From Burkholderia mayonis (GTDB lineage Bacteria > Pseudomonadota > Gammaproteobacteria > Burkholderiales > Burkholderiaceae): a stretch of DNA of 64,000 nt. This document shows positions 1 through 64,000 of this stretch, in pieces; the first letter of the stretch is position 1; the number at the start of each line of letters is the position of its first letter. The position numbers and the translations under genes are program-made. Under the pieces are notes generated by a model. It saw only the letters and a list, made by a program, of their open reading frames with translations, had not been told where the DNA came from and ran no database searches. The stretch is from NCBI RefSeq assembly GCF_001523745.2, contig NZ_CP013387.1, positions 62,001-126,000 of the forward strand, given 5' to 3'.

Positions 1-1
1 G

Positions 2-958
2 CTCGAGGCCGTTGTTCGCGACCTCGATGTCGAACCGGAACTGGTGCAGATCGAGGCAGCGATTATCGACGTGCAGGACGGGGCGCTCAAGGAGATCGGC
101 TTCGATTGGGCGTTGCAGGCAAGCCGGTTTCGTATCGCGTCGACGACGTCCGGCGCGAGTATCGGCCGGGATCTTCCCGACGCTCAGGGTACGCGCGGGA
201 GCGGGCCGAATTTCTCGATTTTTGGCGGCTCGGGCGCGCTGAACTTCCTGAGCCGCATTCATGCACTGCAAACGCAGGGCAAGGCGAGCGTCCTGTCGCG
301 ACCGAAGCTCGCGACGCTGAACGGCAACGAAGCCGTGTTGACGAATCAGCAGGTGTTCTACCCGCGCGTCAGCAGCGAGCGCGCCGCCCAGCTTTATCAG
401 ATTGACGTGGGGTTGCAGATGCGCGTCGTGCCGGCGGTCGTGCGCAAAAGCGACGGAGCGGCGGACATTCGACTGCAGGTGTTCATCGAAGACGGCATGC
501 TCAGCAGCCGGCGCGTGGATGAATTGCCTGTCACGAGCCGCAGCACGATCACGACGCAAGCGATCGTGCGCGACGGCGAGAGCCTGTTGATTGGCGGATA
601 TGTTCGGAATGCAAACGATGGCCGCGAGGCGAAGGTTCCGCTGCTCGGCGACATTCCGTTGCTGGGCGCGTTGTTTCGTTTTCGCTCGACGCAGGTCGAT
701 CGTCAAGAGCGCTTGTTTTTGATTACGCCAAAACTGCTTGGGGCGAGCGATTCCGAGGATGCGCATCCGATAGCGGGCGCCAACGGCAGGGAACGCGCGC
801 TGGCGGAACGCTTCTGCGCCGCGGCGAGCGTCGGGAAGAGCGGTGGCTTCGACGAACCGGAATGCCCGGCAGCGAAGCCGATCTCGTCGAAGCCCGCGGT
901 CGAGCCGGGCGCGAGCGCCGCGGTCGTCCCGGATGCGTCGCGAGGAGATGCAAATTGA
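2..958 (+). CDS. sctC: T3SS outer-membrane secretin SctC, C-terminal part (partial at window start)
   Basis: This is the C-terminal 318 residues of a type III secretin, the ring that forms the outer-membrane pore. The reading frame is open from base 2, so the gene begins upstream of the window. The segment LDVEPELVQIEAAIIDV followed by SVLSRPKLATLNG, VFYPRV and a late GESLLIGGYVRN...PLLGDIPLLGALF block is the standard secretin domain, with the conserved glycines of the gate and the beta-lip. About 80 residues after the secretin domain are Ala/Pro-rich, as in the pilotin-binding tails of other secretins. The stop codon overlaps the TTG start of sctD. No flagellar or type II secretion genes lie nearby, so the T3SS assignment is firm. 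Confidence 0.93.
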   Translation, partial: LEAVVRDLDVEPELVQIEAAIIDVQDGALKEIGFDWALQASRFRIASTTSGASIGRDLPDAQGTRGSGPNFSIFGGSGALNFLSRIHALQTQGKASVLSRPKLATLNGNEAVLTNQQVFYPRVSSERAAQLYQIDVGLQMRVVPAVVRKSDGAADIRLQVFIEDGMLSSRRVDELPVTSRSTITTQAIVRDGESLLIGGYVRNANDGREAKVPLLGDIPLLGALFRFRSTQVDRQERLFLITPKLLGASDSEDAHPIAGANGRERALAERFCAAASVGKSGGFDEPECPAAKPISSKPAVEPGASAAVVPDASRGDAN

Positions 959-2067
959 ATGGCGCGTCCGACTTCGCGTGTCGCTTCGAGATTTTCGTCC
1001 TGACCGGGCTGCACGCGGGAGCGCGGCTTGTGCTCGACGGGCGCCGCCATACGGTGATCGGCCGTGATCTGGCATGCGACCTCACGCTGCGCGACACGAG
1101 TGTGGCGGACCGCCATTTGATGCTGGTCGAGCGCGACGGAAAGATTCGGGCGATGGGCCTCGATGGTGCGATCGAGGTGAACGGTCTGCCGGTGCCGGAC
1201 GGCAAGGAACGTCTATTGCGCCGTGGGGAGCGGGTCAAGCTCGGCGACGTGTCGCTCGGCCTGGGCGAACCGGGAGCCGCGTGGGACGGAGCGCAAGCGG
1301 ACGAGCCGAAGCTTGCGCGATCCCGGCTGTCGCGTTGGCGCGATCGAATCATGCATTGGATCGCGCAAGACGAAAAGCGTCGGCGCGCCGCGGCCGGATC
1401 GATCATCGTCCTGGCGGCGCTGTGTGCGTGTCTGCCGTTGATGGTCGTGCTGGCGCAATGGAAAAAGCGCAATGAGGTCGTCATGCCCGATACGGTGCAG
1501 ATGGCGCAGCAGATCGGGCGGCGCCTGGCCAGCATGGACATGCGCGGACTTCAGGTTTTCGCCGATCCGACCAGGCACGTCGTCGTCATCGAAGGATATC
1601 TGCCTCGAGATGAAGACGTTCGACGCGCGGAAAAGGTCGCGATTTCGATGAAGGTGCGACCGACGCTACGTTTGCATTCGAACGAGCGAATCGAGCGACA
1701 GGCCCGGGATTATGTTCAGCGCAGCGTGCCGGAGGCGGTGGTGGAGGCGGGCGGGATGGGAGAGGTGCGCGTCGCGTCGCCTGCGGCGTTGCAGCCGCGC
1801 TTTCAGGCCTGGCTGCGCGACCAGATGTTGCGCGACATCACCGGTCTACGCGCGGTTACGTTTAGCGGTCCGGACTACAACCGGACCCAGGAGTTGCCGC
1901 CTCAGCCATTTTCGATTCTGTCGATCGGCACGACGCGCTTTTTGCTTGCGAAGGACGGCGAGCGACTGTTTCCCGGGGCGGAATTGCCGAAAGGTCTGGT
2001 GCTGGTGCGCATCGGTCAAGGATCGATTTTCGTCGAACGGCACGGGGCGGCCGACGACGGCATATGA
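955..2067 (+). CDS. sctD: T3SS inner-membrane ring protein SctD
   Basis: SctD (YscD/EscD type) forms the outer of the two inner-membrane rings and touches the secretin. The product has 370 residues if translated from TTG 955, which sits 7 nt after GAGGAG (942-947) and overlaps the sctC stop (TTGA). The longer open frame upstream is only sctC shadow. Residues about 5-100 form a degenerate FHA-like domain (HTVIGRDLACDLTLRDTSV). One transmembrane helix lies at about 148-168 (SIIVLAALCACLPLMVVL). The periplasmic part follows, with BON-like repeats (VVVIEGYLPRDEDVRRAEK). This FHA-TM-periplasmic layout and the position directly after sctC are typical. The C-terminus is complete. Confidence 0.88.
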   Translation: MNGASDFACRFEIFVLTGLHAGARLVLDGRRHTVIGRDLACDLTLRDTSVADRHLMLVERDGKIRAMGLDGAIEVNGLPVPDGKERLLRRGERVKLGDVSLGLGEPGAAWDGAQADEPKLARSRLSRWRDRIMHWIAQDEKRRRAAAGSIIVLAALCACLPLMVVLAQWKKRNEVVMPDTVQMAQQIGRRLASMDMRGLQVFADPTRHVVVIEGYLPRDEDVRRAEKVAISMKVRPTLRLHSNERIERQARDYVQRSVPEAVVEAGGMGEVRVASPAALQPRFQAWLRDQMLRDITGLRAVTFSGPDYNRTQELPPQPFSILSIGTTRFLLAKDGERLFPGAELPKGLVLVRIGQGSIFVERHGAADDGI

Positions 2068-2129
2068 CCGGCTGCCGCCGACGATTAAGGACGACGTTTG
2101 CGGAAAGTCGGCACGAGCGGAGACGATGG

Positions 2130-2360
2130 ATGAATCTGTTTGCGACGTTGATGGCGGGCAAGCCGTCGAAATTCGAAGCCGCGCTGGATCGGAGCGGTGG
2201 ACTGGACGCGTTGATACGCCAACTGAAGGATGCGGAAGCGGCGATGCGAAAGCAATGGGAGCATCGTCCTGATTCGCAGGATCGAGCATCCGTCCTGCGC
2301 TACGCGGAAGCGATTTCGTGCGCTCGAGTGGAATTGGAGCGATTGAAGGCGTCCGAATAG
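2130..2360 (+). CDS. Small T3SS protein, SctE-like needle co-chaperone candidate
   Basis: This gene encodes 76 residues from ATG 2130, preceded by GGAG at 2119-2122; a longer frame from 2064 is possible but its start lies inside the end of sctD. The protein is predicted almost fully helical (SGGLDALIRQLKDAEAAMRK, then a second helix ending in ARVELERLKASE). Its size, two-helix form and position after sctD match YscE/EscE/SsaE, which pair with the TPR protein SctG to keep the needle subunit soluble. Sequence identity in this family is very low, so the call rests mostly on position: sctD-sctE-x-sctF-sctG. Confidence 0.5.
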   Translation: MNLFATLMAGKPSKFEAALDRSGGLDALIRQLKDAEAAMRKQWEHRPDSQDRASVLRYAEAISCARVELERLKASE

Positions 2361-2409
2361 CAGCGGGCGATGTGAAGTGATGAATCACGATTTTCAGATA
2401 GGAGATTTC

Positions 2410-2832
2410 ATGATAAATCCCGTAAATGCGGGCATTCCGCTGCTGAAGCCGTCATCCCGCACCGAGCCGATCGGTGCGCCGGCGAATGCTCCCGTCGCGC
2501 CCTTCGCGACGCACGCCCAGACAGCGCACCGCGCGAGCACTGCCGAAACGCTGCAAAACGGCCTGAATGGACAGCGTTCGTCCCTAGCTTCGACGGCTCC
2601 GTCGCCGGAGCGCAGCGGCTCGAACGCCGCAGAGAAAAGCGGATTCAACTTCGGCGACATGCTGAAGAAGCTGACGGATTTGACCAAAGCGATCGGCGAA
2701 CCGCTGTCCCAGATCTTCAAAGTGATTACCGACCTGATGAAAGGCGGGGTAAACATGGCGTCGTCGTTGGGTTCGCTCGCAATGAGCGCGATGTCGCCCG
2801 TGCTGGGCATGGTCAAATCGATCGTCAAATAA
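2410..2832 (+). CDS. Unrecognised 140-aa protein between sctE and sctF, possible T3SS substrate
   Basis: I do not recognise this protein. The start at ATG 2410 follows AGGAG at 2400-2404; ATG 2380 is an alternative 10 codons upstream. The first 75 residues are polar, rich in Ala, Ser and Pro, and look disordered, as in secreted substrates. Residues about 75-140 are amphipathic to hydrophobic (FGDMLKKLTDLTKAIGE, then GGVNMASSLGSLAMSAMSPV) and could form a helical hairpin. There is no cleavable signal peptide. Its place inside the needle gene group, ahead of sctF, suggests an extracellular filament, tip or early substrate. It could also be a small translocator. This is inference from position and composition only. 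Confidence 0.55.
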   Translation: MINPVNAGIPLLKPSSRTEPIGAPANAPVAPFATHAQTAHRASTAETLQNGLNGQRSSLASTAPSPERSGSNAAEKSGFNFGDMLKKLTDLTKAIGEPLSQIFKVITDLMKGGVNMASSLGSLAMSAMSPVLGMVKSIVK

Positions 2833-2898
2833 CGCGATCTGACCTGTAGCGAACGATGCCGAATGGCGGCATCGAGATTTCTTTAAAGGAGAGTAGTT

Positions 2899-3132
2899 AT
2901 GGCGTCTATTGGCGTGATTGCTAATGCGATGTATATCGTCCAAAAGAACGCAGCCGACCGGATGGAGCAGAAGGCTCAGTCGATGTCGGGGCAGACCGAT
3001 CTCGATCAGAAGGATCTGAACGAGCTTCAGGTGCTGACCGAACTGTACAAGGCGACGAACCAGTCGACACAGGCGGTGATCTCGGCTGTGGGCGAAGGCA
3101 TGTCGGTGGCCGCGCGCGCAACGAACCGATAA
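2899..3132 (+). CDS. sctF: Probable T3SS needle subunit SctF
   Basis: This is a 77-residue, cysteine-free helical protein with a strong ribosome binding site (AAAGGAG, 2884-2890) before ATG 2899. A helix (MYIVQKNAADRMEQKAQ) is followed by a polar turn and a second long helix (LNELQVLTELYKATNQSTQA). That helix-turn-helix form and size match needle proteins (YscF, MxiH, SsaG). The usual needle turn with a Pro is replaced by a Gly/Asp-rich loop (SGQTDLDQKD), and the tail ends in RATNR rather than an aliphatic residue, so it is divergent. The next gene encodes a TPR chaperone as in yscE-yscF-yscG. A stable stem-loop follows the stop codon. An alternative is a Hrp-type pilin. Confidence 0.6.
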   Translation: MASIGVIANAMYIVQKNAADRMEQKAQSMSGQTDLDQKDLNELQVLTELYKATNQSTQAVISAVGEGMSVAARATNR

Positions 3133-3141
3133 GCGAACGGC

Positions 3142-3168
3142 GGAAGCCCGTTCTGTCGACGGGCTTCC
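3142..3168 (+). terminator. Strong stem-loop between sctF and sctG (attenuator or 3'-end stabiliser)
   Basis: A perfect 10-bp stem GGAAGCCCGT / ACGGGCTTCC (3142-3151 with 3159-3168) encloses a 7-nt loop, 9 nt after the sctF stop. No T-run follows, so it is not a complete intrinsic terminator. Such a hairpin after a needle gene could raise the level of the sctF message relative to downstream genes by blocking 3' decay or by partial attenuation. Confidence 0.6.
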
Positions 3169-3195
3169 GTGCTCGGGCGTAAAGAGAGATTGCCG

Positions 3196-3627
3196 ATGGA
3201 CGACGCGAAGGTTATCGAGCAGATCAATCAGGTCGGCTATTTTCTGCGAAGAAAGAAGCGCTTCGACTCGGCTTTGCGAGTGTTTCAGGCCTTGCGGCGG
3301 CTCCAGCCGGAGTACGGCTATCCGCATTTGGGAGAGGCGCTCGTTCATGCCGAAGCGGGCGATTTCGCCGCGGCAAAGCTGCATCTGCAAATCGTGCTGT
3401 CGCGACAGCCGGAGAACAGCTTCGCACTGGCTTGTCTGGGGCTTGCAATGCTGCAGAGCGGGGATGGCAATTGGCGCGTTCCGATGCTGCAGGCGGCGAA
3501 CACCACTGACAGTCTGGGGGGCAAACAGATGGCGCGCGAGATCCTCGCTGCGATCGACACGCGCGGCCAACCGCGTGCCGCGGCGCCAGTGTGCTCGACC
3601 GCAGGGCGCCTCAAGCGTTCCTTTTGA
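3196..3627 (+). CDS. T3SS TPR protein, SctG-type needle chaperone
   Basis: This encodes a 143-residue all-helical protein with tetratricopeptide repeats: a helix pair with RVFQALRRLQPEYGYPHLGEALVHAEAG, then DFAAAKLHLQIVLSRQPENSFALACLGLAML. These match the TPR positions (small residues at 8 and 20, Pro at 32). Start ATG 3196 follows AGAGAGA; an in-frame start at 3169 lies in the stem-loop and is less likely. YscG, SsaH-like and HrpG-like proteins of this size bind the needle subunit in the cytoplasm, together with SctE. The location right after the needle candidate supports that role. The last 20 residues overlap the region upstream of sctI. Confidence 0.75.
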   Translation: MDDAKVIEQINQVGYFLRRKKRFDSALRVFQALRRLQPEYGYPHLGEALVHAEAGDFAAAKLHLQIVLSRQPENSFALACLGLAMLQSGDGNWRVPMLQAANTTDSLGGKQMAREILAAIDTRGQPRAAAPVCSTAGRLKRSF

Positions 3628-3650
3628 CGATTGACGAAGGAATCTGGGAT

Positions 3651-3995
3651 ATGGAATCGATTTCTGCATTGACCCTGTCGGGTCATCGTGAATTACTGCG
3701 CACGCAGGCGCCGCGACCGCAGCCGGTGGACGCACCGATCGACTTGGCAAACACGGTCGAATCCGCGCGTGCGACGGGCCCCATCGCCGCTATTCGTCGT
3801 GCCGAGACGATGCTCGCGCGCGACGACGCGATGTTGATGCGGCACCTCGGACAAATCGACGCCGCGAAGATCGGCATCGCCAGCCTGCATCAGCTTCAAA
3901 TTCGCACGATCCTCTTCAAGGTGAAACACGAGGCCGTGACGGGCATCGTCACGAACCTGAACCAATCGATCAAGACGGTTCTGAATGCAGCGTGA
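3651..3995 (+). CDS. sctI: T3SS inner rod protein SctI
   Basis: The 114-residue product fits the inner rod family (YscI/SsaI/HrpB2-like), which anchors the needle in the export apparatus. The N-terminal half is polar; the C-terminal half (residues about 55-110) is helical with the family pattern of a conserved helix ending in hydrophobic residues (GIASLHQLQIRTILFKV, then NLNQSIKTVLNAA). ATG 3651 is chosen because AAGGAA lies about 10 nt upstream and the longer frame overlaps sctG. The gene overlaps sctJ by 11 nt, as sctI and sctJ commonly do. Identity rests on size, C-terminal helix and position. Confidence 0.75.
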   Translation: MESISALTLSGHRELLRTQAPRPQPVDAPIDLANTVESARATGPIAAIRRAETMLARDDAMLMRHLGQIDAAKIGIASLHQLQIRTILFKVKHEAVTGIVTNLNQSIKTVLNAA

Positions 3996-4833
3996 CGACA
4001 TCATCGCAAAGCGTCCGTTTCTTCGACGTTCCAGGTCGCTGTGGCTGGCGGCATTCGCCGCCGCGACACTGACCGCTTGTGGCAATGCCGCGCTGTTCGA
4101 CCAGATCGGCGAAAGCGATGCGAACGAGATGCTGTCGGTGTTGGGGCGAGCGGGCATTCCCGCCGGGAAGGATCAGCGCAGCGCCGACGGATGGCGCTTG
4201 TCGGTGGCAAGCTCCGATGTCGCGCTCGCGCTCGAAATCCTGAACTCGGCAGGCTTGCCTCGCGAACGGTTCAAGAGCATCGGCGAGCTATTCCCGAAAG
4301 AAGGTTTGATCGCGACGCCTGTCGAGGAGCATATGCGCTCGATTTACGCGATCTCGCAGGAGTTGAGCAAGACGATCTCGATTATCGATGGCGTCATCTC
4401 GGCGCGTGTACATCTCAACATTCCGAAGCGCGAACCGTTGTTGCGCGCTCGGCAGACGCCGACTGCCTCGGTATTCGTCAAATACCGGGCCGAGGTCAAC
4501 ATGCAGCAGAACACGCTCGCGATCAAGGATCTCGTCGTCGGGGCCGTCAAGGATCTCGATCGGTCGAACGTGACAGTCGCGCTGTTTCCATGGTCTCCGC
4601 AATCGGCGATGCCCGCGTCGACCGAATATGTCCAGACACTCGGCATGGCGGTTTCGCCGCGCAGCTACGGGAGATTGATGTGGCTGGTTTTTCTGCCATG
4701 GATTTTGCTCGGCGCGGGCGTGGCGGCGGGTCTCTTCGTCGTGGCGCGCTCGATGGAGCGCGACTGGCTCGGACGGATGAGCGAGGGAAAACTGAAGCGA
4801 TGGCTGAAGAGAATCAGGCAATCTCATGAATGA
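3985..4833 (+). CDS. sctJ: T3SS inner-membrane ring lipoprotein SctJ
   Basis: SctJ (YscJ/PrgK/HrcJ) forms the inner ring of the basal body. The 282-residue product has a lipobox (TLTACGN, lipidated Cys32), then the two ring-building domains joined by a linker: DANEMLSVLGRAGIPA, SVASSDVALALEILNSAGLP, FPKEGLIATPVEEHMR, and ISARVHLNIPKREPL, all classic YscJ/FliF family signatures. A C-terminal transmembrane helix lies at about 230-255 (LPWILLGAGVAAGLFVVA) with a short basic cytoplasmic tail. It is full length. It overlaps sctI upstream and sctK downstream (8 nt), so the three are translationally coupled. Confidence 0.95.
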   Translation: MQRDDIIAKRPFLRRSRSLWLAAFAAATLTACGNAALFDQIGESDANEMLSVLGRAGIPAGKDQRSADGWRLSVASSDVALALEILNSAGLPRERFKSIGELFPKEGLIATPVEEHMRSIYAISQELSKTISIIDGVISARVHLNIPKREPLLRARQTPTASVFVKYRAEVNMQQNTLAIKDLVVGAVKDLDRSNVTVALFPWSPQSAMPASTEYVQTLGMAVSPRSYGRLMWLVFLPWILLGAGVAAGLFVVARSMERDWLGRMSEGKLKRWLKRIRQSHE

Positions 4834-5476
4834 TGCGAACTTGCCGCGCGGCGTCAAACGGATGCTGTGGAATCTGAACGTGAACGTCGCGCATGATGTC
4901 CACCCGTTATGGAGGGAGCGCTCGGACCGGGCGCCCGGCACGCCTTGCGTGTCGCGTGCGGAGACTTTTTCCATGCGCCTGATCGAGCAGCATCGGCTCG
5001 GCTTCGTGAGCACGGCGCTATGGGATGACGAACTGGGCCGGATCGCTTTGCTCGACGCGATAGATCTGCGTAGGCTGGCTCGCCTCGGCTCGGCCGTCGC
5101 CATGCGAGAGTCGATTCGACTCTGCGTGTTGGGCAATGACGTCCGGCACTGCACGCGCGTACTCGGCCGCGGTTTGGTCGACCGCGTACTCGCGCTTCCA
5201 TGCAGCGTCGACGCTGTGCCGCTCGGCCGCTTGAACGGAACAGGCATGACGCAGCGGCTGCCGCTTCGCCTGCTGCGGTTCCAGCGACGCATATTGCGCG
5301 CCCTGTGCGACTGCCTGCCGGATTCAGCCGCGCGGCGGGTGCGATTGAAATTTCGTCCCGGATATTTCAAGCATGCCGAACCAGTCGATGACGCGCGCAA
5401 GTGCGCGAAAGTCGTATTGGCCATGCACGAGCATGCGGACCTGAGTGCACGCGCGAAATGTATTTTAGGGTACTGA
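4826..5476 (+). CDS. sctK: T3SS sorting-platform protein SctK
   Basis: The 216-residue soluble protein belongs to the YscK/HrpB4-like family, adaptors that connect the SctQ-SctL-SctN sorting platform to the SctD ring. The recognisable part is the middle: RLARLGSAVAMRESIRL followed by CTRVLGRGLVDRVL, a motif set typical of SctK. It contains no membrane segment. The start ATG 4826 overlaps the end of sctJ, and the end overlaps the chosen start of sctL by 19 nt. The family diverges rapidly, so the order J-K-L adds weight. Confidence 0.8.
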   Translation: MNDANLPRGVKRMLWNLNVNVAHDVHPLWRERSDRAPGTPCVSRAETFSMRLIEQHRLGFVSTALWDDELGRIALLDAIDLRRLARLGSAVAMRESIRLCVLGNDVRHCTRVLGRGLVDRVLALPCSVDAVPLGRLNGTGMTQRLPLRLLRFQRRILRALCDCLPDSAARRVRLKFRPGYFKHAEPVDDARKCAKVVLAMHEHADLSARAKCILGY

Positions 5477-6093
5477 AAAACGCTGTCGGCGAGAGCGATG
5501 TGTTTTCCGCGTCGCGAGTCGTCAAGGCGGAGGCGGTTGAGGCATTGTTCGAAGCGATCGACCTGCGTAAGCGTCTCGTTGCGGACCTCGAGCAGGCACG
5601 CGTCGATCGACTGGCCGCGATTGAAGACGCGCGTCGGGACGGTTACGCACAAGGCAAGCGAGAAGCCTTCCAGACCATGGCGGAGCGCTTGCAAAACGCA
5701 CACGGTTTTTTCGATCGCGCGCACGCAACCTTCGAGGCGCAATTCGCGAGCTTTGTCCGGTTGGCAGTGACGCGACTCGTTGGCCAGCTATCGGATGGCG
5801 CGAGAGTGCAGGCGGTGATTCAGCATGCGCGCGCGGAATTTGAAGAGGCGCATGCGCTGAGCGTCGTCGTGCATCCCGACGACGCATCCGCGGCGCGCGA
5901 CGCGATGGCGCGCTGGCCGTCGTCGGGACGATCGGTGCTCGTGGAAGACGCGTCGATCGGACGAGGCGATTGCCGACTCGAATCTCCGTTTGCCGTAGTC
6001 GAGTACGAATGGCGCGCGCTATTCGAGGGAATTGAACGAGCGGCGCTTGAAGCCTGGCGCGATACGGAGCCGCTCGAGAAGGAGAGAGGGTGA
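5458..6093 (+). CDS. sctL: T3SS ATPase stator SctL
   Basis: The 211-residue product is an SctL (YscL/HrpE/FliH) homologue, which holds the ATPase SctN and links it to SctQ. Residues about 25-75 form a coiled coil (LFEAIDLRKRLVADLEQA, ARRDGYAQGKREAFQTMAER), including the G-x3-G-like small-residue helix (GYAQGK) seen in FliH. The C-terminal half matches the V-ATPase-E-like domain (VVVHPDDASAARDAM, VLVEDASIGRGDCRLES). ATG 5458 is preferred to the upstream in-frame start at 5401, which lies deep in sctK. The stop overlaps the GTG start of sctQ by 4 nt (GTGA). Confidence 0.88.
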   Translation: MYFRVLKNAVGESDVFSASRVVKAEAVEALFEAIDLRKRLVADLEQARVDRLAAIEDARRDGYAQGKREAFQTMAERLQNAHGFFDRAHATFEAQFASFVRLAVTRLVGQLSDGARVQAVIQHARAEFEEAHALSVVVHPDDASAARDAMARWPSSGRSVLVEDASIGRGDCRLESPFAVVEYEWRALFEGIERAALEAWRDTEPLEKERG

Positions 6094-7100
6094 GTTTTAC
6101 TGAACAAATCGCGACGAACGCGCACGTCGAATCGCCGCAGCCGTTCGATGGCGATTTCCGGCTTCGCTGCGCGGACGTCTTGTCGCGCGTCGAATGGCAC
6201 ACGCTGAATCAATTGATCGCGCTGTCGTGCCGACGCATCGGTTTCAGGCCGCTTGGCGATGCGAAAAGCAACGGAACGGAGCGTGCGACGTGCCTGGTGA
6301 CGGATATCGGCGGAGTGAGGATCGCCATTTATTTCGCCGGATATCGGCGTGGACCGCATCGGCGCTGGTTTGCCTTCGACAGCCTGTCGCCGGCAATGCG
6401 CGCCGAGCTATGGTCATTGCGCAATGCAGGGTTGCTCGACGCGCTCGAACAGGTGTTTGCCGCACCGGTGTCGATACACGCCGTGGCCGACGAAGCGGTT
6501 CCCGCCGGCTTGATGCGGGTTTCATTGCGTCTGGCGTGGATCGAGATCGGCTGCTGGGCTGATGCGGCGACGGCGGCGCGTGCGCTCGTGCCGACGCGCG
6601 CGCACAGGCTGCCCGCGCTGCCCGCGCTGTCCGCGCTGCCCGTTGCTTGCACGCTGAGGCTGCGCGGAGTGCGTTTGGATCGCGCCGAATACCTGGCGCT
6701 CGGATTCGGCGACATCGTCGTGATCGGACGAGAGAGCACGGGGCCGCTGCGCGGCGAGTTGGTCGCAGATGGTTTGGGCTACCGATATCCGGTGGCTTGC
6801 GAGAAGGAAGGGACGGTGATGATCGAACAAGACGAAATGACGCTCGATACGCGCAGTGCGCGCGCGGATCTGGATGATCGGCACGTGGAACTGACGGTCG
6901 TACTGGCGACTTGCCGAATGACGCTGGGTGAGCTCGCGAATTTGAGAAGCGGGCAAGTGTTGCGGCTCGCGAAGGCCGCCGACGAGATGTCGGTTGATCT
7001 TTGCTATTGCGACTCGCGTTTCGCGCAAGGCCGTCTGGTCGAAATAGACGGGTTGCTGGGCGTGCGCATCGACGCGATGAGCGTGAGCGCTGCCGCATGA
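6090..7100 (+). CDS. sctQ: T3SS cytoplasmic ring / sorting platform protein SctQ
   Basis: SctQ (YscQ/HrcQ/FliN-like) builds the cytoplasmic pods that receive substrates. The 336-residue protein starts with GTG 6090, 4-nt overlap with sctL and a GGAGAGAG site just upstream. The C-terminal SPOA domain is clear at about residues 260-330 (VELTVVLATCRMTLGEL, LRSGQVLRLAKAAD, GRLVEIDGLLGVRI). A first, weaker SPOA-like segment covers about 185-250. The N-terminal half is variable, as is normal. An in-frame Ala/Leu/Pro micro-repeat (LPALPALSALP) lies near residue 175. No internal start for a short SctQ isoform was established. Confidence 0.9.
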   Translation: MSFTEQIATNAHVESPQPFDGDFRLRCADVLSRVEWHTLNQLIALSCRRIGFRPLGDAKSNGTERATCLVTDIGGVRIAIYFAGYRRGPHRRWFAFDSLSPAMRAELWSLRNAGLLDALEQVFAAPVSIHAVADEAVPAGLMRVSLRLAWIEIGCWADAATAARALVPTRAHRLPALPALSALPVACTLRLRGVRLDRAEYLALGFGDIVVIGRESTGPLRGELVADGLGYRYPVACEKEGTVMIEQDEMTLDTRSARADLDDRHVELTVVLATCRMTLGELANLRSGQVLRLAKAADEMSVDLCYCDSRFAQGRLVEIDGLLGVRIDAMSVSAAA

Positions 7101-7738
7101 CCCTCGATCAGCCGCTCGACCTGCTCGCGCTGGCCGTCGCGATGAGCATGCTGCCCGCAGCCTGCGTGCTCGTCACGTCGTTTACGAAGATCGCCGTCGT
7201 GTTCGCGCTCGTGAAGAACGCGATCGGCATTCAGCAGGTGCCGTCGACGCTCGTTACGAACGCTCTCGCGCTCATCGTAACCCTGTACGTGATGGCGCCC
7301 GTGCTGAGCGACGTGGCGGCGAACGCATCGAACGGGCCTGCACGCGGGCAAAGTCGGATCGAGTGGCTCTCGGGGGCCGTGAGCGGTCCGGTTGGCGGAT
7401 TCATGAAAAAGCACGTCGATCCTCGCGAGCAGGAACGCTTGATCGCCAGCGCTGCGCAAATCTGGCCGGACGCCATGGCGAAGTCCGTGAAGCCGGACGA
7501 TTTCTTCATCCTCGCGCCCGCATTCGCGATTTCGGAGCTGACCGCGGCGTTCAAGATCGGTTTCGTACTGTATCTGGCGTTCGTCGCCATCGACTTGATC
7601 GTCGCCAATATTCTCATGGCGATGGGAATGATTATGTTCTCGCCGACGATCGTGTCGATTCCGTTGAAGATCGTGCTGTTCGCCCTAGCGGACGGCTGGT
7701 CCCGGCTCATTCAGTCGCTGATCTTGACCTATCGCTAA
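7097..7738 (+). CDS. sctR: T3SS export apparatus protein SctR
   Basis: SctR (FliP/YscR/HrcR) forms the pentameric core of the export gate in the inner membrane. The 213-residue product starts at ATG 7097 with an ATGA overlap of sctQ. Conserved family segments are visible: CVLVTSFTKIAVVFALVKNA, QQVPSTLVTNALALIVT, FFILAPAFAISELTAAFKIG, and NILMAMGMIMFSPTIVSIPL. Four hydrophobic segments are in the expected positions. It is full length and its termination codon overlaps the sctS start by one base. Confidence 0.96.
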   Translation: MTLDQPLDLLALAVAMSMLPAACVLVTSFTKIAVVFALVKNAIGIQQVPSTLVTNALALIVTLYVMAPVLSDVAANASNGPARGQSRIEWLSGAVSGPVGGFMKKHVDPREQERLIASAAQIWPDAMAKSVKPDDFFILAPAFAISELTAAFKIGFVLYLAFVAIDLIVANILMAMGMIMFSPTIVSIPLKIVLFALADGWSRLIQSLILTYR

Positions 7739-8022
7739 TGGATACGTTTTCGCTCGGGCACGCAGTCGAGCAGGTGATGGCGTCGGTCGTGATCGTCAGC
7801 GGGCCCGTGGTGCTCGCGGCCCTCGTGGTCGGCGTGCTCGTGGGCATCGCTCAGGCCGTGACTCAGGTCCAGGATCAGTCGATCGGATATGGCGTCAAGA
7901 TTGCGGTCGTGCTGTTCATTCTCGCGCTCTTCGGCAAGTGGATGGCCGTCGAGATGCTCGCCGCGTTCGAGCGCGGCTTCGAATGGATTCCGCAAATCGG
8001 TTCGGGGAGCGCCGGCACGTGA
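7738..8022 (+). CDS. sctS: T3SS export apparatus protein SctS
   Basis: SctS (FliQ/YscS/HrcS) is the small two-helix export gate subunit. The 94-residue product has both hydrophobic helices (VIVSGPVVLAALVVGVLVGI and IAVVLFILALFGKWM), joined by the invariant loop AQAVTQVQDQSI. The start ATG 7738 overlaps the sctR stop (TAATG). It is slightly longer than the usual 86-89 residues because of a C-terminal extension ending in GSGSAGT. The stop overlaps the GTG start of sctT. Confidence 0.95.
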   Translation: MDTFSLGHAVEQVMASVVIVSGPVVLAALVVGVLVGIAQAVTQVQDQSIGYGVKIAVVLFILALFGKWMAVEMLAAFERGFEWIPQIGSGSAGT

Positions 8023-8810
8023 ACGGGCTGGACGATCTCGAGAAGGCGATCGCCGTGCTGGCGTTGATGCTGCCGCGCGGCTACGGATTGCTGCTCGCGA
8101 TTCCGCCGTTGATGAAGGCGGGGCACGCGTGGACGATGCGCTTGCCGATCGCGCTCGCGCTCGCGTTGCCGTCGCTTCCGTTCGCCTATCACATGATGCC
8201 GAGCGCGCTGCCGGCCGGTCAGATCGCATTCGTGGCCGTCAGGGAGTTCGCGCTGGGCGTTCTGACCGGCATGTTTTTCCTGCCGCTCTTCTCAGTGCCG
8301 CGGGCGGTCGGAACGTTCGTCGATCAGCAAGCGGGCCTGATGTCGGTGCAATTGTTCGACCCGACCTCTACCGAACGATCCGCGACGGTTTTCGCCGACG
8401 TGTTCGAGCAAAGCGCGCTCTTCATGTTCGTCGCGTCCGGAGGATTCGGCGCGCTCGGTGAACTGTATGCAATGTCGCAACGCTTTTGGCCGGTGACGGA
8501 AATGAATGCGCCGCCGATCGCTGATGTGACCGACATCGCAAGGCAAGGCTTCAACGCGATGGTGGATACGGCGATTCGTCATGCAGGGCCGTTCGTTGCG
8601 ACGTTGATTCTGGTCGAATACGGAATCGGCCTGATCGGGCGCGCCGCGCCGCAATTGAACATTCTGACGACGTCGGTCGCGATCAAGCTGGTTTTCGCGT
8701 TGGTCTTGATCGCGATCGTCGATCCGGGGTTTACCGATGCGTTCGTCGACGCGTTTCATGAAGCGCAGGCGTTCGCCGCGCAGTTTCTTCGTCGGGTGGA
8801 AGGGACATGA
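8019..8810 (+). CDS. sctT: T3SS export apparatus protein SctT
   Basis: SctT (FliR/YscT/HrcT) completes the SctRST export gate. The 263-residue product is a multi-pass membrane protein with the family motifs REFALGVLTGMFFLPLF, GTFVDQQAGLMSVQLFDP and a late ISL-type helix (LNILTTSVAIKLVFALVL). GTG 8019 overlaps the sctS stop (GTGA) and is the best start; upstream in-frame codons lie inside sctS. It is full length. The stop overlaps the ATG of sctU by 4 nt. Confidence 0.95.
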   Translation: MNGLDDLEKAIAVLALMLPRGYGLLLAIPPLMKAGHAWTMRLPIALALALPSLPFAYHMMPSALPAGQIAFVAVREFALGVLTGMFFLPLFSVPRAVGTFVDQQAGLMSVQLFDPTSTERSATVFADVFEQSALFMFVASGGFGALGELYAMSQRFWPVTEMNAPPIADVTDIARQGFNAMVDTAIRHAGPFVATLILVEYGIGLIGRAAPQLNILTTSVAIKLVFALVLIAIVDPGFTDAFVDAFHEAQAFAAQFLRRVEGT

Positions 8811-9559
8811 GCGAGAAGACCGAACAGCCGACCGAAAGCCGGCTGCGCCAGGAGAGGCGGGCGGGGCGGATCTCCAAGTCCCGCGATCTGACTCAGGCCG
8901 TCGCTGGCGCAGCGTGGCCGCTTGCGCTTGCGTTGTCGTTCGACTTCGTGTTCGGGGCGGCGGTGCGAGTGCTGCACGGCTTGTTCGAGCTGATCGGCGA
9001 AGAAAGGCTGCCCGATTCCGTGCGAATGGATTTCGCGATGAGCAGGGTGATCGTGCCGACCATCGCATTGAGCGTCGGTGTGGCTGCGGCGGGAGCGGCA
9101 ATCTCGATCGCGCTCGAACTGATGCAGACGAAAGGCCTGCTGAGCATGAAGCCCGTGACGCCGAACTTCGGCAAGCTGAATCCGATCAATCAGCTCAAGA
9201 GCATTTTTTCTCTGCGCACGCTCGTCGAACTGGCGAAGAATCTCGTCAAGGTCGCGGCGGTCGGGGCGTGCACGCTCGTGGTGATTCGCGTCGCGCTGCC
9301 GGATCTGGCCGCCGTCGCAACTGTCGATTTACCGTCGACCCTGAATTTGACGACGAGCCTGCTGTTCAGGATCGCGACGGCGTCGATCGCCGTGCTCGTC
9401 GCGCTCGCGGTGATCGACGTGGGCTATCAGCGGTACGAATACATCAAGGGTTTGAAGATGACGAAGGACGAAGTGAAGCGGGACTACAAGCAGCAGGAGG
9501 GCGACCCGCTCGTCAAGGGAGAAAGGCGACGGCAACACGCCGAACTGGCCGATCGATGA
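8807..9559 (+). CDS. sctU: T3SS export switch protein SctU, truncated before the NPTH autocleavage domain
   Basis: SctU (FlhB/YscU/HrcU) normally has four membrane helices and a cytoplasmic domain that cuts itself at Asn-Pro-Thr-His to switch substrate specificity. The N-terminus is canonical (MSEKTEQPTESRLRQERRAG) and the linker is intact (YEYIKGLKMTKDEVKRD, then QQEGDPLVKGERRRQ), but the protein ends 11 residues later at residue 250. Family members have about 350. The NPTH domain is missing, not frameshifted: sctV starts 34 nt (or 7 nt with the upstream ATG) after the stop, leaving no space for it in any frame. Either the machine works without the switch, the domain is encoded elsewhere, or the system is non-functional. 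Confidence 0.9.
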   Translation: MSEKTEQPTESRLRQERRAGRISKSRDLTQAVAGAAWPLALALSFDFVFGAAVRVLHGLFELIGEERLPDSVRMDFAMSRVIVPTIALSVGVAAAGAAISIALELMQTKGLLSMKPVTPNFGKLNPINQLKSIFSLRTLVELAKNLVKVAAVGACTLVVIRVALPDLAAVATVDLPSTLNLTTSLLFRIATASIAVLVALAVIDVGYQRYEYIKGLKMTKDEVKRDYKQQEGDPLVKGERRRQHAELADR

Positions 9560-9592
9560 CACGGCATGGGCAAAACGACTGGAGCGAAGACG

Positions 9593-11659
9593 ATGGCGGA
9601 CGAACAATACGGACGGCGGCTGCAACGCGCGCTCGGGCGGCACGTGGACAGCATTCCGATCGTCTCGGTGTTAGGCGTGCTCTGCCTGATTATTTTTCCG
9701 CTGCCGATTCCGATCCTGGATGTCGCGCTTGCGCTGAACCTCACAGCATCGGTGCTGATCCTCGCATTGAGCGTGTACATTCCGCATGCGCTGCATCTAT
9801 CGACATTTCCGACGCTGCTGCTCGTAGCGACACTGTTTCGCCTCGGATTGAACATTGCAACGACGCGTCAGATCCTGCTGAACGGCTACGCGGGCGACAT
9901 CATCACGACGTTCGGTAAGCTGGTCGTCGGCGGGGACGTCGTCGTAGGCTGCGTGGTCTTCATCATCATCGCGATCATCCAGTTCGTCGTCGTTGCGAAA
10001 GGCGCGGATCGCGTCGCTGAAGTGGGCGCGCGCTTTTCGCTCGATGCGTTGCCCGGCAAGCAAATGGCGATCGACGCGGATTTGCGCGCGGGCATGATTA
10101 GCAAGGCCGATGCGTTGGAGCGCCGGCGGCAGCTCGAGCAGACGAGCCAGTTTTACGGCGCGATGGACGGCGCAAGCAAATTCGTCAAAGGGGATGCGAT
10201 TGCCGGTTTGCTGATCGCAATCGTCAACGTGGTGGGCGGAATCGTGATCGGCACGGCGGTCAATGGTCATGCGCTTGCGGACACCGCCCGCCTGTATACG
10301 GTGTTGACGGTCGGCGACGGCCTGGTGTCGCAGATTCCATCGCTCCTGATTTCGTTTGCCTCAGGCATCCTGATTACGCGCGTCGCGTCGATCGACAGCG
10401 CGACCGCAGTCGGTGCGGATATCGGCACGCAGATCGCGAGCCAGCCGCGAGCGATTTTCGCGGCGGCGATCGTGGCGGCCGGCTTCGCGCTCGTTCCCGG
10501 CTTCCCGGCGATGGCGTTTCTTGGTCTGGCCGCTGCGCTTGCGCTGCTGGCTGCGTTGATTCCGCGGCTGAACGTCATGAGAGGCGGCAGTGCATCGGCT
10601 CGCCAGCATTGGGCGCGCCGGGACGGCGGCGCGAACGCGGTCGTCGACGGCGATCTCGGCGTATCGGTGCCGTTGCGTGTGCGACTCGGCCTCGATCTCT
10701 TCCATCGGCTGAGGCCGCTTGAACTCGATCGTCTGCTGCTTGCGCTGAGGGAGCGCTTCAGGGAAAGCGGCGTGCCTTATCCCGGACTGACACTTTCGGC
10801 CGATCCTGCGCTGCCGGCATACGGCTATGCCGTGGATGTCGACGAGGTTCCCATCGCGGCCGATCAACTGGAACTCGCATCGGATGACGTCGAGCGCGCG
10901 CGGCGGATGCCGCTTGACGTCCTGGCCGGACGGCATCGCGCGGACGACGAGAAGCCCGTTGCGCTCGAGGCGGCGCTCGTCGAGCGGATCGGCGAGGCGA
11001 TTTGCTCGAGGCCGTGGCGTTTCCTCGGCATTCAGGAAGCGAGCTATCTGCAGGATGCGCTATCCCGGCATTATCCGCAGCTCGTCAACCTGCTCGCCGA
11101 GCGGATTCATCTATTCGTCTTTCGTGACGTGCTCGTCGAGCTGCTCAGATCCGGCATCGCGATTCGCAACACGCGCGCGATTGCAGAGGGGTTGACGAAG
11201 GGCTGTGCGCAACCAAACGACATCGATGGCCTCGTTTCGTCGGCGCGGCAAGCTTTGTCGAGTCAGATCTCGAATCAGTGGGGCGGTGCGGAGCACTGCA
11301 TTCCGATCGTCGTGCTGGCCCCCGAATTGGAAGCGATATTGAGGCAGAAGTTGATCGTCACCGGGCAGGGAAAGTTTCTCGATCTGCAGGTCGACGAACA
11401 ACATCTGTTTGTCCAACGGGTGGTCGACGGGATGAAGGAAGCCTGGTGCGAGCAGCGCGGCGCAGTACTCGTGACCGGTCAGGATCTGCGCCGCTCGGTC
11501 GAGATGTTGGTGGCTGGCGGAGGAGGACGCATGACGGTGCTTGCGGTCGAGGAGATTTCGGACGAAATCGAGTATCGGGTGCTGCATACGATTTGCGTCA
11601 CCGAGCTCGAGCAGCCTGGAGCTTGCATGAGCGGCAGCGTCGAAGGATTCCGCGAATGA
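9593..11659 (+). CDS. sctV: T3SS export gate protein SctV
   Basis: SctV (FlhA/YscV/HrcV) is the large export gate ring. The protein has 688 residues from ATG 9593, which has GGAG at 9581-9584; ATG 9566 would add 9 residues. About eight membrane helices occupy the first 310 residues, with the conserved cytoplasmic loop between them (ARFSLDALPGKQMAIDADL, ASKFVKGDAIAG) and the FHIPEP-type segment RLGLNIATTRQILL. The cytoplasmic half (about 340-687) contains the nonameric ring domains. It appears complete. Its stop overlaps the ATG of sctN. Confidence 0.95.
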   Translation: MADEQYGRRLQRALGRHVDSIPIVSVLGVLCLIIFPLPIPILDVALALNLTASVLILALSVYIPHALHLSTFPTLLLVATLFRLGLNIATTRQILLNGYAGDIITTFGKLVVGGDVVVGCVVFIIIAIIQFVVVAKGADRVAEVGARFSLDALPGKQMAIDADLRAGMISKADALERRRQLEQTSQFYGAMDGASKFVKGDAIAGLLIAIVNVVGGIVIGTAVNGHALADTARLYTVLTVGDGLVSQIPSLLISFASGILITRVASIDSATAVGADIGTQIASQPRAIFAAAIVAAGFALVPGFPAMAFLGLAAALALLAALIPRLNVMRGGSASARQHWARRDGGANAVVDGDLGVSVPLRVRLGLDLFHRLRPLELDRLLLALRERFRESGVPYPGLTLSADPALPAYGYAVDVDEVPIAADQLELASDDVERARRMPLDVLAGRHRADDEKPVALEAALVERIGEAICSRPWRFLGIQEASYLQDALSRHYPQLVNLLAERIHLFVFRDVLVELLRSGIAIRNTRAIAEGLTKGCAQPNDIDGLVSSARQALSSQISNQWGGAEHCIPIVVLAPELEAILRQKLIVTGQGKFLDLQVDEQHLFVQRVVDGMKEAWCEQRGAVLVTGQDLRRSVEMLVAGGGGRMTVLAVEEISDEIEYRVLHTICVTELEQPGACMSGSVEGFRE

Positions 11660-13005
11660 GCGACGCCGGATACGAATCGCTTGGCGCGTCGTTCGAGCGG
11701 CGCCTGAATCGTGCGCTGCGGGGCCGGCGATTCGGCAGGCTCGTCGAAGTGACGGGGGCGCAAGTCAAGGTCGCGGGCGTCGATCTGCGCGTCGGTCAGC
11801 TATGCGAGCTGTCGCGTTCCGGAAGTGATGAGCGCGTACTGGGCGAGGTCGTCGGACTGACGCGCGAAACCGCGCTCGTCACGCTGCTGGGCGACGTGGC
11901 GGGACTCGGTACTTCGACGCTCGTGCGACCGTGCGTGGACAGCCATCGCGTCTGCGTCGGCGCAGGTTTGCTCGGGCGCGTGCTGGACGGGTTGGGGCGG
12001 CCGCTCGACGGCGGTCCGGCACTCGATGGCATGGCCGCGCGTCCGAGTGCGGCGGCGCCTCCTCCGCCGTTGACCCGGCCCTTGATTCGGGCGATTCTGC
12101 AGACCGGCGTCCGGGCGATCGACGGATTTCTGACGATGGGGCGCGGGCAGCGCATTGGCATATTCGCCCCGGCGGGCACCGGGAAAAGCACGTTGCTCGG
12201 CATGATGGCGCGCAATATGGCTTCCGGGACCGTGTGTGTCGTTGCGCTGATCGGGGAACGGGGGCGCGAGGTGCGCGAGTTCCTGGACGAGATTCTCTCG
12301 GTGACGCAACGGCAAAGCACAGTCGTCGTCGCAGCGACGTCGGATCGACCGTCGATGGAGCGCATCAAGGCCGCATATACAGCAACGACGATTGCAGAAT
12401 ATTTTCGCGACGAAGGGTACGACGTGCTGCTGCTGTGCGATTCCGTGACGCGTTTCGCGCGCGCGATGCGCGAAACCGGGCTGGCGGCCGGGGAGCCCGC
12501 GGTCCGGCGCGGCTATCCGCCGTCCGTATTTGCCGCGCTGCCTGGCCTTGTCGAACGGGCGGGCCCGGCGAAAAACGGAAACATCACGGCGTTGTACACG
12601 GTGCTATTGGAAGACGCCGAGATAACAGACCCGATCGGAGAAGAGATTCGCTCGCTGCTGGACGGACATATCGTGCTGTCTCCCAAGCTGGCGAGTGCCG
12701 GACATTATCCGGCGATCGACATACGAAGCAGCATCAGCCGTGTGATGCCGCAGTTGGTCGACTTCACGACGGCAAGGGCGGCGGCCCGATGTCGCGAATG
12801 GATCGCGCGCTACGACGATGCCGAATTGCTGCTGCAAATCGGCGAATATCGCGACGGGGGCGATCCGGTATTGGATAGTGCGATTGCGGCGCATGGCGAT
12901 CTGACCGGCTTTCTCAAGCAAGGCACGCGGGAATCCGTAGCGATCGAGGAAACCACGATGCGTTTGCGCGACATTGCACAGCAGTACGCGGGAGCGGGCG
13001 ATTGA
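11656..13005 (+). CDS. sctN: T3SS ATPase SctN
   Basis: SctN is the hexameric ATPase that strips chaperones and unfolds substrates at the base of the apparatus. The 449-residue protein starts at ATG 11656 (ATGA overlap with sctV). The Walker A motif is APAGTGKST (about residues 173-181); the Walker B strand is DVLLLCDSVTRFAR, and the ATPase signature PAIDIRSSISRVMP follows. The GERGREVREF segment matches the F1/V-type catalytic glutamate region. It is full length. No defect is visible, so the loss in sctU is not accompanied by obvious decay of the motor gene. Confidence 0.96.
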   Translation: MSDAGYESLGASFERRLNRALRGRRFGRLVEVTGAQVKVAGVDLRVGQLCELSRSGSDERVLGEVVGLTRETALVTLLGDVAGLGTSTLVRPCVDSHRVCVGAGLLGRVLDGLGRPLDGGPALDGMAARPSAAAPPPPLTRPLIRAILQTGVRAIDGFLTMGRGQRIGIFAPAGTGKSTLLGMMARNMASGTVCVVALIGERGREVREFLDEILSVTQRQSTVVVAATSDRPSMERIKAAYTATTIAEYFRDEGYDVLLLCDSVTRFARAMRETGLAAGEPAVRRGYPPSVFAALPGLVERAGPAKNGNITALYTVLLEDAEITDPIGEEIRSLLDGHIVLSPKLASAGHYPAIDIRSSISRVMPQLVDFTTARAAARCREWIARYDDAELLLQIGEYRDGGDPVLDSAIAAHGDLTGFLKQGTRESVAIEETTMRLRDIAQQYAGAGD

Positions 13006-13033
13006 ACCCGATCGACCATTCGAGGCGGCGCGC

Positions 13034-13492
13034 GTGAGCGAGAAATCGAAAGTGCTGCTTTCGATGAGCCGGGTGACCGGCATGCGAAGCGAGCGGACGA
13101 GGAATGAACTCGCGGGAACGCTACGCGCGCTTCGCGCGATCGACGACAAGATTGCCGCGTTGCGGCAGCGGTTCGGCAAGCTTGTCGCGATGCAGCGAAA
13201 CTGGATGCGCGCCGTGCCCGAAAATGCGGGCAGGCTGGCCGGCACGTCCGACGAGATGCGCATGCCGCTGAAGTGGATCGAGCAGCAGATCTTCGAGACG
13301 TTGGACGCAGAGCGCGAGCTCGAGCGGGGAAAAGCGGCATTGATCGAGGCGCGCGATGCCCAGAAGCGTGCGATGCTCAAGCACGACGAATTGGGAAACG
13401 TTTACCGGATGAGGCGCGCCGCTCTCGGAAAATGGCGGGAGGCGGCAGCCGAAGAGGACCACGAACATGCCGTCGCACGGCGCGGCCGCTAA
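13034..13492 (+). CDS. sctO: T3SS ATPase stalk protein SctO
   Basis: The 152-residue product is a predicted long helical hairpin of the SctO (YscO/FliJ/HrpB7-like) type, the stalk that couples the ATPase to SctV. GTG 13034 is preferred (GAGG 13022-13025 upstream). Heptad-like segments are seen at about 20-60 (ELAGTLRALRAIDDKIAALR) and 85-145 (LKWIEQQIFETLDAEREL, ALIEARDAQKRAMLKH). It is located directly after sctN, as the family requires. Sequence conservation in this family is low, so position and coiled-coil form carry the call. A gene for the ruler SctP was not found behind it. Confidence 0.78.
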   Translation: MSEKSKVLLSMSRVTGMRSERTRNELAGTLRALRAIDDKIAALRQRFGKLVAMQRNWMRAVPENAGRLAGTSDEMRMPLKWIEQQIFETLDAERELERGKAALIEARDAQKRAMLKHDELGNVYRMRRAALGKWREAAAEEDHEHAVARRGR

Positions 13493-13612
13493 GGCGCGCT
13501 GCTGCGCGGCCCGAGCATCGCGCATGCCGAGTCGCCGGTCGGGCGATTCGCGAAATCGATCCCGTTTCGGGACCTTTGTACGTACAACTTTCTAGACTCA
13601 GTGAGGCGGATG

Positions 13613-13951
13613 ATGGAAATTTTGTTTCGAAAGCATGGATGGCGCCCGGCGATGGGCGTACTGTCGTCGTGTCTGGCATTGACTGCGTGCACCGGCGTGT
13701 CCGAGGCCGTGCGTGGCGGCCTCTCTCCGGACGGCGCACAAGAGACGCGCGCGCAATGCCGAGCGGATGCCTTGCCGGACGACGCGCTGCAAGGGAAAAC
13801 CGAAGCCGAAGCGGTAACGCTGCTGTCGGGTTGTACCTGGCGAATCGGGGAAAGGGACGGAAAGGCGCTGCCCGGAACGATGGACTATCAGGCGCAGCGG
13901 CGGACCTTGGGAATCGAGAAGGGCAAGGTCGTCTGGGTAAGGCGCGGTTGA
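13613..13951 (+). CDS. Small lipoprotein at the end of the T3SS operon
   Basis: The gene encodes 112 residues with a lipoprotein signal peptide and lipobox (CLALTAC). ATG 13613 follows GAGG at 13603-13606; ATG 13610 or GTG 13601 are close alternatives. The mature part is short and contains two further cysteines (AQCRADAL and SGCTWRIGERDGK), followed by a tail resembling SmpA/I78-like folds (TMDYQAQRRTLGIEKGKVVWV). That pattern fits the peptidase inhibitor I78-like family of small Burkholderia lipoproteins, though I am not certain. A role as the secretin pilotin is possible from position alone. It is 120 nt downstream of sctO and may not be in the same operon. Confidence 0.65.
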   Translation: MEILFRKHGWRPAMGVLSSCLALTACTGVSEAVRGGLSPDGAQETRAQCRADALPDDALQGKTEAEAVTLLSGCTWRIGERDGKALPGTMDYQAQRRTLGIEKGKVVWVRRG

Positions 13952-14086
13952 ATTCCATTCGACGGCGTCGCGTTGCTCGAGGCCCTGGGTTTGATCTTGC
14001 CTTCCGTCGCGGCGCCTGCCTGGGCGACGTCCCGTTTCTGCCGGAAGATCGCGCCGGCGATTATCCGTTAGCAATCCGCTCACCTT

Positions 14087-14258
14087 CTACGCCTTACGCA
14101 AAGTCTTGCGCGCCATCCACAGGTTGTCCGGCGCAAACAACGTGGTGATCTGGGCGACGTTCTTCATCAAGCTCCAGTAGCGCGTCTTCATATAGCAGAA
14201 CTGGCGCTTCAGGACGCGAAACGGATGCCCGACCCTGGCACGGATGCTGCCTTCCGAG
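14087..14258 (-). pseudogene. 3' remnant of an IS5-family transposase
   Basis: Read on the minus strand, the sequence encodes the C-terminal end of an IS5-group transposase: GSIRARVGHPFRVLKRQF, CYMKTRYWSLMKN, then APDNLWMARKTLRKA and a TAG stop at 14087-14089. The arginine-rich VGHPFRVLKRQ segment contains the last part of the DDE domain. Nothing upstream continues it, so only about 57 codons survive. It marks the downstream border of the T3SS cluster. Confidence 0.8.
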
Positions 14259-14337
14259 GATAGCTCACGGCATCATCAAATCCAGGGCTTTTGCAAACCT
14301 TCCTTAACAGCAACTGTGCGTATTTTTGAAACCGTCT

Positions 14338-15489
14338 CTAACGCACAATTTCGTATGGAACAGTCTTTAACCTCAGCACGCGTGCAGCGGCAAGCCGGTG
14401 ATTGCCGTTAACGATTTCGAATTTGGTTTCCCCTTCCAAGGAAACAATTTTTACCTGAACTGGTTCAATGCGCACTCCTTTTTTTATTGCTTCGATTACG
14501 CTCCCGTAACGCTTCCCATCCAGCGATTCACGGCTCTGAGCAAATTTATCGATCGGTGCGTATTTCTGATCTGGATTTCCGGTTCTCCATGTATAAATTT
14601 CATGATAATTATAAGTCTCGGTGGGATACCAAGTCTCATTTGATTCGATGGAGATGTAAGCTTTATCATCCAGATCATAAATCAGATATGTCTTTTCGCC
14701 GGTTTTCGACGTATGAACTCGCACATCCAGAGAATATTCAAATGTCTCATTAATTTTCTGAACTAAATCATCGTTCAGATCGTCCTTCGATTGACGATTC
14801 CAAGTTTCTCGGGATAACGATTCCGGCTCTCGCTCGGCGGGTAGATGGGCTCCGCCAGTTGGCTCGGGCGCCACACCTGAATCCTGGATCACCGCGCCAC
14901 TCTCTCCACCTGACAAGCCACCACCTTCATTGAGTTCGATCTGTGGCCTCACAGGGGACGGCCGCGCACTAATTTTAGTCGGGGCGCCGGATTTTGGTGG
15001 AATCAACGGTGTGTTCTCGAAGGAAATCGAAGACGATCGCGATGCAGCGAGGGACGGGCGTGGTGACGGGATGGTGGACGGACGCGGCGATGGACGGACC
15101 GGAATTGGCCTGACACTGGGGCCCCCTCCTATCGGCCCACCAGCAGCAAAAGTAAAAATCAGTTCTAATACAATGTCCCACGGCGATCTACGAGACTCCT
15201 GAGGATCGACTGGATAACCCGCCGCCATTCTTCGTTTTTGATAGTCTGAATAGCTTTCGTTAATATGCCGTATAGGTTCTTGCAGCGCCCGCGGCCTTCT
15301 GTTCGATCGTTCATTTTCGTATTTTGTCAGTCGATCGACAGTTGCGTCTGAATGGCCGGTGCGGAACACCTGTGAATTTGCGACCGGAATGACGTCGGCC
15401 GATATGGGTTCACCTGCGCCTCGAACATCCGTACTGTCATGAATCGGAAGTGTGAGCGACCCAAGAGGCTTGGAATTAACTGATGTCAT
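14338..15489 (-). CDS. Candidate T3SS effector or toxin with C-terminal ParB-like domain
   Basis: The product has 383 residues from the ATG at 15487-15489, preceded by a strong GGAGGG site (15494-15499). The C-terminal 90 residues resemble the ParB/Srx-like fold: YGSVIEAIKKGVRIEPVQV, then FEIVNGNHRLAAARVL and KTVPYEIV, i.e. the helix, the (N/D)G-x-HR box and the final strand. In ParB relatives this box binds or cleaves nucleotides. The middle (about 125-190) is Pro/Arg/Ser-rich and follows a hydrophobic stretch (DIVLELIFTFAAGG). There is no Sec signal peptide. AT-rich composition unlike the adjacent T3SS genes suggests separate acquisition. Location beside a T3SS makes an effector role plausible but unproven. 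Confidence 0.6.
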   Translation of the reverse strand: MTSVNSKPLGSLTLPIHDSTDVRGAGEPISADVIPVANSQVFRTGHSDATVDRLTKYENERSNRRPRALQEPIRHINESYSDYQKRRMAAGYPVDPQESRRSPWDIVLELIFTFAAGGPIGGGPSVRPIPVRPSPRPSTIPSPRPSLAASRSSSISFENTPLIPPKSGAPTKISARPSPVRPQIELNEGGGLSGGESGAVIQDSGVAPEPTGGAHLPAEREPESLSRETWNRQSKDDLNDDLVQKINETFEYSLDVRVHTSKTGEKTYLIYDLDDKAYISIESNETWYPTETYNYHEIYTWRTGNPDQKYAPIDKFAQSRESLDGKRYGSVIEAIKKGVRIEPVQVKIVSLEGETKFEIVNGNHRLAAARVLRLKTVPYEIVR

Positions 15490-15778
15490 TCTGCCCTCCA
15501 TGCAATGGATGGTTCTCATCGAATTCTGGAAGCCATCCCGGTAGCGAAAATCGGCAGAGACACAATATGAGGTTTCTCGTGCGCAGCAAATAGGACTGGC
15601 ACGAAAATCATCTATCGAAGACGGCGAATGGATGCTCGGAGACGAGGCGAATGGAACGAAGCATTTCTGTCGCCGCGCTCGAAGTGGGCGAACTCTGCGC
15701 AACGACGCGATGTGACAAGCCAGATCGAAAGTCGAACAACTCCAAGTCAACCTGCCGCGTCGCCAGCGCGTCGCGTGG

Positions 15779-18091
15779 CTACGGGAATAGCGGCAACCTG
15801 ATGACGAATTCGGTGCCGCGTCCGAGTACGCTGGACACGTGAATCGTTCCGCCGTGGCGCTGAATCACTGCTCTGACGAACGGCAGACCCAGGCCGACGC
15901 CCCCATCGATATCGTGCTGACGCTCGGCCTGATAGAACGGCTCGAACAAATGCTGGAGCGTGTCATCCGACATGCCGATGCCCTGATCGTTGATGTGCAG
16001 CGCGACGTGACGATCGTTGGTTTCCTCGATCCGCACGCGAATTTCCGTTTGATGAGCTGAATATTTGATGGCGTTGTCCAGCAAGTTGACGATGGCGCGC
16101 ACCAACATGTCCGGGTTTGCGCGGATCAGCAAAGTATCGGCGCTCACTTCGGGGCCATGCAGCTTAATGGCCTTTCGCTCTGCCGCAAACCAGACCTGAT
16201 CGATTGCGTCGCGAACAATGTCCGCGGGAGCGATCGGCACAAACGTGTCTTTTTCCAGCCGCTCCGCACGCGCGAGCTGCATGAACTCCTTGGCGATCCG
16301 AAGCGAATAGTCAGCATACCGGCGCAAGTTCCGCAGGAATTCGTGATCGTGTTGCGTCGCATCGGCCACGGCGGTTTCGGCGCTGCGCCGCTCGATCAGC
16401 ATGAGGATCGTCGTTAGCGGACTGCGCAGATCATGTGCGACGTGGCGCAGCATTTCTTTATCGTACGCGACGTAGTTTTTCGCGTCAGCAAGGTCGATGA
16501 GGCTGATGAGTTGCGACGCGGGCCAAGCGTTCGTTTGTCCGTGCTTGTCGGCTGCTTCGGCAAGCGGTTCGCAAAGCAGGACGTATTCCCGGCTCCGCCA
16601 TACGATTTCGCGAGGTGTGCCCGGCGCAGCATGCAGCGCAGCGTCGATTTTTTGCTTGAGCATGTTGAGCGGAGCCGTTCGTTTTTTCAATGAGCAGTCA
16701 GCGGCGTCTGAAGCGTCGGGAAGCAACAGGTTGTTTGCCTTGTCGTTGCGCACCGCGAGCCGACCCTCGAGCTCGAGAAAAACCGGATAGGGCAGCCGAT
16801 CGATCATGCTCACATAGGTGCGTTGCCATAAGCGGATTTCGTGGATCATGCTTTCTATGTGACGCAGTTCGCCATGTGCCGCGAGCGCCGGGATCGACGT
16901 CAGTTTGGTGACGTCGGACGATTGAATCGACGCGAGAACCGTATTGAGCTCGGACACTTCGCGACGCAGCAGCATGAGGGTACGGTGATGGCGCACTGAC
17001 GCAAAAAAGCCGTAGATCAATATGCACACGACCGGCAGAAAGCCAATGGGCAGCCAGACATGAAACAACAGCAGCCCGAGAGCAATTGCGAATATCAGCG
17101 GAACCCAGGCGAGCGCGGCCAAGTGCATCGCACGCCCCGGCACGACAAAGCAGATGAGCGCGATGCCGATCGTAATGACGAATTGGATCGCCACCTCGGC
17201 CGGATAGGCTATTTTCCGCGTGAGACTGCCGGACGCCACCGCTTCCGTAATCAGTGCGTCGAGTTGCACGCGCGATATCGCTTCCGAATGCAGCGACGAC
17301 GTTTGATAGGTACCCTCGCCTAGCCAGGCTTCGTGTCCGACGAATACGATCTTGCCGGCGAACGCGTCGCCGGGAATGCGCCCTTGCACGACGTCGAGAT
17401 AGGAATATTGCCGCGTCGCTTCGACGGGCGGCATCACGATCGACACTGCCTGAACGCGTTCCGCATCGACCGACGGCGCATACGGTTCCAGGTAGTCCTC
17501 GAACGGGACGGGCGCTTCGATACGCGCGACGCGCAGCGCATCGAGTGCAATATGCGAGATGGTTCCGCTCGCAGTGCGAATGTACGGCACGAAGCCCGTC
17601 ACGACGCCATAGTGGCCGATCGTAACGTCGCGCTGGCTGATCGCGGCAGCATGATCGGCCAGCGCGCGCGGCAGCGGCAGGACCGGATTGCCCGAGACGT
17701 CGGTGGCGTTGCTGGGCCGTACCAGAATGACCTGCGGATGATCTTGCATGCCTCGTTCGAGGCTGCCGTAATCCAAGCCGGGCGCAAGGGGCAAATCCAG
17801 CACGATGCTCCGGGCAAGACCCATTCGATCGAGCAATGCCTTCGAGTAGGCCGGCAAGTTGCGTGCGCCGAGCGCTGTGAGCGTGGGTTCGTCGATGTTG
17901 ACGACGACGATGTCGCCGGTTGGTTTGTGTGCGACCATGCGCGCCATCAAGTCGAACAGAACGCGGTCGAGCGTGCCCGACACGACTCCGCCTGCGGGAT
18001 ACGAGCCCAGCAGCGCCAGCGCAAACATCGCGAACATGAATACGATCGGGCCGCTTCCGAGCGCCGCGAAGAAGTTCAGTAGCTTTCGCAC
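15779..18091 (-). CDS. Sensor histidine kinase with CHASE2 periplasmic domain
   Basis: The 770-residue protein has one N-terminal membrane helix, a CHASE2 sensor domain (about 30-290; DIVVVNIDEPTLTALGARN and GKIVFVGHEAWLGEGTYQTS are typical), then three membrane helices (about 295-375: FVITIGIALICFVVPG and following). A PAS-like stretch precedes the kinase core. The phosphoacceptor is His553 in RHVAHDLRSPLTT. The ATP-binding domain shows NLLDNAIKYS (N box), INDQGIGMSD (G1) and VGLGLPFVRAVI (G2). It lies 69 nt downstream of the response regulator on the same strand, so they form an operon. CHASE2 kinases sense unknown extracellular signals. Confidence 0.93.
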   Translation of the reverse strand: MRKLLNFFAALGSGPIVFMFAMFALALLGSYPAGGVVSGTLDRVLFDLMARMVAHKPTGDIVVVNIDEPTLTALGARNLPAYSKALLDRMGLARSIVLDLPLAPGLDYGSLERGMQDHPQVILVRPSNATDVSGNPVLPLPRALADHAAAISQRDVTIGHYGVVTGFVPYIRTASGTISHIALDALRVARIEAPVPFEDYLEPYAPSVDAERVQAVSIVMPPVEATRQYSYLDVVQGRIPGDAFAGKIVFVGHEAWLGEGTYQTSSLHSEAISRVQLDALITEAVASGSLTRKIAYPAEVAIQFVITIGIALICFVVPGRAMHLAALAWVPLIFAIALGLLLFHVWLPIGFLPVVCILIYGFFASVRHHRTLMLLRREVSELNTVLASIQSSDVTKLTSIPALAAHGELRHIESMIHEIRLWQRTYVSMIDRLPYPVFLELEGRLAVRNDKANNLLLPDASDAADCSLKKRTAPLNMLKQKIDAALHAAPGTPREIVWRSREYVLLCEPLAEAADKHGQTNAWPASQLISLIDLADAKNYVAYDKEMLRHVAHDLRSPLTTILMLIERRSAETAVADATQHDHEFLRNLRRYADYSLRIAKEFMQLARAERLEKDTFVPIAPADIVRDAIDQVWFAAERKAIKLHGPEVSADTLLIRANPDMLVRAIVNLLDNAIKYSAHQTEIRVRIEETNDRHVALHINDQGIGMSDDTLQHLFEPFYQAERQHDIDGGVGLGLPFVRAVIQRHGGTIHVSSVLGRGTEFVIRLPLFP

Positions 18092-18160
18092 GCGGCAATT
18101 CTTCGGAATAGCGACCGCCGCACACGCGGCGGCGGAGCAGAGAACAATCGTGCGGCCGCG

Positions 18161-18925
18161 CTAAGTGGTCCGTTTCTCATCGCTTCCCTGGCCGCGGATC
18201 TGTTCCAGCCGATAGCCATATCCGTAGATGGCGGTTATCACGACCCCGTGGCGTGCGCCGAGCCGGAGGAGCGTGCGTAATTTGCTGATATAGGTCGAGA
18301 GCATCGCTTCTTGACTGCGATTGCCTTTTGCCGATTCTTCCAGTTTGGCATCCGAATCGGTGCTCCAAATTTTCTGAATGAGCGCCTTCTTGGTGACGAT
18401 CCGGCCTAGATTCGAAAACAGTAATTGAGCAAGCCTGAATTCCCGTTCGGGCAGATCGATCGATTGGCTGCATAGCGTGATGACTCGCGAGCCCCTCAAT
18501 TCGTAGTCTCCGGCTTTGATGACCGGTTCGGCCGGAGCCGCGGGATAGTAGCGGCGCAATTGCGCGCCGACGCGGGCGATCAGGATATTTTCAGTGACGG
18601 GCTTGACCAGATAATCGTCCGCGCCGTGCTCGAGGCCGTAGACGACGTCGGCTTCTTCGTCATGCTGAGTGACGAGCACGATCGGCATTGCGTGCGCGAT
18701 GCGTTCGCGAGTTCGTTGCAGGACGTCGATTCCGGACGCGCCCGGAACGTCCCAATCGAGGAGCAACATGTCGAATGGTTGTTGCTCGATGAGATCGAGA
18801 AAGCGATCGCCGTCGTCGCAGGCAGCCGTGTCGTAACCGGCTTTTTCCAGCCAGGCTGCGAGCGTCTTGGCTTGATTGACGTCGTCTTCGAGGATCGCAA
18901 TGCGTTTTCTGAATTCCGTTTGCAT
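18161..18925 (-). CDS. OmpR/PhoB-family response regulator
   Basis: The 254-residue protein has an N-terminal receiver domain with the acidic pocket (ILEDD), phosphoacceptor Asp57 (LLLDWDVPG) and switch Lys (DDYLVKP). A winged-helix effector domain occupies about 135-245 (LPEREFRLAQLLFSNLGRIV, then MLSTYISKLR and ITAIYGYGYRL), as in OmpR/PhoB. The start at 18923-18925 was chosen because it begins just before the receiver domain; a longer frame upstream has no homologous part. It is the first gene of a two-gene unit with the CHASE2 kinase. The target genes are not evident; the nearby secreted-protein island and the ParB-like gene are candidates. Confidence 0.92.
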   Translation of the reverse strand: MQTEFRKRIAILEDDVNQAKTLAAWLEKAGYDTAACDDGDRFLDLIEQQPFDMLLLDWDVPGASGIDVLQRTRERIAHAMPIVLVTQHDEEADVVYGLEHGADDYLVKPVTENILIARVGAQLRRYYPAAPAEPVIKAGDYELRGSRVITLCSQSIDLPEREFRLAQLLFSNLGRIVTKKALIQKIWSTDSDAKLEESAKGNRSQEAMLSTYISKLRTLLRLGARHGVVITAIYGYGYRLEQIRGQGSDEKRTT

Positions 18926-19278
18926 GGACGAGCCCGTGATCGTAACTGGGGTTAGGTGATCTTTTGAAAGGTTATTGTTAGAAAATCGAACGGAAGCAAA
19001 CTGCATGATAGTTGCATAAATGAATATTAATTCGCGACGACTTTTATGCAAGCTCGTCGGCGCTGATGAAATCGCCAATAAGCAAATCGGAAAAGATCAC
19101 GCGGACGTTTTTTGACGTTCATGCCGTCTGAGGCGGCTATCGGAAGACGGCACGGCAGATCTTTCGATGCGCCTCGTTTCTTTTTATCTGGCCGGCTCTC
19201 GGAGACTCCGAATGAAAATGTCCGCAACTTCATGAACGAGACATTGCCGCCGGAAAGGCATGATGCCCGCGGCGCGTG
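18926..19278. other. 353-nt gap between two minus-strand regulator genes
   Basis: This holds the upstream region of the OmpR-type regulator and the 3' flank of the LuxR-type regulator. The part near 18960-19030 is AT-rich and could contain the promoter, but I could not fix -35 and -10 boxes. No gene or RNA is recognised. Confidence 0.5.
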
Positions 19279-19959
19279 TCACGAAGCGGTTGCGCTGATT
19301 GAGCAAGCGAGCTTCGTGTCGACGGCATATTTGATGAGATCGATGTTCCGCTTGATGCTCATCTTGCGCATGGCGTTATTTTTTTGTGAGCTGATCGTTT
19401 GTTTGCTGCGACGCAGGCGAGCGGCGATTTCGTTGATCGTGAGACCGGACACGAAAAGCCGCACGACTTCCAGTTCACGAGGCGTCAATGCGAGACCGCG
19501 GCTCGAGGTCGGGGCGTCCGTCTTGCTCTCCCGAACAATCGAGGCGATGACCGGCGAAAGATAGGCTTCTTCAGACTTGGCCGCGCGCACGGCGGCCGGC
19601 ATTTCGTCGGCATGGTCTCGCTTGCTGAAGATGCATGAAATGTGTTTCGACAACAGTGAGCGAATCACGCCGGGATTGTCGATTGCCGTGAACACGACGA
19701 GGCCGACACCGGGATGGCGGCGTCGAATCAACGACAACATCGCGATGCCGTCGCTGTATTTTTCACAGCCGGAGGACATCGTGTAGTCGGAGATGACGAC
19801 GTCGCACTCGCGCCGTGTCAGCATGTCGACGAGATCGCCCGGACTCCGTGCGGTGCCGACCACCTGTATGTTCGGATCACGTTGGAGCTCATATGCGAGC
19901 CCGGAAATCATGACGGGCTGGCTGTCGGCAATGACGACTTTGGTCGGGGGTGAATGCAC
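19279..19959 (-). CDS. Orphan LuxR/RcsB-type response regulator
   Basis: The 226-residue protein begins with a receiver domain (VVIADSQPVMISGL; phosphoacceptor Asp58 in CDVVISDYTM; switch region GLVVFTAID and a Lys near residue 110). The C-terminal LuxR-type helix-turn-helix is at about 155-215 (LTPRELEVVRLFVSGLTINE, then RRSKQTISSQKNNAMRKMSI). The ISSQK...AMRKM form is that of RcsB/BvgA relatives. It resembles the regulator at 60909-61574 in domain layout and in the HTH segment, but no partner kinase gene is adjacent. It may be phosphorylated by the distant hybrid kinase or by another relay. Confidence 0.92.
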   Translation of the reverse strand: MHSPPTKVVIADSQPVMISGLAYELQRDPNIQVVGTARSPGDLVDMLTRRECDVVISDYTMSSGCEKYSDGIAMLSLIRRRHPGVGLVVFTAIDNPGVIRSLLSKHISCIFSKRDHADEMPAAVRAAKSEEAYLSPVIASIVRESKTDAPTSSRGLALTPRELEVVRLFVSGLTINEIAARLRRSKQTISSQKNNAMRKMSIKRNIDLIKYAVDTKLACSISATAS

Positions 19960-20349
19960 GGATGTTCCTCGCTATGGAAACGGTGCTGCGGCATTGGACT
20001 CCTCAAGCGGCGCTGCCATTGCGCTGGGACAACCTGGACGTTGTCGCAGCCGCGGTTCCCAACACGGGGTGGACAGCGCGGATGCACCGGTAATGACGAT
20101 GACGCCATTCTCATCGGGGAACTCGGATAGGGGAAATATTCTGGACGTTTGTTAAATTCGGTGGCTGATCATGAAGAACGCAGCCGCCCCGGCCGGACGT
20201 TCAATCGCTTTTGGCGTCGAACGAGTGCGTTTCGATTCGCTCGTCAGGCCGTTGCGGGCCGGCGCCCGCAACGGATAAAGGGCTCAAACGGCGGCGCTTC
20301 GAACAGAATTCGCCGCGAATTGAACGACGCTGGACGAATGCCGATTCAT
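19960..20349. other. 390-nt gap without recognised gene
   Basis: This is the region between the 5' end of the LuxR-type regulator and the 3' end of the first halovibrin-like lipoprotein, both on the minus strand. It should contain the regulator's promoter. No convincing coding frame, terminator or RNA gene is visible. Confidence 0.5.
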
Positions 20350-21861
20350 CTAACGAATGCCGACTCCCAAATGGCTGCCGTAGTGATAGTTATGTCCCTC
20401 CTGCCCGGTCACGATGTTCTTTATCCAGTATCGCGTGAAAGGCAGATAGGCCTGTATGTCGGAAGACCAGTACCAATCATTTCCCATCGGCCAGCGGCTT
20501 CCGTATAGCGCATTCATCTCGCGCAACTGCGCCATGTTGGGGATGTGCGCCCCTTGCGAGCCGGCGACGCTCGAGATCTGGGAGTAAGTGCCTTTGCCGA
20601 GACCGACGCACTGTATGACGCCCGTTGCCGACACTTGATAGCTCTTGGCCGCGCCGGTACTGTCCCGGACAGTAATGGCCGTGGTGCCGTTGCCTCGCAC
20701 CGTCACGTATCCGTTGTTGTCGACGACTGCTATGCCGCTGTTGCCGGATTGATAGCTGTACGGCGGAATTCCACCGGTCGCGGTACGTTGAATCGTGGTG
20801 TTGGCAGGCCACGCGCCCGGCAGGAGAGCCGGGTAAGCCGGCAAGAGATAAACCCGGCCACTGAGCGTGACGGGCGTTGTGTCGATTGCGAGCGGCGGCG
20901 GGCCGCCGTCGCCGACGGCCTGGTCGTCGCTGCTGTACGCGAACGTCGCCTTGCCACTCGAATTGGCCGGGAGGGTCAAACGAACGATCGGCACCACCTC
21001 TTTGTAACTGCCGTAAAAACGCAGCTGGTCGTTTTGCGCGTTGGCGAGGGCGCCAGGCTTTCCGGATATATAAAAGAACGACTGAATAGGGAGGTTGGCG
21101 CCATGGCCGGTCGGCCAGGTCGCCAGACGCAGTTCGTTCTGGACGGCCCACCATTGCGGAATCATGGCTTGCCTGGCGAGGATGGCCTGATAGAAGCGAT
21201 TCGCCGTGTCGATCTGCCCGTCTCTCACGTTCCAGCCACATTGGTACTGATACTTGTTCGCGCCAAGATTGAAGTGGTCGATCCACTGCTGGGCGGTGAT
21301 GATGCCCTGCTCATTGCACGGCCGGCTTTCCAGCGGATAAGTGTTGCTCGGGCCGCATCCCTGAAGCGAATTCCGGTTATTCGTGTCCGCATCCATCGGG
21401 AAAGCGCAAAGCACGGCGATGTTGCTGTCCTTGTCAGAGGGGGTTTCAAGGGCGGGAAAAAAAATGAACCCGTTGTTGTAGTTGAAAACCAGATTCGCGA
21501 AATTGTTGTCCGTGCGCAGCCACGAGAAGGAGACACCGCCGCTTTGTATGGAGCCGGGGCTGGGATCCCATGGAAAGAAGGCGGGGTTGGTTTCCGTTGC
21601 ACGAAGCATCACGCCGCTGCAGAGAAATGCCGGTTTGCTTAGGCCGCCACAGTCACGATCCGTTCGGTTGTACCATCCGTTCAATTGGGTTGCGGCTTCG
21701 GGCCCTGCGACGGCCAATGACGTCGACGGCGCCTGCGCCGTTTGGGGAGCGCCTGGTGCGGGCTCGATCACGACGACAGGCGGGGGCGGGCTGGTTGCGC
21801 ATGCAATCAGCAATGTGCACAGCGCCGCGACCAGCACATATCTGAAGCCATCTGATTTCAT
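20350..21861 (-). CDS. Halovibrin-like lipoprotein, paralogue 1 (Ig-like plus lectin-like tail)
   Basis: The 503-residue protein has a lipoprotein signal (TLLIACATS). Residues about 50-300 form the domain shared by five proteins here: LNGWYNRTDRDCG, PAFLCSGVMLRATETNP, FPWDPSPGSIQSGGVSFSWL, NNGFIFFP, GIITAQQWIDHFN, YQCGWNVRDG, and LPIQSFFY. I associate these motifs with the halovibrin HvnA/HvnC family, from memory; Vibrio fischeri halovibrins are secreted NAD+ glycohydrolases. The tail carries a BIG2-like Ig domain (SGIAVVDNNGYVTVRGNGTT) and an end domain with LREMNALYG...WYWSSD, as seen in intimin/invasin-type adhesins. It lies downstream of the two large beta-sandwich genes, with AAAGGAC before the start, and probably shares their operon. 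Confidence 0.7.
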   Translation of the reverse strand: MKSDGFRYVLVAALCTLLIACATSPPPPVVVIEPAPGAPQTAQAPSTSLAVAGPEAATQLNGWYNRTDRDCGGLSKPAFLCSGVMLRATETNPAFFPWDPSPGSIQSGGVSFSWLRTDNNFANLVFNYNNGFIFFPALETPSDKDSNIAVLCAFPMDADTNNRNSLQGCGPSNTYPLESRPCNEQGIITAQQWIDHFNLGANKYQYQCGWNVRDGQIDTANRFYQAILARQAMIPQWWAVQNELRLATWPTGHGANLPIQSFFYISGKPGALANAQNDQLRFYGSYKEVVPIVRLTLPANSSGKATFAYSSDDQAVGDGGPPPLAIDTTPVTLSGRVYLLPAYPALLPGAWPANTTIQRTATGGIPPYSYQSGNSGIAVVDNNGYVTVRGNGTTAITVRDSTGAAKSYQVSATGVIQCVGLGKGTYSQISSVAGSQGAHIPNMAQLREMNALYGSRWPMGNDWYWSSDIQAYLPFTRYWIKNIVTGQEGHNYHYGSHLGVGIR

Positions 21862-21937
21862 GACTAAAGTCCTTTGTCAAATTTCATCGATCTCATTTTA
21901 TTTCACATGCTGTTTGTATATTTTTCTCCTGCGGGAA

Positions 21938-23992
21938 TCAGAGATTGATGCGCAATACTCGAGAGAATTGAAGTTGTGCATCGGAGTCGATCCATCCGAC
22001 GCTGTAGTTGATCAGCACTCTGGAGCCGCTATTCTCTGTCACCCACGCCGCCGGAATATCGAAGACGGAGGGTTGTCCCTTGACGACACGCTGGATTTCA
22101 GTATGCCGCGTTACCACGCCATCCCATCGGACCCGAACGGTTTGGTCGTCTTCCATACCGGAATACAAGACCGTCACTTGTGTGCGCGCCCCGTCGAGCG
22201 TGGGAGCGGGAAGCGTCAGCGACTGCCCCTCGACATGCAAGATCAAGGTGTCGGACGGATGAACCGGGCCGCCTAGACGCTGCTGTACGGAATAGCTGAT
22301 GCGCGCGTCGCGGCCGATTGCGTCGATGACCTCCATGCGCGGGATTCGGAAGTCCATATGCCCGGGCAGCACGACAGGACGAACGTCTGTGTTGTAGGTT
22401 ACGGCCGCTACCCATTGAACCCGAACAGTGTCTGCGCTGGCCATGTCGTCATACCGGCGCACTTGAACGATGATGTACTCGGCGTTGTAGTAGGCGGCGA
22501 TGCGGAGCTGGTCGTGATTGGGGCCCGTTGCTTCGAGCACCCAGGGAGCAGGAAGTCGCAACTGTGCTTCATTCACGGTCACGGGAAGCCGCTGCGATTC
22601 GGTCGGGTCGCTTGCGTCCGACGCGACATCGTAAAAGATGGAGGCCGGCGCGGCAGCACCTTCGATGATCGTTGCCCGGGGGACATTGAAGCTCAGCGAG
22701 CTTTCGCGGTTGACGATCTTAGGCTCGCTGTCGAAATTCGTGCGGCCTCGCCAACGCAATATCACGGTATCGCCCGGCAGCATATCGTATGTCACCAGCA
22801 CCGGTTCGCCCGAGGGAGGAACGTCGACCGGATCAAGCACGCCGTCCGGGCCTACGTGCTCCGCTGCCGGCGCCGGTAGAACGAGTGGCCGGCCGATCAC
22901 GCGCACCGTCGTTCGGCGCGACCGCTGCGTGACGCTCGCGAGCGTCGCCGTATACGACAGCACCGCCAGCCCCTGCGCGACCGCTACCGCTGCTTCGTTC
23001 GGCACATTCAGGAATAGGAACGCGCCCGTATAAGTCCCCCGCACCGTGCGCACCACCGGATTGCCATCCGCCGTCTGGCCGTTCCACGTCAGCTCGATCT
23101 GGCTTTGCGGCGCAATCTTGGTATCCGTCACCATCACTTGCACGTCCTGACTGCCCAACTCATCGAGATTCAGTTCCCCGTTCGGCGCGAGCACCACCAA
23201 CGGCGCCGCCAACAAGTTCGGATCGACCTCCACGTTCACGCGCACCTCGAGCGACCACTTCGACCAGTTCTTCACCCGGTCGTAGATTTCATAGCGCACG
23301 ATCAGGCCATCACCGTCTCCTCCCGCCTGAATTGTTTCCGGCGGCACATGCACCACCACCCGCTGATTCACGTCGTCCGATTCGAGCGGCGGATGGCTGA
23401 TCCGCTGCATGCTCCAGGCCAGCGTCAGCCGGTCGCCCTCGTCCATGTTCTCCCACGGCGCGATCGACACATCGACGCCCTTCGCCGCTTCGTCCTCGCC
23501 AATGTCGGTCGACTCCGGCACCGGCGGCGACAGGTTCTCGTTGATCCACTCCGTCGACGACTCCGGATCGAAGCCGCCCGGCACGTCGAGCTTGACGTCG
23601 ATCGGCGTCACTTCCGAATAGAGCCACGCACTCGACGTCCTCAGACGGAAGAACACCGGTTGCATGCCGCTTCCGACCTCGAAAACGAACGCGGCCCGCA
23701 CGTTCAGCACGTAGTACGTCGTAACCTCTTGGATCGTCAACTGAGCCGCGGGCGGCTTCAGGTCCAGGTTCGGATCGTTCGGATCCTCGCCCCAGAACAG
23801 CTCGATCAGATCGCCCGGAATCGGCTGCGGCGACAAGACCGGCCCGAGCCGGACCTGGATCAATCCGTCAGGCGCCTGCACATCCTGATAGCGGATGCCG
23901 CCATTGGCGTCCGCGCTCGGCACCTGCGGCGCCGGATATTCCGCGAGCATTCGCTTTGCCGAACCACCGCCGTCCATCCGAAATTCAGACAT
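21938..23992 (-). CDS. Large multi-domain beta-sandwich repeat protein A
   Basis: The 684-residue protein starts at 23990-23992 after GGAAGGAG. It has no signal peptide and no transmembrane helix. It is acidic and built of several beta-rich units of about 100-120 residues, each with a short W-x-G/W-D-G strand (IELTWNGQTADG, VILRWRGRTNFD, VRVRWDGVVTRH) and a later S-Y/Y-x-V strand (ISYSVQQRLGG, LINYSVGWIDSD). These look like Ig/fibronectin-like sandwiches. I do not recognise a named family. It follows protein B by 73 nt and precedes a halovibrin-like lipoprotein, so the three are likely cotranscribed. A decayed homologue of its C-terminal half lies at 30148-31258. Export route and function are unknown. 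Confidence 0.7.
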   Translation of the reverse strand: MSEFRMDGGGSAKRMLAEYPAPQVPSADANGGIRYQDVQAPDGLIQVRLGPVLSPQPIPGDLIELFWGEDPNDPNLDLKPPAAQLTIQEVTTYYVLNVRAAFVFEVGSGMQPVFFRLRTSSAWLYSEVTPIDVKLDVPGGFDPESSTEWINENLSPPVPESTDIGEDEAAKGVDVSIAPWENMDEGDRLTLAWSMQRISHPPLESDDVNQRVVVHVPPETIQAGGDGDGLIVRYEIYDRVKNWSKWSLEVRVNVEVDPNLLAAPLVVLAPNGELNLDELGSQDVQVMVTDTKIAPQSQIELTWNGQTADGNPVVRTVRGTYTGAFLFLNVPNEAAVAVAQGLAVLSYTATLASVTQRSRRTTVRVIGRPLVLPAPAAEHVGPDGVLDPVDVPPSGEPVLVTYDMLPGDTVILRWRGRTNFDSEPKIVNRESSLSFNVPRATIIEGAAAPASIFYDVASDASDPTESQRLPVTVNEAQLRLPAPWVLEATGPNHDQLRIAAYYNAEYIIVQVRRYDDMASADTVRVQWVAAVTYNTDVRPVVLPGHMDFRIPRMEVIDAIGRDARISYSVQQRLGGPVHPSDTLILHVEGQSLTLPAPTLDGARTQVTVLYSGMEDDQTVRVRWDGVVTRHTEIQRVVKGQPSVFDIPAAWVTENSGSRVLINYSVGWIDSDAQLQFSRVLRINL

Positions 23993-24065
23993 GATCCCGT
24001 CTCCTTCCCGCTCGTTCCGAGACATACCAATTCAATTTGCTGCCGACAGCGCGTCAACTCTCAGG

Positions 24066-26105
24066 CTAAGGTTTCCATCCGCGCACATCGGTAACTGCCG
24101 TCGTGGCAGGCGAAGTCACTGGAATAGGGTTAGGCCGATCTTGCGTGACCGTGTAGGTCACCACGACACGTCCTATCGATGCATCCAACGGATCGATGAG
24201 GAAAAAAGTCTGCGGCATTAGAAAATTCACGGGGTCATTTTCTTCGCCATCCTTAACGGTAATCGGTTGTTCCAGCTTGTCACCCACAGGTGCGCCCCCT
24301 GAAAGCCCGGTATAGGCCTGCGCTTCAAGGAACACGGTATCCCCTGCTACCTGATTCAGGTAATGCGCCACCTGAAACAAGGTCCCGCCTTGGGCGACTG
24401 CGATCGTCACGACACGGTTGCCAGGCGTTCCCTGCGCCTCCGGAAAATCACCTGCAGACAGCCCAGGCGCGCCTCCCGGCAGGTCATCCGAACTCTGGAC
24501 GTCCACCAGTTGATCCGGCGCAAGCGAGGTATTGCTCTGATCGGCAGGGGGCGGCTGGAGGGTGCGCGTAACCGTGTAATGAACCGGCAACCTGGGATTG
24601 CTGCCCCCGGCCTCGATAACGGTCCCTAGTACGGTCTGCGGAGGAACGGCTCCCGCGACTACGTCGGCGGCCTCTATCGTATAGGGAGCCGCAAGTGCGG
24701 CTGCGCCGTCCCAGTAAACTTGAATTTCATCTCCTTCTTCGAACACCGGATCGCCGTCCTTGTTTTCCCACGGTATAACGGCTGTCGCGTCATCGCCGAA
24801 CTGATCCGGAGGAATGATGTTGTCGGGCCCCGCGCCGGATGGCGGACGGATCGTCAGCGGCAGCAGCAAGCCGTGCACGGGATCGGTCGGATCGGGATCC
24901 TCTCCGCCCGCGAGCGTCAGGTCGATCAGCACGTCGTCAAGATCCGGTGACGTCCCAATCGTAAAGCCGTCACGCAGTACCTTGTAGGCGACGGAAACCG
25001 TGCCCCGCGTGGCGCCGTCCAATGCGGCCAACACCTCCTCGTACTGCACGGCAATGCCACCGTCCGGGCCGAACACGAAATCCGGATCAAGCAGGTCAGC
25101 GGCGAGCACCTCGCGCGCCTCCTGATCTCGCCCTCCCCACACCACGACGATTTCATCCCCGGCTTCGATGCGGTCATGAAATGGAATCTGCACGAGCACG
25201 CCGGCACGCGCATCGGCGTCGACAATGATGTCATTCTGTGCAAACACAGGAACTTCAGGCTGCTCCAGGTCGTCAATGGCAATCTTGAGCAGCACCCGGA
25301 TCGTCGTCGGATCCGAGTCGGTCGACATATTTCCGGCGCGATCCTCGACTCTATATTTGAAATCCACAGGACCGTCATCCGCCAGCTCGATCAACGCCCG
25401 CGGATATTCGACAACGAAATCGTTCGTCACGTCATCTCGTGTAATTGGCGCCGTCGACACGATGTCGTTGACCATCAGATAAACGTTGTCCCCCAGTGCC
25501 TGGAAACCGTAGCTATAGATTTCGGCAGGCAATTTGTCACCCAAATCGGTCAACATTGCCGAAGTCAATCCGCTTTTCACGATGTCCGGATCGATGAACG
25601 GATTCGATAAATGTGGACCGGGTGGCGTCAAATCGACGATGAACTGTATGGCCGTCGGCCAATCCGTGTATTGATTGAGAAATGACGGTCCTTTCCACTT
25701 ACGGTATCGGACTCTGTACGGCGTCTGCATGATCTTCTCCCGGCGATCCGCCGCGGCGATCACGAGATTGACAAAGCCCGCCGTCAGGTCCGCATCGACC
25801 ACATCCTGCCGGTTGTCATAGAGACTATCGTCGATGAACAATTGAAATCCATCCCAATCCGGCACCGTTTCAGTCGGATCGGTCTTGATCGGAATCCTGA
25901 TGTTCAGCACATCGTTTTTGATCGATGCAAGAAGCAGACCGTCGGCAGGGGCCCCTCCACGAAGCGGGGCCAGCGCTGCAGGATCGATCTCAGGTTCAAA
26001 CAGATCCTCCACCACGGATGCCTCGTCTTGCCGAGATAGGCTTCGAACTACCCTGGCAGCACGCTCACGCGCAGTCTGACCAGATACGGTCTTTCGCTTG
26101 TTCAT
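24066..26105 (-). CDS. Large multi-domain beta-sandwich repeat protein B
   Basis: The 679-residue protein starts at the second of two adjacent ATG codons (26103-26105) behind GGAGGG. It has no signal peptide. The N-terminus is basic and helical for about 35 residues (ARERAARVVRSLSRQDEAS), then beta-rich acidic units follow, each with a strand such as QLFIDDSLYD, IVVVWGGRDQEARE, IQVYWDGAAALAAP and IPFHDRIEAGDEI. It resembles protein A in design but is only weakly similar. Pro/Asp-rich linkers are frequent. It is the first gene of the likely three-gene operon B-A-halovibrin-like. Possible roles are a secreted or surface scaffold; this cannot be resolved from sequence. Confidence 0.68.
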   Translation of the reverse strand: MNKRKTVSGQTARERAARVVRSLSRQDEASVVEDLFEPEIDPAALAPLRGGAPADGLLLASIKNDVLNIRIPIKTDPTETVPDWDGFQLFIDDSLYDNRQDVVDADLTAGFVNLVIAAADRREKIMQTPYRVRYRKWKGPSFLNQYTDWPTAIQFIVDLTPPGPHLSNPFIDPDIVKSGLTSAMLTDLGDKLPAEIYSYGFQALGDNVYLMVNDIVSTAPITRDDVTNDFVVEYPRALIELADDGPVDFKYRVEDRAGNMSTDSDPTTIRVLLKIAIDDLEQPEVPVFAQNDIIVDADARAGVLVQIPFHDRIEAGDEIVVVWGGRDQEAREVLAADLLDPDFVFGPDGGIAVQYEEVLAALDGATRGTVSVAYKVLRDGFTIGTSPDLDDVLIDLTLAGGEDPDPTDPVHGLLLPLTIRPPSGAGPDNIIPPDQFGDDATAVIPWENKDGDPVFEEGDEIQVYWDGAAALAAPYTIEAADVVAGAVPPQTVLGTVIEAGGSNPRLPVHYTVTRTLQPPPADQSNTSLAPDQLVDVQSSDDLPGGAPGLSAGDFPEAQGTPGNRVVTIAVAQGGTLFQVAHYLNQVAGDTVFLEAQAYTGLSGGAPVGDKLEQPITVKDGEENDPVNFLMPQTFFLIDPLDASIGRVVVTYTVTQDRPNPIPVTSPATTAVTDVRGWKP

Positions 26106-26762
26106 CATGCCCTCCGACTCAAATTGAAAGCCCACGAATCACCGCACACATCTCGCGCTCGAAGGTTACGTGCCACCGGGACCAGTCATTATCCGAGCAG
26201 GTAACAAATACAACCTCGACGAGCCCCAATTCCACGAAGTTATAAAATTTACATCATCAAATCTGAATTTTGAAGTTAAATTGTAATTTTTAACTCAACC
26301 ACTTAATTATAGAATTCAACGAAATTCCCGCAAGAAAAACAATTATCATACAATTTATATTTATACATTATACGGTGGCGATTCAGAATTCTTTCGAATG
26401 GATTGCGACTTTTTATTGTCAATAAATAGCCACAAATTCCCCAAATTCGGCATCCTCAAGCCTCCCAGGGCGGCGCTGCGATGTCGCTCGCGCGAAATAC
26501 ACATTCCGGCTCTCCCGCAGTGCAATATCAACAATTGATGTGATGAATAGGATGTTCTATCTAGCGTGGAATTAAGTAATTCCATAATTTGACTTTCTTA
26601 AAGATTTGAATAAAATTCAGATCGCAGAATTCAGGTCATCATGGCCTGCTGGCCGTGCTGCGATATGTCTCCGAGAGAGGTTTTCGTACCCGTCCTATTT
26701 GAAATGCCAAAAGCATCCGGGAAAATGGCTGATATTTTCTCTCACAATTTGCTCGGAGTTCT
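26106..26762. other. 657-nt AT-rich divergent promoter region
   Basis: This very AT-rich region separates the minus-strand operon starting with protein B from the plus-strand autotransporter. Both must be transcribed from here. One promoter-like site for the autotransporter is listed separately. No gene is recognised; short frames at 26361-26585 and 26606-26923 lack support. Confidence 0.6.
26589..26616 (+). promoter_or_regulatory. Predicted sigma-70 promoter for the autotransporter gene
   Basis: TTGACT (26589-26594) and TAAAAT (26611-26616) are separated by 16 nt in an AT-rich stretch, about 145 nt upstream of the autotransporter start. The match is good for a housekeeping promoter, but AT-rich DNA gives chance matches. 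Confidence 0.4.
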
Positions 26763-29024
26763 ATGTCCCCCTCTCTCATCTCTCCCTGGCGCCGAACACC
26801 GTGGGCACTCGCTGTAGCACTGGCATTCACTGCGACGGGCTCGCATGCCGGCACATTGATTGGCCCCGGCGCATCCGCGACCGTGAATGCCGGCTCCCCT
26901 ATCGAGTCTTGGACTTTGGATGACGGCGCGTCCCTTAAAGTGAATTCTGGCGGTCAAACTAATGCCATTTCTGCGAATTCAGGCTCGAGCGTTTCCGTTG
27001 TTGGCGGTTCGGTTAGCGCTTCGAGCAGCGCCCCCGCGCTCAGCCTGGGCGACAGTACGGCTACGCTCAGCCAGGCATCCGTCGTCAATACGTCAGGCGC
27101 AGCGTTAGCGTTGAATCGCGCCGCGGGCAATTTCAATTTGTCGAGTTCGAGCGCCCAGGTTGCCAATAGCACGCTTTCCGGCGCAGGCGCCGCACTAATC
27201 ACGTTCGCGGGCGCCGACTTGACATTGGCCAACACTCAGGTCAACGCCACGCGCAACGGAACTAGCATGCTAAATTCGGGCATCGGCGGCACATTATTCG
27301 GCGGGAACGTAAGCGCGACGAACGGAACTCATATCGCAGGGGATACAAACGGTCTATTGATCACCGCCGAACGACAAACCAACGTCAATTGGACCACTAA
27401 CCTGAACCTCGATCAGTCGACCATTGAGGGACGCTCGGGTGCAGCCATTGTGGTTGACAGTGTCGTCCCGAGCTTTCCCAGCGCCACGGCCAATCTCATG
27501 GTCGCAAACGGTTCGAATCTGATCGGCGGCAACGGCAACTTGCTTGAAGTCAACCATGGAAACACCGCCAACCTGACAGTCGACAACAGCGTGTTGAACG
27601 GCAACGTCGTTGTCGACAACTCCAGCGCGGCAACTGTCACCTTGCAAAAAAGTGCCGTGCTCACGGGCCAGCTGACTAATGTCGGCCACCTCGCGGTCAA
27701 CAGCGCTGCGATGTGGAATATGGTCGATAACGCGTCGGTGGCCAATGTCTCGCTTGGCGGCGGCACGATCAACCTGAGTCAGAGCGGCGGGCCTTTCCAT
27801 CGCCTTGATGTTGGCGAATTGTCGGGTAGCGGCACCTTTGGAATGCATGTCGATTTGGCATCTCTGCAGGGCGACTTCCTGAATTTGTTCGGCACTGCTT
27901 CGGGCAATCATGGGCTGGCTATTCAAAATACCGGTATAGAGCCGCGCAAGGGCGCAGCTCCCCTGCAGGTCGTGCAAACCAGCGGTGGAGACGCCACATT
28001 CCAGGCAGTCGGCAACGGCGGCATGGTCGACGCCGGAGCCTTCCAATACTCACTGGAGCGGCAAGGCAACGGCTGGTACCTCGTGCAGGCGCGCGGCGAC
28101 GACGGTAATCCGATCCCGACGCCGTCGACGGAATCGACGCTTGGTCTATTCAACGTCTCATCTACGGTGTGGTACGGCGAATTGGCATCGCTGCGCAGCA
28201 GGATGGGGGACGTGCGCCTGGGGCGTGACGGCGCCGAGGTTTGGGCTCGGACTTACGGCAATCGGCATCTGGTCAATTCAGGCGATCTGTCGTATCAGCA
28301 GAATCAGTATGGCCTTTCGCTCGGTACGGACGCGCCGGTACACGTTTCCAACGGTCGTCTGCGGGTCGGCGTACTGGGCGGATACAGCCGCAGCGATCTG
28401 GATTTCGGCAGCGCGACCACGGGTTCAGTCGACAGCTTTTACTTGGGCGGTTACGCGACCTGGTTGAGCGATAACGGCGTATTTGTCGATGGTCTCATCA
28501 AGGGCAACGTGTTCCGAAACAACGCGAAGGTCACGATGAGTGACGGCACGCCAGCTAATGGCGGTTATACCAACTACGGATTGGGAACATCGGTAGAAGC
28601 GGGGCGGCACATCCCGCTGGGTAATCGATGGTTCGTCGAGCCGTCGATAACGTTGTCCGCATTTCTGGCGAGTGGCGCCAGCACGACGCTGGACAATGGA
28701 TTGCAGGCGTCGGGCAGCACCAACAAGTCGTTGCAGGCCCGCCTCGGCGCGGCAGTCGGGCGCAATTTCGAATGGGCGGACGGAAGCGTGATGCAGCCGT
28801 ATCTCAAGCTCGGTGTCGTGCAAGAGTTTGCGCGCAGTAACGACGTCAACGTCAACGGCAATCTGTTCAACAACAATCTGGCGGGTACACGGGTGGAGAT
28901 CGGAGCCGGCGTCGTCGCTCAGTTGTCGTCGAAATTGCAGTTGCATGGCGACGTGACCTACGGCAAGGGCAACAGGATTGAACAACCTTGGGGATTCAAC
29001 GCCGGACTGCGCTATGTTTGGTGA
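26763..29024 (+). CDS. Classical (type Va) autotransporter, pertactin-like
   Basis: The 753-residue protein has a Sec signal (ALAVALAFTATGSHAG), a passenger of about 420 residues with many short repeats of strand-turn type (NATRNGTSMLNSG, LTVDNSVLNGNVVVDNSS) that indicate a right-handed beta-helix, and a C-terminal beta-barrel of about 270 residues ending in the F/W signature LRYVW. The pertactin-type junction is visible (NLFGTASGNHGL, then VQARGDDGNPIPTP). The barrel starts near WARTYGNRHL. No catalytic triad of a serine protease or lipase autotransporter is seen, and no RGD motif. It is likely an adhesin or a self-associating protein. The gene lies between two oppositely oriented copies of the secreted-protein module. 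Confidence 0.93.
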   Translation: MSPSLISPWRRTPWALAVALAFTATGSHAGTLIGPGASATVNAGSPIESWTLDDGASLKVNSGGQTNAISANSGSSVSVVGGSVSASSSAPALSLGDSTATLSQASVVNTSGAALALNRAAGNFNLSSSSAQVANSTLSGAGAALITFAGADLTLANTQVNATRNGTSMLNSGIGGTLFGGNVSATNGTHIAGDTNGLLITAERQTNVNWTTNLNLDQSTIEGRSGAAIVVDSVVPSFPSATANLMVANGSNLIGGNGNLLEVNHGNTANLTVDNSVLNGNVVVDNSSAATVTLQKSAVLTGQLTNVGHLAVNSAAMWNMVDNASVANVSLGGGTINLSQSGGPFHRLDVGELSGSGTFGMHVDLASLQGDFLNLFGTASGNHGLAIQNTGIEPRKGAAPLQVVQTSGGDATFQAVGNGGMVDAGAFQYSLERQGNGWYLVQARGDDGNPIPTPSTESTLGLFNVSSTVWYGELASLRSRMGDVRLGRDGAEVWARTYGNRHLVNSGDLSYQQNQYGLSLGTDAPVHVSNGRLRVGVLGGYSRSDLDFGSATTGSVDSFYLGGYATWLSDNGVFVDGLIKGNVFRNNAKVTMSDGTPANGGYTNYGLGTSVEAGRHIPLGNRWFVEPSITLSAFLASGASTTLDNGLQASGSTNKSLQARLGAAVGRNFEWADGSVMQPYLKLGVVQEFARSNDVNVNGNLFNNNLAGTRVEIGAGVVAQLSSKLQLHGDVTYGKGNRIEQPWGFNAGLRYVW

Positions 29025-30147
29025 TTGATACATCGCCGTGCCGCCGAAGGTTGCGGCGAAGCCGCGGCGCCCCTTTGCTCGAATTCCTTCAGCGCCTCGA
29101 TTATCGTCCTCCGGACGGCAAGCCGTTGTTCAAATCGGCTCTTCACGGTGCGAGATTCTCGGGGCGATGCAGATGCGCATCTCGACGCTACTGAATTTGT
29201 CGAGTCAGTGATAGGACGCTCGTTCTGCTGCGTCGCGCCTGGCCACGCCATCCATGAATACTATCTGTTCTCTGCTATTCGCAGGATGTGAGCGATTCAT
29301 TCATCAGTCGATTATCCTCCAAGAGTCTCTTTTTGCCGTTACGGCGAAAAATGCGCTCGGTTGGACGTTGTAAATGGAATGTTTCACGCCTCTCGTTGAG
29401 AACGATGGAAATATCTGGAATCAATCACCTGTTCGGAATTACAGGTAAAACAAATCGGAACGACTTCGTTGTGATCGCAATGTAAGAGCGAAGTGGACTG
29501 TCGCCTTCCATTTTGTAAAATGTAATTTTTTTAAAATACTTGAATTAATGATCGCGCCGCCTAGACTTGCAGAATGAATTTCAGAAAAATAAGACAGATT
29601 TGGGTTGCAAAATAAGCAAAGATACGATGAATTTCGCTTGAAGTCATTGTGCGGAGACTGATTGTCGGCACCTTGGATTGATCGAATCCAGGAAGTTTTC
29701 GGCGGGTGAACAGACCCTAGTTTTACTGTGTCAGTATAGGAGCCTCTTCATCCTTTGCATGAGGAAGTGATGGACTGGGAGACATCGTGTTCGGTAACGT
29801 GATCTGCGTCCATGATGTCCTCTGTTGAGCAAGCCTTGGTGCCGTCAATCTTACGACTCGGGCTCTGACGACTCGCGCTACACAGGATCTGATTATAAAA
29901 ATAATCTTTATATTTACATTGTATTATTGGCTAATACATGTCAAGCGGGCTGATCTATGGTTTGCATGCGCAATTGAAAATTGCAAAAGGATTTTCCAAC
30001 CTATTTGCCTGATTGGTCGAATATTTATTGATGCGATTTTGTAATTTTTACTGCTTGAATCATCGCGTGTATTGATGATTTTCACTCGTATCGACACTCA
30101 CTTAATAAGGTGCGACTTGCCCCGTGCTCCTTATCGAGAGGTGATGT
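29025..30147. other. 1.1-kb AT-rich gap without recognised gene
   Basis: The 3' flank of the autotransporter contains a small GC hairpin (GCGGC-GAA-GCCGC near 29050) followed by CCCCTTT, a weak terminator candidate. From about 29500 the DNA becomes AT-rich. A segment at 29513-29569 is similar to one at 33734-33790 (listed separately). I see no supported coding frame. Confidence 0.5.
29513..29569 (+). repeat. Shared upstream element, copy A
   Basis: The segment begins TTGTAAAATGTA, has a variable 14-nt spacer, then CTTGAATT-A-ATGA and a CCGCC-TAGA-like end. The same order of blocks occurs at 33734-33790, both in long AT-rich gaps of the island. It could be a leftover of a duplication or a shared regulatory site. 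Confidence 0.4.
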
Positions 30148-31258
30148 ATGAAACCGCAGATTCGTCCGCCCAGTTTGATGCTTCGCCGCCCGATCCGCGT
30201 ACTACGACACAGGCCGGCCACCGTGAAGGGCATCACGAATCCTCTTTTCATTCCATCTCAATTTTTAGGACGTTTGCCAACTGGCATGACGCCGGATGGC
30301 CTGTTGTTAGCGAGTTCCGCGGGTGTTGACATTGGTGTTTTGGCTCCCTTTCCGCTTTATTACATAGAGCCAGATCTCGAAGATACAGCCGCATTGCTAC
30401 TTGATGGCCGATATGCTGCCGGCGATACAGTGACGTTACATTGGCGCGGTCGCACGAACTTCGGCAGCGAGCCCAAAATCGTCAACCGTGAAAGCACGTT
30501 GGGCTTCAATGTTTCCAGAGCAACGATAGTCGCGGGCGCTGCCGCGCCGGCAATCATCTTCTGTGACGTCGCATCGGACGCCAACGACGCGACTGCGCCA
30601 CGACCGCTCACCCTGACCGTGAATGAGGCACAGTTGCGGCTTCCTGTTCCGTGGATGCTCGGAGCGACGGGCGAAAATCATGACCAGCTTGGTATCGACG
30701 CGTATTACAACGCCGAGTTCATCACGGTTCAAGTGTGCCGATATAACGACATGGCCGGAATGGATACCGTGCAGGTCCAGTGGGTAGGATCAGTGACTTA
30801 TAACGCGGAAATTCGTCAAGTCGGCCTCCCCGGGCCGATGGATTTTCGAATTCCGCGCATGGAAATCATTGATGCAATCGGTTGCGATGTTCGTATCAGC
30901 TATAGCGTGCAGCAGCGACTGGGTGGCCCGGTGTATCCGTCCGATACTTTGACCTTGCATGTCGAGGGGCAATCGCTGACGCTTCCTGCCTCCACCCTTA
31001 ACGGAGCTCGCACACAAGTGGCGGTCTTGTATGCAGGGGTGGAAAACGACCAAACGGTTCGAGTCCGATGGGATGGCGTGGTGACGCGGCACACCGAAAT
31101 ACAGCGCGTCGTCACAAGGGACAACCCTCTGTATTCGAGATTCCAGCGACATGGGTTACCGAAAATAGCGGCTCCAGTGTCCTGATCAACTACAGTGTCG
31201 GCTGGATGATTCCGATGCGCCGCTTCAATTTTCGCGTGTATTGCGGGGAAATTTATAA
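30148..31258 (+). pseudogene. Decayed copy of beta-sandwich protein A (two frameshifts)
   Basis: The frame from ATG 30148 gives residues matching the C-terminal half of protein A very closely: VTLHWRGRTNFGSEPKIVNR, FRIPRMEIIDAIGCD, ISYSVQQRLGGPVYPSDTL. The match breaks at about 31115-31125, where the frame must shift to read KGQPSVFEIPATWVTENSG (frame of 31068), and again near 31206, where a shift restores DSDAPLQFSRVLRGNL and a TAA at 31256-31258. The N-terminal 350 residues of protein A are replaced by about 75 residues with no match. It is followed by a halovibrin-like gene, the same order as on the minus strand. Confidence 0.8.
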
Positions 31259-31594
31259 TTATAGATAACACAATGACAATTTTTCGGCGGGAAATCATTG
31301 TAAGGACATGATCAACGAAATCAAAATCATTAATAATAAAACGTTAGCATGATCACCAGACTCTATCGATAGCCAAAACCGGGAAGATATCGACATGACG
31401 AGCGTATGGACGAGCATGAATTACCCAACAGGCGTCGACGCTTCGACATTGAAGCGATGCTTGCCGATCTTCAAGTGATGCCCGGCTCCATGCCGACCAT
31501 GTACGGTGCAACATGGATCTTTGCCCTTGAACGGAATTGGCACTGACCAAGAATCAGAAATAATCAGTCAAATATCATTTTTTGGAGACTGATC
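31259..31594. other. 336-nt gap upstream of halovibrin-like paralogue 2
   Basis: This is partly AT-rich. A 47-codon frame at 31404-31547 exists but has no ribosome binding site and no recognisable similarity. The gap presumably holds what promoter activity drives paralogue 2, if the decayed gene upstream no longer does. Confidence 0.45.
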
Positions 31595-33085
31595 ATGCGA
31601 TATAACGGAATTCTAATCTGGCTTGTACAGATTATCGCCGTACTACTCAGCGCATGCGCAACATCGCCTCCACACACGCCGGAAACAGGAACATTCAACG
31701 AATCGCGATCGCCGAAATCGCTTCTCGTCGAGCGGGGACCGGAGGCCGCTGTTCAATTGAATGGCTGGTATAACAGAACCGATCTAAACTGCGGCAATCC
31801 AGACCGCCCGTCTTTCCAGTGCAGTGGCGTAATGCTACGGGCAACCGAAACCAACCCTGCATTTTTGCCATGGGATCCCAGTCCTGGCTCCATACAAAGC
31901 GGTGGCGTCTCCTTCTCGTGGCTACGCATGGATAACAATTTTTCGAGCCTGGTCTTCAATTATTCGAATGGGTTTATTTTTTACCCGGCTCTCGACACCC
32001 CGCCGGGGAAAGATGACAATATCGCTGTCCTTTGCGCTTTCCCGATGGATGCAGACACATTCAACCGAAATACACTTCAGGGATGTGGTTCGAACACCGC
32101 CTATCCGTCGGAAAGTCGGCCGTGTGAGGAACAAGGCATCACGACCGCTCAGCAATGGATCAGTCATTTTAACCAGGGTGCTAACAAATACCGATATCAG
32201 TGCGGATGGAACGTAAGAGGGGGACAGCAGGATACGGCAAATCGTTTCTATCAGAATATTCTGGCCAGGCAAGCCATGAGCCAGCAATGGTGGGCAATCC
32301 AGAATGAATTGCGACTAGCTACCTGGCCGACCGCCTACGGTGCCAATCTTCCTATCCAGTCGTTTTTTTATCAGGTTGGCAAATCCGGAGCTCTTGCCAA
32401 CGCGCGAAACGATCAAATGCGTTACTACGAAAATTACGGGCAGGTCATTCCTATTATTCGTTTGACCCTACCGTCAACCATCAATGACAAAGCCACCTTT
32501 GCGTATAGCGAGGCCGATCAAGGCATCAGCGAGCCATTGACACTGGATACATCTCCCGCATATCTGCAAGGTGTGGCTATCGTTACATCGACACCGCCCC
32601 CCTTGCCTTACACAGATGCATCAATGCAACGTCGGGCTTCCGGAGGGAAGCCTCCATATCATTATCGCTCGAGCAATTCCTCCATCGCTTATGTCGATTC
32701 AATAACAGGAAAGGTGACATCATTCGGAAATGGATCGTCTGCAATTACTGTTCGAGACCAATCTGGTCAAGAAAAATCGTACCCTCTTTCTGTATCCAAT
32801 GTTTTCATAATAATTAAATCTGGCCGATTTGCTCAATTCTCTCTTTGCTCAAGCATACTGAGTGACATGGGAGCCCGCTTGCCATCTATATCTGAATGGA
32901 CTGAGGCATACGTGTCCTATAATGGGAAGCCGCAGATAGGCATCTATTATGCATGGTCGGCCACCCCAACAAGCGTCTCTAATTCCCATTGGGCCTTTGA
33001 TCCATATGACGGATCTTTTGCGTCATATATATCCGATGGGCCAAATCAGGTTGCTGCAGAATGTATTGGTGTAAAACTTAAATAA
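31595..33085 (+). CDS. Halovibrin-like lipoprotein, paralogue 2 (Ig-like plus lectin-like tail)
   Basis: The 496-residue protein has a lipobox (AVLLSACATS) and the same architecture as paralogue 1. Conserved segments include LNGWYNRTDLNCG, SFQCSGVMLRATETNP, LPWDPSPGSIQSGGVSFSW, NGFIFYPALDTPPGKDDN, GITTAQQWISHFNQGANKY, QDTANRFYQNILARQAM and NLPIQSFFYQVG. An Ig-like BIG2 segment (SSIAYVDSITGKVTSFGNGS) and a terminal domain with YYAWSATP follow. Start ATG 31595 has TTGGAGA at 31579-31585. The C-terminal domain differs more from paralogue 1 than the N-terminal part does. It is intact although its upstream partner gene is decayed. Confidence 0.72.
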   Translation: MRYNGILIWLVQIIAVLLSACATSPPHTPETGTFNESRSPKSLLVERGPEAAVQLNGWYNRTDLNCGNPDRPSFQCSGVMLRATETNPAFLPWDPSPGSIQSGGVSFSWLRMDNNFSSLVFNYSNGFIFYPALDTPPGKDDNIAVLCAFPMDADTFNRNTLQGCGSNTAYPSESRPCEEQGITTAQQWISHFNQGANKYRYQCGWNVRGGQQDTANRFYQNILARQAMSQQWWAIQNELRLATWPTAYGANLPIQSFFYQVGKSGALANARNDQMRYYENYGQVIPIIRLTLPSTINDKATFAYSEADQGISEPLTLDTSPAYLQGVAIVTSTPPPLPYTDASMQRRASGGKPPYHYRSSNSSIAYVDSITGKVTSFGNGSSAITVRDQSGQEKSYPLSVSNVFIIIKSGRFAQFSLCSSILSDMGARLPSISEWTEAYVSYNGKPQIGIYYAWSATPTSVSNSHWAFDPYDGSFASYISDGPNQVAAECIGVKLK

Positions 33086-33874
33086 ATTATTATCATGATT
33101 GACATTTAATTTGATATGTAAATCATAAATTGCGCTAGAGATGTTGTCATTATATTTGGGGTGGTTGATAAGATAAATTTTTATAAATTGAGGCTAATTG
33201 TGTGGAAAAAATGAAAATGTGGTGAACTTTGAATCAGCGCCAACAACTGACGCAGTCGGCGATTTCATGAGCAGCCCGTGTTATGGCGGCGAAGCTCTCG
33301 ATTCGAATTCTCAGGCATCTAAAGTTGCGCGGCAACGCAAGGGTACACATCTCTTCCGTGTATATCTGACCTGGTACATTGAACATTCCTTCTTTCTCTC
33401 CTTTTAGTCGATTTTATACGCGGCATCATGGAAAGCGAAATTTCGGGGGAGGTTCATTTCCGTGCTTACCCTCACCCTTGGTTCTCGAAGACATCCATGT
33501 GTACCTTTACCATCTCATCGTAAGCCGGTTGTTGATATTGTTCTTCAATGCCGGGGCCGCTTCAACGAACAGATCGCGTTCTTCCTGGGCCATCCGCAGG
33601 ATGTTCTTGCGCTTCCGCACCGGATCAGGGTTAGCTAGATCGGGAGGCTCTTTGGACGTTTGAGATCGCATTGGAAGCTCGAAGTAAGATAAAGCACAAT
33701 CACAATTTTGATCGAAGCGAATTGTTTGTAAAATTGTAAAATGTACAGTTTCGAAAGGCTTGAATTTATGAACGACCGACGTAGAATTTGAAAGGCATCT
33801 GTGGCGTCATGAAATTCATTAAATGACAAAAGGCATATATCTGATTAATACCATCTGAAATCCATTTTTGGCTG
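33086..33874. other. 0.8-kb gap without supported gene
   Basis: This AT-rich gap lies between paralogue 2 and an insertion sequence. Short frames at 33198-33407 and 33379-33663 lack support. On the minus strand, about 33480-33660 has a more GC-rich reading (RKRKNILRMAQEERD and, in a shifted frame, PAYDEMVKVHMDVFENQG then stop) that may be a decayed gene end, family unknown. The second copy of the shared upstream element is at 33734-33790. Confidence 0.45.
33734..33790 (+). repeat. Shared upstream element, copy B
   Basis: This segment shares TTGTAAAATGTA, a 13-nt spacer and CTTGAATTTATGA with copy A at 29513-29569, then a CG-x-CCG-x-C-x-TAGA block. If the insertion sequence to its right is removed, it would stand about 240 nt upstream of halovibrin-like paralogue 3. 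Confidence 0.4.
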
Positions 33875-34900
33875 TCAGCGGCTTTGTTGAGCTTCATTGC
33901 ATAAATCGAGTGCAAGAAGGAGGTATTGCTCATGGTCATGATCACAGGCGATGCGACCGGATTGCGGGCGTGCGATGTCCGCCACGCGGTTCAGGACGCA
34001 TACGCGGATGGCGGCCTTGGTCGCCTGCGAGTCAGTGCGACGCCCGCACCGACGATTACCCGTGAGCGTTTTAAAGCGGGACATCGCATTCTCCGCGAGC
34101 GAGCGCCGATGATAGCCGCTGCTCTTCTTCCATTCGCGACGGCCGAGTTGTGCGATCGCATCGACGGCGTCGTTGCGCCATGTCGCGCCGGAGGTATTCA
34201 TCGACTCATGAAGTGGGTCTTCGCGCGGCGGAATCGAGGGCGTCGCGCCGCACGCGGCGATTGTGGCGTGATATGGCCTGGAGTCGTCGGGCTCATCACC
34301 GTCAATGACATCGGGCCGCTCGTCGACCGGGATCTGGTCAAGCAGTTCAGCCAGGACGCCGCCGGCGGCAACGTCCTGGTGTGTCATCAACGCGGCGCGC
34401 AGCTGGCCGGCGTTCGCGTCAAGCGCAAGATGCACCTTGCGCCACGTGCGACGCCTCGAGTAGCCATGCTGATGCACCTTCCATTCGCCTTCGCCATAGT
34501 CCCTGACGCCTGTGCTGTCGACCACCAGATGGATCGGCGCGCTGTCCCGGACGATTGTCAGTTGGACCTCGGGCGTCCGCGCGCGGCGGCACATCGTCGT
34601 GTAGTTCGGCACGGGCAAGGTGGCGAAAGCCTGGTCGCGCAGGCTTGGCGCGCAGCCCCGCGGCGCGCGCGGCGGCAGGCGGAACACGCTCTTGAGACCC
34701 GGCAGCGCCTGAATCAGCGCATCGCCGTAGAGGCGCGGGCAACCGCGCCGGGACTCCGAGTCGGGTGTGCACGCACGGGCGGCTTCATCGATCCACATCG
34801 TGACGTTACCTCGGTTGATCAGGCCAGCGTTGTAGGCCGCCCAATTACTGACGCGATAGCGTGCCTTCGGTACGCGCGTCTTGCTTGCGTCCCTGCGCAT
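33875..34900 (-). CDS. IS5-family (IS903 group) transposase, copy 1
   Basis: The DDE transposase has 341 residues and the IS903-group landmarks YRVSNWAAYNAGLINRGNVT, MWIDEAARA, DSAPIHLVVDSTGV, YGEGEWKVHQHGYSRRRTW, and near the end REWKKSSGYHRRSLAENAMSR. It catalyses cut-and-paste type transposition of its element. It differs from copy 2 by very few residues (SRRRTW against SKRRTW). The shared element DNA runs from about 33897 to 34975, so the last residues are read from flanking DNA. Relative to copy 2 about 40 nt are missing from the end next to the transposase start, so this copy may not move by itself. Confidence 0.9.
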   Translation of the reverse strand: MRRDASKTRVPKARYRVSNWAAYNAGLINRGNVTMWIDEAARACTPDSESRRGCPRLYGDALIQALPGLKSVFRLPPRAPRGCAPSLRDQAFATLPVPNYTTMCRRARTPEVQLTIVRDSAPIHLVVDSTGVRDYGEGEWKVHQHGYSRRRTWRKVHLALDANAGQLRAALMTHQDVAAGGVLAELLDQIPVDERPDVIDGDEPDDSRPYHATIAACGATPSIPPREDPLHESMNTSGATWRNDAVDAIAQLGRREWKKSSGYHRRSLAENAMSRFKTLTGNRRCGRRTDSQATKAAIRVCVLNRVADIARPQSGRIACDHDHEQYLLLALDLCNEAQQSR

Positions 34901-34975
34901 CTTCTCGGCAAAAATCGAGAATGTCCGCAGGAACTCAAATTGTTAACAGAGCCCGCCTCCGGATGTTGTGCGTAT
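33897..34975 (-). mobile_element. IS903-type insertion sequence, copy 1 (one end truncated)
   Basis: The boundaries come from comparing the two copies. The shared sequence starts at TTGCATAAATCGAGTGC on the left and ends at the GTGCGTATGTA block on the right. Copy 2 continues about 40 nt further at the corresponding end, reaching a terminal GTTGTTACATAA, so copy 1 is end-truncated. Confidence 0.75.
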
Positions 34976-35051
34976 GTATGTTAGGTGATATGCAAATGTC
35001 ATGCGCAATAATGGCGAACGAGAATTTATTTTCAACGCGAATGGGTGCAAA

Positions 35052-36383
35052 ATGAATCGTTCATTTCGCGGAATTGTCACTATTGTCGGCATTTCCACAG
35101 TGTTATTTGGATGTGCTACCAATTATCAGGAAGGGTATAACCAAGAGATTCTAAGAAATTCGGAAACGTATCAATCTATATTATCAGTTCGCGGGCCAGA
35201 GGCGTCTCATCAATTAACTGAATGGTATGGCAAGAAAGACGTAGATTGTGGCAACCGAGGTCGTCCGGCTTTTCTTTGCAGCGGGGTAATGCTTCGCGCG
35301 ACAGAAACCAATCCCGCATTCCTCCCTTGGGATCCATCTCAGGGAGCAATAGCAAGAGGTGGAACATCATTTTCTTGGCTCAGAAGCGACAACAATTTTT
35401 CTAATCTCGTTTTCGGATATCACAATGGATATATATTATATCCAACATTATACGTCCCATACGGAAAAAAAGGAGACATTCAGGTATTTTGTGCATACAC
35501 AATGGATGCTGATACATTTAACCGGCCGACGCAACAAGGATGCGGGCCGAGTACAGCGTATCCAAATCATAGCGTACCATGTGAAAATCAAGGGATCACC
35601 ACTGCGGCGCAATGGATTGCCCATTTTAATAGCACGCCTAGCAAATATGCATATCAATGCAGCTGGGGCACAAGAGAGAATCAGCAAGATGCCGCCGATC
35701 ATTTTTATCAAAATATTCTTGCCAGAAATCTGATGGATATGCAGTGGTGGCCAGTGCAAAATGAAATAATGCTTCAAACCTGGGCAACCGGCATCGGCGC
35801 CACATTGCCAATCCACTCTTTTTTCTACCAACTTGGATTTGCGAATGCCTTGGCCAACGCAAAAACTGACCAGCGCCGATATTTCAATTCCTATAGAGAA
35901 AAAATTCCAATTATTCGACTCGAGTTACCGTCAACTAAAACCGGGCAGGCGAAATTTACGTACAGTAATGCAGATCAGGATGTGCCTACAACTTCGGAAG
36001 AAACTTTCGAGTTTCTGCCCATCGGACCGGCCGGAACTTCCATCAGGCTTAGGTACTTTAGCGTAAGCTCAAGGACGACGGCTTTAGAGATTGATTCAGG
36101 GTTCAACAGTCCTCCATTTTTGACTGGAAAGGCACTTCGATCTGACGATAGTTATATAAACTTCACACTTTGGCCGCATTCTGTAAAATTTGGGTATAAA
36201 TCTGTGTCCGGGCCAATAACTGTATCTACGACCGACAACACTGGAACGGAAAAATGCTGCATTACATTGCGAGACACTCAAGTTGGAGAGTGGTTTTCGA
36301 ACTCGGCCGATACTGGAAAGACGATAAAAAGCCTGAGAATAAAGGGAGGCATAATAATTGATAATGTATCACTTGTTTATTAA
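35052..36383 (+). CDS. Halovibrin-like lipoprotein, paralogue 3 (jelly-roll tail)
   Basis: The protein has 443 residues from ATG 35052, which puts the lipobox correctly (ISTVLFGCATN). An earlier frame from 35001 would bury the signal. The shared domain is present: LTEWYGKKDVDCG, PAFLCSGVMLRATETNP, LPWDPSQGAIARGGTSFSWL, HNGYILYPTLYVPYGKK, GITTAAQWIAHFN, QDAADHFYQNILARNL, LPIHSFFYQLG. The tail is not the Ig-like one of paralogues 1-2; it is a beta-rich domain ending in KSLRIKGGIIIDNVSLVY. No clear ribosome binding site is present, and an insertion sequence ends 77 nt upstream, so expression may be altered. Strongly AT-rich. Confidence 0.7.
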   Translation: MNRSFRGIVTIVGISTVLFGCATNYQEGYNQEILRNSETYQSILSVRGPEASHQLTEWYGKKDVDCGNRGRPAFLCSGVMLRATETNPAFLPWDPSQGAIARGGTSFSWLRSDNNFSNLVFGYHNGYILYPTLYVPYGKKGDIQVFCAYTMDADTFNRPTQQGCGPSTAYPNHSVPCENQGITTAAQWIAHFNSTPSKYAYQCSWGTRENQQDAADHFYQNILARNLMDMQWWPVQNEIMLQTWATGIGATLPIHSFFYQLGFANALANAKTDQRRYFNSYREKIPIIRLELPSTKTGQAKFTYSNADQDVPTTSEETFEFLPIGPAGTSIRLRYFSVSSRTTALEIDSGFNSPPFLTGKALRSDDSYINFTLWPHSVKFGYKSVSGPITVSTTDNTGTEKCCITLRDTQVGEWFSNSADTGKTIKSLRIKGGIIIDNVSLVY

Positions 36384-36629
36384 TTTATTTTAAATAAATG
36401 TGGATCAATTAATTTGTCGCGGCATTGTCGGCGGCTCAGCAAGCAATTGTCTGAATGGCGCAGTAATTCTGTTGAGATTGAGGTGAGTGTTGTTCGGATA
36501 CGAGGTCTACTTCCCGCACTTTTATGCGTATACCGGATTTCCCTCATGAGGCGAGCGCAGCAGATTTTTCGCGATCACCAAGTGTGCCAAAGCGAACAGG
36601 CTGAACAACTGCGTCGTGTTCTTGAAGGC

Positions 36630-37751
36630 GTTGTTACATAACTTGGCTGGCGACGAGGCATGCTGACGTACATACGCACAACATCCGGAGGCGGGCTCTG
36701 TTAACAATTTGAGTTCCTGCGGACATTCTCGATTTTTGCCGAGAAGATGCGCAGGGACGCAAGCAAGACGCGCGTACCGAAGGCACGCTATCGCGTCAGT
36801 AATTGGGCGGCCTACAACGCTGGCCTGATCAACCGAGGTAACGTCACGATGTGGATCGATGAAGCCGCCCGTGCGTGCACACCCGACTCGGAGTCCCGGC
36901 GCGGTTGCCCGCGCCTCTACGGCGATGCGCTGATTCAGGCGCTGCCGGGTCTCAAGAGCGTGTTCCGCCTGCCGCCGCGCGCGCCGCGGGGCTGCGCGCC
37001 AAGCCTGCGCGACCAGGCTTTCGCCACCTTGCCCGTGCCGAACTACACGACGATGTGCCGCCGCGCGCGGACGCCCGAGGTCCAACTGACAATCGTCCGG
37101 GACAGCGCGCCGATCCATCTGGTGGTCGACAGCACAGGCGTCAGGGACTATGGCGAAGGCGAATGGAAGGTGCATCAGCATGGCTACTCGAAGCGTCGCA
37201 CGTGGCGCAAGGTGCATCTTGCGCTTGACGCGAACGCCGGCCAGCTGCGCGCCGCGTTGATGACACACCAGGACGTTGCCGCCGGCGGCGTCCTGGCTGA
37301 ACTGCTTGACCAGATCCCGGTCGACGAGCGGCCCGATGTCATTGACGGTGATGAGCCCGACGACTCCAGGCCATATCACGCCACAATCGCCGCGTGCGGC
37401 GCGACGCCCTCGATTCCGCCGCGCGAAGACCCACTTCATGAGTCGATGAATACCTCCGGCGCGACATGGCGCAACGACGCCGTCGATGCGATCGCACAAC
37501 TCGGCCGTCGCGAATGGAAGAAGAGCAGCGGCTATCATCGGCGCTCGCTCGCGGAGAATGCGATGTCCCGCTTTAAAACGCTCACGGGTAATCGTCGGTG
37601 CGGGCGTCGCACTGACTCGCAGGCGACCAAGGCCGCCATCCGCGTATGCGTCCTGAACCGCGTGGCGGACATCGCACGCCCGCAATCCGGTCGCATCGCC
37701 TGTGATCATGACCATGAGCAATACCTCCTTCTTGCACTCGATTTATGCAAC
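36630..37751 (+). mobile_element. IS903-type insertion sequence, copy 2 (complete, nested)
   Basis: About 1.12 kb, bounded by GTTGTTACATAA on the left and the reverse of CTTGTTGCATAA on the right, which read as imperfect terminal inverted repeats. It is in the opposite orientation to copy 1. Both edges fall inside an IS5-group transposase gene, whose two parts flank it. Confidence 0.85.
36747..37751 (+). CDS. IS5-family (IS903 group) transposase, copy 2
   Basis: It is nearly identical to copy 1 over its whole length (MRRDASKTRVPKARYRVSNW start, DSTGVRDYGEGEWKVHQHGY, RRSLAENAMSRFKTLTGNRR). The element end is reached without a stop codon, so translation would continue into antisense of the host IS up to 38699, adding about 315 unrelated residues. 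The natural C-terminus is at about residue 335. The near identity of both copies suggests recent movement or gene conversion. Confidence 0.88.
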
Positions 37752-38824
37752 AAGACCGTTCTTGACCAAACCCTTGTATCGAGTTTTGCGATAACGGAAC
37801 GGGCTTTTGACGACATGAAAGGGATGCCTGACCCGCGTGCGGATCTGTGTCTTGGTTCGCTCGACTGCGATCACCAGATCCTTCAGCGGGATTTCTGGCA
37901 TCACTTTGATCTTGCCGCGCTTGAGTGCCACGTGCCACGTCACCGGCTTTTTCATTTCGTCGCGCATGTCCAGGCCAACGTAGCCGGCATCGTCGAAGGC
38001 ACCCTCTTCATTCCCGGGCGGCAGAACGTGGGCTCGCAACATGTTCGAGATATTCGCGGCGGTGCCGACCACGCTATGCACCAACCCCGACTCGGCATCA
38101 ACGCCAATGTGCGCTTTCGTTCCAAAATGCCATGCATTACCTTTCTTCGTCTGATAAATCTCCGGGGCACGGCTCTTCTCCGCGTTCTTGGTCGGCGGTG
38201 GCGATTCAATGATCGTCATGTTGGCCAGCATCCCTTTCTTCATCATCGGCCCACGCTCGCACAGCGAGATGCCGATCTTCTCGAACAACTTCCGTGTCAG
38301 CGCATGCTCGATCAACAGACGCCGGAATTTCAACAGCGTGGTCGCGTCCGGTCCGTTCTCGACAGCGAGATCGATACCGCCGAATGTGCGCATCGCGATG
38401 CTGTCACACGCTCCGCAGGAAGTCCCCTTGGGGGGCGGCGCGTTTTCCAGGCTGTCTTCCGACAGCCCGTCCCACTGCTGCAGAAAGTAGATGCGCAGTA
38501 TTCGTTCAAGCTTGATTGGCCGCCGGCCTCTCTCGCCATTCGGATAGTACGGCCCGGTGGTCGACAGCAAACGCTGCCATGGAACTACCTTCTCCATCTC
38601 TGCCTGAAAGCACTGCCGTTTTATCACATGCTTCTTGCCAGAACATTCTGCTTCTGCAAAGCCGATCTGCCGCCTCACGGTCGTGGACCGGTTCCGTGAA
38701 CTTCCTTCTACAACGTACTCTGCTGCGTCATCGATGGCCGCCGAACCTGATAAACCGATGTTTCCTTAAATTCCTCGATTCGTATTTTTAGAACTTCCAT
38801 TTTCAAGCAATCGGAGGTGGTGCC

Positions 38825-40153
38825 ATGAATAAGAAAAAAAGCTCTACGTTAATATCGATAGCGCTTATTTTATTTTTGGGTGCATGCACATCGATCGGCA
38901 GCTTGACGGGAGTATCCAGGGGTTTGGGTGAAGATAAACAACTCATTCAGGCTAATCTCGAAAAAACCGGCGCAGACGCCGTTACTCAGCTGGTTGATTG
39001 GTATAATCACACTACTCACGATTGCGGCAGCGCAACTAATCCAGCTTTTCTTTGTAGTGGAGTAATGATTCGCGCCACGGATTCTAGTCCTGATTTTCTT
39101 CCATGGGATCCTAGTCAGGGATCAATCGATAGCGGCGGGGTTTCTTTCTCTTGGTATAGACGTGATACCAATTTCCGGGAATTCTATCCATTCCACAATG
39201 GATTTATTTTTTATCCAGCCCACGAAACTCCGCCCGGAAAAATTAATAACCTCGAAATTCTATGTGTTTTTCCTTACGATGCGCATACAAACGTAAGGGA
39301 TGAAAAAGGATGTGGCGGCGTGCAGAACATGCCGACAAGCATTCCATGCGAACGCCAGGGCATTAATACTGGTCAGCAATGGGTAAGTCGATTTATACCA
39401 AATATCACATACACGACAATATGTGGATGGGGGGTGCGTATTGGCTCATCCAGCGACACAGCAAATCGCTTTTATCAAAGCATTGTTGCTCGAGAGTTGT
39501 TTCGCCCTTATCCTGGAATATGGGATGTTCATAATGAAATTCGAATTTCAACCTGGAGGCGGGGGGAAGGTGCATCGCTCCCAATTCAATCTTTCTTTTA
39601 TTTATCTGGCGATAGCGGTGCATTAGGGAAGGCAAGATATGATCAACAGCGATATCATGAATTATATGGCGTTGTTATTCCTATAATTCAGCTCAGTCCT
39701 CCGAGAACCAATGATGAAAAAGTTTGGTTTTCGTATGATGATTCAGATCAAGTTGCCGGGAAGAGTCAATCTGAAGATTTTGAGTCATCTCCCAGCGGAA
39801 ATGCGGGAACCAACCTTTCAACCGCTCGCTTCGATATTAAATCACTATACAATATAGACGTTCTGACAAATCAATCTTATCCACCTTTTTTAACCAGTAA
39901 ATCGGCGTTCGCTCGTGATGGCAGATTGGAATTCAAAGGATATCCAAAATCAATTAAATTTGGATATATTTCATTGTCCCCGGTAATTTTGGTGCGCACG
40001 GCAACCGATGCCGGAGAAGATATATGTTGCATTTCTCTCAATCAAAGTAATTCTGGCATGTGGGCATCTGTTACGGCCCCGCCGGGAAAATTTATACGCC
40101 AGATTCAACTGGACGGGTCAATTATTATTGATAACATCACGATGAATTATTAA
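38825..40153 (+). CDS. Halovibrin-like lipoprotein, paralogue 4 (jelly-roll tail)
   Basis: The 442-residue protein has a lipoprotein signal (LILFLGACTSIG) and a strong GGAGGTGG site (38813-38820). Shared-domain motifs are LVDWYNHTTHDCG, PAFLCSGVMIRATDSSP, LPWDPSQGSIDSGGVSFSW, HNGFIFYPAHETPPGK, GINTGQQWVSRF, DTANRFYQSIVAREL, SLPIQSFFYLSGD. It lacks the usual double cysteine spacing in one loop compared with paralogues 1-3 (KGCGGVQNMPTSIPC). The tail is the beta-rich domain with SPVILVRTATDAGEDICC and ending IDNITMNY. AT-rich. It lies 113 nt upstream of paralogue 5, possibly in one transcript. Confidence 0.72.
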   Translation: MNKKKSSTLISIALILFLGACTSIGSLTGVSRGLGEDKQLIQANLEKTGADAVTQLVDWYNHTTHDCGSATNPAFLCSGVMIRATDSSPDFLPWDPSQGSIDSGGVSFSWYRRDTNFREFYPFHNGFIFYPAHETPPGKINNLEILCVFPYDAHTNVRDEKGCGGVQNMPTSIPCERQGINTGQQWVSRFIPNITYTTICGWGVRIGSSSDTANRFYQSIVARELFRPYPGIWDVHNEIRISTWRRGEGASLPIQSFFYLSGDSGALGKARYDQQRYHELYGVVIPIIQLSPPRTNDEKVWFSYDDSDQVAGKSQSEDFESSPSGNAGTNLSTARFDIKSLYNIDVLTNQSYPPFLTSKSAFARDGRLEFKGYPKSIKFGYISLSPVILVRTATDAGEDICCISLNQSNSGMWASVTAPPGKFIRQIQLDGSIIIDNITMNY

Positions 40154-40266
40154 TACATTCATCAGATTAATTATCTGATGAATCTTGCATCTGTTTCGGG
40201 GCATTCATGATTGTGAATTTTTGTCGTTTTAATTTTTGCGAAGATTCATGATGTAGGAGAAAGGCA

Positions 40267-41553
40267 ATGAAACTGCATGTGAGCCTTGGGAGATTGGTAA
40301 TATTGCTTGTCTCTCTTTGTTTGTCCGGGTGCCTTGAATTTCCGGTTGCGAGTACGATAGCCAGTCGAGACCCAGATGCAACAATACCATTGCGACAATG
40401 GTACAATACCTCGGTTAGCGATTGCGGCACACCCGGGCGCCCGGCGTTCTTATGTAGTGGCGTTATGATTCGCGGCACTGATTCTGGCAATCCAGCATTT
40501 CTTCCTTGGGATCCCTCTCCGGGATCAATAACGCGAGGAGGGATTTCTTTCTCTTGGCTTCGGACAGATAACAATTACTCAGGAAGTGGATTTCATAGTG
40601 GGCTGATTTTCTATCCGGTTTACTTTACACCGAATGGCAAGAGCGACTCTATTGGGGTTTTATGCGTATTCCCTGTGAATGGTGTTACCGCTAGCCGGCC
40701 AACGGAGCAAGGGTGCGGCCCTTCTACTACGTATCCCGCTCAAAGTGTTCCATGCGACAGACAGGGAGTATTAACAGCTGACCAATGGATATCTCATTTC
40801 AATCGCGGAAATGGTTCGCAAGCGTATCAATGCGGATGGAGTACTCGGGAAGGCGGTCAGGATACTGCCAATCATTTTTTTCAAAATATTCTTTCGAGAG
40901 ATAAATTAACGCAAGCTCAGTGGGCGGGCCATAATGAATTGGTTTTGGCCACGTGGCCTGCTGGCTCAGGGAAAACTTTACCAATTTACGCATTTTATTA
41001 TTTATATGGAGATACCGTTGGCCTAAATAACGCCAGAGACGACCAAAGAAGATATAATTCTCTTTATGGGCAAATGATCCCGGTCGTGCGAGTTCAGCTT
41101 CCGATAAATAAAAATGGTAGGGTTGCTTTCTCTTACAGTGATTCCGATCAAACTGCCGCCATTCTATGGGGAGAGGGGTTTGAAGAAATTCCCCAGGGTG
41201 GACTTGGAAGGCATGTTAGAACGCGATACATTGATTTTACGTCAGAAAACAACTTTAGCTTGGAAGGTGGTGTAAATTATCCGCCATTTATAACTGATCA
41301 TGCTTTACTTGTAAGAGATGGTAAGCTGGAATTTACGATTTTTCCTCGCCACGTTGAGTTTGGATACAGATCGCTGAGCTCTCCCATTCGCCTGCATACA
41401 TTTTATAGTGACGGATCGGATGCGTGCTGCATTACGCTTCGAGATGCTGCCACGGGGGATCGATTTTCAAACACCGCCCCACCGGGAAAACTAATCAAGT
41501 CATTCGAAATTGATGGGGCGCTATACTTGGACAATTTTTCAATGTCAAATTAG
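40267..41553 (+). CDS. Halovibrin-like lipoprotein, paralogue 5 (jelly-roll tail)
   Basis: The 428-residue protein has a lipobox (SLCLSGCLEF) and starts behind TAGGAGAAAGG. The shared domain shows LRQWYNTSVSDCG, PAFLCSGVMIRGTDSGNP, LPWDPSPGSITRGGISFSWL, GLIFYPVYFTPNGKSD, GVLTADQWISHFN, QDTANHFFQNILSRDK, LPIYAFYYLYGD. The tail (about 310-428) carries PPFITDHALLVRDGKLEF, GSDACCITLRDAATGDRF and ends in LYLDNFSMSN, close to the tails of paralogues 3 and 4 and resembling carbohydrate-binding jelly rolls. The most compact of the five. A truncated IS end and an IS3 element follow it. Confidence 0.72.
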   Translation: MKLHVSLGRLVILLVSLCLSGCLEFPVASTIASRDPDATIPLRQWYNTSVSDCGTPGRPAFLCSGVMIRGTDSGNPAFLPWDPSPGSITRGGISFSWLRTDNNYSGSGFHSGLIFYPVYFTPNGKSDSIGVLCVFPVNGVTASRPTEQGCGPSTTYPAQSVPCDRQGVLTADQWISHFNRGNGSQAYQCGWSTREGGQDTANHFFQNILSRDKLTQAQWAGHNELVLATWPAGSGKTLPIYAFYYLYGDTVGLNNARDDQRRYNSLYGQMIPVVRVQLPINKNGRVAFSYSDSDQTAAILWGEGFEEIPQGGLGRHVRTRYIDFTSENNFSLEGGVNYPPFITDHALLVRDGKLEFTIFPRHVEFGYRSLSSPIRLHTFYSDGSDACCITLRDAATGDRFSNTAPPGKLIKSFEIDGALYLDNFSMSN

Positions 41554-41593
41554 AAAAATCTACCATTTGTCTGATATTTTGCATTTTGACCGC

Positions 41594-41621
41594 GGTGTTG
41601 CATAATTCTGCTGGCGGCGAG
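41594..41621 (+). mobile_element. Fragment of an IS903-type element end
   Basis: TGTTGCATAATTCTGCTGGCGGCGAG here matches the left end of copy 2 (GTTACATAACTTGGCTGGCGACGAG) closely, directly abutting the IS3 element. It is a leftover end of a third IS903-type copy. Confidence 0.5.
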
Positions 41622-42908
41622 TGGGCCGGCCCCCTCACGAAAACTGGACCCGAGGTGACGCTTAAACTATGAGGTAGTCCTACGCCTATGTTTAAGCCTA
41701 TGCCTAACGGGGAACCCGTCGAGGTTCTGAGGCAGCTTGAACAGCGCCGCCGCCGTTCCGTTGAAGAAAGGCTCGCGATAGTACGCGAGACTTTTGAGCC
41801 CGGAGCCACGGTTTCCGGGGTTGCCCGTCGTCGTCAAGTGAATGCGCACCAAGTGTTCGCCTGGCGCAAGCGCTCTCACGATGGAAGCCTGCCAGCCGTC
41901 AGTGCCGGTGAATAGGTGTGGTGCCGGCATCGGAGCTGGCCGACGCGATGAAGCAGATTCGTGATCTCCAGCGACTGCTGGGAAAAAAATTGATTGCGCA
42001 CTTACCATTGCTGCTGGGGGACGACCGATGAAGAGGGGGGGGTGACGTCCTGGGTGTGTCGCGCTCGAATCTTGCGGTCAAATCGAAGCGCCCTGCTGAA
42101 TGGGTCGACCGGCGCAGGACGCCCGTTCTGGATGACATGCCGCTCGTCACCGAACATCAAGAGCTGGTGCTGACCTGCCCACATACGGCTACCGGCAAGC
42201 ATGGGCGCTGCTGAGGCGAAATCGGGACGCGCTGAGCCAACCTCGTGTCAATGCAAGACGGGTTATCGCGTCATGCGTCGCCACGGCATGTTGCTCGAAC
42301 GTCGGCCTCGCCATGCCCCTTCTATGGGGCGACACGACGGCAAGGTTGCGGTGGACAGGAGCAACGTCCGCTGGCGTTCGGACGGTTTCGAATTTCGCTG
42401 CGACGACGGCGTCCCCTTGCGCGTCATCCTCGCGCTGGACTGCTGCGACCGGGAAGCCGTGAGTTGGACTGCGACCACGGGCGGGTACAACAGCGACATG
42501 GTGCGCGACGTGATGCTCCAGGCTGTCGAAAACCGCTTCGCCGGTGAGTTGAAGGCTGACGACGAAATCGAGTGGCTGAGCGACAACGCTTCCTGCTACA
42601 TTACCGACGGGACGCTGACGTTCTTGCAGCAAATCGGCTTGAAGCCCGTCACGACACCCGTGAGAAGTCCGCAGAGCAATGGAATGGCCGAGAGCTTCGT
42701 CAAAACGATGAAGCGCGATTACGTGTCGTGGACGCCCAAGCCCGACGCCAGAACGGCGCTGTAAAACTTGGCCATTGTGGTGTTCGCCACTACAACAAGT
42801 CGCATCCACACAGCGCCCTGAAATATCGCTCACCACGCGAGTTTCGCCAGCAAGCAAATTCTCCAACCTTAGCGTGACCGCCTGTCCGGTCATGCAGGGG
42901 CAAGTCCA
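41622..42908 (+). mobile_element. IS3-family (IS2 group) element, transposase genes broken
   Basis: The ends TGGGCCGGCCCCC (41622) and, inverted, TGGACTTGCCCCT (42908) form an imperfect inverted repeat 1.29 kb apart, the normal IS3 size. OrfA is at 41688-41915 (RRRRSVEERLAIVRETFEPG, VARRRQVNAHQVFAWRK). OrfB coding is split among frames: VSRSNLAVKSKRP near 42055, GYRVMRRHGMLLERRP in 42201-42764, and HYNKSHPHSALKYRSPREF at 42780-42860. Confidence 0.85.
42030..42877 (+). pseudogene. Frameshifted IS3-family OrfB (DDE transposase)
   Basis: The core frame 42201-42764 encodes the catalytic region with the DDE segments DGVPLRVILALDCCDREAV, EWLSDNASCYI and SPQSNGMAESFVKTMKRDY. The upstream part lies in a different frame and the final HPHSALKYRSPREFRQQ in a third, so at least two indels inactivate it. 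A run of G (42038-42045) is a likely site of one indel. Confidence 0.82.
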
Positions 42909-43214
42909 TGAGGCATACTTCGCGACACTGCCTGCGATCAAATCAGCAGCATGATTGCCTCGGATGCTCCACTCAAAAATCTCAGAACACTGACCGAACG
43001 AGCGAGGCCACCTCTCTCGACTTTTGTGCGACATGACCTTCAGTGGTCCAGTGATCTCCACCATGGCGGAATCCCGTTATCCCACCATTACCCGGATGCG
43101 GGCACCACGCCGCGGATCTAGCCGCCCAAGGATGCTTGACACACCGCATGGCGCCGAATGCCTGCGCACAATCGGTGCCGTCATCAAGGCCGCCCCATGG
43201 CGCATTCCATCGTG
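42909..43214. other. 306-nt gap between the IS3 element and the Kelch gene
   Basis: No coding frame with support is seen. The sequence is GC-rich and may contain decayed transposon DNA. Confidence 0.4.
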
Positions 43215-45176
43215 TCAAGGCATGTACACTTCGGCTGACGACAGGGAGCCTAGGAGGCCGCCAGCACTGACGTGCCCCCCCTCGACCAGCACTCGGCCAT
43301 CGGGCAGCAGCGTCGCAGCATAAACGGCGCGCCCCTGATTCAAACTGGCGACGTCCGTCCATGCGTTATTGGCGGGATCGTACACTTCGGCTGACGATAG
43401 TGACGCGCCACGTCCGCCGGCAACCAGCACCTTGCCATTGGTCAGTGGCGTCGCGGTATGGGCGCTGCGTGCGTGATTCATGCTGGTAACCGGCGCCCAT
43501 GCGTTATTGGCCGGATCGTACACTTCGACCGAAGACAATGACACGGGCAGGATGCGGCCAACGTCGTCTACGCCGCCCGCAATCATTACCTTGCCATTGG
43601 GCAACAGTGTTGCGGTATGGGCGCTGCGCGATGCGCTAGGTTCGAGGGAACTTGCCTCGGGAACCACCGTCCATGTATCGCCGACCGGATCGTACACCTC
43701 GCTCGAAAATGAGATGCCTACGCCGCCGGCAACCAGTACTTTGCCATTGGTCAGCCGCGTCGCGGTATGGGCGCTGCGTGCGTGATTCATGCTGGTAACC
43801 GGCGCCCATGCGTTATTGGCCGGATCGTACACTTCGACCGAAGACAATGACACGGGCAGGATGCGGCCAACGTCGTCTACGCCGCCCGCAATCATTACCT
43901 TGCCATTGGGCAACAGTGTTGCGGTATGGGCGCTGCGCGATGCGCTAGGTTCGAAGGAACTTGCCTCAGGAACCACCGTCCATGTATCGCTAACCGGATC
44001 GTACACCTCGCTCGAAAATGAGATGCCTACGCCGCCGGCAACCAGTACTTTGCCATTGGGCAGCAGCGTCGCGGTATGGGCGCTGCGCGCCTGATTCATG
44101 CTCGCAACGGTCGACCACGTGTTAGTCGCCGGGTCGTATAACTCAGCGGAAGCCAAGGAGCCGCCAACGCTATTGGCACCGCCGGCAACCAGCACCTTGC
44201 CATTGAGCAGTCGCGTCGCGGTGTGGGCGTGGCGTGCTTGGGCCAGATCGTCGACGGACAACCACTGCGCGGTCGCGGTCACGGTGATCGCAACCTGCGC
44301 TGTCACATTGCCCGCGCTGTTGCCGGCGGTGACGGTATAGATCGTTTGGGTCTGCGCGGTTTGAGGCGTGCCGCTGATCACTCCGGTTTGCGCATCGATA
44401 CTCAAACCGGCCGGCAGCGTCGGCGATACGGCGTACTCAGCAACGGCGCCGCCGCCGGCCTGCGGGATGTCCTGCGTGATTGCCTGCCCGACCACGTAGA
44501 CCGGCACCGGGTCCGAATACGTCAAACTCGTCGGCGGGATGGCCTGTGCCCGCACTTCGATGCTGACCTGCGTCTGCGCGCTGCCCGCGCTATTGCTGCC
44601 GGTAACGGTGTAGTTCGCCGGCGCCGTCACGGTGGTTGGCGTGCCGCTGATAATGCCAGTCTGCGGATCCAGAGCGAGCCCCGCCGGCAGCGCGGGCGCG
44701 ACAGCGTACTGCGTGATCTCTCCGCCAGAAGTCGTCGGCATATTCGGGCTGATCTGTGCGCCTGCCGCATAGACGACCGGGTTATCTTGATAGCTAAGGC
44801 TGTCCGGCGGAGCGACGCCATCCTCCACTTCGATCTGCACACGAGCCGTGACACTGCCGGCGCTGTTGCTGCCTGTGACAACGTACACCGTGACGGGCGT
44901 GGCGGCGGACGGCGTGCCCGAGATCACGCCGGTGACGGGATCGAGGGCAAGTCCGCTGGGCAGGGCGGGCAATACGCTGTACTTCGTGATGGAGCCGCCG
45001 CTACTGTGCGGCAGATTGGGAATAATCGGCGCCCCTTTATCGTAGACCACCGCCGGAACGCTGTAATTCAGGCCGGCAGGTGGAGAAACCGTCGGATGGA
45101 GATCGCTGCCGCCACACGCAGCAAGGAACGCCACAAGCAACAGAACCAGTACAAGAAGGGGATTTCCACGAGTCAT
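43215..45176 (-). CDS. Lipoprotein with three Ig-like domains and a Kelch beta-propeller
   Basis: The 653-residue protein has a lipoprotein signal (LLVAFLAACGG); the start at 45174-45176 has GCGAGG upstream. Residues about 30-285 contain three Ig-like putative-Ig (He_PIG) domains, each with a motif such as LPSGLALDPVTGVISGTPS and SNSAGSVTARVQIEV. Seven Kelch-type blades follow (about 295-653), each with ARSAHTATLLPNGKVLVAGG and a closing EVYDPANNAW. Blades 3-4 and 5-6 are nearly identical because of a 309-bp tandem duplication. Such proteins are surface or periplasmic binding proteins, often for sugars or partner proteins; no substrate can be named. GC-rich like the fimbrial genes beside it. 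Confidence 0.88.
   Translation of the reverse strand: MTRGNPLLVLVLLLVAFLAACGGSDLHPTVSPPAGLNYSVPAVVYDKGAPIIPNLPHSSGGSITKYSVLPALPSGLALDPVTGVISGTPSAATPVTVYVVTGSNSAGSVTARVQIEVEDGVAPPDSLSYQDNPVVYAAGAQISPNMPTTSGGEITQYAVAPALPAGLALDPQTGIISGTPTTVTAPANYTVTGSNSAGSAQTQVSIEVRAQAIPPTSLTYSDPVPVYVVGQAITQDIPQAGGGAVAEYAVSPTLPAGLSIDAQTGVISGTPQTAQTQTIYTVTAGNSAGNVTAQVAITVTATAQWLSVDDLAQARHAHTATRLLNGKVLVAGGANSVGGSLASAELYDPATNTWSTVASMNQARSAHTATLLPNGKVLVAGGVGISFSSEVYDPVSDTWTVVPEASSFEPSASRSAHTATLLPNGKVMIAGGVDDVGRILPVSLSSVEVYDPANNAWAPVTSMNHARSAHTATRLTNGKVLVAGGVGISFSSEVYDPVGDTWTVVPEASSLEPSASRSAHTATLLPNGKVMIAGGVDDVGRILPVSLSSVEVYDPANNAWAPVTSMNHARSAHTATPLTNGKVLVAGGRGASLSSAEVYDPANNAWTDVASLNQGRAVYAATLLPDGRVLVEGGHVSAGGLLGSLSSAEVYMP
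43411..44096 (-). repeat. 309-bp tandem duplication inside the Kelch gene
   Basis: Blocks offset by exactly 309 nt (for example 43480-43785 against 43789-44094) are almost identical over about 300 nt and encode 103 residues, i.e. two Kelch blades. Only a few substitutions separate the copies, so the event is recent. The unit is a multiple of three and keeps the frame. Confidence 0.9.
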
Positions 45177-45869
45177 AATTGCCTCGCGCTCAATAGAATT
45201 GGCCACTGATTCGGATTCCTGGACACATCATGAAAGACTATTAACAATAGTAGCGAACGTCAATGTCATTGTTTGATTTGCGCGGCATGACAATTGACTT
45301 GACACAAGAATTGTCGTCATGAAGGCAATCGTCATTTCCAGAAATACGCTCGGCTATTCCTCGTCGTCGCGTCTATCGTTCCCGCACTTTGCGGCCGGAA
45401 CGTTCAGTCAATCCTCCTAACAATCAAATGGCCGACGACGAGCCCGATCTAGTGGTTTCTCGTGGTCAGAATGGGGCCTTCGCTTCAGTGTCGATCGGCA
45501 GGATTCTTGTTTCGGGCGGGTGATATACCGCCCGTGCGTAGCGAGGTTTCTCACCTCTTTGTTCCGAAATCGACGACAAATTGACGCGCCTATTCGAGGG
45601 CAATGTCACGCATCGATGGGATGCGATTTCGTCGCATGGATCGTCGCATGCGTCATATCGGTGCATGGTGAATTTATTTCGTAATAACTATGTAATATAG
45701 ATGGAATTTATTGACCACATATTGGGATATTCATTCAATGCGACCGGAAATGGTACGAGGCTGAGCGGGTTAAGGCGAGTCGTGTTGAAGTGATTGTTCG
45801 CTATAAATAGTGACGCGGAGAATTGCGTCCCTTAAACTAGTTTCACTGGTCTTGGTGAGGGGAGTCGGG
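45177..45869. other. 693-nt divergent upstream region of the fimbrial operon and the Kelch gene
   Basis: The region separates the minus-strand Kelch gene from the plus-strand fimbrial operon and must hold both promoters. The part at about 45660-45800 is AT-rich (TTATTGACCACATATTGGG, CTATAAATAG) but I could not fix a confident promoter. No invertible repeat or homopolymer tract suitable for phase variation is seen. No gene. Confidence 0.5.
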
Positions 45870-46400
45870 ATGAAAGCAAAACGAATGCAATGCGGCTTGG
45901 TGACCGTTCTGCTGTCGATGGTCTTCATCGGCGCGGCTCATTCGCAGACCGCCACGACCGGCACCATCAATTTCACCGGCAGCATCACCGACGTCCCGTG
46001 CGAAATCGATACGGCCGCCACCAGCAGCACCGTGACCATGGCGAAGGTCTTTGCGAACGACTTCAGCGGAGCGGGATCGACCACCGGCGCCACCGCGTTC
46101 AAGATTGTCCTCAAGAATTGCGGTGCGTCGACGACGGGCGCGACAGTGCTGTTCACGGGCACGACGGACAGCACGAATTCGACGGCGCTGCAAACGACGG
46201 TTGGCGGAGCGGGCGGGGTCGCGCTGCAACTCGTCGACGATGCCGGAACCCCGATCAGCATCGGCTCGAGCAGCAAGGAATACACGATCGCCGAGGGCGA
46301 CAATACGTTCAACTTCGAGGCACGCTATATCGCGACCTCGGCGACCGTGACGGGCGGCGTGGCCAATGCCACGGCGGTCTTCGCGCTGACGTATAAGTAA
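45870..46400 (+). CDS. Type 1-like fimbrial major subunit
   Basis: The 176-residue pilin has a Sec signal (VLLSMVFIGAAHSQ) and the type 1 pilin fold: N-terminal donor strand (GTINFTGSITDVPCEI), a cysteine pair (VPCEID and LKNCGAS, the conserved disulphide), and a C-terminal FALTYK with the penultimate Tyr. ATG 45870 is chosen behind GGGGAGTCGGG. Polymerised at the outer membrane by the usher encoded downstream. It is the first gene of pilin-chaperone-usher-tip. Confidence 0.93.
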   Translation: MKAKRMQCGLVTVLLSMVFIGAAHSQTATTGTINFTGSITDVPCEIDTAATSSTVTMAKVFANDFSGAGSTTGATAFKIVLKNCGASTTGATVLFTGTTDSTNSTALQTTVGGAGGVALQLVDDAGTPISIGSSSKEYTIAEGDNTFNFEARYIATSATVTGGVANATAVFALTYK

Positions 46401-46502
46401 CGGACTCCGAACCGTCCGGCGCATGTGCGCCGGTCGAGCATGCAAGACCGTTCCACCGACGCGGCGCCCTGGCCGTGATTTTCCAGAGAGAGAAGACGAA
46501 AC

Positions 46503-47273
46503 ATGCGCTTGCCTATCGTTTGTCATGCCGCCGTTGCCACCGTCCTCGCCCTGAGCTGCGTCGCCGCTTATGCCGGCATTCAGGTCGGCGGCACTCGGGT
46601 GGTTTTCGATGCAAAAGTTGACGCGCGCGATACGTCGGTCGCCGTGCGCAACAAGGGCGAGACGCCGTACGTGATTCAGATTTTCGTCGACGACGGAAAC
46701 GGCAACACCCGTCGCATGCCGTTTACGGTCACGCCGCCGCTCTTTCGTCTGGACGGCGGCAAGGAGCAGCTCGTCAGCGTGCGCCACGTGAAGCGGGGCG
46801 CGGGATTGCCGCAGGATGTCGAATCCGTCTATTGGATCAACGTGAAGGAGATCCCGCCCACCGGGAAGCGCAAGGTGGACGTCAACACGCTCAGGATCGC
46901 CGTGCTCACGCGCATCAAGCTCTTTTATCGGCCGACGGGTCTGGCCGGCAGCGCGGCCGACGCGCCGTCGCAACTCAAATGGTCGGTCGTGCCGAGCCCG
47001 ATCGGGCAGGGAGCGGCGTTGAAGGTCAGCAACCCGACGCCGTATCACGTGACCTTCTCGACCATCGTGGTTCAGGCCACGCAGAACGCGAGCGTCAACG
47101 CGGACATGGTGAATCCCAAAAGCGATTTGATCATCCCGATTCCATCCAGGACGATCTCGCAGGTCGGTCCGGTCAAATTCAGCTATACCACCATCAACGA
47201 TTACGGCGCCGTCACGCAGGCAACGGAAGTGACCGCGCAACCTGCCGGATCGCCCGAGGCTTCGCCACAGTAG
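46503..47273 (+). CDS. Periplasmic fimbrial chaperone
   Basis: The 256-residue protein has a signal peptide (LALSCVAAYAG) and the two Ig-like domains of PapD/FimC chaperones. Key features are GGTRVVFDAKVDARDTSV in the first strand, the conserved Arg of the G1/subunit-binding site (TRVVF, NTRRMPFTVTPPLFRL), SVYWINVKEIPP, and RIKLFYRP. It donates a strand to each pilin before usher assembly. The C-terminal tail is slightly longer than usual. Confidence 0.94.
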   Translation: MRLPIVCHAAVATVLALSCVAAYAGIQVGGTRVVFDAKVDARDTSVAVRNKGETPYVIQIFVDDGNGNTRRMPFTVTPPLFRLDGGKEQLVSVRHVKRGAGLPQDVESVYWINVKEIPPTGKRKVDVNTLRIAVLTRIKLFYRPTGLAGSAADAPSQLKWSVVPSPIGQGAALKVSNPTPYHVTFSTIVVQATQNASVNADMVNPKSDLIIPIPSRTISQVGPVKFSYTTINDYGAVTQATEVTAQPAGSPEASPQ

Positions 47274-47279
47274 GATGCG

Positions 47280-49832
47280 ATGATTCGGCATCGTGTTGCC
47301 GATGTCGGCCCTTCGCGCATTCGAGTCACCATGCTGGCCGCCGCGCTGACGGCGCTCTCGTCAGCCGCTCATGGCGAGCAAGCGTTCGAGTTCGATCCGG
47401 CCTTTCTCGAGCTGGGCGGCGGCCGGGGCGGGGCGGATCTTTCCGTGTATGCGACGTCGAATCGCGTGCTGCCGGGCGTCTATCTTGTATCGGTCTTTGT
47501 CAACGGCGAGGCGATCGACCGGCGTGACATCGCGTTCATGTTCGACGGCGCGCATGCGGATGGGGAGGACGCGACTCCCTGTCTGACCGCGCGGATGCTC
47601 GACGAGTGGGGTGTCAACGTTGCCACGTTTCCCCGGCTGGCGCAGGCTGGCGGGGACGCATGCGTCGACATCGCCGACAGCGTTCCCGACGCCCGCGTCG
47701 ACTTCGACAGCCATCAACTGCAGTTGAACGTAACGGTGCCTCAGGCCGCGTTGAAGCGCCGCGCGCGCGGCTCGGTGGACCCGGCGCGCTGGGATCAGGG
47801 CGTGAACGCGGCACTGCTCGACTACCAGCTCAGCGCCGCGCAATACGCGGGCAGCAACTACGCGTCCGTCAACTCGCGCACGACGCTGTACGCCGGCCTG
47901 CGCACCGGCATCAATCTGGGTGCGTGGCGGTTGTCGCACACGTCGTCGTTCCTGCGCGGGCTCGACGGTAAGAGCCGCTTCCAGATCATCAACACGTTCG
48001 TGCAGCGCGACATCACCGGCTGGAATAGCCGGCTGATGGCGGGCGAAGGTACCACGCCCTCCAACATCTTCGACGGCTTCCAGTTTCGCGGCGTACAGCT
48101 CAATACTGACGAAACCATGCTGCCCGACAGCCTGCAGGGTTACGCGCCGACCGTGCACGGCATTGCACAGACCAACGCGCAGGTGACGATCAAGCAGAAC
48201 GGTTTTGTCATCTACAGCACCTACGTGCCTCCCGGACCGTTCACGATCGACGATCTCTATCCGACTTCGTCGTCGGGCAACCTGGAAGTGACGGTCACCG
48301 AGGCTGACGGGCACGTCACGACGTTTACCCAACCGTATTCCGCCGTGCCGATGCTGTTGCGCGACGGCTCGTGGCGCTACAACGTCACGGCCGGTCAATA
48401 CCGTGACGGCATTTCGGGCTCGCACCCGAGCTTCGCCATGGCGACGGTTGCACGCGGCTTGCCCGGCGAATTTTCGCTATACGGTGGGTTCATCGGGTCG
48501 GGCATGTATCAATCGATACTGGTCGGAATCGGCAAGAATCTCGGCAACATCGGGGCGGTATCGTTCGACGTGACGCATGCGCGCAGCGCCGTTGATCTGA
48601 TCGACAGCAGCACCGTGTCGGGGCACGCGTTTCGCGTGCTTTATGCGAAGGCCGTGGGTGGTTGGGGCACGGACTTCCGGCTGCTCGCGTACCGTTACTC
48701 CACCGTCGGCTATCGAAGCTTCGCCGATGCGGTGCAACTGCGCGACGGCAGCGAGCCGGCCGCGCTGGGCGCGAAACGGCAGCGCCTGGAAGGCACGGTG
48801 AACCAGAGCCTTGGCCGTTTCGGCTCGATGTACGCGACCGTGGCCGTGCAGACGTACTGGGGCAGCGCGGCGCGCAGTACCGTGTACCAGCTCGGACATA
48901 GCGGAAACTGGGGACGAGCCAGCTATGGACTTTATGCGGGCTACAGCAAGGGAAACGGCGTGCCGTCCAACTGGAACGTGTCGTTGTCGCTGTCGATGCC
49001 GCTGGAAGTGCTTTTGGGTGGTGCACGAACGCATGCGGCGGGCGGCGGCAGCTCGAACGTCACGTATTTCGTTAGCCGAAACAACGAGAACCACGTCAAT
49101 CAGCAGATGACGGTCGGCGGCAGCAGCAGCGATCAACGGTTGAATTACAGCGTGGGCGTTGCGCATTCCAACCAGTCGGACGTCAGCGGGACGGCATCGA
49201 CGAGTTACCTCGCGCCGTTCGGCCGCTACGACGCGTCGATCGGCAGCGGCCGCGGATATTCGCAGGCCGCGTTCACGGCGGCGGGTGGACTGCTATGGCA
49301 TGAGACAGGGCTGTTGTTCACGCAGCCGCTTGGCGATACTGTGGCGGTCGTGGACGTGCCGAACGTGAAGGGCGTTCACTTCGAAATGCATCCCGGCGTG
49401 AGCACGAATCGGGCCGGCGAAGCGGTGATTCCGCGTTTGAATCCATATCGCGTCAACCGCATCGTCGTCGATCAGCGCCGGATGCCGCAGGACGTGGAGA
49501 TCCGGAACCCGGTGAGCGAAGTCGTGCCGACTCGCGCAGCGGTCGTTCAGACCCGCTTCGATTCCGTCGTTGGCCTTCGGGCCTTGTTCGCGTTGACGCG
49601 CCCCGACGGCTCGTCTCCGCCACAGGGCGCGACCGCCGAAAACGACGAAGGACAGGCGCTCGGCGTCGTCGGATTGGACGGCGAAACGTTCGTGGCCGGA
49701 TTGCCGGACCTCGAAGGACATTTCATCGTTCGCTGGGGCGCGGAGCGGCAGAACCGATGCCGGGTGAACTACACGCTGCCCGGGAAAGGAGCGGTCGGTA
49801 CGTATCCGGCCATGGAGGCGACATGCAATTGA
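47280..49832 (+). CDS. Fimbrial outer-membrane usher
   Basis: The 850-residue usher contains a signal peptide, the N-terminal chaperone-binding domain (FEFDPAFLELGGGRGGADLS, VFVNGEAIDRRDI), the 24-strand pore with the plug (TVHGIAQTNAQVTIKQNGF, YSTYVPPGPFTIDDLYPTS, GNLEVTVTEADGHVTTF) and the C-terminal domains ending with CRVNYTLPGKGAVGTYP. It is complete. The chaperone stop is 6 nt upstream, and the tip adhesin gene overlaps the end by 10 nt. Confidence 0.95.
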   Translation: MIRHRVADVGPSRIRVTMLAAALTALSSAAHGEQAFEFDPAFLELGGGRGGADLSVYATSNRVLPGVYLVSVFVNGEAIDRRDIAFMFDGAHADGEDATPCLTARMLDEWGVNVATFPRLAQAGGDACVDIADSVPDARVDFDSHQLQLNVTVPQAALKRRARGSVDPARWDQGVNAALLDYQLSAAQYAGSNYASVNSRTTLYAGLRTGINLGAWRLSHTSSFLRGLDGKSRFQIINTFVQRDITGWNSRLMAGEGTTPSNIFDGFQFRGVQLNTDETMLPDSLQGYAPTVHGIAQTNAQVTIKQNGFVIYSTYVPPGPFTIDDLYPTSSSGNLEVTVTEADGHVTTFTQPYSAVPMLLRDGSWRYNVTAGQYRDGISGSHPSFAMATVARGLPGEFSLYGGFIGSGMYQSILVGIGKNLGNIGAVSFDVTHARSAVDLIDSSTVSGHAFRVLYAKAVGGWGTDFRLLAYRYSTVGYRSFADAVQLRDGSEPAALGAKRQRLEGTVNQSLGRFGSMYATVAVQTYWGSAARSTVYQLGHSGNWGRASYGLYAGYSKGNGVPSNWNVSLSLSMPLEVLLGGARTHAAGGGSSNVTYFVSRNNENHVNQQMTVGGSSSDQRLNYSVGVAHSNQSDVSGTASTSYLAPFGRYDASIGSGRGYSQAAFTAAGGLLWHETGLLFTQPLGDTVAVVDVPNVKGVHFEMHPGVSTNRAGEAVIPRLNPYRVNRIVVDQRRMPQDVEIRNPVSEVVPTRAAVVQTRFDSVVGLRALFALTRPDGSSPPQGATAENDEGQALGVVGLDGETFVAGLPDLEGHFIVRWGAERQNRCRVNYTLPGKGAVGTYPAMEATCN

Positions 49833-50803
49833 AACGAGTATGGCGCGCGCGATTCCGTGATTCCAGTGGCACGCGCACGGCGGCGCGCTGCGTGTGGATT
49901 GCCGTTGCCGCGCTGCCGATCGGCGCGCAAGCGGCGACTTGCGAAGGCGACAAGACGCTCGCCACGCTTCCGGCCATCACGGTGGCGTCCGATGCTCCGG
50001 TGGGGACGGTGTTGTGGAGTCAGAAAGGAATCGCCTTCAGCACCTATTGCAAGCTGATCCTGATCGATACCAGCAATATCTATCTATGGCGCGCCGACTT
50101 GAGCTCGACGCTTCAGCAATACGGGCTGACCTTCTGGCTGACCTACGAAGGGCAGGGCGGCAACACCGCGCAGCAAATCAAGAGTCCGATGGTCGTCGAC
50201 CTCGGCGGCAAGAACGGCTATGCGAGCGGGGCCGTCGACCTGGAATTGAGGAAGACCGGTGTCACGCCGGCGCAAGGCGCCGTCAGCGCGGCGGACATTC
50301 CCGCGTTCTATCTCGATAGCAATACGAACAACAGGAAAGGCTCGCATTACATCCGCGGGCTGACCAACATTTCGTTCGTTTCCTATACCTGCGACATCGA
50401 TACGGGCTCGCGCAGCATGAATGTGCCGCTCGGCGACGTGCGGGTCGACCGCTTTTCCGGGATCGGCTCCACGTACGGGGATCAGAATTTCAACATCGGC
50501 TTGACCTGCACGCAGCCGGCCGGAACGTACAACGTCGCACTCACGTTTTCCGCAACGGCGGACAGTACCGGTGCGTCGGGCGTACTGGCGCTCACGCAGC
50601 GCTCGGATGTGGCGTCCGGGGTCGGCATTCAGCTGCTGATGGGCGGGGCGCCGGTGACGTTCGGTACGGCCCTCGATGCCGGCAGTGCGACCGCGGGCAC
50701 GACGCTGACGATTCCGATGACGGCGCGCTATTACCAGACCGGCGGCATGGTGACGCCGGGCGCGGCGAACGGCATTGCGACGTTCACCATCAGCTACAAG
50801 TGA
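49823..50803 (+). CDS. Fimbrial tip adhesin, two-domain
   Basis: The 326-residue protein starts at ATG 49823 behind GGAGGCGAC and has a signal peptide (VAALPIGAQAATC). The C-terminal pilin domain (about 190-326) shows SYTCDIDTGSRSMNVPLGDV, CTQPAGTYNVALTFSATAD and the final FTISYK, the chaperone-binding strand. The N-terminal 190 residues form a lectin-like domain of FimH type with Trp/Tyr-rich strands (LYWR-type: SNIYLWRADLSS, LTFWLTYEGQGG). Receptor not predictable. The usher overlap couples their translation. Confidence 0.88.
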   Translation: MQLKRVWRARFRDSSGTRTAARCVWIAVAALPIGAQAATCEGDKTLATLPAITVASDAPVGTVLWSQKGIAFSTYCKLILIDTSNIYLWRADLSSTLQQYGLTFWLTYEGQGGNTAQQIKSPMVVDLGGKNGYASGAVDLELRKTGVTPAQGAVSAADIPAFYLDSNTNNRKGSHYIRGLTNISFVSYTCDIDTGSRSMNVPLGDVRVDRFSGIGSTYGDQNFNIGLTCTQPAGTYNVALTFSATADSTGASGVLALTQRSDVASGVGIQLLMGGAPVTFGTALDAGSATAGTTLTIPMTARYYQTGGMVTPGAANGIATFTISYK

Positions 50804-51094
50804 CGCACGCCGCGGCGACGGTCAGTCGGCTCACGCGCCCGCATCCGTTCGATTTCTCTTCCACCCGCACGACGTAAGCCGCCGAAACGGCGTTGGCACT
50901 CTGCGTCCACATTCGTAGAACTTCGATATCCGGACAGGGTGTCCATCGTTAATCTTGCGGGCGAAACATGGCCGCGCCGGTCCGTGGCCCCCGCCTCGCT
51001 TCGGCGCGCATCTGTCTCCAGCCGGTCAATGCGCGCGGGCCGCACGCCTCCTCCGCCGTGGCCGATCGCTCGTCCGTCAAAACACTGATTCATC

Positions 51095-51358
51095 ATGAAA
51101 TATATCGCGCTGTTGCTCGTCGCAGCCCTTGCCGGTTGCTCGTCTTACTCCACGCCTCTGACCGATATTTACTCGATCAGGGCGGAAGACGGCGTTCAAC
51201 GATATCGGGTGACGTGTTCCGGGCTGCTCGGCGGAACGGAAGTCTGCAAGCGAAGCGCGACGGTGATCTGCGAAAAGTCGCGCGTCAAGGTAGTCGGTGA
51301 ACCGGAGCCGAGCGCCATCACCTTTATGTGCGAAGCGCCTCAAGCGGCGGCGCGTTGA
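51095..51358 (+). CDS. Small lipoprotein, related to the N-domain of the next gene
   Basis: The 87-residue protein has a lipobox (LVAALAGCSSY). The mature domain contains four cysteines in the pattern RYRVTCSGLLGGTEVCKRSA, ATVICEKS and ITFMCEAP. The same pattern occurs in the first 110 residues of the OmpA-type lipoprotein encoded 45 nt downstream (FEVECTGLF...CLKK, ELCAIQ, VFRCDAP). This suggests two disulphides and a shared fold. Function unknown. Confidence 0.8.
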   Translation: MKYIALLLVAALAGCSSYSTPLTDIYSIRAEDGVQRYRVTCSGLLGGTEVCKRSATVICEKSRVKVVGEPEPSAITFMCEAPQAAAR

Positions 51359-51403
51359 CGCGCGGCGTGAAGCCACCGGATCGAAGAAATAACTTGGTTG
51401 AAC

Positions 51404-52087
51404 ATGAAAAATCTCATCATTACTTTCGTGCTATTCGCGTTCGCGGGATGTACCGTCCATTCCGGTCCGACGGTGAATGCGCGTCCGATCAACAACGGCG
51501 ACGCTGCGGCGAAGATGTTCGAAGTCGAGTGTACCGGCCTGTTCATCGAGACCGGATCGTGTCTGAAGAAAGCCCAGGAACTTTGCGCGATCCAGCCCGG
51601 ATCGCCGTCCGTGCACGTTCTCGAGACGAGCGGGCCGAACGGCCGCACGCCGGATCGCCTGGTGTTCCGTTGCGATGCGCCGGTCAAGCTTCAACCGCCG
51701 GCGCCGATCGTGTCGTCTGTGCCCGTGCCAGGCCGGCCGGCGGCGAACGTCCTGCTCCGTGGCGACGCGCTTTTCGATTTCGATCGCTCCGACCTCAAGC
51801 CGTCCGGGAAGCGCGATTTGGACGATGTCGTACGACAGGCGGAGGGCAAGCGCTTCCGTGTCGTGCAAGTGTCCGGCTACACCGATGCCATTGGATCGGA
51901 CTCCTACAACAACACGCTTTCCGCTCGTCGCGCGCGTACCGTGGCGAACTATCTGCGCGAGCGAGGATTGCAGGCGGATCGCTTCGTCGTGAGCGGATTC
52001 GGAAAATCGAATCCGGTCGCGTCAAATGCGACCGACGAAGGACGGGCTCAAAACCGGCGCGTCGAAATCGTTCTGGAACAGAAGTGA
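51404..52087 (+). CDS. OmpA-family lipoprotein with small cysteine domain
   Basis: The 227-residue protein starts at ATG 51404 (TTG 51398 is an alternative). It has a lipobox (LFAFAGCTVHS), a cysteine-rich N-domain (about 30-100) like the preceding lipoprotein, a Pro-rich linker, and a C-terminal OmpA peptidoglycan-binding domain (GDALFDFDRSDLKPSGKRDL, SGYTDAIGSDSYNNTLSARR, GFGKSNPVASNATDEGRAQN, RRVEI). The Asp and Arg residues that contact meso-diaminopimelate are present. It anchors the outer membrane to peptidoglycan. It may form an operon with the small lipoprotein. Confidence 0.93.
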   Translation: MKNLIITFVLFAFAGCTVHSGPTVNARPINNGDAAAKMFEVECTGLFIETGSCLKKAQELCAIQPGSPSVHVLETSGPNGRTPDRLVFRCDAPVKLQPPAPIVSSVPVPGRPAANVLLRGDALFDFDRSDLKPSGKRDLDDVVRQAEGKRFRVVQVSGYTDAIGSDSYNNTLSARRARTVANYLRERGLQADRFVVSGFGKSNPVASNATDEGRAQNRRVEIVLEQK

Positions 52088-52986
52088 CGGCAAGCGTCGA
52101 AGCCGTCGGTGGCTTGCGCCTCGACTTCCTTGCGAACGGGATTCTGCCGAACGATGCCGTGCGTCAGGCGTTCGTACAGCATTCGACGGAATTTGGCGGA
52201 ATTCGGCGTGTTCTCGATTGCGTTGATGTGCCGGTCGTCGCTCGCGGAATCGAGCGCGCGACGTAAGGCAACCGAGGGCGCACGCTTCGATCCGAGTTTT
52301 CACTTCCGGTAAACGCCGGACAACTATCCGGGGTCCTGGAAAACCGGTGGACCGTTCCGATTCCAATCTGAATGCGACGCACCTAGACGGATGCGTGCGT
52401 GGACGTCGAGATTGAGCGTTGATCGCGAAATCCAACGCGGTCCTTTATCTCGCCAACGCGGACATTCCTGCAAATGAACCAGCGCCGCGTGCGCGGTCGC
52501 GCGTTGCTTGACGGAGCGCGAAAAGACCATGCGGCGTGGTTCCCCGTGTGAAGAGCGACGCGAGAGCGAACGACCGATTGGCGGCGCGCGTTTTTTGATA
52601 TTTCGAAAACGCCAAAAGGATGATCCATTCTCTTTGAGGGTCGTATGCCGATACGACATTTCGTTATGCGAATGGAGATTCGGTGTGACGACATGCCGCA
52701 CATGAAGGCCGATGCTCGGCGTATATCGACGCGCTTCCTGCACGCGACGGTCATTTCGAACTATTGAGATGTATCCGGAAGACGCGCCTCTGTATCTTTG
52801 ATGATCGGAATCGGTCGTTTGGAACGGACGTAATCGGCCTCGGGCGAACGTCAAAAATCCATTCTGCATCGTCGATTGACTTCATATCCGTCGTGTCTTC
52901 CAGCGGGACATCTCAGATCCGGGTATGCGTTTTCTGATCCTTTTATTCGTGTAGCAGTACGAAACTAATATAGCGAGGAATGAATC
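52088..52986. other. 0.9-kb gap upstream of the trimeric autotransporter
   Basis: No supported gene is seen on either strand; open frames of up to 181 codons on the minus strand (52324-52869) lack start signals and family features. The last 100 nt before 52987 (TTTCTGATCC, TAATATAGCGAGG) are suited to hold the adhesin promoter. Confidence 0.45.
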
Positions 52987-55900
52987 GTGAACAAGATTTT
53001 CAAAACAGTCTGGTGCGAAAAGGCGCGTACGTGGGTTGCGGCGTCGGAGCATGCAGTGGGGCGGAAGGGCGGAACTTCGAGTGTCGTGGAGTCCGCTTTC
53101 GGACTGAAAAAGGTGCTTAAGCTGTCGCTTCTGGGCGCGGCGTCGCTGGTTGCGATGGGCGTTGCCGGGCCGTTTGCCGGCGAGGCAATGGCTGCGAATA
53201 ACACCGGTCTGTGCTTGACGTACAACGGTGGTAGCAATAATGTTGCCGGCAGCGGGGGCCTTATAACCGGGAACGGTTGTAATTCAGCCGGTTGGATCGA
53301 TGGCATGGTCGCGGGTAGCTCGACGAATTGGATGGGGATGACCGCGGACGATACGCAGATTGTTCTCAACGGTAGTTCGGGCAACATTTATTTCCGGACG
53401 GGCGGCGTGAACGGCAACGTGTTGACGATGTCGAATGCGACCGGCGGCGTATTGCTCAGTGGCCTCGCTGCCGGTGTCAATTCGACTGATGCAGTCAACA
53501 TGTCCCAGTTGACCTCGTTGTCGACTTCGACGGCAACCAGCATCGCTTCGATTTCGACGAGTCTTCTTTCAGTCGGTGTGGGCGTCGTGACACAAAATTC
53601 ATCTACCGGGGAGATCGACGTCGGTGCAAATACGCCGGGCACGACGGTGAATTTCGCAGGTGGCCAGGGCGCGCGTACGCTGACGGGCGTTGCCGCTGGT
53701 GTCAACGATACCGACGCTGTCAACGTCGCGCAGCTCACGTCGCTGTCGACCGCCAGCTCGGCGCTGGTCACGTCGCTGTCGACGGTTACGTCGGCGAGGC
53801 TTTCCACCGCCGATAGCGGCATCGCGTCGTTGTCGACGTCGCTGGTCAGCACGGCGAGCGACCTGACGTCGCTGTCGACGGCCACGTCGGCGGGGCTTTC
53901 CACCGCCGATAGCGGCATCGCGTCGTTGTCGACATCGCTGCTCGGCACGGCGGACGACGTCACGTCGTTGTCGACGAGCCTCAGCACGGTCAATGCGAAT
54001 CTGGACAGCCTGCAGACGTCGATGGGGAATGCCGTGTCCTACGACGATTCGTCGAAGTCGACGATCACCCTCGGCGGCATGGGCGCCACGACACCTGTCC
54101 TCCTGACGAACGTGGCAGCCGGTACGATTTCCGCAACCAGCACGGATGCAGTGAACGGTTCGCAACTCTACACACTCCAGCAGAATTTCGCGCAACAGTA
54201 CGATCTGCTGACGTCGCAAGTCTCGTCGCTCAGCACGTCGGTGTCGGATCTGCAAGGCAGTGTCGCGGCAAGCGCGGGAACTGCATCGGGCGACAACAGC
54301 ACCGCAAGCGGAAATAACGCGACCGCGTCGGGTACAAACAGCACGGCCACTGGCGACAACTCGTCGGCGACAGGCGATAACAGCACGGCGAGCGGCACGA
54401 ACTCGACGGCGACCGGCGAGAACAGCACGGCGACCGGTACGGACTCCGCGGCGTCGGGCAACAACAGCACGGCGAACGGTGCGAACTCGACCGCGTCGGG
54501 CGATAACAGCACGGCGAGCGGCACGAACTCGACGGCGACCGGCGACAACAGCACGGCGAGCGGCACGAACTCGACGGCGACCGGCGAGAACAGCACGGCG
54601 ACCGGTACGGACTCCGCGGCGTCGGGCAACAACAGCACGGCCAACGGTGCGAACTCGACCGCGTCGGGCGACAACAGCACGGCGAGCGGCACGAACTCGA
54701 CGGCGACCGGCGAGAACAGCACGGCGACCGGTACGGACTCCGCAGCGTCGGGCAACAACAGCACGGCGAACGGTGCGAACTCGACCGCGTCGGGCGATAA
54801 CAGCACGGCGAGCGGCACGAACTCGACGGCGACCGGCGACAACAGCACGGCGAGCGGTACGGACTCCGCAGCGTCGGGCAACAACAGCACGGCCAACGGT
54901 GCGAACTCGACCGCGTCGGGCGATAACAGCACGGCGAGCGGCACGAACTCGACGGCGACCGGCGACAACAGCACGGCGAGCGGCACGAACTCGACGGCGA
55001 CCGGCGACAACAGCACGGCGAGCGGCACGAACTCGACGGCGACTGGCGAGAACAGCACGGCGACCGGTACGGACTCCGCAGCGTCGGGCAACAACAGCAC
55101 GGCCAACGGTGCGAACTCGACCGCGTCGGGCGACAACAGCACGGCGAGCGGCACGAACTCGACGGCGACCGGCGAGAACAGCACGGCGACCGGTACGGAC
55201 TCCGCAGCGTCGGGCAACAACAGCACGGCCAACGGTGCGAACTCGACCGCGTCGGGCGATAACAGCACGGCGAGCGGCACGAACTCGACGGCGACCGGCG
55301 AGAACAGCACGGCGACCGGTACGGACTCCGCAGCGTCGGGCAACAACAGCACGGCCAACGGTGCGAACTCGACCGCGTCGGGCGATAACAGCACGGCGAG
55401 CGGCACGAACTCGACGGCGACCGGCGAGAACAGCACGGCGACCGGTACGGACTCCGCAGCGTCGGGCAACAACAGCACGGCCAATGGTGCGAACTCGACC
55501 GCGTCGGGCACGGGCTCGACGGCGACGGGCGAAAACGCTGCCGCAACGGGTGACAGCTCGACGGCGATGGGCAACAACGCGTCGGCATCGGGCACGGACA
55601 GCACGGCGAACGGCGCGAACGCAACCGCGTCGGGCGACAACAGCACGGCGAACGGCGCAAACTCGACCGCATCCGGCACGGGTACCACGGCGACGGGCGA
55701 AAACGCTGCCGCAACGGGCGACAGCTCGACGGCGACGGGCAACAACGCGTCGGCGTCGGGCACGGACAGCACGGCCAACGGTGCGAACTCGACCGCATCC
55801 GGCACGGGCTCGACGGCGACGGGCGAAAACGCTGCCGCAACGGGTGATAGCTCGACGGCGATGGGTAACAACGCGTCGGCATCGGGCACGGACAGCACGG

Positions 55901-56742
55901 CGAACGGCGCGAACGCAACCGCGTCAGGCGAGAACAGCACGGCGAACGGCGCAAACTCGACCGCATCCGGCACGGGTACCACGGCGACGGGCGAAAACGC
56001 TGCCGCAACGGGCGACAGCTCGACGGCGACGGGCAACAACGCGTCGGCATCGGGCACGAGCAGCACGGCCAACGGTGCGAACGCAACCGCGTCGGGCACG
56101 AGCAGCACGGCCAACGGTGCGAACGCATCCGCCACCGGCGATTCGAGCACGGCGCTGGGCGGAAATGCGGTTGCATCGGGCACCGACAGCACCGCGACGG
56201 GTGTCGGCGCGGTCGCCTCCGGCACGAACAGCTCCGCGTATGGCGCGAGCTCGAGCGCGACGGGTAGCGGCAGTGTCGCCATCGGTCAGGGTGCGGTGGC
56301 GTCGGGATCGAATTCGGTCGCGCTGGGTACCGGTTCCGTCGCGTCGGAGGCCAACACGGTGTCGGTCGGTTCCGCAGGCAACGAGCGCAGAATCACTAAC
56401 GTCGCGGCCGGCGTCAATGCGACGGATGCCGTCAACGTCGGCCAGTTGAACAGTGCCGTTTCGGGCATCCAGAATCAGATGACCGGCATGCAAGGCCAGA
56501 TCGACTCGCTTGCGCGCGATGCCTATTCCGGTATCGCAGCCGCTACCGCGCTGACGATGATTCCGGACGTCGACCCGGGCAAGACGCTGGCGGTGGGCGT
56601 CGGCACGGCCAACTTCAAGGGCTACCAGGCGTCCGCGCTCGGCGCGACCGCCCGCATCACGCAGAACCTCAAGGTGAAGGCAGGCGTCAGCTACAGCGGC
56701 AGCAACTACGTGTGGGGCGCCGGCGCATCGTATCAGTGGTAA
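52987..56742 (+). CDS. Trimeric autotransporter adhesin (type Vc) with long Hep_Hag-type repeat head
   Basis: The 1251-residue protein starts with an ESPR-type extended signal ([20 protein letters not shown]) and a cleavage region near residue 70 (EAMAANN). Residues about 75-430 carry head and neck elements with the marker DAVN(M/V)xQLTSLSTS repeated. Residues about 433-1100 are 14-residue units such as [13 protein letters not shown], the YadA/Hep_Hag left-handed beta-roll. The C-terminus has [20 protein letters not shown] and the YadA anchor barrel ending in GAGASYQW. It is the trimeric outer membrane anchor type. Nearly each unit includes the sequon-like N-S-T. Relatives include Burkholderia BpaC-like adhesins. 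Confidence 0.95.
54283..56160 (+). repeat. 42-bp tandem repeat array in the adhesin head
   Basis: About 45 copies of a 42-bp unit, AACAGCACGGCGAGCGGCAC-like, are arranged in higher-order 126-bp blocks ([42 protein letters not shown]), with many blocks nearly identical at the DNA level. A second, distinct block type ([28 protein letters not shown]) fills the last third. Array length probably varies between strains and may be hard to assemble. Confidence 0.92.
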
Positions 56743-56797
56743 TCGCATGACGACCCGCGGGCCGGTGCTTGACGCCTGGCTCGCCGGGTCTTGCTTG

Positions 56798-56831
56798 GTC
56801 ACCGCATGCGGGGCGCGCGGTGACTTTTTTT
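56798..56831 (+). terminator. Intrinsic terminator after the trimeric autotransporter
   Basis: GTCACCGC (56798-56805) pairs with GCGGTGAC (56817-56824) with an 11-nt GC-rich loop, directly followed by seven T. It stands 56 nt after the adhesin stop codon. Confidence 0.9.
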
Positions 56832-57021
56832 GACGAGTTTCGTTGTTTCTCGTTTCAAGCGTAGCCGTCCACGTACGCGGCGTCGTTCGGGACCGGGCAG
56901 GCTGTACGAGCCGGCACGTGTCGGACGCCTTTGCTTGTCGAATTTGCAGATTTGCAGGCCGCTCGGAACGCGCCGCCATGCTCGCGGACCAGAGTACGTG
57001 TATCAATGAAGGATTTGACGC

Positions 57022-58185
57022 ATGCATGAAATGCAGCAGTTGCGTATTGGTATTTCGATCGACACGCGCACGCAGGACATCTGGCAGAACGGCTTGTATC
57101 AGAACGCAGTCTTTCTTGCCGCGGCCTGCCTGCGTCTTCCCTTCGTCGACTTCGTCGAGTTGATCGACGTTGCTCCACATGCCGAGGCGACGATGCTCGA
57201 AACGTCCGTCGCCGGAGAACTCCGGATCATGCCGGCGCGCGAAGCGTGCCATACGGTGGACGTCATCATTGAGCTCTCGGGCGTATTCGAACGTTCGTGG
57301 CTCGAATTGATGCGGGCGCGCGGCAAGAAGCTGGTGCTATATCAGGCGCGCCAACCCTACGCGCAACTCGCGGAACCGCCGATCTTCGGCCGACGCGGCG
57401 AGAATCGCTGGGGCATCCAGTTCGACGAGATCTGGATGCCGGGCATCGTCTGGGACAGCGCGTTTGCGCCGATGCTACGCACGGCGTACCGCTGCGACGT
57501 GTTCGACGTGCCGTTCATCTGGCATCCTGAATTCGTGGACCAGCGTGCGGAGAGGCTTCGGAATCATGGGCTCAAGTACGGAAGCTTGGCGGATTCGGGC
57601 ACGGTCGGCCATGGCGTCGCGGCGCGTGTTGCAGTATTCGAGCCGAACGCGTCCGTGGTCAGAAGCTGCATCGTCCCGATGCTGATCTGTGACGCGGCCT
57701 ATCGCCGCGATCACACCGCGGTGCGACACATGCACGTGCTGAATACGCAGCACATGAAGGATCATCCGACGATGCTTCATTTTGCTGCTTCGCTCGACAT
57801 CGTCAAGGATGGCGCGGCCTCGTTTCATGGCGTGCACGACGTCGTGAGCTTCATGCCGCAGTTTGCCGACTTCGTCGTCGCGCACGAATGGCGCAGCGCG
57901 CCCAACTACACGGCGCTCGATCTGCTGTACGGCGGCTATCCGCTGATTCATAACGCCGAATGGATGAGGCAGGCCGGTTACTACTATCCGGACGCCGACA
58001 TCGAGGAAGGCGCCCGGCTCGTCGGTCGCGCGGTCGCGCATCACGCGGAATTCGTCGACGACTACGAATTCCACTCTCGCTCGATCTTTACCGCCGTCGA
58101 TCCGTTGCGCCAAGACAACCTGGACGCATATGCCGAACGATTGAAGCGGCTGTGCGCGTCTTCTCGAGCACTGGGGTACAGATGA
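57022..58185 (+). CDS. DUF2827 protein, candidate adhesin glycosyltransferase 1
   Basis: The 387-residue soluble protein belongs, by its pattern, to the DUF2827 family: RIGISIDTRTQDIWQNGLYQ near the N-terminus, DVIIELSG, RAPNY-like contact segment (EWRSAPNYTALDLLYGGYPL), the long conserved block QHMKDHPTMLHFAASLDIVK, and IHNAEWMRQAGYYYPDADI. Family members resemble GT-B glycosyltransferases and are found in Burkholderia and Xanthomonas near surface proteins; their activity is not established here. ATG 57022 has AAGGA about 9 nt upstream. It lies 280 nt after the adhesin, behind a terminator, and its stop overlaps the next gene (ATGA). No transmembrane segment. Confidence 0.82.
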   Translation: MHEMQQLRIGISIDTRTQDIWQNGLYQNAVFLAAACLRLPFVDFVELIDVAPHAEATMLETSVAGELRIMPAREACHTVDVIIELSGVFERSWLELMRARGKKLVLYQARQPYAQLAEPPIFGRRGENRWGIQFDEIWMPGIVWDSAFAPMLRTAYRCDVFDVPFIWHPEFVDQRAERLRNHGLKYGSLADSGTVGHGVAARVAVFEPNASVVRSCIVPMLICDAAYRRDHTAVRHMHVLNTQHMKDHPTMLHFAASLDIVKDGAASFHGVHDVVSFMPQFADFVVAHEWRSAPNYTALDLLYGGYPLIHNAEWMRQAGYYYPDADIEEGARLVGRAVAHHAEFVDDYEFHSRSIFTAVDPLRQDNLDAYAERLKRLCASSRALGYR

Positions 58186-59336
58186 GCAACGTCACATCGA
58201 ATTCGCTTCCGTCTCGCAAGCTGCGAGTCGGCGTCACGATACATGCGCAACAGGGCGAGCAATCGCTGTGGGACAACGGCATTTACCAGAACTGCATTTT
58301 TTTGGCCATGCTGCTGGCGCGTTCGCCCGTCGTCGCCGAAGTCTATCTCGTCGTCTGCGGTCCCAAAGGTCGCATGGAGCGGGCGAAGCACTTCCTTGCC
58401 GACTCTCCGGCGCCCCTGATGGACGTAGCGGACGCGCTCGTGAATCTCGACGTCCTGATCGAGATGAGCGCGCAGCTCGACCGGGACTGGAGCGTCGAGT
58501 TCCGGAGGCGTGAGGGCAAGATCGTATCGATGCGCGTCGGCAACGATTACGTCATCGATACTGAGCGCGCGACATTCGGCAAACCGAGCGGGATGCTCGT
58601 CACCGGCGCGCCGTATCACATGGTATGGACACTGCCGCAGTACGAAACAATCGGCTTGCCCTACTATCAGCACGCGCTGCGCGCGCCGGTGCGGTTATTG
58701 CCGCATCTATGGAGCCCTGTCGTGCTGGAACGCGAAATCGCACGCTTTCCCGCCGGCCTTTCGTTCGGGTATCGGCCGGGACGCCGGCGTTGGCGCGCTG
58801 GCATCTTCGAGCCCAACATGTGTGTCGTCAAAACGAGCTTCATCCCGATACTCTGTTGCGAAGGCGCGCACCGCGCATACCCGGACATGCTGGAAGCGGT
58901 CAAGGTTTACAACACGCTTCATCTGAAAGACGAGCCTGCCTTCGCGGACTTCGCTCGCGCACTCGATGTCGTCAAGCACGGCATCGCATCGTTCGAAGGC
59001 CGTTACCCGTTATGTCGCGTTGTCGCGTCCGACGTCGACGCGATCGTCACCCATCAATGGGAAAACGCGCAGAACTACGTCTATTACGAGGCGCTCTACG
59101 GCGATTACCCGCTGGTGCACAACTCGCATCTGATCGGCGACTGCGGATATCGGTATTACGACTTCGATTGCGAAGGCGGCGCTGCCGCGTTGCAGCGCGC
59201 TTACGCGCTTCACGACGCCCATCTCGGGCACTATCGACGAACTGCGCGCCGTTTCCTGCGCGGCCTCGCGCCGGACCACGAAGAAAACGTGCGCGCCTAT
59301 ACCGAGGCGATTGTTTCGCTATACGAAGGTCCGTGA
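58182..59336 (+). CDS. DUF2827 protein, candidate adhesin glycosyltransferase 2
   Basis: The 384-residue paralogue of the previous protein begins at ATG 58182 (ATGA overlap). Matching segments are RVGVTIHAQQGEQSLWDNGI, DVLIEMSAQLDRDW, GIFEPNMCVVKTSFIPILCC, HLKDEPAFADFARALDVVK, THQWENAQNYVYYEALYGDY, VHNSHLIGDCGYRYYD. The identity between the two is low outside these blocks, so they probably diverged long ago or have different acceptor or donor roles. Tight coupling suggests a complex or sequential reaction. No signal peptide; a cytoplasmic enzyme acting on the adhesin before export would be expected. Confidence 0.82.
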   Translation: MSNVTSNSLPSRKLRVGVTIHAQQGEQSLWDNGIYQNCIFLAMLLARSPVVAEVYLVVCGPKGRMERAKHFLADSPAPLMDVADALVNLDVLIEMSAQLDRDWSVEFRRREGKIVSMRVGNDYVIDTERATFGKPSGMLVTGAPYHMVWTLPQYETIGLPYYQHALRAPVRLLPHLWSPVVLEREIARFPAGLSFGYRPGRRRWRAGIFEPNMCVVKTSFIPILCCEGAHRAYPDMLEAVKVYNTLHLKDEPAFADFARALDVVKHGIASFEGRYPLCRVVASDVDAIVTHQWENAQNYVYYEALYGDYPLVHNSHLIGDCGYRYYDFDCEGGAAALQRAYALHDAHLGHYRRTARRFLRGLAPDHEENVRAYTEAIVSLYEGP

Positions 59337-60166
59337 GTGGAACGGGCTGCGTTCGAGCGTTGTCGGCCGCAGCGACGTGCGCCGAATCCGCGGACGAGAG
59401 CGGCGGGATTTCCTTCCGGGCGCCGCTCGTCCGCAACGCGAAAGTGGACGCGGAGACGCGCACCGGGTTGGCTGCGACCGGCCACGCGCGACACGGTTTC
59501 GCCGCGGGCCGGCTGGCGGAATGTCAGGGATGCAAAGCAAGGGATGCTTTGTCATGCCGGAGACGCACCGCCTGGGGCGCGCCGAGATCGTTCCGTTCAA
59601 AATTCTAACTTCTTTGATATTCGCTCGACGCGCCTTCGCATATAAATGGATATCGGCTGCAACAAGGCGGCCGCAAAAAAAAGCATGCGATGCATCCGAT
59701 TAAGAAAATAGCGGCACGTTAATTCGGAGGCGACCGTCGATCGACAACGGGATGTCGGTGTCGGAGCAACAGTTCGGCAGCGGACGCCATTCCGCCGCAC
59801 GCGCGTTCGAAGGTTCGGTCGCGAATCGTACCGGATTCGGATTCCAAAAGAGTCGCGAATATCGTACGCGCTTCCAGAAGCGCGCGCTTTCGTCGCGACG
59901 GGCTCGCAGACCGTTTTCCCGTGGAGGCAACCGACTTGGCGGTCGTCGATCGCCGCTCGATGCGTCTTCTTTCTTTGAAATTCTGTTATTTGCGCTGTCC
60001 GGATGCGCGTTCATCTTCGTGAAATCCAGGCGTGAAAATACATGAAATTTTAAATCATGTTAATTCTCGCTCGATTCGACGAGAAGGCGCATTTTTCTCT
60101 GGATCAGGATCGTGTTGGACAAGTTGCGCCGGTTGATTTTCGCGGCGCGGTCGATGGGAGAGTCAT
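59337..60166. other. 0.83-kb gap after the DUF2827 genes
   Basis: No gene with start signal and family features is seen on either strand. Around 59590-59720 and 60000-60060 the DNA is AT-richer. The 3' end probably holds the promoter of the membrane protein gene. Confidence 0.45.
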
Positions 60167-60622
60167 ATGCTGGATCAGAGAGCGTCGATTGAGTGGGCGA
60201 CTCACTCGCATGCGCGTTCCGAGGACACGTGGGACAGGATTTCCGTATGGCTTCTTTTTTTGATGCCTGTCGTTTTTATCGCGTTCTGCGTACTCTTGCT
60301 CTCGCTTTGGTACATCGATATTCTGAACGGATGGCTGATCGTGGCTTTCGCTTTGCTCATCGAAGCCATGTTGATCGGCATCGGTTTTTTCGTTTTCATG
60401 ATGGCGGGAAGATCGCGCTGGCGGTGGTACGGACGCGACGCGAAAACTGCCTTATGCTGCACGGGGCAGCCGGCGGATGCGGACTCGCCGCTTCCGGTGG
60501 GATTCGACGGCGTGAAGACCGTTCACTGCATGTTCAAATCAGGGCAGATCGGCGCGTTTCGGGTAAGCTGTTACAACACGAATTGCCCGCTCATGCGTGA
60601 AGCAGAGGAAGCCGAACGGTGA
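60167..60622 (+). CDS. Small inner-membrane protein of unknown function
   Basis: The 151-residue protein has GGGAGAG upstream of ATG 60167. Two adjacent hydrophobic helices (about 25-50: VWLLFLMPVVFIAFCVLLLS; and about 55-78: WLIVAFALLIEAMLIGIGFF) are followed by a soluble cytoplasmic or periplasmic tail of about 70 residues with four cysteines (ALCCTGQP, HCMFKSG, SCYNTNCPLM). I do not recognise the family. The cysteines could bind a metal or form disulphides. It stands upstream of the RcsB-type regulator and hybrid kinase genes. Confidence 0.7.
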   Translation: MLDQRASIEWATHSHARSEDTWDRISVWLLFLMPVVFIAFCVLLLSLWYIDILNGWLIVAFALLIEAMLIGIGFFVFMMAGRSRWRWYGRDAKTALCCTGQPADADSPLPVGFDGVKTVHCMFKSGQIGAFRVSCYNTNCPLMREAEEAER

Positions 60623-60908
60623 TCCCGGCACGCGAGGCTCACCCATTCGAACGGAACGCCGCCGTATGAAAAATGAAAGCGAATCGAAATATCGAATGCG
60701 TAGCGGACGCGCCCGTGATTTGAAGTCGATTCACGGCGTGAAGCGGCGAGCCGGACAAACGCCAATGTCGTGACTTCGAGCAAATCCTGCTCGAGAAGTA
60801 TACGCAGGAAAGCAGGCAATCGTTATCGTTTTGCATGGAATGCGCATGACGGCGCGCCGGACATCTTCGGGCGCCGGGTCTGCGCCTTCCGCTTTTTTCG
60901 GAGCCGCC

Positions 60909-61574
60909 ATGTCCAACGTTGCCCTGCAGACAAGAAGAGTCGTCGTAGCCGACGATCACCCGATCGTTCTCCGTGCGGTGACGGACTACGTAGACTCGCT
61001 GCCGGGGTTTCGGGTGGTGGCGTCGGTCTCGTCGGGGGATGCGCTGCTATCCACGATGCGGGAGCAGGAAGTCGATCTCGTCGTCACCGATTTCGCGATG
61101 CATCGAGCGGACGACGACAAGGACGGCTTGCGCCTGATATCGCATCTGATGAGGGCGTATGAACACACCCCGGTCATCGTGTTCACGATGCTGACCAATA
61201 GTGGCGTGATCAGCCAGCTGTGCCGCATGGGCGTGGCGGGGCTCGTCGGCAAGGAAGAGGAGATCGCCGAGCTCGGGCGGGTATGTCTCAACGTCGTGCG
61301 CGGCACCGGCCAATCGTTGTCTCCGGGCATGGCCCATCGGCTCGCCGTCGCCGGCAGTATCAAGCCCGGCGAGGCCGCGTTCAACGCATTGACGCCGAAG
61401 GAACTGGAGGTCGTGCGGCTGTTTACGGGCGGCATGTCGCTGACGGACATCGCCCGGACGCTGAATCGCTCGCTGGGGACGGTCTCGACGCAGAAGCGTT
61501 CGGCGATGCGCAAGCTCCACGTCGACACCAACGTCGATCTCATCAACTGCGCCCGAGAGCAAGGACTGCTTTGA
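60909..61574 (+). CDS. LuxR/RcsB-type response regulator
   Basis: The 221-residue protein begins at ATG 60909 behind CGGAGCC. The receiver domain shows VVVADDHPIVLRAVTDYV, Asp61 in DLVVTDFAMHR and a conserved Lys (VGKEEE). The LuxR-type HTH is at about 150-215 (LTPKELEVVRLFTGGMSLTD, TVSTQKRSAMRKLHVDTNVD). RcsB/BvgA-type. The last base of its stop overlaps the start of the sensor kinase gene (TGATG), so the pair is coupled. It is the second protein of this type in the window. Candidate targets are the adhesin, fimbriae and T3SS genes. Confidence 0.94.
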   Translation: MSNVALQTRRVVVADDHPIVLRAVTDYVDSLPGFRVVASVSSGDALLSTMREQEVDLVVTDFAMHRADDDKDGLRLISHLMRAYEHTPVIVFTMLTNSGVISQLCRMGVAGLVGKEEEIAELGRVCLNVVRGTGQSLSPGMAHRLAVAGSIKPGEAAFNALTPKELEVVRLFTGGMSLTDIARTLNRSLGTVSTQKRSAMRKLHVDTNVDLINCAREQGLL

Positions 61575-64000
61575 TGCAAAGACTTCTGCGAGAGCTCGAC
61601 GGGTCGCCGCTCAGGAAATTCTATTCGCTCGAGTCCAATCTGAAGCGCGAGCGCCGCGTCTTCTCGATCGTCATCGTGCTGCTCGTCTCGGCGGCCCTCA
61701 GCGTCGCGGCCATGACCGTCACCGGATTGTTTCAGACCGCCTTCCGTCAGGAAGAGCAATCCGCGCGCATCCACGAAAAGGAAGTGGTCGATGTCTTCCT
61801 GCAGCGCCGCATGATGTTGACGACGGCGAGTCTCGTGCTGCAACTGCGGATGAACGGCGCGCCGTCGGCGCTGAACGTGCTGGCGCCGAATACGTGCACG
61901 CCGATGACCCACAACGCCCGCGACGACGCAATCCTGCGTGAGAGTTGCGATTACACGGTGCAACTGCTGACCAACTCGGGGCAGACGCCGAGCGTCGAGA
62001 TGATTACGGCCGACGGTTCGGTCGGCTACGGGTATCTGTTTCCGACGGGCGACCTGGGTGCGCTTCGCTCCGGCACTCCGTCGGAAATCGTTTCGGCCGT
62101 GCTCGAGCGGTACAGGAAACGCGGCGTGGATCCGCTGGACGCCGCGCGCAAGAAGCCGATTCTCTGGTTCGCTGTTGGAAGCGGGGGCCGTGGCGAAGAG
62201 CTTCACATGATCGGCGCGTCCGTGGTGTTCAAGAACGACAAGCTTTATGCGCTCGTTCTGACGAGCGTGGACCTGTACAGCCTGGTTTCTCCTATCGAGC
62301 GCGCCGGCCGCGTTCAGCAGCCGGTCGTCGTGGATTCGGACGGCGTGCCGCTCGTGGAGGCGGACGACGCGGAAATGGTCCGGAAAGTCGACGAACGCCT
62401 CGTCGGGAAACAGGACGGCCTGTATCACTGGATTCCCGGCTTCGGATGGGCGCTTCGCCGTCCCGCGCTGTTCGCGGGTTTCGGGCACATGATGTATCTG
62501 CTTCCGCTCGGGCTGCAGCTTCGGTCCATGAGATACGAGCTGTGGCTCGTCGGCGGCGCCACGCTCGTCCTGATCGTGTTGTTGTTCGTCGCATTCCGAT
62601 ATTGGAACTATCGGTTTTTGACGCGAATCTATGCGGAGGCGTCGCGTGCGCTCGAAAGCGAGATGCTCAACCATCTGCTGGTTCATGCGACGCCGGTGGG
62701 GCTGTGCATCGTGCGGCGGGCGACGCTGGAAATCGTCGTCGCCAATCCGATCGCGCGTACGATGCTCGGCTTGCGGATTTCGGACAGGCATCTGCCGCAG
62801 GAACTTCAGAGCGCGTTCGAGTCGTCGCTGGCCGAGCAGGAAGCTCAATCGGACGATGCGCGCATTTTCCAGTTCCCGTTCTCGCTGTCGCGCACCGGAC
62901 ATTCGGCCGTCCACATCGAAATCACGTACGCGCCCGCGACGTTGAATGCGCAGGGCGTGTTCTTTTGCGCGATCACCGACATGACGGCGCACCATCAGGC
63001 GGAAATCCTGCTGCGCGAGGCGAAGTTGACGAGCGACGCGGCGGCCAAGGCGAAGGTGGCGTTCTTCGCATCGATGAGTCATGAGATCCGCACGCCCCTG
63101 TCGTCGCTCGTGGGCAACATCGAGCTGATCGCGCGCGGTCCGCTCGCGCCTGAGCAGCAGGCGCGAGTGAAGGCGATGGAGACGTCGGCCCGCGGATTGA
63201 TGCAGGTCGTCAACGACGTCCTCGATTTCTCCAAGATCGACGTCGGCGAGCTGAGCCTGATGGAGGAGTGGTCGAACATCTCCGATCTGCTCGACCGGCT
63301 CGCGCTCTCGCATGCGCCGCTTGCGACGCAGCAGGGATTGAAGTTCTACATGGTGTTCGAGCGGAACCTGCCTGCGCGGCTTTACTTCGATCCGGTTCGG
63401 GTATCGCAGATCGTGAACAATCTGCTAAGCAACGCGCTGAAGTTCACGCCGTCGGGCAAGATCGTGCTGCGCGCCGGCTGGCACGCCGGCGAGCTCGAAA
63501 TCAGCGTGACGGACTCTGGCATCGGCATCCCGGACGACCTGAAACACCGGCTGTTCCTGCCGTTTACGCAGGGGGACAGCAACCGGCTGAGGCAGGCGCG
63601 CGGCACCGGCCTGGGATTGTCGATCTGCGCGCGCCTTTGCGAGCTGATGAAGGGGCGCATCGATCTGGAAAGCACTGTCGGCGTGGGAACCCGCATCGCG
63701 GTGGTTTTGCCGCTCAACGCGTCGGAGGCCGATTCGAGCAGCGCGTGCTGGACGCTTCCCCATCGTCGTGTCGCCGTGCTCGGCCGGGCGCAGGAAAACC
63801 TCGAGTGGCTGGGTAATCTCTTCGACCCGGGCGTTACCGCCGTGACCGCTCTCGCGAATCCCGTCGACCCGATCGACGAACATACGCACGACTTCCTGAT
63901 GGTCACGGACGAATTCGCGCCGGCCGAGGTGCTGTCATGGTGGAAAAGGCCGGATTCGATCGTGTGGGTCGGGCAGGCCGGGCCGCTCGTGCCGAGGCGG
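61574..64000 (+). CDS. Hybrid-type sensor histidine kinase, RcsC/BvgS-like (partial at window end)
   Basis: 809 residues are visible and the frame is open to the window end. It has an N-terminal membrane helix (VFSIVIVLLVSAALSVAAM), a periplasmic sensor domain to about residue 330, a second membrane helix (LWLVGGATLVLIVLLFVAF), a PAS-like region (about 365-475), and the kinase core: His503 in FFASMSHEIRTPLSS, NNLLSNALKFTP (N box), SVTDSGIGIPDDL (G1), and RGTGLGLSICARLCEL (G2). A receiver or Hpt domain would be expected beyond the end; the residues after about 725 look like the start of a linker or ABL-type domain. It pairs with the adjacent regulator. Confidence 0.93.
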   Translation, partial: MQRLLRELDGSPLRKFYSLESNLKRERRVFSIVIVLLVSAALSVAAMTVTGLFQTAFRQEEQSARIHEKEVVDVFLQRRMMLTTASLVLQLRMNGAPSALNVLAPNTCTPMTHNARDDAILRESCDYTVQLLTNSGQTPSVEMITADGSVGYGYLFPTGDLGALRSGTPSEIVSAVLERYRKRGVDPLDAARKKPILWFAVGSGGRGEELHMIGASVVFKNDKLYALVLTSVDLYSLVSPIERAGRVQQPVVVDSDGVPLVEADDAEMVRKVDERLVGKQDGLYHWIPGFGWALRRPALFAGFGHMMYLLPLGLQLRSMRYELWLVGGATLVLIVLLFVAFRYWNYRFLTRIYAEASRALESEMLNHLLVHATPVGLCIVRRATLEIVVANPIARTMLGLRISDRHLPQELQSAFESSLAEQEAQSDDARIFQFPFSLSRTGHSAVHIEITYAPATLNAQGVFFCAITDMTAHHQAEILLREAKLTSDAAAKAKVAFFASMSHEIRTPLSSLVGNIELIARGPLAPEQQARVKAMETSARGLMQVVNDVLDFSKIDVGELSLMEEWSNISDLLDRLALSHAPLATQQGLKFYMVFERNLPARLYFDPVRVSQIVNNLLSNALKFTPSGKIVLRAGWHAGELEISVTDSGIGIPDDLKHRLFLPFTQGDSNRLRQARGTGLGLSICARLCELMKGRIDLESTVGVGTRIAVVLPLNASEADSSSACWTLPHRRVAVLGRAQENLEWLGNLFDPGVTAVTALANPVDPIDEHTHDFLMVTDEFAPAEVLSWWKRPDSIVWVGQAGPLVPRR

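What the first reader, a model, noticed from the sequence alone, without database searches (positions are those of the whole stretch)
8807..9592. SctU lacks its NPTH autocleavage domain in an otherwise complete T3SS operon
Seen: the protein stops at residue 250, straight after the conserved EGDPLVKGERRRQ linker, and sctV begins 34 nt later. Established: SctU/FlhB proteins carry an autocleaving cytoplasmic domain (NPTH) that switches substrate specificity from needle to later substrates. Inference: either needle length or switching is controlled in another way, or the machine is frozen at needle assembly, or a separate gene supplies the domain. The ATPase, gate and ring genes show no decay, which argues against simple loss of the whole system.
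Basis: partly seen in the sequence, partly recalled or inferred. Interest (0 to 1): 0.72.

Follow-up and report, generated by a model that had tools for sequence, protein, structure and literature searches.

The report
Secretion machine without its switch domain
A lineage of bacterial injection machines in Burkholderia and its relatives is built around a gate protein that naturally lacks the self-cutting switch domain which the well-studied machines need, so these machines must choose and order their cargo in another way or not at all.

Summary
In detail: sctU (8807..9559, +) ends at residue 250, just after the linker, and sctV starts at once. It is not a lesion of one strain. The first 18 SctU clusters in a 5.8-billion-protein search (the window's own included) are 248-263 aa. 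A second group, 29-35% identical, in clusters resembling the published "Paraburkholderia Short Injectisome" (PSI), ends at 246-247 aa in 42 of 44 hits; two are fragments. In 18 of 398 family genomes (two of them G000 and G017) the gene stops at 244-250 aa. Trees of SctV+SctN+SctR join both groups (100/100; long branches), which suggests one old loss. A switch-domain profile trained on other genomes finds 13 of 13 control loci and nothing below E = 3.3 in 20 loci of this lineage. The PSI-type clusters keep 13 core genes (16 of 16 loci; one sctV broken) with no recognisable ruler or gatekeeper inside. sctU is under purifying selection and its linker is its most conserved part. My searches found no report of this. 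Best reading: a working, switch-free T3SS lineage that keeps SctU's gate-coupling part. Function is untested, and in Xanthomonas a like deletion stops secretion (PMC3040844).

The parts
8807..9445 (+). sctU, codons 1-213: N-terminal hydrophobic gate-wrapping domain
   Evidence: PF01312 positions 1-241 over residues 2-249; profile of 18 short SctUs matches solved FlhB/SpaS chains over about 1-249; best fold match is FlhB of the FliPQR-FlhB gate, Foldseek E 3.4e-3 on a modest model, pLDDT 68
9446..9559 (+). sctU, codons 214-250 and stop: linker kept, NPTH autocleavage domain absent
   Evidence: residues 213-248 match the linker in YscU, EscU and SpaS structures; the same stretch is the most conserved one of PSI-type SctU
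9566..11659 (+). sctV export gate, full length
   Evidence: PF00771 positions 1-656 of 657
11656..13005 (+). sctN ATPase
   Evidence: TIGR02546, 550 bits, below its cut-off of 604.75; start codon read from the ORF
12974..13492 (+). sctO-position stalk ORF, last core gene of the operon
   Evidence: position after sctN only, no family match
7938..8810 (+). sctT (true start probably downstream of 7938)
   Evidence: PF01311 over residues 39-275
7738..8022 (+). sctS
   Evidence: PF01313 over translated 7735-8004
7001..7738 (+). sctR (true start probably downstream of 7001)
   Evidence: PF00813
6090..7100 (+). sctQ
   Evidence: FliMN_C PF01052
5401..6093 (+). sctL
   Evidence: TIGR02499 below its cut-off, PF02108
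4826..5476 (+). sctK
   Evidence: weak YscK match, E 0.0018, below the cut-off, and position
3985..4833 (+). sctJ
   Evidence: TIGR02544, 196 bits
3591..3995 (+). probable inner-rod sctI
   Evidence: position and C-terminal pattern only; no family match
3169..3627 (+). sctG-like TPR protein (HrpB1/HrpK)
   Evidence: PF09613, 33.7 bits, cut-off 29.3, over translated 3190-3624
2899..3132 (+). 77-aa needle (sctF) candidate
   Evidence: size and position only; no informative family match
2377..2832 (+). 151-aa protein of unknown role
   Evidence: no informative family match
2064..2360 (+). 98-aa ORF, possible needle chaperone (sctE position)
   Evidence: position only; no informative match
862..2067 (+). 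sctD
   Evidence: PF16697, TIGR02500 just below its cut-off
1..958 (+). sctC secretin, cut by the window edge (whole gene is L119:14997-16958, 653 aa)
   Evidence: PF00263

Best explanation
The short SctU is the inherited form of a type III secretion lineage (the window's type plus PSI-type systems) that lost the SctU C-terminal domain, most simply once and long ago. SHOWN: the domain is absent in cis in each locus scanned, the core genes are kept, sctU is under purifying selection, and the retained linker is strongly conserved. INFERRED: SctU still does its gate work, its hydrophobic part wrapping the SctR-S-T gate and its charged linker running down towards SctV, passing SctV movement to the gate. 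Without the C-domain there is no dock for early substrates on SctU and no cleavage-driven switch. Substrates would be chosen by the SctV ring and the SctK-Q-L-N-O platform alone, so rod, needle and any effector would leave without a ruler-triggered change of specificity. The lack of a recognisable ruler, gatekeeper and SseC-type translocator goes with this.
For: The 18 best SctU clusters, the window's own included, are 248-263 aa (the 19th hit, P0019, is a 161-aa fragment); 42 of 44 PSI-type hits are 246-247 aa. 18 of 18 genomes end at 244-250 aa with sctV at once downstream. The short group is one side of a branch in a SctU tree made without the C-domain (169 rows, support 93) and one clade in trees of SctV+N+R, genes independent of the trait (26 rows, 23 rows, 100/100). 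16 of 16 PSI-type loci have C, D, J, K, L, Q, R, S, T, U, V, N, O in order (K, L, O named by position); in the 15 inventoried the largest unassigned frame between genes is 150 aa. No C-domain in cis in 20 of 20 loci, control 13 of 13 with a profile trained on other genomes. sctU dN/dS 0.13-0.35 in the 17 closest pairs; linker top-residue share 0.84 against 0.68. A 2026 preprint models FlhB 1-249 and proposes the linker as the coupling element (PMC13308203, passages), nearly the part kept here. A large protein whose relatives carry DUF6543, an effector candidate, sits just upstream of sctC.
Against: In Xanthomonas deletion of HrcU residues 265-357 stopped secretion of HrpF, AvrBs3 and the early substrate HrpB2 (PMC3040844 section 8), and a loop deletion in the Salmonella FlhB C-domain stopped secretion of FlgE and FliC (PMC3640470, passages): in systems studied the domain is needed for export itself, so a working machine without it needs compensation that I did not identify. 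No secretion by this lineage is shown here. The close relative G017 has lost sctC to sctS and PSI-type locus L236 has a broken sctV, so single systems do decay. Over wider pairs sctU has the highest median dN/dS of the seven genes tested (0.38; others 0.20-0.37). The clade rests on two long branches (warnings). SctP is judged absent from gene content inside the cluster; PF02120 found nothing near this genome's second T3SS either, where a SctP is expected.
Confidence: 0.6

Rival explanations
1. Needle- or pilus-only machine: without the switch the system stays in its early mode and exports only rod and needle subunits, making a surface fibre for adhesion or biofilm rather than injecting effectors.
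For: PSI-type loci hold basal body, rod and needle candidates; no gatekeeper or SseC-type translocator family is found in 6 of 6 PSI-type genomes and no ruler-sized frame inside the clusters. For the other odd type, BCI, Wallner 2021 found no effectors and asks whether it serves adhesion or biofilm (PMC8565462, passages).
Against: Canonical early-mode export also needs the SctU C-domain (HrpB2 not secreted in the Xanthomonas deletion). The window's locus has an effector-like large protein upstream.
Confidence: 0.18
2. Domain in trans: another protein, the stand-alone flagellar FhlB-like C-domain or the cleaved C-fragment of FlhB, docks on the short SctU.
For: HrcU-C works in trans in Xanthomonas. 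G000 and each of the five further short-SctU genomes tested have exactly one stand-alone C-domain gene and a full flhB-like gene.
Against: In G000 the stand-alone gene adjoins a fliK-like gene and lacks the NPTH site; it is in 63 of 65 genomes of the genus, of which only G000 and G017 were seen to have a short SctU, so it does not track the trait. No C-domain in cis.
Confidence: 0.12
3. Vestigial system: the domain was lost by decay and the operon persists without function.
For: G017 has a large internal deletion of the same locus; PSI-type locus L236 has a broken sctV and an aberrant SctU end. sctU evolves somewhat faster than the other six genes tested.
Against: dN/dS well below 1 in U, V, N, R, J, Q and C, core genes present across the 15 other PSI-type loci, and a fixed stop position over SctUs as little as 48% identical are not what drift leaves.
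Confidence: 0.08
4. Artefact or mis-annotation: sequencing error, missed frameshift or readthrough hides the domain.
For: None found.
Against: Independent genomes and 60 database clusters share the end; no C-domain in any frame; sctV follows at once.
Confidence: 0.01

Closest known systems
PSI, Paraburkholderia Short Injectisome (Wallner et al. 2021, PMC8565462)
   Same: 12-14 kb, compact core-gene cluster, mostly in Paraburkholderia, also Caballeronia and B. hayleyella; L162-L165 and L225-L236 match in size and content, and the named SctU relatives bear the first two genus names
   Different: The paper's main text names SctU once, in a list, and has no 'truncated'; it reports sctO absent in PSI, whereas a sctO-position ORF is found in 16 of 16 loci here. 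The window's own system is a sister branch, not a PSI
Canonical SctU/FlhB (YscU, HrcU, SpaS, FlhB)
   Same: N-terminal gate domain and GDP-K linker
   Different: No NPTH and no C-domain; 123 of 130 distinct fetched SctU/FlhB ORFs of 330 aa or more have NPT in the expected place
Xanthomonas hrcU 265-357 deletion mutant (PMC3040844)
   Same: SctU without the C-fragment
   Different: A made mutant from which no HrpF, AvrBs3 or HrpB2 was secreted; here the state is natural and conserved, and the protein ends somewhat earlier
BCI, Burkholderia cepacia complex Injectisome
   Same: The T3SS clusters of B. cenocepacia, where BCI is the expected type, are reported without regulatory (SctP, SctW) and translocator genes in the main cluster (PMC12580581, passage)
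   Different: Different layout, with a >10 kb element between sctQR and the rest
B. pseudomallei T3SS-1/-2 (Hrp2) and T3SS-3 (Bsa)
   Same: Probably the same genus
   Different: Hrp2 gene set with HpaP/SctP, or Bsa with BsaU/SctP (PMC5471309, passages and tables); the window's layout is neither

Membership tests
SctU/FlhB (PF01312, TIGR01404) | N-terminal hydrophobic gate domain | tested here: met
   208 bits, profile 1-241
SctU/FlhB (PF01312, TIGR01404) | Linker with conserved GDP...K motif | tested here: met
SctU/FlhB (PF01312, TIGR01404) | C-terminal NPTH autocleavage domain | tested here: not met
   below the TIGR01404 equivalog cut-off
SctU/FlhB (PF01312, TIGR01404) | Acts as substrate specificity switch | not testable with these tools
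   needs secretion assays
Non-flagellar T3SS | Core genes C, D, J, K, L, N, O, Q, R, S, T, U, V | tested here: met
   window: (K weak, O by position only); PSI-type loci 16 of 16 (K, L and O by position)
Non-flagellar T3SS | Ruler SctP and gatekeeper SctW | tested here: inconclusive
   SctW: PF07201 above cut-off only near the second T3SS of G000 and nothing in 6 of 6 PSI-type genomes; SctP judged by gene inventory inside the cluster only
PSI (Wallner 2021) | Compact 12-14 kb cluster with core genes | tested here: met
   L162-L165, L225-L236 span about 13-14 kb from sctC to the sctO position
PSI (Wallner 2021) | Falls in the PSI clade with the named strains of that paper | not tested
   those strains' sequences were not fetched; names of SctU relatives fit
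PSI (Wallner 2021), for the window's system | Inside the PSI-type clade | tested here: not met
   sister of the PSI-type rows on a long branch; SctU 29-35% identical

The most novel reading that the evidence does not exclude
A lineage of type III secretion systems that works without any SctU switch domain, ruler or gatekeeper: SctU reduced to its gate-coupling part is enough for export, so the domain thought essential is a dispensable regulatory and docking module.
Probability: 0.5. Interest if true: 0.87.

Novelty: new variant of a known kind. Interest (0 to 1): 0.72.

Why it matters
In the systems studied, the SctU/FlhB C-domain is needed for type III export: it docks early substrates, is cut at NPTH and switches the machine. 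A conserved natural lineage without it separates the gate-coupling role of SctU from the docking and switching role, and offers non-pathogenic organisms (Paraburkholderia) in which to ask whether export needs docking on SctU, how needle length is set without a ruler, and what a switch-free system secretes. It would also explain in part why PSI has looked atypical.

Tried and rejected
Sequencing error or hidden frame: rejected. Split domain in cis: rejected within the loci read. FhlB-like stand-alone domain as the missing part: judged unlikely, because it sits by a fliK-like gene and is nearly universal in the genus. B. pseudomallei T3SS-1/2/3: rejected by gene content and order. Spread beyond the family: none short at E <= 1e-48 in 399 order and 369 class genomes. 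One hit, G466, runs to a contig edge with a 298-aa open frame. Only the best few candidates per genome were scored and the threshold is strict, so remote independent losses could be missed. The plasmid searches gave only relatives under 60% identity; I did not check their lengths one by one. The genome-contig scan kept the best 80 of 253 relatives; their SctU ORFs are 330 aa or more in 79 of 80, and the 80th (L088, 289 aa) keeps NPTH. The structure model is modest (pLDDT 68) and its one sensible match weak. Literature searches for a known SctU without its domain showed none in their listings; they cover open-licence papers only, and I opened eleven papers, of which I saw passages or named sections.

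Rows dropped before counts: P0019 (161 aa), P0156 (216 aa) and P0157 (161 aa) are named as fragments; P0037 (262 aa) is labelled partial by its source. One search scored 7999 candidates, matched 441 and listed 120. One search holds 151 ORF rows with repeats of the same gene: 12 of 246-250 aa (six distinct genes), 137 of 330 aa or more (130 distinct), one 203-aa piece at a locus edge, and L088. One search used 32 chosen database proteins and unique N-domains only. One search used 26 of 94 loci with a SctU: the others lacked one of V, N, R in my rough extraction (32 had all four) or had U and V on different strands. One search also left out L179 (longest branch), L163 and L177 (near copies). One search left out L236. 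The control was not independent (9 of 13 control genes were also in its training set), so I repeated it with a profile from the genome-contig loci alone: same result. The dN/dS range quoted is for pairs with dS under 0.6; the sctU median over pairs up to dS 1.2 is 0.38. One search looked only at gaps over 250 nt between genes, on the operon's strand.

Full report
WHAT IS THERE. sctU is ORF 8807..9559 (+), 250 aa, ending right after the linker; sctV opens at 9566 or 9593. Pfam and NCBIfam models of SctU/FlhB align over their first 241-243 positions and stop. The other genes are open: C, D, J, L, Q, R, S, T, V, N are recognised by profile, K weakly, and SctO, SctI and SctF candidates by place and size only. 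sctC is cut by the window edge and complete in L119. The window lies in a 6.59 Mb, two-contig genome. Its family is Burkholderiaceae by inference: a family member, G156, has a contig of 822,304 bases with sctU at 738300, as has Mycetohabitans rhizoxinica NC_014718.1. The genus is most likely Burkholderia, from the names of the nearest proteins. The species was not determined.

IT IS A LINEAGE TRAIT. In a search of 5.8 billion proteins, 441 of the 7999 scored candidates matched and 120 were listed. The first 18 clusters, the window's own among them, are 248-263 aa at 43-100% identity; where named they come from B. ubonensis, B. ambifaria, B. territorii, B. cepacia and one more Burkholderia. The 19th is a 161-aa fragment. 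From P0020 on, at 39% identity or less, the listed proteins are 344 aa or longer except P0037, called partial by its source. Among the other 64 species genomes of the genus only G017 shows the short form. There sctC to sctS are deleted, the upstream ORF running into sctT, so that copy is decaying.

A SECOND GROUP. A family-wide search showed other short SctUs at 29-35% identity. With one of them as query, 44 relatives at 48-95% identity appeared; 42 are 246-247 aa and two are fragments, and full-length proteins begin with P0165 at 29% identity. Where named, sources are Paraburkholderia and Caballeronia. A joint profile finds 18 of 398 family genomes in 3 of 25 genera at E <= 1e-62, and all 18 ORFs end at 244-250 aa, with TAA or TGA, directly before sctV. 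Two of the 18 are G000 and G017. One, G149, has an aberrant end and a broken sctV. Nothing short was found in 399 order and 369 class genomes at the threshold used.

PSI. These clusters fit the Paraburkholderia Short Injectisome of Wallner et al. 2021 (PMC8565462; sections 12 and 13 read, and passages): 12-14 kb and few genes. That the loci are PSI is my inference; the named strains were not fetched. The main text of that paper names SctU once, in a list; I saw no mention of a missing domain. Mitter et al. [quoted passage not shown]

ONE LOSS OR TWO. A SctU tree from the retained part only (169 rows, FastTree) has the short proteins on one side of one branch, support 93. Trees from SctV+SctN+SctR, which do not contain the trait, put the window and the PSI-type rows in one clade: SH-aLRT 100 in 26 rows (26 of 94 loci with a SctU could be used), 100/100 in 23 rows with the careful method. 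Both runs warn that long branches meet, so two losses are not excluded.

IS THE DOMAIN ELSEWHERE? A first profile of the SctU C-domain hits 13 of 13 control T3SS loci (E 1.4e-18 or better) and none of 20 test loci (16 PSI-type, window, L119, L122, L123) below E = 7.9 in six frames; 9 of its control genes were also in its training set. A second profile, from 79 SctUs of genome-contig loci only, hits 13 of 13 controls (E 6.1e-19 or better) and the stand-alone gene in L120 (E 5.1e-14), and none of the 20 test loci below E = 3.3. In G000, PF01312 finds full proteins at C1:241175 (flhB, by inference) and C2:1609861 (second T3SS), the short SctU, and one stand-alone C-domain at C1:3690300 above the cut-off. 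That is a 105-aa gene next to a fliK-like gene, without NPTH, present in 63 of 65 genomes of the genus. Each of five further short-SctU genomes also has exactly one such gene. It does not track the trait.

WHAT ELSE IS MISSING. In 16 of 16 PSI-type loci 13 core genes are found in order; C, D, J, R, S, T, U, V, N match the window's genes directly (four loci), Q in one, and K, L and O are named by position. In the 15 loci inventoried, unassigned frames in gaps over 250 nt are small ones in the sctD-sctI stretch and frames of up to 150 aa, partly repeat-rich, in L227 and L228. No gatekeeper (PF07201) or SseC-type translocator (PF04888) match was found in 6 of 6 PSI-type genomes at E <= 0.01; in G000 both occur only near the second T3SS. 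The ruler is judged absent from gene content; PF02120 found nothing near the second T3SS either, so it is no sensitive test.

FUNCTION. sctU dN/dS (Nei-Gojobori) is 0.13-0.35 in the 17 PSI-type pairs with dS under 0.6. Over pairs up to dS 1.2 its median, 0.38, is the highest of seven genes (Q 0.37, C 0.32, J 0.32, V 0.25, N 0.22, R 0.20); all are well below 1. The top-residue share is 0.84 in columns 221-246 against 0.68 in 1-200. The short profile aligns to residues 8-253 of a solved FlhB chain, about 15 residues before the NPTH cut if the Salmonella numbering (Asn269; PMC3708937, passage) carries over. A 2026 preprint models FlhB 1-249 in the intact export apparatus, proposes FlhB and its linker as the element that couples FlhA to the gate, and places the C-domain, the early-substrate dock, on the FlhA ring (PMC13308203, passages). 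The short SctU is nearly the 1-249 part. Hence the reading: coupling kept, dock and switch gone.

AGAINST IT. In Xanthomonas, loss of HrcU 265-357 stops secretion of the three proteins tested, and the fragment works in trans (PMC3040844 section 8). A small loop deletion in the Salmonella FlhB C-domain stops export (PMC3640470, passages). So a working system without the domain must be rewired, and I do not know how. I saw no experiment on this lineage; the rice-colonisation mutant in Wallner 2021 is of BCI, not PSI.

LATE SUBSTRATES. Just upstream of sctC lies a 1740-aa ORF (L119:9503-14725). It has no PF20178 match itself, but five relatives, among them proteins of B. territorii, B. cepacia and Collimonas, carry that DUF6543 / dermonecrotic-toxin family. 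Both Burkholderia species also have window-type short SctUs, though linkage there was not seen. This makes an effector-exporting, switch-free machine more likely for the window's type than a needle-only one.

VERDICT. Real, conserved and, in the searches made, not found in print. A new variant of a known kind: a T3SS lineage whose SctU lacks the switch domain. That it works is likely but unproven.

Noticed in passing
L119:9503-14725 (genome, upstream of the window edge): 1740-aa ORF just upstream of sctC; five relatives carry the DUF6543 / dermonecrotic toxin family PF20178, the ORF itself does not match it; candidate effector of this system.
   Followed up: partly
L122:14589-18439: In G017 sctC to sctS are gone: the upstream giant ORF (to residue 789) runs into sctT (from residue 46) while sctU, sctV, sctN and sctO remain.
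   Followed up: partly
L118 (G028 SctU, 343 aa): A full-length SctU in which the NPTH site appears to read YSPR, so the domain is kept but the cleavage motif is lost.
   Followed up: no
L114, L116, L117, L069, L015, L078: SctUs with NPVH, NPIH or NPSH in place of NPTH.
   Followed up: no
L162-L165, L225-L236, after sctN: A sctO-position ORF (129-149 residues aligned) in 16 of 16 PSI-type loci, although Wallner 2021 lists sctO as absent in PSI.
   Followed up: partly
window:14338-15750 (-): 470-aa ORF downstream of the operon with a weak ParB-N-like C-terminus (E 0.0021, below cut-off), perhaps a toxin-like protein.
   Followed up: no
window:15779-19959 (-): CHASE2 histidine kinase, an OmpR-type response regulator and a LuxR-type regulator beside the T3SS; possible regulators.
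   Followed up: no
L228, between sctL and sctQ: Long Thr-Pro repeat in a frame after the matched part of sctL.
   Followed up: no
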